Positions 1 to 21,163 of a stretch of 21,163 bases of DNA are shown here, one piece after another (position 1 is the stretch's first letter; each line of letters begins with the position of its first letter). Source of the stretch: a virus; IMG/VR virus record IMGVR_UViG_3300011445_000075, positions 1-21,163 of that record. The stretch is one strand, 5' to 3'. The notes beneath the pieces are model-generated. The model searched no databases, was not told the origin of the DNA, and was given only the letters and a program-made list of their open reading frames with translations. Made by a program: the position numbers and the translations under genes.

Positions 1-4
1 TACT

Positions 5-295
5 ATGCCAAGACCAAAAACAATTCTCACGGAATCGATGACTAAATACGAACGCTCAGGCATCATTATCCGATGCTGGCGTCAAGAAGAAAAAACGGAC
101 AGCGAATCAATTCGCGAAAGCACCCAAGCAGTAAAAGCGATTTGTAATTATGCCTACGAGCAGAATGTTTCAGGCGTAGAAAACTTTTACCATGCCTGCG
201 CTCTCCAGGTATTAGAAATGGAGCGAGTAAATGCCGTAGAAGTATTAGACAAAGCAACTGGCATCGGTGTTGTATTGTACGCAGATTGGCCGTAA
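5..295 (+). CDS. Hypothetical small phage protein
   Basis: Open frame of 96 codons beginning ATG four bases into the window. A second ATG at position 38 (MTKYERSG) is an alternative start that would give 85 aa. The protein is soluble and mixed alpha/beta in composition, with a central helix-like stretch (residues about 35-75) and a hydrophobic C-terminal segment (GIGVVLYADWP). There is no signal peptide or membrane segment, and I do not recognise the family. It ends three bases before the ATG of the next gene, so it belongs to the run of small genes leading to the terminase. In phages this position often holds late regulators or small packaging accessories, but nothing in the sequence proves such a role. 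Coding is supported by tight packing with its neighbour. Confidence 0.6.
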   Translation: MPRPKTILTESMTKYERSGIIIRCWRQEEKTDSESIRESTQAVKAICNYAYEQNVSGVENFYHACALQVLEMERVNAVEVLDKATGIGVVLYADWP

Positions 296-297
296 AA

Positions 298-528
298 ATG
301 AAAATATATCCAGGCACCTTTTTATCTTGTTCAAGATTAATACATCAAAGAAAATTGAAAGAAAAAACATACACCCCCGCACCAATTCAAATCAGATGTC
401 ATTGTCCATGCCACGAATTTCCGGAGAGAATAAAGCACACGGAACCATGTTGCACGAATGGAGTAATTTTATTACCTTGCACGGAAGTATTTAACGGAGA
501 ATGGTTTAATAAAGAAAACAATAAATGA
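298..528 (+). CDS. Small Cys/His-rich protein, possible zinc-binding
   Basis: I place the start at ATG 298 (MKIYPGTF), two bases after the upstream stop. The frame stays open further up to a TTG at 286, but that would overlap the previous gene. The 76-aa product has a compact cluster of metal-ligand candidates in the middle: the segment RCHCPCHEF is followed about ten residues later by H-x3-CC, and one more Cys lies downstream (LPCTEVF). This spacing would suit a small zinc-stabilised fold, but I cannot match it to a named family. The C-terminus is polar (NKENNK). The stop codon overlaps the next ATG (ATGA at 525-528), so translation is probably coupled. The Cys cluster and packing support coding; the function is unknown. 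Confidence 0.55.
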   Translation: MKIYPGTFLSCSRLIHQRKLKEKTYTPAPIQIRCHCPCHEFPERIKHTEPCCTNGVILLPCTEVFNGEWFNKENNK

Positions 529-806
529 ACACTAAAAAAAACGGTCTTAGATTCTGGCACGGTTTCGGTCACGGAAAATATTACAGCAAAGACAACAGAA
601 CCACGATTTATGTTGCTGCTTATGGATGGTCTGAAGCTGCAAGATTAGTAAGCCGAGCCTGCTTTAAATCATTAACCGCTATCAAGGCTCACGAAATCAA
701 AGCCAACTACATCGAAGCATGGGGCACGCCTATGGAAGGCATCACACCAACGGCACCTTGTTTATTTATTCAAGAAGATAATTTTACACCAAGGCAAATT
801 ATATAA
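525..806 (+). CDS. Hypothetical small phage protein
   Basis: A 93-aa product whose ATG overlaps the upstream stop (ATGA) and whose own stop overlaps the following ATG (TAATG at 804-808). The N-terminal third is rich in Gly, His and Tyr with a beta-like run (TTIYVAAYGWSEAARLV), followed by an amphipathic helix (FKSLTAIKAHEIKANYIEAW) and a short C-terminal tail. There is no membrane segment or signal peptide. The pattern of one strand, a helix and aromatic residues suggests a small compact alpha/beta domain, but I do not recognise the family. Double coupling to its neighbours is the main support that it is translated. Confidence 0.55.
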   Translation: MNTKKNGLRFWHGFGHGKYYSKDNRTTIYVAAYGWSEAARLVSRACFKSLTAIKAHEIKANYIEAWGTPMEGITPTAPCLFIQEDNFTPRQII

Positions 807-964
807 TGTCACAAGACAGAAAGAAATACCTTGCTGATTACTACCAAAAGCATAAAGAGGTGATGGATAAAAGAACAAAAAGGTTTTTTAAAAACAACAT
901 CGAAAAGAAGCAGGAATATAATTTAACACACCGCAAAAAACAGCGATTAAAAAATAATATTTAA
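806..964 (+). CDS. Very small, highly basic protein (52 aa)
   Basis: ATG at 806 overlaps the previous stop (TAATG) and the frame runs to TAA at 962-964, giving 52 residues starting MSQDRKKYLADYYQKHKEVM. Lys and Arg make up about a third of the chain, with many Tyr, Asn and Gln, and it should form one or two amphipathic helices. Similar lysine/tyrosine-rich helical stretches occur in small nucleic-acid-binding phage proteins and in the basic leader of phage HNH endonucleases, but no HNH catalytic motif is present here. The stop codon is also the first part of the -7 promoter box for the terminase genes, so gene and promoter overlap. Without this ORF, 807-999 would be empty. Coding is inferred from coupling and composition. 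Confidence 0.5.
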   Translation: MSQDRKKYLADYYQKHKEVMDKRTKRFFKNNIEKKQEYNLTHRKKQRLKNNI

Positions 965-969
965 TTTTG
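962..969 (+). promoter_or_regulatory. Bacteroidota-type -7 box before terminase genes
   Basis: TAATTTTG matches the Bacteroidota -7 consensus TAnnTTTG. No TTG is found at the expected spacing of 19 bp upstream, so the -33 element is weak or absent. The predicted transcription start is about five bases after the final G, near 974. That gives a leader of about 26 bases before the ATG at 1000. The box overlaps the stop codon of the preceding small gene. Confidence 0.5.
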
Positions 970-972
970 CGG

Positions 973-997
973 AACCTAAAAATGTTTTTATTAGGTT
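973..997 (+). promoter_or_regulatory. Hairpin filling the predicted leader of the small terminase gene
   Basis: AACCTAA (973-979) and TTAGGTT (991-997) form a perfect 7-bp inverted repeat with an 11-base A/T-rich loop, ending two bases before the ATG at 1000. The start predicted from the -7 box is at about 974, so the transcript would begin with this stem. It could limit ribosome access, stabilise the 5' end, or be a protein-binding operator. The same heptamer pair, in inverted order, lies before the gene at 14247. Confidence 0.45.
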
Positions 998-999
998 AA

Positions 1000-1326
1000 A
1001 TGAAACAAAAACCAGGCCCACCTAAAGGAGTAAGATTTGGTGGAAGACAAAAAGGAACCGTCAATAAAGTCAACAAAGACTTGCAGGCAGGTATTAGGGA
1101 ATTGCTGGAAGGGCTGCAACCAAAAGTGGCTGGATGGATAGAGCGGGTATCAAAAACAGACCCTGCAAAAGCATTTGAGTTGTATATGAAGTTTCACCAA
1201 TACTGTATTCCAATGCTAAATAAATCAGATGTAGGAATTGGTAATCAAATCGAAAATAAACCCTTCATTCTTGAGCTTACAATGCCAGCACACCAAAACG
1301 GAAACGGTAATGGACATGGCAAATGA
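1000..1326 (+). CDS. Terminase small subunit (putative)
   Basis: A 108-aa product directly before the large terminase. The N-terminus is basic and Gly/Pro-rich (PGPPKGVRFGGRQKGTVNK), with the GRxKGT-NK signature that opens many phage DNA-recognition small subunits in Bacteroidota phages and resembles an AT-hook. A helical central part follows (residues about 25-75: LQAGIRELLEGLQPKVAGWI and a second helix), which in this family oligomerises. The C-terminus is a Gly/Asn/His tail (NGNGNGHGK). The small subunit recognises the packaging site in the concatemer and delivers DNA to the large subunit. Its stop overlaps the large subunit start (ATGA at 1323-1326). It follows the -7 box and hairpin at 962-997. 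The call rests on position and N-terminal motif, not on a catalytic residue. Confidence 0.7.
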   Translation: MKQKPGPPKGVRFGGRQKGTVNKVNKDLQAGIRELLEGLQPKVAGWIERVSKTDPAKAFELYMKFHQYCIPMLNKSDVGIGNQIENKPFILELTMPAHQNGNGNGHGK

Positions 1327-2675
1327 AATTAACCGCCAAGCAAACAGAAGCCTACCTACTTGCAACGAGCGGGAAGAAAAAGATAATCTTATACGGTGGC
1401 GCAATTCGTGGTGGCAAGACATATTGGTTAATACTCACCTTTGCTTCACTTTGCAGCAAGTATCCGAAATCGCGCTGGGTAATTGTTAGAGAGTCGCTGC
1501 CAACACTTAAACGAACCACGTTTGTTACATTAAACCAAGTAATGGAGCAAGGCTTAGGGGCTCACGTTATATCTAACAACCGCGACACCAATACCATTAC
1601 ATTTAAAAACGGAAGCCAGATAATATTCATGGCAGAGTCCTTTTCCGATGACCCAGAGTTAAACCGGTTTCGTGGATTAGAAGTAAATGGAGGCGGCGGA
1701 GACGAGCTTAATGAATTGCAGCAAGAAACCTTTTACAAATTAATTGAACGGGCAGGAAGCTGGAACCAATCAGTACCACAACCACCCATCACTCTCTTGT
1801 TTACTTGCAATCCTTCTCAAGGCTGGGTTAAAGAGCAGTTCTATGACCGTTATATCAATAACAAGCTGCCTGAGGACTGGGCATACATACCCGCCAAGAT
1901 AACAGACAATCCTTACACCGACCCAGCATACATCCAGAATCTTAAAGAGAATATGCCTGCGGACTTGTTTCAGAAGTTCGTTGAGGGAGATTGGGATATT
2001 ACTAAAGTCATTAATCCATTTGCGTCTGAGTACGATTATCGCGTACATGAAGACAGGGCTGTAAGATTCGACCCCTCAAAACAACTTATAATACATTTAG
2101 ATTTCAACACCAACCCTTTCGCTATTTCGTTTTCACATTGCTGGGCAGATGCACAAGGCGGAGTGCATGACCACCAATTCGACGAAGCGGAGATATATGA
2201 TGGCAATATTCCTAAAGGTGTCGCGCTTATTAAGGCACGTTATGCAAATAAGCTTCGCGATTGTTTGCTGACAGGTGACGCAATTGGTTATTCGCTTAAA
2301 GATATGTCGGGCGCAAAAAACCTTTCTTATTACCAGCAGCTTAAAGAGGGATTAGGATTAATGGAACGCCAAATCGTTACACCAGACTCCAACCCATCGC
2401 ACCATACAAGTCGTTCAGATGTAAACTACTTACTAAAGCATCATCCTGACTTTAAAATCAATCCTCTTACCTGTCCACGCACCTGCGCAGATATGAGAAC
2501 GGTGCAATGCGATTCGCTTGGGCAAATAATTAAAGGCTCAAGGAAAAACCTTACACGCAGGGCAGACTTCTTGGATACTGTTCGCTACAAAATAAATTCT
2601 TTTTGGAAAGAATGGATTATTAAACACCAAAAAGTCGCGGGCATTAGGCAAGTTATGGAAAATATTTATCAATAA
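1323..2675 (+). CDS. terL: Terminase large subunit (packaging ATPase/nuclease)
   Basis: 450 aa, full length for the family. The N-terminal ATPase has Walker A GGAIRGGKT (residues 25-33), a Walker B-like acidic pair in GGGGDELNE (D127, E128) and the coupling motif LLFTCNP (C162-N-P). The C-terminal RNase H-like nuclease has its acidic residues in HLDFNTNPF (D260), LTGDAIG (D319) and RADFLDTVRY (D415, D418). The enzyme drives DNA into the prohead and makes the cuts that start and end packaging. The start at 1323 overlaps the small subunit stop. The gene ends just before a strong promoter. The expected next gene, the portal, is not here but about 15 kb downstream, so the usual terminase-portal pairing is broken. 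The assignment is secure. Confidence 0.95.
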   Translation: MKLTAKQTEAYLLATSGKKKIILYGGAIRGGKTYWLILTFASLCSKYPKSRWVIVRESLPTLKRTTFVTLNQVMEQGLGAHVISNNRDTNTITFKNGSQIIFMAESFSDDPELNRFRGLEVNGGGGDELNELQQETFYKLIERAGSWNQSVPQPPITLLFTCNPSQGWVKEQFYDRYINNKLPEDWAYIPAKITDNPYTDPAYIQNLKENMPADLFQKFVEGDWDITKVINPFASEYDYRVHEDRAVRFDPSKQLIIHLDFNTNPFAISFSHCWADAQGGVHDHQFDEAEIYDGNIPKGVALIKARYANKLRDCLLTGDAIGYSLKDMSGAKNLSYYQQLKEGLGLMERQIVTPDSNPSHHTSRSDVNYLLKHHPDFKINPLTCPRTCADMRTVQCDSLGQIIKGSRKNLTRRADFLDTVRYKINSFWKEWIIKHQKVAGIRQVMENIYQ

Positions 2676-2678
2676 AAG

Positions 2679-2708
2679 TTGTTTCTAATTAAATTACTTT
2701 TACTTTTG
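2679..2708 (+). promoter_or_regulatory. Strong Bacteroidota promoter driving 2714 onward
   Basis: TTG at 2679-2681 and TACTTTTG at 2701-2708 are separated by exactly 19 bp, the Bacteroidota sigma-ABfr arrangement (TTG, N19, TAnnTTTG). The predicted transcription start (about five bases past the G, near 2713) falls on the ATG at 2714, so the message would be leaderless or nearly so. It lies in the only gap between the terminase gene and the next gene. Confidence 0.75.
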
Positions 2709-2713
2709 CGGGC

Positions 2714-3100
2714 ATGAGCTGTAATTGTGAAATCACATTAAAGGTTCCTAATTGTGATGAGTCTTTTGGTGGCTCAGACTCCATGTCGTTCGAGATTCAA
2801 GAACCGTCATATATAACGCCAGGCAGCGGCTCTTATGTTGGTGTACTTACCAACCTTGCCACATCCAGAAAAGATTTAGTTGACGTTCAAATCGATGCTC
2901 CTGATGGAGTGTTGGTAACGGTACGCGAACCCAATCAAACCAACCAAGCATTCGCGGCAGGTGTTTTGTACCAGTTGCAAGTGTTTGAATTTAACTCAGA
3001 CCCAGGTCACAATACACCGTTAGACATGGAAATAGAATTACCCGTCAACAGCGGAACTATAATCACCACCAAAACCTTGTGTATAATTTTTGAGCCATGA
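2714..3100 (+). CDS. Beta-rich hypothetical virion-region protein
   Basis: 128 aa from ATG 2714, right after the promoter. The N-terminus MSCNCEITLKVPNC holds three Cys and has no signal peptide. The rest alternates polar and hydrophobic residues in beta-strand fashion: VQIDAPDGVLVTV, GVLYQLQVFEF and the closing TTKTLCIIFEP. This suggests an immunoglobulin-like or jelly-roll sandwich of the kind used for head decoration or tail accessory proteins. I do not recognise the family. It is the first gene of the operon that leads into the tail genes, and its stop overlaps the next ATG (ATGA at 3097-3100). The predicted leaderless transcript suggests translation without a ribosome binding site. Coding is well supported; a structural role is inference from fold type and position. 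Confidence 0.7.
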   Translation: MSCNCEITLKVPNCDESFGGSDSMSFEIQEPSYITPGSGSYVGVLTNLATSRKDLVDVQIDAPDGVLVTVREPNQTNQAFAAGVLYQLQVFEFNSDPGHNTPLDMEIELPVNSGTIITTKTLCIIFEP

Positions 3101-3627
3101 TTTTATACGCACTCCTAACCCTTTCTTTCTTTGTCCTGCTTGCACTTGCAAACTCGTTATACATAAAAGGTCTTCACGGAGCTCTTGATTACGAGAACAT
3201 CCAAGTGATTCTAAAATACAGGGCAACCGTACACCAAGGTGCCGGATATATTGTATTAAACGGAAAACAAGAAAATATTTTAGAGTCAAAAGAAGGAGAG
3301 CTGTCAGTATTTACAGCAGATTATCCTGAAGTAAAATTTCATAAACTGCGGAAGTCAATAATTAAATGGGAGATAATATCCATCAAAGAAATCGTTAATT
3401 TAAAACAGTCCAACATCCTTTATCCTATCAAGAAATGGTTCCTAAGAACGATAGGCGACTGGTGGTCAAAACCTTTTGTCGGTTGCATTTATTGTATGTC
3501 ATCAATTCATAGTACATACATCTTCTTTCCTGTCTTAGCTGCTCTGCAATGCGATATCTGGGCTTACTTTGCATATCCTTTATATATTGCCCTAACGTCT
3601 GGCATATCTTATCTAATCTACAAATGA
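3097..3627 (+). CDS. Membrane protein with CxxC motif
   Basis: 176 aa. The N-terminus is a membrane segment (LYALLTLSFFVLLALANSLY, residues about 3-22). A charged middle region (about 25-115) follows with strand-like stretches. A C-terminal hydrophobic region begins at KPFVGCIYCMSS, where C130 and C133 form a CxxC, and continues as two membrane segments (IFFPVLAAL; PLYIALTSGISYLIY). A CxxCM-S motif at the mouth of a transmembrane helix recalls small DUF1360-like membrane proteins seen in bacteria and phages. I cannot name the function; lysis, superinfection exclusion or membrane anchoring are all possible. Start and stop overlap both neighbours (ATGA), so it is co-translated with structural genes, which is unusual for a lysis gene. 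Confidence 0.7.
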   Translation: MILYALLTLSFFVLLALANSLYIKGLHGALDYENIQVILKYRATVHQGAGYIVLNGKQENILESKEGELSVFTADYPEVKFHKLRKSIIKWEIISIKEIVNLKQSNILYPIKKWFLRTIGDWWSKPFVGCIYCMSSIHSTYIFFPVLAALQCDIWAYFAYPLYIALTSGISYLIYK

Positions 3628-3821
3628 GCAGCAATAAAGAACAGTTCCTTTTAATTAATGAGCGTCCTGAAGGAATGCCTTATGAAGAATATAAAAGGCT
3701 AAGGAGCCAACAAAAAAAAGCACATAAATTTGCCTACAGGGTATGGGATAACGCTAAACACGGAACCTATACCGTGAAAAAAGCAGCAGAATTAAAACGT
3801 AAAGGAATACCATTTGCATGA
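3624..3821 (+). CDS. Small basic hypothetical protein (65 aa)
   Basis: I use ATG 3624, which overlaps the upstream stop (ATGA). The open frame extends further up to 3549 but only inside the preceding gene. The product opens with SSNKEQFLLINERPEGMPYE, followed by a basic helical stretch (YKRLRSQQKKAHKFAYRVW) and a Lys-rich C-terminus ending RKGIPFA. There is no membrane segment. The sequence is compact and hydrophilic, typical of a small phage accessory or chaperone-like protein, but I do not recognise the family. Its stop overlaps the start of the tail chaperone gene (ATGA at 3818-3821), which suggests a role in, or at least timing with, tail assembly. Confidence 0.65.
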   Translation: MSSNKEQFLLINERPEGMPYEEYKRLRSQQKKAHKFAYRVWDNAKHGTYTVKKAAELKRKGIPFA

Positions 3822-4504
3822 ACCTATTCAAGAAAAAATACAGCCCAGAGCAATTAGAGAAAATCTACAACGAACACCAAAGCACGTTTGAGGACTTTTA
3901 CTTTAAGGAGCGACACCGCCCAACCACTCACAAAGAATTAGAACGCTGCTATGTAGATTTAGCCGGCAAGGTATATTACCGCATTCCTAAGGGCATAGAA
4001 TTCCCGTTAGAGCGTCATGGCAAGGCAAAACACTTTTTAATGTTAATGAAAGCAGGATTGTCGGATACAGAAATCGAAAAGATAATTGCCTCAATGGAGT
4101 CTTTGCTACCTCAAATCACGGCAGGAAAGAACGCTGCTAAATTAGGCTACCTAATCGAAGAGATGCGTCGGCGCAAGGACATTATTCTTCACACCGAATT
4201 ACTTTATAACTACCAAGCCGTCCACTGGATACGACAGGATGAATCCATAGATAAATACTCTAATGAGATTCAAATGCAAAAGGTAGACCAATTTAAAAAA
4301 GAGGTGGCAGAAAAAGGAGCACGGTTTTTTTTTGCGACAGAGGAGTTGAAGAGTATATTAGCAAAGCTCAATTGGTCGAACGCCGAGTGGGAGACATATT
4401 GGCACGAATCTCTGGTGGAGCAGCGAGCACTGGACGAGACTTTGAAGATAATTTCATCAAGCAAAGACTCATTCGCGCAGAAAGAGACCTTGAAAAGCAA
4501 TTAA
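3818..4504 (+). CDS. Tail assembly chaperone, frame-0 product (G-like)
   Basis: 228 aa, immediately before the tape measure gene, the position of gpG in lambda-like tails. The protein is helical and charged with no membrane segment. The segment from about residue 120 (ELLYNYQAVHWIRQDESIDKY) through GARFFFATEELKSILAKLNW and an acidic C-terminal part (EWETYWHES) resembles a conserved helical family upstream of tape measure genes in Bacteroidota phages; that recognition is from memory. The codons for FFF are a run of nine T at 4325-4333. There the -1 frame is open to 4629, so a minor fraction of ribosomes could make a longer G-T fusion. The chaperone coats and spaces the tape measure before tail tube polymerisation. 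Start is at the ATGA overlap at 3818. Confidence 0.75.
   Translation: MNLFKKKYSPEQLEKIYNEHQSTFEDFYFKERHRPTTHKELERCYVDLAGKVYYRIPKGIEFPLERHGKAKHFLMLMKAGLSDTEIEKIIASMESLLPQITAGKNAAKLGYLIEEMRRRKDIILHTELLYNYQAVHWIRQDESIDKYSNEIQMQKVDQFKKEVAEKGARFFFATEELKSILAKLNWSNAEWETYWHESLVEQRALDETLKIISSSKDSFAQKETLKSN
4325..4333 (+). other. Probable -1 ribosomal frameshift site (T9)
   Basis: Nine consecutive T. In frame 0 they are read TTT TTT TTT (Phe-Phe-Phe), so the heptamer T TTT TTT at 4327-4333 fits the X XXY YYZ slippery rule and tRNA-Phe can re-pair perfectly after slipping back one base. The -1 frame is open from 4297 to the stop at 4627-4629. No strong downstream hairpin is obvious by eye. The site sits inside the gene before the tape measure, where tail chaperone frameshifts are the rule. 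Confidence 0.6.
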
Positions 4505-4629
4505 TGATTCTTGCGAATGGCGACATTTCGCAATATATGTCGATGAAAAAAATAACGGTAGGCGAATATTTAATTAAATTAGAGTTGCACGTTGAACACT
4601 TAGAAGCAATCGAAAATGGCAGCAGATGA
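4333..4629 (+). CDS. Tail assembly chaperone T domain, reached by -1 frameshift
   Basis: This is the -1 frame after the T9 site. A slip there would join 172 residues of the frame-0 chaperone to 98 residues here, giving a 270-aa G-T product. The frame reads helical and charged (NFIKQRLIRAERDLEKQLMI, then GEYLIKLELHVEHLEAIENG) without breaks, and its stop (4627-4629) overlaps the tape measure start at 4616. The T part would bind the tape measure while the G part recruits tail tube subunits. Other readings are possible: initiation at TTG 4372, or reinitiation at ATG 4504, which overlaps the frame-0 stop as TAATG and would give only 41 aa. The continuous helix crossing position 4504 argues against the short version, but the frameshift is inferred. 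Confidence 0.55.
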   Translation, partial: CDRGVEEYISKAQLVERRVGDILARISGGAASTGRDFEDNFIKQRLIRAERDLEKQLMILANGDISQYMSMKKITVGEYLIKLELHVEHLEAIENGSR

Positions 4630-7333
4630 TATCTTAATAAAGATACGAGCGCAGATAGACGAATTTCGTTCGCAAGTAAACTCTGCCAAAGAATCATTGC
4701 GTGGATTATCTGACCAAGAAAAAGCAACTAACCAGCAGCGCAAGGCAACGGATGCCGAATTAACCAATGCCGCTAAAAGACGGAAGCAATTAATCCAAGA
4801 GGAGACCCAGCAGCTTAAACAGTTTCAGGCGCAACTAAAGACAGCGTCTTCTGTCAAAGAGATTAAGGAATTAAATTCCGCAATCGCGACATCAAAAACA
4901 AACATCGCCACGCTGTCTGGCGAAACAGCAAAGCTAAATTCCGTATCCGCGGTCGCACGTGAACAGTTTTTAAGATTAGGTGCCGTATTAGTCGCTGCAT
5001 TTGGAGTAGAATCGATTATAAGATTCGGTTCAGCATCCGTTAAATCATTTCGTGAAGCGGAATCGAGTGCTAAGTTATTACAGACCGCAATCACCAATAT
5101 CGGTGGTGAAGGAGAAGAGGCATTTAATCGCTTAATTGCACAGGCTACAAAGTTCCAAGACATTTCCATATTTACGGATGAGCAAATTCAGGGAGCGCAA
5201 ATCCAGCTCGCCCAATTTGGGTTATTATCTAATGAAATTGAACGAGCAATTCCTCTTATCGTAGACTTTGCGTCCGCCCAGCGTATAAGCATAGGGCAGG
5301 CGACAGATAGTGTAATACAAGGCATCAATGGCGTTACTCGCGGGCTTCGTCCGTATGGATTAGAGTTTAAAAATACAGGCGATAAAGCGCAAAACTTTGG
5401 AATCATATTAGAAAAGCTAAACCGGTTCCAAGGTCAAACTGCCGCGGTACTCGAAACCTCTGCTGGTCGCGCTGCAAGGTTAGGCAATGTATTTGACGAA
5501 CTCAAAGAAACAATTGGTGGGCTAATTGAAAGCACTGGAATATTAAGAGGATTAGGTGTCGCATTTGAAGGCTTAATAAGCATATTTAAGACAGCGGAAT
5601 CGCTTCGCAAGGAAGGTGCCACAAAAATATTGCAAAATGAAGTAGAGGGGCTGCAAACTGAAATTGATGCCGCAATTAAAAAAGGCAAGACATTTGAGGA
5701 GGCAATAATAGAACAGGAACAAAGAATAACTAACGCCCAAAAGCTAAGGAGAGAAGAACGAGCAAGGGCAGCGGAAAATGACGATACTGTAGAGCTTAAT
5801 CGAATTAACGGGCTTCAGCAGTCTTTAAAACTCGAGGCGCAGGCCTTGCAGCTTATTAAAGAAAAGAATAAAGAGGTAGAGAAAACTACCAAACTCGGTT
5901 TAACGGAAGAGGAAAAGTCTAAACAACTCGAAGCCTCACAACGTAGAAAAGAACAAGCTCTGGAGCGTGAACGCAAACTAATTGAACAAATTCAGCAATT
6001 AAGAATTGACGTTGAGCCTGACGAAGCTAAAAAGATTCAATTAAAAGCGGAAGTAGACCAAGCAAGCTTAAAAGATGTCGAAGTTGATTTGCGCGGCTTA
6101 AGTGAAATTGAAAAATCGATTGCACAAAGAACCGCGGAGGCAATTATTCTTATCAACCTAAAAAAGAATCAGGATTTAGGCAAAATAAATTTAAAGTTCC
6201 AAGACGACTTAAATAAAAACCTTGAAGCGGCAACGGAAGATGAGCGCAAAGCAGCGGAACGCAGGTTAGAAATTGAATCACAAATCAACGAACGCTTAAA
6301 AGCTCGCAAGCTTCAGAACCTACAAGAGTTAAACAATACGGAACTGATTGCCTTAAGGCAGATACTGGAAGAAGAAGCGCGATTAGAAATCGAAGCAGCA
6401 AACCAAAGTAAAAAAACCGCAGAAGAAAAAGCCCTTGCGATATTAATTATCGAAGACGATTTAGTTGCTAATCTTAAAACGATAGACAGCCAAATAGCCG
6501 ACAACTTCCGAGAAGTGATGCAAGATGTGGTAGATGTCGCGACGTCTGTATTAGGGCAGGTAGATAATTTGTTAAAAGTGCAATCCGATAACCGAATTTC
6601 AGCATTGCAAGCGGAACTCGATGCACTAACCGACCAGCAGGACATAGAGCTTCGACAGTTAGAAGACCAAAAATCTAAGAAACTAATTAGTGAGCAGGAT
6701 TACAGGAAGCGTTCCGATGAAATTGCCCAGCGTAAAATTGTTGCCGAGAAAAAGGTCGCAGATGCGGTTAAAGAAGAGAGGCGCAAAGAAGCCCAGCGCG
6801 AAAAACTGTTTTCCATATTTAAAATAGGCTTAATACTTGCAGAAGCGATAGCGAGCTTAAATGTTGCTAAGGCAATCATAGCCGCAGCTGAATTAATTAT
6901 TGTTACCGCAACACCTTTGCCATTTAAGCATGGCACTAAGGGCAGGAAAGACACCGGATTAGGCATTGTAGGTGAAGAGGGGCAAGAAATGATTCATATG
7001 CCCAAAGGAACTCAAGTTGTTCCAGCACCGCAAACCAAAAAGTACCGCACCATGGTTGATGCGATGATAGATAATAAAATGGAAGACCATATCATGGAAT
7101 TTTACGTCTATCCCGCTTTAATTGCAGCGCAAACGAAACGCAAAGAGCAAGATTCAAAATCATTTGCTGATAACATAGTACAATCATTGAAGTTGAATAA
7201 CAACCAAGACTTCTTGGATGAGTATGGCATGGGCAGAGCATTAAAAAAAGGAGTGTCGATAACAAACGTAGACGCTCTTGCTAAAGCTATCGCAAACCAG
7301 TTAAACAATTACATAGACCCACGTAGATTCTAA
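4616..7333 (+). CDS. Tail tape measure protein
   Basis: 905 aa, the longest protein here, as expected for a tape measure whose length sets tail length. It is dominated by long charged coiled-coil helices (residues about 5-110 and 330-700) rich in Glu, Lys and Gln. A hydrophobic segment lies at about 120-145 (LVAAFGVESIIRF) and another near 730-765 (IFKIGLILAEAIASL). After that comes a Gly-rich C-terminal motif, GLGIVGEEGQEMIHMPKGTQ, which recurs at the C-terminal part of phage tape measures. It acts inside the tail tube during assembly and probably in DNA delivery across the host envelope. The start overlaps the chaperone -1 frame by 14 bases, and the stop overlaps the next ATG (TAATG). At about 1.5 angstroms per residue it would suggest a tail of roughly 130 nm, which is inference. 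Confidence 0.88.
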   Translation: MAADDILIKIRAQIDEFRSQVNSAKESLRGLSDQEKATNQQRKATDAELTNAAKRRKQLIQEETQQLKQFQAQLKTASSVKEIKELNSAIATSKTNIATLSGETAKLNSVSAVAREQFLRLGAVLVAAFGVESIIRFGSASVKSFREAESSAKLLQTAITNIGGEGEEAFNRLIAQATKFQDISIFTDEQIQGAQIQLAQFGLLSNEIERAIPLIVDFASAQRISIGQATDSVIQGINGVTRGLRPYGLEFKNTGDKAQNFGIILEKLNRFQGQTAAVLETSAGRAARLGNVFDELKETIGGLIESTGILRGLGVAFEGLISIFKTAESLRKEGATKILQNEVEGLQTEIDAAIKKGKTFEEAIIEQEQRITNAQKLRREERARAAENDDTVELNRINGLQQSLKLEAQALQLIKEKNKEVEKTTKLGLTEEEKSKQLEASQRRKEQALERERKLIEQIQQLRIDVEPDEAKKIQLKAEVDQASLKDVEVDLRGLSEIEKSIAQRTAEAIILINLKKNQDLGKINLKFQDDLNKNLEAATEDERKAAERRLEIESQINERLKARKLQNLQELNNTELIALRQILEEEARLEIEAANQSKKTAEEKALAILIIEDDLVANLKTIDSQIADNFREVMQDVVDVATSVLGQVDNLLKVQSDNRISALQAELDALTDQQDIELRQLEDQKSKKLISEQDYRKRSDEIAQRKIVAEKKVADAVKEERRKEAQREKLFSIFKIGLILAEAIASLNVAKAIIAAAELIIVTATPLPFKHGTKGRKDTGLGIVGEEGQEMIHMPKGTQVVPAPQTKKYRTMVDAMIDNKMEDHIMEFYVYPALIAAQTKRKEQDSKSFADNIVQSLKLNNNQDFLDEYGMGRALKKGVSITNVDALAKAIANQLNNYIDPRRF

Positions 7334-7803
7334 TGGCCTGGACAATCACAGACAGCGGCAGGTATATAATATTCGATGACGGCATATTGCAGCACGTAGC
7401 GAAAAAGGTTTATATTGAAACGGTAGTCAGCGGAGATATTGTTTCTATTTATTGGCACGTTCAAGAACTTGCTCGCATATCGCGCAGGCTATTGGAGATA
7501 GATTGGAACGATGTGACCACACCAGTCGTGGTATCAGCAGCAGATTTAGAAACCAAAATACTTGCTATGGTAACGACCATTACAGGGCTGGTGATATTTT
7601 CTCAATTGACGTTGGTTTCGGGGGCGATAAATGGAATAAACACGGTCTTTCGCTGGTCGTCAGAACCATTGCAAATATTCTGGCAAGGGCAGAAGCTTGT
7701 TCACAATGCACTTGTAAATGGCTATACTTTATCGGGTACGGACAGCACACACACAGAAGCACCGATGACAGGAGATAATGTCGAAGCATACGGAAACATC
7801 TAA
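7333..7803 (+). CDS. Tail protein of unknown role
   Basis: 156 aa, coupled to the tape measure by TAATG. The first half contains helical and strand segments and the run VTTPVVVSAADLETKILAM (residues about 55-75). The second half (from about 85) has the pattern G-x-INGINTVFRWSSEP, then FWQGQK, then YTLSGT and a final A-PMTGD, which resembles the short beta modules repeated in many phage virion proteins (GxVNGxNTxFTLSxxP ... VFxNGxxQ ... YTxSGT ... APxxGD). It has no membrane segment. Position just after the tape measure suggests a distal-tail or tail-tip adaptor component. The function is not certain, but the structural assignment is well supported by module and context. Confidence 0.7.
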   Translation: MAWTITDSGRYIIFDDGILQHVAKKVYIETVVSGDIVSIYWHVQELARISRRLLEIDWNDVTTPVVVSAADLETKILAMVTTITGLVIFSQLTLVSGAINGINTVFRWSSEPLQIFWQGQKLVHNALVNGYTLSGTDSTHTEAPMTGDNVEAYGNI

Positions 7804-7813
7804 ATATAAAAAT

Positions 7814-9178
7814 ATGAAAAAAATAATCACATCAATTTTATTCTTGATATCGATTCAAGGGTATAGTCAATTCAATGCTTCGCAAATCAAGAAAGACGGA
7901 ATAACGATTATCGGTAATGCGTTAAATCAACTATCTGTAGATACCACTAAGGTCGCTTCCGCATACGCCAACTCACTCAAACTAAATATTTCAGATACCG
8001 CTGCAATGCTGGTGAATTATTTAATTTACGGTGACACGGCATCAATGCTTACCAATTACATTCTTGCATCTGAGGTCACTACCTATACAGACGAAATGGC
8101 ACAGGATGCCGTTGGCGGAATGGTTAATTCGAGTTTGACTTATACTGACGGCACTCCGTTGTTATCCATAGCCAGCGCCGACTTCGGAAACATAACTACG
8201 AGTACCAATGGAACTGTTTGGACTATTGATGTCGGCTCCGTATTAAACACCATGTTAGCCAATAGTACCATTAGCGGAATAGCACTCGGTTCCAGCCTTG
8301 CGGATTTGACAGCTACGAATTCAACATTAACTTTTTCTGGAACATATAATGGCAGCGCGGCAAGGACAATAGGATTGAACTTGGGAGCGGCAAATACCTG
8401 GAGCGCGGACCAGTCTGTACCTGATGAGGCGTACGATGCTACAGGTTGGAACGGCTCTTTTGAAGTGCCTACCAAGAATGCGGTTCGTGATAAAATTGAA
8501 ACGATGTCAGCAGGCGGTTTAACTATCGGCACAACAACAATAACCAGCGGAACAGACAAACAGCTTTTATTTAATAATGCAGGCGTCCTTGGTGAAATAA
8601 CAAGGAATACGACAGCGACAAATAAATTTTTAAGACAAGTGAGCTCAGGCACCGCTACATTTGAAGAGGTGGCAGACGCTGATTTATCGACTTCGGATAT
8701 AACGACAAACAATGTGACTACCGCCAAGCACGGGTTCCTACCAAAAGCACCTAACGATTCAATGCAATTTTATAGAGGCAATGCGGCATGGGATAGACCA
8801 CAGGGATTGGTCGTTCTTATCGCGTCAAATGAAACGGATACATCCGGAACCACGACATCGCTGTTATCGAGACCGTTGACCACGCCCGATTTGACACCGT
8901 ATTCACAGATAATATTAGAAACCGAGGTCGGTCTTTCTGGAGTTGCCAATGCGACTAACGAAGTGTCTTTTGCTATTGAAGGAAACTTAGGAACAACGAC
9001 CTTTCAAACTATTAATCTAAAACAAGATGCTACTGGTGCAGGAGACCTTTGGAAACTTGCTGCAAGTCTTAAATGGTCGGGAGCTTCAAATGTCGCTCCA
9101 TATTCTATCCAGGTTACCGTTGTGGCTGGATTAGGAACTTGGACAATTTATGGTTTTAGAATTTACGGAGTCTATTAA
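7814..9178 (+). CDS. Fibre-like tail protein with Sec signal peptide
   Basis: I choose ATG 7814 because it opens a textbook signal peptide: MKKIITSILFLISIQGYSQ, a Lys pair, a hydrophobic core and a YSQ cleavage end typical of Flavobacteriia. An upstream in-frame ATG at 7778 would add 12 residues and overlap the previous gene. The mature protein (about 435 aa) is Ser/Thr/Asn/Gly-rich and beta-like, with almost no Cys or long helices. Around residues 190-235 it carries a phage fibre motif (DATGWNGSFEVPTKNAVRDK) found in many tail fibres. The C-terminal 100 residues form a compact beta domain. It should bind the host surface as a fibre or side protein, but a signal peptide would send it to the periplasm, away from cytoplasmic virion assembly. 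It ends one base before the next gene. Confidence 0.75.
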   Translation: MKKIITSILFLISIQGYSQFNASQIKKDGITIIGNALNQLSVDTTKVASAYANSLKLNISDTAAMLVNYLIYGDTASMLTNYILASEVTTYTDEMAQDAVGGMVNSSLTYTDGTPLLSIASADFGNITTSTNGTVWTIDVGSVLNTMLANSTISGIALGSSLADLTATNSTLTFSGTYNGSAARTIGLNLGAANTWSADQSVPDEAYDATGWNGSFEVPTKNAVRDKIETMSAGGLTIGTTTITSGTDKQLLFNNAGVLGEITRNTTATNKFLRQVSSGTATFEEVADADLSTSDITTNNVTTAKHGFLPKAPNDSMQFYRGNAAWDRPQGLVVLIASNETDTSGTTTSLLSRPLTTPDLTPYSQIILETEVGLSGVANATNEVSFAIEGNLGTTTFQTINLKQDATGAGDLWKLAASLKWSGASNVAPYSIQVTVVAGLGTWTIYGFRIYGVY

Positions 9179-9179
9179 A

Positions 9180-11135
9180 ATGGCATATCGATTTACCATA
9201 GACGGAAGCATAGTTAATGAAGTCGGCAACATTGTCGGTTGGGAAGGGATTGTGTCTACATTGGAACGCGATGCGAGCACGTTGAAAGGATTGTTAGTTT
9301 CATTAGATGTCACGTTGACTTTTGTTGGTGACATGTACCGTTATTTTTATAATAAATTTTATGGCACCGGAATCTGCGATGAGACGGATATTGTTATTGA
9401 ATGGATTGAACCTGACGGAGTTGTGATTACAAGAATTTTTCAGGGCAAGATTTTAAACGCTTCAATAAAATTAAGTGAATTACACGGAGAGGCAAAGTGC
9501 AAATTAATAGACGATTCTTTTTATGCCAGGATAAATAATAACAAATCCATATCCACGGTCCCCAATGCGGGCAGGTCAAAGAACGATATTTCGATAACTA
9601 AGGCGCCGGTGTATCATGTAGATATGTTTAGGTGCGATACCGGGGCATTTGTTGACGAAGCGCCTTCGTTTTTCTTGTATGATGTATTTCGTTATTTAGT
9701 AGATTTTATGAGTGACGGAGAAGTTGGGTTTGCAAGTAATTTTCTTCTCAACGATTTACAAATTATGGTCACCAACGGTTATGCTATACGAACAGGCGGC
9801 CTATCAACGCCAAATTGGGCAACTTCGTTTGAGCGTATGTTTAAAAACCTTTATCGTACCCGTAAATGCAGTTTCGCAATCGAGTACGATATAAACTACA
9901 AACCAATTTTAAGAATAGAGGAAGACGCTTATTGGTACAGCACTACCCAGGTAATGACATTTACAGACCCGATAGCCTTTATTGCCTCAATAAAAGAAAC
10001 GGAATTATACGGCAAGGTTAAATTCGGGAGTCAAACCATCGCAGACTTCACTTACCTGTCATGGTTAGAGAATGTTCGTTTTAATGGTTTTAAGGAGGAA
10101 GAAATGCACATTTTGGGTCAATGTAATATAGACAACACGTTAGACCTTGTTCGAGATGTTGTATTGAGCAGCAATGTAATCGAGGACAGTTTAGTTCAAA
10201 ACAATCCGGATTGGGACGATGAATTGTGTTGGATAGAAGTTGAGAATCTAAATATCGGAGCATTGACCGCCGATGCCAAAATGTCTAACCCATACGGAGC
10301 CACGCCACCGCAGTTTTATAACATGGGCTTAATAAATTCCAAAAGTGCATTGAGCCACTTCGCTACATTCCAAGGCTCCATTGCAAGTTTTATAAATATT
10401 TTGAGCAATGATTTTCAGGGTAACATAACCGCGTCCAAGCAATGGTCGGATATTACAGTACCGCCTATTCCGCTGGGTGGCACACCACTTGCCTTTGACC
10501 CTCTTGTTTATAATACTGAAATAGACTTCGGAGGAAACTTTGATTTGGCGACATATACCTGTCCTGAAGTCGGCTTCTATACATTTGGATTCACGGTCAG
10601 GTATAACGTGTCGGGTTTATACAGCGGAATTAATTCAATGGAGGTTTGGTTTATTATAGATAACTTTCTCGGTCAACCGGCAATACAGCTTTATAACGTC
10701 CACAATACTTCGCTACCATTAGGGAATGGTAATTTTGTATTTACTATGTCAGGTCAATTTTACGCACCTGCGCCAGGCGCTCTTGTTCGGTCAATACTTC
10801 AATTAAGATTAACAGGCACCTTTACACAACCTGTCCACCAAATATTTACGTTGAAGCCCGATACAAGATTTTTTGCATTTCAGACACCAACCTCCGGAGG
10901 TCTTTATGCTGATTATGACCCAGCAGATGTAAAGCTGGTTCAAATGCAATTAGATTATCCATTAACTTTGCAGGAGTTCCAAACCATCAAAAATAACACT
11001 CGCGGATTGTACGCTGTTGCTTTAACTCAAGCAAGAAACAGGTTATACAAAGGATGGATTGACAAAATCAAATACAATCACAAAGAGCAGATGGCAAACA
11101 TAATTCTAAAATCATCATTCAATGTCGCTGATTAA
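9180..11135 (+). CDS. Large tail-tip protein with C1q-like domain
   Basis: I choose ATG 9180 (MAYRFTIDGSIVNEVG), one base after the upstream stop, over a TTG at 9150 inside the previous gene; this gives 651 aa. Residues about 1-150 are beta-rich (VSLDVTLTFVGDMYRYFYNK; IVIEWIEPDGVVITRIFQGK) and resemble a baseplate hub or ring domain. A mixed middle region follows. At about 430-560 there is a jelly-roll with the C1q/TNF-like pattern VYNTEIDFGGNFDLATYTCP, then GFYTFGFTVRY. The C-terminus is helical (RGLYAVALTQARNRLYKGW) and overlaps the next gene by 14 bases. Its place after the tape measure fits a tail-tip protein, and the C1q-like module could contact surface glycans or proteins. The exact homologue in lambda or T5 terms is not clear. 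Confidence 0.75.
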   Translation: MAYRFTIDGSIVNEVGNIVGWEGIVSTLERDASTLKGLLVSLDVTLTFVGDMYRYFYNKFYGTGICDETDIVIEWIEPDGVVITRIFQGKILNASIKLSELHGEAKCKLIDDSFYARINNNKSISTVPNAGRSKNDISITKAPVYHVDMFRCDTGAFVDEAPSFFLYDVFRYLVDFMSDGEVGFASNFLLNDLQIMVTNGYAIRTGGLSTPNWATSFERMFKNLYRTRKCSFAIEYDINYKPILRIEEDAYWYSTTQVMTFTDPIAFIASIKETELYGKVKFGSQTIADFTYLSWLENVRFNGFKEEEMHILGQCNIDNTLDLVRDVVLSSNVIEDSLVQNNPDWDDELCWIEVENLNIGALTADAKMSNPYGATPPQFYNMGLINSKSALSHFATFQGSIASFINILSNDFQGNITASKQWSDITVPPIPLGGTPLAFDPLVYNTEIDFGGNFDLATYTCPEVGFYTFGFTVRYNVSGLYSGINSMEVWFIIDNFLGQPAIQLYNVHNTSLPLGNGNFVFTMSGQFYAPAPGALVRSILQLRLTGTFTQPVHQIFTLKPDTRFFAFQTPTSGGLYADYDPADVKLVQMQLDYPLTLQEFQTIKNNTRGLYAVALTQARNRLYKGWIDKIKYNHKEQMANIILKSSFNVAD

Positions 11136-13539
11136 TATACCATATCAACCCTTAGGATTTACGCCTAACAAAAGACCAACCTCAGAGGACTGCGGATGTG
11201 ATGAGCGTACATATTGCGCGATGGCTCAACCGGACGACCCTTTGTGTATGCAATTTAAGCAAACGCCTTGCGAGCCAAGTATTGCTTGTGATGGAAATTT
11301 TCTTGCTATTGAATCCGACCAGGAATCTATTGTCGACCCCGAGTTTGATGATGCGGGCGGTAATTTTATTAGTAACTCAGATTTCGGCAATACTTCTTTT
11401 TGGGTCACACAACCTTCGTGGTCTATTGCTGCTGGCGTGGCAACTAAGGTTGCTTCGGCTGGTGATGAAACGATGACGCAAACAATAACGCCCACGGTTG
11501 TCAATGCAATGTATAAGATTATCTTTACGATAAGCAATTATGTGGCGGGCGCCATGAGGGTGAAATTTGTTTCGGGTTCGCAGCAACAATTTAGCTCTTT
11601 AATATCGGGCAACGGAACCTATACTGTTTATTTAAAATCAACACGAAGCTCGGACAATGTTGGCGTTGCCTATACGACATTTTCAATTATCGGCAACGCT
11701 GCTTTCGCTGCTGACATCGACAATGTAACCTGCCAACGTATGGCAATCACGTGGAATTTCGGAGCATATTCAAGTCTTTATGGTTCTTGGCGATTAAATG
11801 AAACTTCGGGTTGGGCGGAGGCATTCGGAGGCGCGATATCTAATGGCGTTATGGCACAGATAGGCGGAGTGGTGCCAAATTCAAGCTATAATTTAAAAGT
11901 TACTTTCGAAGCCAGCGCCGACGGTGACATTCAATTCAATGTAGGCGGTTCGTTGATAGCAATAAATGTCTTTGGTGCGAGCACGCAAAACATCCTAATA
12001 ACCTCTGGAGCGGGAACGGATTTCTCAATGAAAGGAATAACTGTCAACGGATTTGTTGGAGAGATTAGCGAAGTGAAATTAATTTTATTACAAACAGACT
12101 GCTGGACATTTGACGCTGATGAATGGACAATAGGTATTTCTTCACTATGCAAAATTCCTGGTGTTGCGGATACATTAACTAATTCCATTCAGTTAGATGC
12201 CGGAGAATTATATCAAATAGAATTCACTATCTCGGGCAGAGGTATCGGAAAGATAACAGCGATAGTTGACGGCATACCTCTGGTCGAGGCAGACGAAAAC
12301 AAGACCTATAAAATATTCACTACGCCAACAAATAACAGCCTATTGTCTTTTTATGCTGATGCTGACTTTGACGGATGCATCAGCGGAGTTTATATTTATT
12401 TGCTCAAGCAAGATTATAAAATCGAACTTCGTAATTCCGATGGAGATTTTATTCTTGATTTGCCTTCCAGTGCATTTAATTACTTCGAGGACTTTGTAAC
12501 CGTATGCTTTCGTTTCGAGACACTTCGTGATGAGTTTGATGAGAAGGTGCCTTACGGATGTTACCAACTTTATGTTTATGATTTTTGCGCCATTCAATTT
12601 CAAGAAATTATTACAGACGGAGAGTTTGTAAATATTCTTGGAGCGTATTGGGTTCAGTTCATAACCGATATTAATTTATATATCAGTATCGTAGCAGAAG
12701 AATTAACTGCCGAAAATGTAGCTGCGTCAACATCCACTATTGATTTAAAAAATTATTGGAACGGAAGTTCAAACGACATCAACAATCCATTGCAAGTTCC
12801 TGAAGGTCCTCATAACTATAAAATCGAATACGATGTAATATCTAACGCAGACCCGGCTAATATAATTATGGAAGTATTGTTAGGAATGACAGTCGGTGCG
12901 GTAAGTTATCCCGCAACCGTAGGGCATCACATCGTGTTTTTGAATGATGCGGCACCAGACCCAATGTCAGACCCTCCGCCTCAATACTTTGGGGTACGGT
13001 TTAAATTCAATTCAAGTGTTGTTGGCAAAATAGTTGTAGATAATATATCTGTGAAACGGGTAGAACCCTTTGAAGCTGCCTTTATTTCGAGATGTATAAG
13101 ATACAAAGAATCTTTTCCATGTACTTCATTTATAACGGCAACGAATACGGATGACGCTTTTGGATTCAATTTCTTTGACACCGGATTCGCATTGCAGCAA
13201 CGGCTACCGGTCAAGGGAATCAATCCAACTTATCCGCAAGACTCCAGCGATTATTTATTTAGCGAAGGAAGCAAGCGTAAAAACTTCAGCCAGTCAGAAA
13301 AAGTTTGGATACTTGTTATTGCAGAGGTGCCAGAATGGTTACATGACGCCATACGGTTAATGAGAGCGTCACAGACGTTCCGTATAGGCGAACCCAGCAC
13401 TAACACCTTTACGGATTACTTCTGCCCGCAGGGCGATTACATACCAGAGTGGAAGAAGACAGGCCAATTAGATTTAGCCGCTGTAAGATTTGAAATTCAA
13501 TTAGCAGATACCGATGTTAAATTTATGAGAAACATCTAA
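11122..13539 (+). CDS. Large tail-tip/receptor-binding protein with tandem jelly-roll modules
   Basis: 805 aa, ATG 11122 overlapping the upstream gene. The N-terminal 60 residues are Cys-rich (C24, C26, C32 in EDCGCDERTYC, then three more). Several diverged beta modules follow, each with a YxIxFTIS-like strand and an end of the form F-x-G-x-I-x-x-V: about residues 80-205 (ends AADIDNV), 210-320 (ends FVGEISEV), 325-430 (ends DGCISGVYI) and 495-645 (ends GKIVVDNISV). This resembles CenC-like carbohydrate-binding modules repeated by duplication. The C-terminal part (about 690-805) is a different domain ending DTDVKFMRNI. The modules suggest binding to host polysaccharide. The following gene has its own -7 box, so this is the last gene of the tail operon. 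Receptor binding is inferred. Confidence 0.75.
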   Translation: MSLINIPYQPLGFTPNKRPTSEDCGCDERTYCAMAQPDDPLCMQFKQTPCEPSIACDGNFLAIESDQESIVDPEFDDAGGNFISNSDFGNTSFWVTQPSWSIAAGVATKVASAGDETMTQTITPTVVNAMYKIIFTISNYVAGAMRVKFVSGSQQQFSSLISGNGTYTVYLKSTRSSDNVGVAYTTFSIIGNAAFAADIDNVTCQRMAITWNFGAYSSLYGSWRLNETSGWAEAFGGAISNGVMAQIGGVVPNSSYNLKVTFEASADGDIQFNVGGSLIAINVFGASTQNILITSGAGTDFSMKGITVNGFVGEISEVKLILLQTDCWTFDADEWTIGISSLCKIPGVADTLTNSIQLDAGELYQIEFTISGRGIGKITAIVDGIPLVEADENKTYKIFTTPTNNSLLSFYADADFDGCISGVYIYLLKQDYKIELRNSDGDFILDLPSSAFNYFEDFVTVCFRFETLRDEFDEKVPYGCYQLYVYDFCAIQFQEIITDGEFVNILGAYWVQFITDINLYISIVAEELTAENVAASTSTIDLKNYWNGSSNDINNPLQVPEGPHNYKIEYDVISNADPANIIMEVLLGMTVGAVSYPATVGHHIVFLNDAAPDPMSDPPPQYFGVRFKFNSSVVGKIVVDNISVKRVEPFEAAFISRCIRYKESFPCTSFITATNTDDAFGFNFFDTGFALQQRLPVKGINPTYPQDSSDYLFSEGSKRKNFSQSEKVWILVIAEVPEWLHDAIRLMRASQTFRIGEPSTNTFTDYFCPQGDYIPEWKKTGQLDLAAVRFEIQLADTDVKFMRNI

Positions 13540-13550
13540 AAAAATATTTA

Positions 13551-13558
13551 TAACTTTG
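13551..13558 (+). promoter_or_regulatory. -7 box before the 13632 gene
   Basis: TAACTTTG matches TAnnTTTG and lies 12 bases after the tail operon's last stop. No TTG sits at 19 bp spacing upstream, so only the -7 element is clear. The start would be near 13563, giving a leader of about 70 bases to ATG 13632. Confidence 0.45.
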
Positions 13559-13581
13559 CGAAGTCGCTACGGTGCCACGCC

Positions 13582-13606
13582 GAACCAAGGCATTAAAATA
13601 TGGTTC
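13582..13606 (+). repeat. Inverted repeat in leader
   Basis: GAACCA (13582-13587) and TGGTTC (13601-13606) form a 6-bp stem with a 13-base loop in the predicted leader, or in the coding start if GTG 13572 is used. It is weak. It is noted because AACC/GGTT stems also precede the genes at 1000 and 14247. Confidence 0.25.
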
Positions 13607-13631
13607 AAGCCCTACATTAGCCAAAAACATC

Positions 13632-14195
13632 ATGGCAAATTGCCTCAATTACAACTGCGAAAACCTGGGTGACCACGAAATTAGTATAGTAAATTGTGGA
13701 GCACCAATCGCTTCTGGATTTTCCAATGCAATCATTCTTGAATGTGACCATCAGGTTACGGACGCGAGCGATGCAACACAGGTTCAGGCAGAAATTGATG
13801 CTGGCAGGGCGAAGCTGGTCAAAAACATTAAGGCGGGAATAAACAAAGCCTCTGCCGAACAAACTGACCCGACTACATCTTGCGGTGTTGAGAATTTAAC
13901 CACGTACAACCGTGCGGGTATTTTCAAGGACTTCAATGTGTCAGAAAACAATATCGATTTTTACAATCGATTAGCATCGGGAAGAAGTATAGGCGGGCTT
14001 ATTTTGTTTGAGTGCGAAACGGACGGCTATCCTGAAAAAGTAACTTTCATTGACAAAGAAATTCGCTTCACAGGTGACCGTGTCGTAGCAGACACAAACA
14101 AAACGCCACAGGTGTTTGATATGGACTTTGCATGGAAATCCTTGCAAATGCCCACCCAGCACGATGCCCCGCCAGGCATTATTGATAACAACTAA
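13632..14195 (+). CDS. Abundant virion structural protein, candidate tail tube
   Basis: 187 aa from ATG 13632 (MANCLNYNCENLGDHEISIV). The frame is open further up to GTG 13572, adding 20 basic residues that look unlike the rest, so the ATG is preferred. The protein is a mixed alpha/beta chain without membrane segments and has three N-terminal Cys (residues 4, 9, 22). Its central region (IFKDFNVSENNIDFYNRLAS, then GGLILFECETDGYPEKVTFI) looks like a beta-sandwich. It has its own -7 box upstream and a terminator-like hairpin straight after its stop, so it can be expressed alone and strongly, as for a major virion subunit. Next to tail genes the best guess is the major tail tube protein; a capsid or decoration protein cannot be excluded. 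I did not recognise a named family. Confidence 0.6.
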   Translation: MANCLNYNCENLGDHEISIVNCGAPIASGFSNAIILECDHQVTDASDATQVQAEIDAGRAKLVKNIKAGINKASAEQTDPTTSCGVENLTTYNRAGIFKDFNVSENNIDFYNRLASGRSIGGLILFECETDGYPEKVTFIDKEIRFTGDRVVADTNKTPQVFDMDFAWKSLQMPTQHDAPPGIIDNN

Positions 14196-14227
14196 AAGAC
14201 GCCAGCCCCGTAAGGCTGACACCTTTT
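14194..14227 (+). terminator. Probable intrinsic terminator
   Basis: CAGCC (14202-14206), loop CCGTAA and GGCTG (14213-14217) form a 5-bp GC-rich stem. Beyond a partly mismatched internal loop, AAAAG (14194-14198) pairs with CTTTT (14223-14227), so the structure continues and ends in a T run. It starts on the last bases of the stop codon of the preceding gene. The match is good by eye, though the T tract is short. Confidence 0.6.
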
Positions 14228-14246
14228 AGGTTTAACTTAACCTAAA
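14225..14246 (+). promoter_or_regulatory. Perfect inverted repeat abutting the start of the glycosyltransferase gene
   Basis: TTTAGGTT (14225-14232) and AACCTAAA (14239-14246) form a perfect 8-bp inverted repeat with a 6-base loop, ending immediately before the TTG start at 14247. It overlaps the T run of the terminator, so the two hairpins are mutually exclusive over 14225-14227. A hairpin touching the start codon suggests translational control or a dyad operator. It shares TTAGGTT/AACCTAA with the hairpin at 973-997. Confidence 0.5.
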
Positions 14247-16475
14247 TTGAAAACAAAAGGAATTTTTTTAATTGCGTTTGGCGACAAGGCGTATGTTTAT
14301 ATGGCATACAACCTTGCTTTTTCTATAAAACATTTCAATCCTAATTTACGAATAGGACTAATGCACGATGACAACATTCGATATCTTCAAGCATACGAAA
14401 AAACGGTGTTTGATGATTTTTACGAACTGCCTCAAGACTTGCTATGGAAAGAAGGACGGTTAGACCCCGCAAACATTAAAATCAATTTATATGACTTAAT
14501 ACCTTATGACGAAACATTGTACCTGGATGTGGACGCGGTTGTTACGCAAGACATCAGCCGGATATTTGAGGAGCAGACGGGCAATTATTACATTCATATA
14601 CTGGACGAGACGACATTAGAAAAGGGTCGCGATTTTCCAAATATGATTTGGGCGTGGATGGACGATGTTTACGAACACTTTAATCTTAAACCTGAAACTA
14701 AATTTCCTGCCACCAATTCAAGCATACAGTTAATCCGTAAGGGCGAATACTGCGAACACTTTTTCGCACGGCTTAAAGAAAATTATAATAACCCGCTTCC
14801 GCTTAATAAACTTCGCTCAACATGGGGGCAATCGCAGCCCGACGAGTTATATATCAACGTAACCTTAGCGCAGATGGGCTACGAACGCCTTAAACAGTAT
14901 ATCTTCTTTGGGCATACGTTCGCAAAGCAAAAAGACGCAGAGCTTCTTAAAGAGTATCTAATACTGTCAATCTATGGGGGGTGGGGTGTTACCCGTCTTC
15001 GTTATGTTGAACTCTACGACAGGCTCTTGGGCAGGAATTATTTCAGGGCTCATAAGATGAACTACATACACCGCTCAAATAACCTTATCCGCCCAAAGCA
15101 TTCAAATAAATCTTCTAAGCCTGCCAAGAAAGAAGTAGTAAGTGAGATTAAAAAGCTGGGTCGTGATGATAACGCAAAGACAGGCGAGCAGATAACTTTA
15201 TTTACCACCTATTACAAGGACGAAAAAGAATCGCGCAATAAAGAATATCTAAACTGCCTTCAAGCAAACATATCTAATCCGGAAATTGACAGGATTGTCA
15301 TTATTTGCGAATCAGATTTGCCTGTCAAGCATAAAAAGGTGACCGAGATTCCAAGCGACCACAGACCAACCTTCAAAGATATTTTCAGGCTAACAGGTGA
15401 TGGAATAAATATCGTTACCAATGCCGACATCTTTTTTGAGTCATCACATTGTAATTATATTAAGCAGCTAAATTTCGATAATTTATTTCTTGGTTTGTCG
15501 CGTTGGGATAGGCGCCACGGCAAGGATATTTTATTTAATTACGGCTTAAGCCAAGACGTTTGGATATTTAAGGGCAAGTATAAAGATGACACCCACGGAG
15601 ATTACACCTTCGGAAGTCCTGGCTGCGACAATCGTATTGCATACGAAGCAGGCAAAGCGTACGGTAAGATAATTAACCCTGCAAAGACAATTAAGTCAAT
15701 TCACTTGCACGAGTCCAACGTCAGGAACTATACACAAGACAACCGAGTGGTTGGTGATTACCGAGAATTGCCGCCCGTAATTTTATCTGAAACTTTATTT
15801 AAGCCCAGGTTAATGATAATCCAAAAAGGCAAGGTGGGCGATGTGTTGGTTTTACTTCCGGCCATTAAGGAACTATCGAAAACCCATGTCGTTGATTGGT
15901 TGCTGCCAGAACAGTACCACACCATGTTCCAATATATCAATTACTGCAAGCCGATTGAAAAAACGATAGCACAATATGAAAAGAAAATTGATTTAAGTTT
16001 TGGGCAGGGCGGGCAACCTGAAGCATGGTGGCAAAAAAATAAAACCAGGTTTAATTCTTTTGTAGAAGCGAAATATGAATTGCTTTGCATGGATGTTCAG
16101 ATTAAGAAAAACTTACTGGAATGGAACCGAAATAAAGAACGCGAAGAGGAGTTGTTTGCTAAAGTCGTAACAACGGAACCTTATGCTTTAGTGCATTGCG
16201 AATCGGATTATGGAGGAGCTATTGAACCAGAAACAGAATTGCCTATCGTCTTGTTCCAGCCTACGGGCAACCATACGGTTTTTGATTGGCTCAAAGTTGT
16301 AGAAAACGCTGCGGAGATTCATTGCATTGATTCTTCTTTGTGCAATTTCACAGACATGGTTAAGACTACCGGCAAATTATTTTATTATCCTAACGGCAAA
16401 GTGCCAAGTCAATACGACCGTACCCTGCTTTCAAAAACGTGGAAAGAATGCGACTCGCAAAAGATATTTGCCTAA
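14247..16475 (+). CDS. Three-domain glycosyltransferase fusion
   Basis: 742 aa with TTG as start; the first beta strand (KGIFLIAFGDKAYVYMAYNL) begins at once, so a later ATG would cut the fold. Domain 1 (about 4-230) is GT8-like, with LYLDVDAVV holding the nucleotide-sugar DxD (D94, D96) and a late FFGHTFA. Domain 2 (about 315-510) starts ITLFTTYYKDEKESRNKEYL, has RPTFKDIF and the acidic NADIFF near residue 392, then LGLSRWDRR; it looks like a second transferase-type domain of a less known family. Domain 3 (about 520-740) resembles a GT9 heptosyltransferase fold: QKGKVGDVLVLLPAI near residue 526, and HCIDSSLCNF at 692. Together they could build or add a short glycan on virion or host surface. 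The gene follows a terminator and overlaps the methyltransferase-like gene, so transcription may be separately controlled. Confidence 0.8.
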   Translation: MKTKGIFLIAFGDKAYVYMAYNLAFSIKHFNPNLRIGLMHDDNIRYLQAYEKTVFDDFYELPQDLLWKEGRLDPANIKINLYDLIPYDETLYLDVDAVVTQDISRIFEEQTGNYYIHILDETTLEKGRDFPNMIWAWMDDVYEHFNLKPETKFPATNSSIQLIRKGEYCEHFFARLKENYNNPLPLNKLRSTWGQSQPDELYINVTLAQMGYERLKQYIFFGHTFAKQKDAELLKEYLILSIYGGWGVTRLRYVELYDRLLGRNYFRAHKMNYIHRSNNLIRPKHSNKSSKPAKKEVVSEIKKLGRDDNAKTGEQITLFTTYYKDEKESRNKEYLNCLQANISNPEIDRIVIICESDLPVKHKKVTEIPSDHRPTFKDIFRLTGDGINIVTNADIFFESSHCNYIKQLNFDNLFLGLSRWDRRHGKDILFNYGLSQDVWIFKGKYKDDTHGDYTFGSPGCDNRIAYEAGKAYGKIINPAKTIKSIHLHESNVRNYTQDNRVVGDYRELPPVILSETLFKPRLMIIQKGKVGDVLVLLPAIKELSKTHVVDWLLPEQYHTMFQYINYCKPIEKTIAQYEKKIDLSFGQGGQPEAWWQKNKTRFNSFVEAKYELLCMDVQIKKNLLEWNRNKEREEELFAKVVTTEPYALVHCESDYGGAIEPETELPIVLFQPTGNHTVFDWLKVVENAAEIHCIDSSLCNFTDMVKTTGKLFYYPNGKVPSQYDRTLLSKTWKECDSQKIFA

Positions 16476-17119
16476 ACGGAGTTAGTGCTTCAAGCGGATT
16501 ATGCCTTGCCCTAAAACAGGTCATAGAAGAATACCGCCCGATGCGAATAATCGAAACAGGAACATACCACGGCACTGGCACCACGAAAGCAATTATTGAA
16601 GCGTGTATATTGTCGCAAGTAAAATCAATTCTTTACAGCATTGAATCAGACAAGGGAAATGTCGAGTTGTCAAAAAAGAATTTAGCTTTTTATCTTACCA
16701 ATCATTACTGCAAATTTGAAGTCCTGAGCGGAGTATCGGTTTCTAAAGAAGAAGCATTTACCACACCTTTAAATTATGCACACTTGCCGGAAGATATAAT
16801 TGTCGACTTTGTAAACCCAAAAGATTATACCAGAGAAATTGCACACGCGAGCCGGTATAATTTATTAGAAGAATGTTTTGCGAGATTTGACGGTGAGCCA
16901 GACTTGGTTGTTTTAGACAGCGCAGGTCATCTTGGCTTGCAGGAATTTTTATACGTGGTAGAAAATGCCAGGAAAGATTTTATACTCGCGTTAGATGATA
17001 TCAATCATATCAAACACCACGAATCAAAAAGGCTGATAACGGAAGTGGCATACAATGCGGAAATAATTCACCAAGGCGAAGATAAGTTTGGCTGGCTAAT
17101 TGCAAAAATAAAAATATGA
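16448..17119 (+). CDS. SAM-dependent methyltransferase-like protein
   Basis: 223 aa from ATG 16448 (MRLAKDICLNGVSA); a GTG at 16439 would add three residues. The start lies inside the end of the glycosyltransferase gene. The N-terminal helix is followed by a first-strand motif MRIIETGTYHGTGTTKAI (near residues 32-49), a good class I methyltransferase motif I (E-TGTYHGTG), with an acidic second-strand end SIESDKGNVEL. Later strands include DLVVLDSAGH and FILALDDINHI. Methyltransferases of this type, close to the Methyltransf_24 group, often act in O-antigen or glycan synthesis. Its place between two glycosyltransferases suggests methylation or tailoring of the sugar they add. Its stop overlaps the next ATG (ATGA at 17116-17119). 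The substrate is unknown. Confidence 0.7.
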   Translation: MRLAKDICLNGVSASSGLCLALKQVIEEYRPMRIIETGTYHGTGTTKAIIEACILSQVKSILYSIESDKGNVELSKKNLAFYLTNHYCKFEVLSGVSVSKEEAFTTPLNYAHLPEDIIVDFVNPKDYTREIAHASRYNLLEECFARFDGEPDLVVLDSAGHLGLQEFLYVVENARKDFILALDDINHIKHHESKRLITEVAYNAEIIHQGEDKFGWLIAKIKI

Positions 17120-17964
17120 GAGTCGCGGTCACTATAATCTACAACGGGCTTCACCACTTGCTTAATCGCGGGTTCGCAAAACGAATGGCAGAAATGTTTG
17201 ACGTTTGGGTCGTTGTAGATGGACTGTCAGATAACTTTGGCTCGGGCGGAAATAACAAATTAAACCTTCCTGCAATATCGCTGGACGGCACAATAGAATA
17301 TCTTAATTCACTTATACCAAAATATCCTAACATTAAAATCCTTCAAAGGGAGACGCCTTGGAAAAGCAAGGACGAACAATTTAATTATGCACTAACATAC
17401 CTTCGCGGTGTATATGAAATCGATAATACTTACCTGTGGCAAGTAGACGCCGACGAACAATGGGAATTGGCTGATATTGTCCAGGCAGAAATCGACTTAA
17501 ATAACGAAGGCGCAAATTGCGGAGCGTGTGGTTTCGTTCACCTAATGGGAATAGATTTAGTAGCAATCGGAGAGTGGTCAAGTTTCAGCTGGGCGCGGTT
17601 ATGGAAATGGAATGGACAAGAGTTACAGACACACGAACCGCCTATCATGCAAGGCGGAAACGGCAAGACTATTTTATTAAAACAGAAATTTATTCATTAC
17701 AGTTATTACTTCGAGTTTGATGTTCGCTTTAAGGCTACATACTACAAGGGCTACCAAAGAATTTTGCAAGAGTGGCAGAAGCTTGTGAACGGCCGTATAA
17801 GAGTGCCAATACGGGCTCACTTAGTTTTAAGACTCGGTAATAATAAAATGATTCGTCCAATATCTCGAACAAACATTCTACAATATGAAAATCAGAAAAA
17901 TCAAATCTTGCAGAGGCAAGAAAGGCTGCCAGCTAACCAAGTCGTGGGAGTTGATGCAGACTAA
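17116..17964 (+). CDS. Glycosyltransferase (GT-A fold, DxD)
   Basis: 282 aa. The N-terminus MRVAVTIIYNGLHHLLN starts a nucleotide-sugar fold strand. FDVWVVVDGLSDNFGSGG gives the usual second acidic loop, and KSKDEQFNYALTYLRG leads to TYLWQVDADEQW, where D111 and D113 form the DxD that holds the metal and sugar nucleotide. A later segment with FSWARLWKWNG and HYSYYFEFDVRF contributes the acceptor side, and the C-terminal 40 residues are basic and polar. It resembles GT2-type enzymes. There is no membrane helix, so it is likely soluble. It couples to the methyltransferase-like gene (ATGA) and precedes the portal gene by 15 bases. The enzyme class is likely; the acceptor is not shown. Confidence 0.75.
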   Translation: MRVAVTIIYNGLHHLLNRGFAKRMAEMFDVWVVVDGLSDNFGSGGNNKLNLPAISLDGTIEYLNSLIPKYPNIKILQRETPWKSKDEQFNYALTYLRGVYEIDNTYLWQVDADEQWELADIVQAEIDLNNEGANCGACGFVHLMGIDLVAIGEWSSFSWARLWKWNGQELQTHEPPIMQGGNGKTILLKQKFIHYSYYFEFDVRFKATYYKGYQRILQEWQKLVNGRIRVPIRAHLVLRLGNNKMIRPISRTNILQYENQKNQILQRQERLPANQVVGVDAD

Positions 17965-17979
17965 ATTAAAAATCGCAGC

Positions 17980-19881
17980 ATGAAAAAACTAACTGACGAA
18001 CAGATAACCGAAAAGGTTATGGCTGCTGTCAACGAATACAAGAAGGCGGCAATGTCTTCTAAGGCGGACATCTATAAGCAAGACGGTAAATTAAATTGCA
18101 CCGTATTCGGAGACGTGCATGAGGTTTCTGTTTCAATGTATGAGAGGATTCGCGTCCATTCCGAACATGGTGTATTTCCGGAACTCTTGTTCCTTAATAA
18201 GAGTCCCAGAATTCAAGCGGACGAATTTGATTACTTAAAAGATAATTTTAAAGGCGTTACGCTGCCGATTTTTATAGACTTTCTTAACACCCTTAAAAGG
18301 TGTTTTTATGAGGACAGCATGGAGTTCCAGAAAGAAGACGACACGCTTGTTAAGAATAAGCAAACCCTAAAAGACTATCTTGATATGCTTCCGAAATATG
18401 GAAACTTTTCTACGTATATCAAAGACCTTTTTCCTAAGTTTAAGACCATCGATGCGATGGGGTTGGTTGTTATTCGACCACGAGATGTTCAATTTGATAC
18501 AGCAGAAGACGGCATCACAAGAACAATCGCTAACACAGAAATGTTTGAGCCTTTGCCTTATAACATCTTGTCGAAAAATATTATCGCGTTCGAGGAAGAC
18601 GAGTGGTACTTGGTTTTAAGCGAAGAAAAATCCGAGGTAAGATACAAGACGAAGTTAGAAAACAAGGGAATGATTTTTGAATATTACGACAAAGAAACAA
18701 TAAAGAGAGTCGTTCAATTTGGAAACTTTGTCGACTATACTTTTAACCTCGAAGAATTCCTGCCACATAACCTGGGTTATGTTCCTGCTCGTCGCTGCAA
18801 AGGCATTCCGTGCATATACGGAGATAATTTAGTGTGGCAATCGCCTTACTTGTACGCTGTCGACATTCTTGACCTTGTGCTGCTTAATGCAACAAACCTG
18901 ATGTTGAGTATTTATAATTGTGCCTACCCAATAAAAATAATGTATGGAGATTTGTGTGAGGCGCCTTATACAGATGCGAACAGTACGTCTACGATTTGCC
19001 AAAATGGACAGGTGTTTGATACTGTAAAACAAGCGAACATCCAATGTCCGTCTTGCCACGGGTCGGGAATGAAAACACGATTGTCGCCTACAGGCCTTTT
19101 ATTATTAAAACCAAGGTCTTCAATGTCGCCCAATGATGCAGGATTTGAAAACGCCAAGCCCGTAGAATATGTTTCTCCAGACCCTTCAATTATGGACTGG
19201 CTAAATAAAAAAATACATGAGGACGAGCTTCGCGCCAAAAGAGTCCTTCACTTGCACACATCATCTTCAGAGGTGCAGGGAAAAGAAAATCTGTTAGCCA
19301 CGGATATGATGCTGGACAATAAGGCGATGTATGCTTTTATCCGGCCGCAATCAGACCAGATTCACGACATGACATTTTTTTGTGTTGACACGATAGGTAA
19401 GATGCGTTATGGCACAAAATTTGTCCAGCCAAAATACAAGAAGCCTGTATCGTTTGACTTAATGACGGAGAGCGAATATTTAATTAGAATATCCGAAGCA
19501 ACAAAAGCAGGCGCGCCAAACTTTATCATCTACGCAATGATGGTACAGTATTTAAAATCTTTTTATTCCACAGACACTCAATCCGCTAAGGTTACAGAAC
19601 TTATAATTGTCGTAGACAGGTTGTTGACACACACGCCAGAGGATATTATCGTGAAAAAGAATCGTAACCTTGTCGCAGATTGGGAAATTTATTTACATGA
19701 CAGTCCTGTTACTTTGACAAATATGATTATCAAAGAACTTGGCGGCATTGAAAAGTTCTTATCAACGCCCATATCTGAACTGGCAGAGAAAATGATGCAG
19801 CTCGCTAAATCACAAATGGAATTAATTACGGCAGAGATACCTGTCGAAGTTGAAGCCGAACCGTTTATCAGCGGTAATTAA
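17980..19881 (+). CDS. Portal protein (putative)
   Basis: 633 aa, matching the large portal proteins of Bacteroidota siphophages. The N-terminal 150 residues are helical, then a beta-rich stretch (VVIRPRDVQFDTAEDGITR) and a long wing region. The region YVSPDPSIMDWLNKKIHEDE, followed by RVLHLHTSSSEVQGKEN, fits the portal stem and clip region. Four Cys, C326, C340, C356 and C359, the last two in IQCPSCHGSGMK, form a zinc-ribbon-like insert. The C-terminal 130 residues are helical and end acidic. The portal forms the ring through which DNA enters and to which the neck binds. Its TAA overlaps the ATG of the Mu F-like gene (TAATG). The call uses length, layout and the next gene rather than a single catalytic motif. 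Confidence 0.75.
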   Translation: MKKLTDEQITEKVMAAVNEYKKAAMSSKADIYKQDGKLNCTVFGDVHEVSVSMYERIRVHSEHGVFPELLFLNKSPRIQADEFDYLKDNFKGVTLPIFIDFLNTLKRCFYEDSMEFQKEDDTLVKNKQTLKDYLDMLPKYGNFSTYIKDLFPKFKTIDAMGLVVIRPRDVQFDTAEDGITRTIANTEMFEPLPYNILSKNIIAFEEDEWYLVLSEEKSEVRYKTKLENKGMIFEYYDKETIKRVVQFGNFVDYTFNLEEFLPHNLGYVPARRCKGIPCIYGDNLVWQSPYLYAVDILDLVLLNATNLMLSIYNCAYPIKIMYGDLCEAPYTDANSTSTICQNGQVFDTVKQANIQCPSCHGSGMKTRLSPTGLLLLKPRSSMSPNDAGFENAKPVEYVSPDPSIMDWLNKKIHEDELRAKRVLHLHTSSSEVQGKENLLATDMMLDNKAMYAFIRPQSDQIHDMTFFCVDTIGKMRYGTKFVQPKYKKPVSFDLMTESEYLIRISEATKAGAPNFIIYAMMVQYLKSFYSTDTQSAKVTELIIVVDRLLTHTPEDIIVKKNRNLVADWEIYLHDSPVTLTNMIIKELGGIEKFLSTPISELAEKMMQLAKSQMELITAEIPVEVEAEPFISGN

Positions 19882-20552
19882 TGAAGGACACTCTTAAGAA
19901 GATACTGGAAGAAAAAGCAGCTCGGATAGAATCCGTGCCTGATAAGTTTTTAACCCAAGTTGACAAGGCTCAACTTCAAGCGTACAACAACATTCTTGAA
20001 TTGCTCGCGGAATTAAATGTCGAGGGCGGCAGGCTTGTTAAATCAAAGAAGAATTTCCGTATCGCGGACGACATCAACGCAGAGCTCAAGAAAGTTCTCA
20101 AGTCCACAGACTATTATGATGCCGTAAAAAGTTTCGTAAAAGACATTGGTGTTCAAGATAGTCTTACATTTGATTATTTCTCTAAAGCGTTTCCTAAGGT
20201 CAAGAAGATAGAAACCGAAATAGCAAAAGAGATTAAGAAACGAAGCCAAGCGGAGGCGATACAAGTGCTGCAAGGTATAAGCCTTGATAAAGCGTACATA
20301 GAGCCCCTTAAAACAGTTATCTCTGAGGCAGTGTACACGAACGCTGATTTTAAGGCCACATTGCGTACGATAAGAGAATTAGCTGTCGGGAGCAAGACCA
20401 AAGAAGGCAAGCTAAATCAATACGCGACCCAAGTAGCTTACGACACCTTTGCGGTAAGCGACCGCAGCTATACACAGGCGATATCACAAGACATTAATGC
20501 TGAATGGTTTTTTTACTCGGGCGACACCTTGCCTACCTCTCGTGAATTTTGA
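19881..20552 (+). CDS. Mu gpF-like head morphogenesis protein, N-terminal part ended by in-frame TGA
   Basis: 223 aa, coupled to the portal by TAATG. The product is almost all helix (MKDTLKKILEEKAARIE, with many Lys and Glu) until about residue 205, as in Mu F/SPP1 gp7 proteins, which bind portal and scaffold in procapsid assembly. The end, YSGDTLPTSREF, is where this family has its hallmark run; in Bacteroidota relatives, as I recall, a Cys usually follows. Here TGA (20550-20552) replaces that codon, and the same frame then stays open through 20795 with the rest of the domain. So this CDS is a truncated version unless the TGA is read through. All catalytic-like parts of this domain (none enzymatic) lie downstream. 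A recent mutation, a sequencing error or deliberate partial readthrough could all explain it. Confidence 0.75.
   Translation: MKDTLKKILEEKAARIESVPDKFLTQVDKAQLQAYNNILELLAELNVEGGRLVKSKKNFRIADDINAELKKVLKSTDYYDAVKSFVKDIGVQDSLTFDYFSKAFPKVKKIETEIAKEIKKRSQAEAIQVLQGISLDKAYIEPLKTVISEAVYTNADFKATLRTIRELAVGSKTKEGKLNQYATQVAYDTFAVSDRSYTQAISQDINAEWFFYSGDTLPTSREF
20550..20552 (+). other. In-frame TGA interrupting the Mu F-like gene
   Basis: TGA is codon 224 of the frame that opens at 19881. Upstream reads TSREF, downstream ISRYNEYFSKQEVQAWL without another stop for 80 codons. TGT or TGC (Cys) and TGG (Trp) are one change away. TGA is a normal terminator elsewhere in this window, for example at 1324-1326, 3098-3100 and 3625-3627, so a general recoding is excluded. 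Confidence 0.8.
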
Positions 20553-20795
20553 ATATCGAGGTATAACGAATATTTTAGTAAACAAGAGGTGCAAGCGTGG
20601 CTGGAATTAAAATGGGGCGGCAAGCACGTCAACACCAATAAAGATACCATTTTTAAATACGCTGGCGGTTATCGGTGTGGTCATTCCATAATGCCTGTAT
20701 CCGTATTTGATGTGCCAAAAGATGTATTATTTCGCAACATCAAAAAAGGTTACTTTAAACCTTCAAAAGATTTACGTAAAGAATTGGATATCTAA
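20553..20795 (+). pseudogene. C-terminal part of Mu gpF-like protein after in-frame stop
   Basis: 80 sense codons in the same frame as the upstream part, ending TAA at 20793-20795. The sequence keeps the family's C-terminal core: ISRYNEYFSKQEVQAW, LKWGGKHVN, then TIFKYAGGYRCGHSIMPVSV with the conserved GGYxCxH segment, and a basic tail (FKPSKDLRKELDI). An independent start at GTG 20589 is possible but would begin inside the domain, so separate translation as a functional protein is unlikely. With readthrough the full protein would have 304 residues. The preserved motifs, without other stops or frameshifts, show either very recent breakage or continued selection through readthrough. The promoter for the next gene overlaps its end. 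Confidence 0.7.
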
Positions 20796-20813
20796 AAATT
20801 AAATATAAATTTG
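20784..20813 (+). promoter_or_regulatory. Strong Bacteroidota promoter before 20820
   Basis: TTG (20784-20786), exactly 19 bp, then TAAATTTG (20806-20813). The expected transcription start, near 20818, is within a few bases of the ATG at 20820, so this message is also leaderless or nearly so. The upstream element lies in the last codons of the Mu F-like frame. Confidence 0.75.
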
Positions 20814-20819
20814 CAGCAA

Positions 20820-21116
20820 ATGTCAAAAACCAATCTTCTAATCCGGTGCGTCAGTAAACTTAAAAAAGTTAAACACCTGGTGCCTAAAATTGCATTTAAC
20901 GAAATCCGTATGAAACAAATCGGGTTCGTGATTTCAGACCCGATGGCGGACGAAAAATACTTAGCATATTTTCGCAAGCCTCGACCTGACAAGCCAACCA
21001 AAGTAATTAAGCCCGCAGCAACTAATGAGCAGGCGCCTCCAGACCTTGCGTCTATGCTCGCAGGTACCACACACCCTGGCGCCGAAACAATTCCTATCCC
21101 ACCCGAACAATCTTAA
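20820..21116 (+). CDS. Small head-region protein, unrecognised
   Basis: 98 aa from ATG 20820 (MSKTNLLIRCVSKLKKVKHL). A TTG at 20811 would lie within the -7 box, so it is rejected. The first 30 residues are basic and helical, the middle has KIAFNEIRMKQIGFVISDP, and the last 35 residues are Pro-, Ala- and Thr-rich and probably unfolded (TKVIKPAATNEQAPPDLASM). There is no membrane segment. It lies between the Mu F-like gene and what is probably the next head gene, with its own strong promoter and predicted leaderless start. Small proteins at this site are often scaffold- or protease-associated, but I do not recognise this one and assign no function. Confidence 0.6.
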   Translation: MSKTNLLIRCVSKLKKVKHLVPKIAFNEIRMKQIGFVISDPMADEKYLAYFRKPRPDKPTKVIKPAATNEQAPPDLASMLAGTTHPGAETIPIPPEQS

Positions 21117-21128
21117 TCTAAATAAAAA

Positions 21129-21163
21129 ATGTCAAAAGAAATCTTAACCTTCTTAGGCTTCAA
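21129..21163 (+). CDS. Start of the next gene, cut by the window end
   Basis: ATG at 21129 opens a frame reading MSKEILTFLGF to the last base of the window, twelve bases after the previous stop. Position after portal and Mu F-like genes suggests a head protein such as scaffold, protease or capsid. Eleven codons are too few to identify it. Confidence 0.45.
   Translation, partial: MSKEILTFLGF

Follow-up and report, generated by a model that had tools for sequence, protein, structure and literature searches.

The in-frame TGA that interrupts a portal-adjacent head-region gene in a virus contig (IMG/VR record IMGVR_UViG_3300011445_000075, positions 1 to 21,163; the whole of this 21,163-nt stretch of DNA was analysed and is called the window here) is very probably an artefact of that one contig, with faulty sequencing or assembly as the likeliest cause and nothing out of the ordinary behind it, a reading to which we give a probability of roughly 0.86. 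The stop is private to the window contig, all of the differences between the window and its sister contigs lie in one patch that is shorter than a sequencing read, and the cysteine that the stop replaces is conserved. We infer that the patch was produced during sequencing or assembly rather than carried by a real virus; in the phage itself the gene is one open frame of 304 amino acids with Cys at codon 224. The features concerned are as follows.

17980 to 19881, + strand: portal protein gene, the upstream neighbour (phrog_7376, E 9e-19)
19881 to 20795, + strand: portal-adjacent head-region gene, interrupted by TGA in the window; in the sister contigs it runs for 304 codons before its stop
20550 to 20552, + strand: in-frame TGA at codon 224, where four of four sister contigs have TGC (Cys) and all relatives have Cys
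20552 to 20602, + strand: patch holding all four differences from the sisters, a probable sequencing or assembly error

In the frame that opens with the ATG at 19881, codon 224 is a TGA directly following the residues TSREF, and beyond it lie 80 open codons (ISRYNEY...KELDI) before a TAA at 20793-20795. The first-pass annotation of this DNA had placed the TGA at codon 224 of the frame with 80 codons beyond it, and both points were confirmed in the sequence. Because other genes in the window terminate with TGA (at 1326, 3100, 3627, 3821 and 17119), this triplet is an ordinary stop in the window, and the earlier statement to that effect is therefore borne out.

Scanning IMG/VR with the 223-amino-acid part of the protein recovered four further contigs, each named with a different sample number from the window's, all of which have TGC at codon 224 and an uninterrupted frame of 304 amino acids. 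One of these sisters (G004; 49,362 bp) spans the whole window and is identical to it at 21,159 of 21,163 bases. The other three overlap only the end of the window, over 3.3 to 4.9 kb, and show exactly the same four differences and none besides; compared with G004, they have 0, 0 and 1 base differences over 5,237, 4,776 and 13,658 bp, respectively. Across the 51-bp patch the four sisters are identical to one another. The first-pass annotation had held that TGC at this codon in sister genomes would make the stop an error or a strain mutation, and TGC is what every sister carried.

The four differences (window base/G004 base) are A/C at 20552, A/C at 20563, C/G at 20601 and T/C at 20602. They alter three codons in the window (Cys224 to stop, Ser228 to Tyr and Ala241 to Leu), and none of the changes is silent. 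If four changes had landed independently of one another in the 21,163 bp, the probability of their all falling within 51 bp would be about 5e-8, and therefore one event or one read produced the four changes.

The aligned codon was compared over 162 relative loci, where it was TGC in 160, TGT in two and a stop in none. These loci include some contigs fetched by two scans and represent 50 distinct core sequences, from Pelagibacter phages and viral contigs, and Cys occupies the position of codon 224 in 50 out of 50 of them. Thus the expectation of a Cys at this codon, already expressed in the first-pass annotation, agrees with all four sisters and with 162 of 162 relative loci. Cys224 aligns with the Cys of GDVIPTTREIC in the Pelagibacter phage homologues, with a common GGYxCxH downstream, and every one of the 50 cores has A, T, S, N or G directly behind the invariant Trp240, where the window has Leu. 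Since both Cys224 and the residue after Trp240 are conserved, two of the three residue changes in the window disrupt positions under conservation, which is what random errors would do.

If the patch is a sequencing or assembly error, the segment 20552-20602 would have been assembled from one error-rich read or from very thin coverage, low coverage or quality being presumed here, and this would have introduced four wrong bases into a phage copy that is otherwise perfect. The earlier suggestion of one recent nonsense mutation or an error of sequencing is supported in kind but not in number, as four bases within 51 bp are involved. Four erroneous bases close together in a single virus contig can look like an in-frame stop at a conserved residue, and sister genomes close a possible recoding claim.

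The main rival to an error of this kind is that the window's sample held a minority lineage in which a local cluster of mutations, arising in one complex event, truncated the gene, and that the assembler picked the reads of this lineage, which would be defective or rescued by an intact co-infecting phage. The contig as deposited does carry the four bases, and several mutations are known to arise close together in a single event, which is compatible with such a lineage. However, the 21 kb are otherwise without difference from the four sisters, and the bases of the patch were seen in no other contig. A pattern in which the four positions were left open matched nothing but the four sisters in the viral collection, from which records close to the window may be missing. 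The bases that the window has at 20601-20602 were absent from all other viral contigs in a scan that may omit records very near the window. Likewise, no bacterial or archaeal genome matched a 32-base pattern specific to the window that spans 20552 and 20563, in a set from which near records may again be missing. Furthermore, the lineage would have lost the invariant Cys and the GGYxCxH core of a gene that is intact in every relative seen, against which strong counter-selection would be expected. We therefore regard a real minority lineage as unlikely, and we consider it highly improbable that a real variant lives with the TGA, whether by reading through it in part or as a defective phage assisted by intact sisters.

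Less credible still is partial readthrough or recoding of the TGA to yield a short and a long product at a constant ratio, as the first-pass annotation had proposed. The frame beyond the TGA is indeed open and conserved to the end of the gene, but descent from the intact gene explains this. The four sisters have a sense codon, TGC, at this position and no stop was found among the 162 relative loci, so that the proposal is left unsupported, the sisters having no stop to read through. Among the phage sequences, neither the window nor G004 has a tRNA gene, Rfam gave no match in the window, and the RNA around and after the stop folded no better than shuffled sequences; for the first 51 nt after the stop, 193 of 200 shuffles folded at least as well. 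Selenocysteine insertion was rejected, with no tRNA gene in either the window or G004 and no stem.

We give as little credence to the idea that a diversity-generating retroelement rewrote the patch by adenine-directed mutation. In favour of it, the differences span no more than 51 bp and the window has A at two of the four sites, but no match to reverse transcriptase (PF00078) was obtained in G004 or in the other sisters, and G004 (49 kb, which may be incomplete) contained no further copy of the patch that could serve as a template. The four sisters are, moreover, identical in the patch, and many other A's there are unchanged. Recombination with a divergent relative was rejected, as no donor was found in the viral collection and none of the three codon changes is silent, and so was templated mutation from a palindrome, as the base at 20563 fits an inverted copy, TACCTC, at 20534-20539 (by eye) but the other three bases do not.

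The affected gene encodes a portal-adjacent head-region protein, probably minor-head-like, a name that we infer. The stop of the portal gene overlaps its ATG as TAATG, and the portal gene is intact and identical in the sisters that cover it. The label "Mu F-like" attached to the gene earlier is plausible, as it fits the location beside the portal gene and the C...GGYxCxH motif, but it lacks the backing of a family profile match. Pfam gave no match for the sister protein, and PF04233 was unmatched in 14 relatives. With TIGR01641 the best value was E 0.53, obtained for HTVC112P only and far below the cut-off; Mu gp30 itself gave E 6e-32 in the family profile test. Sequence searches of PHROGs, NCBIfam and PDB returned no significant family for the gene, and a scan of genome contigs with the protein found no relative. 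Alignment with Mu gp30 by hhalign was not significant (E 0.13, probability 0.4%), only the surroundings of GGYxCxH being aligned, and the AlphaFold2 model had a mean pLDDT of 41.7, too poor for use of the fold.

Phage proteins that are encoded next to the portal and share an invariant GDxxPTxRxxC...W...GGYxCxH core (L035-L190, P0001-P0003) form a family that is common in viral contigs and is found in Pelagibacter phages. Neither Pfam nor NCBIfam gave a significant match for this family, and PHROGs gave none for its Pelagibacter members.

Other phage content was also seen in the window and in G004. Directly upstream of the portal gene (14247-17964) lie three consecutive frames, none of which reaches the Pfam cut-off, with resemblance to a glycosyltransferase family 8 protein, a CmcI-like methyltransferase and a family 2 glycosyltransferase. 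Outside the window, on the minus strand, G004 carries genes for a QueD-type 6-pyruvoyl tetrahydropterin synthase (L014:362-850; PF01242, E 4e-30) and a GTP cyclohydrolase I (L015:10992-11570; PF01227, E 2e-60), with a QueE-like frame between the two (by eye). A further frame in G004 (L015:4783-5565) has a DSGAHSW motif and no Pfam match. This gene set suggests 7-deazaguanine DNA modification in the phage.

Among known systems, phage Mu gp30 (protein F) and SPP1 gp7 (PF04233, TIGR01641) resemble the window gene in that the gene lies right after the portal gene, Mu gp30 following the portal gp29, and the NGWNCRC of Mu gp30 resembles the GGYxCxH of the window gene family; unlike them, the window gene and its relatives have no significant profile match. 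Likeness was also found to gp30 of the Pelagibacter phages HTVC202P and HTVC112P, which are distantly related in sequence (27% identity), are portal-adjacent and have the same GDxxPTxRxxC...W...GGYxCxH core. The match to HTVC202P had an E value of 2e-4 in the collection search, and that to HTVC112P was weak when taken alone (E 0.1). These Pelagibacter proteins differ from the window gene in being intact and longer (330-340 amino acids), and they are unnamed, with the gene between portal and scaffold; the invariant C...GGYxCxH core that they share with this portal-adjacent gene may help to name a head-protein family. As for the patch itself, Illumina substitution errors are more frequent towards read ends and are favoured after 3-mers ending in GG (PMC4787001). 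The window substitutions are like those of this error profile in being private to one contig, confined to less than one read length and non-silent, and in lying partly after GG-ending 3-mers, since 20601 and 20602 are preceded by TGG and GGG on the + strand of the sister sequence.
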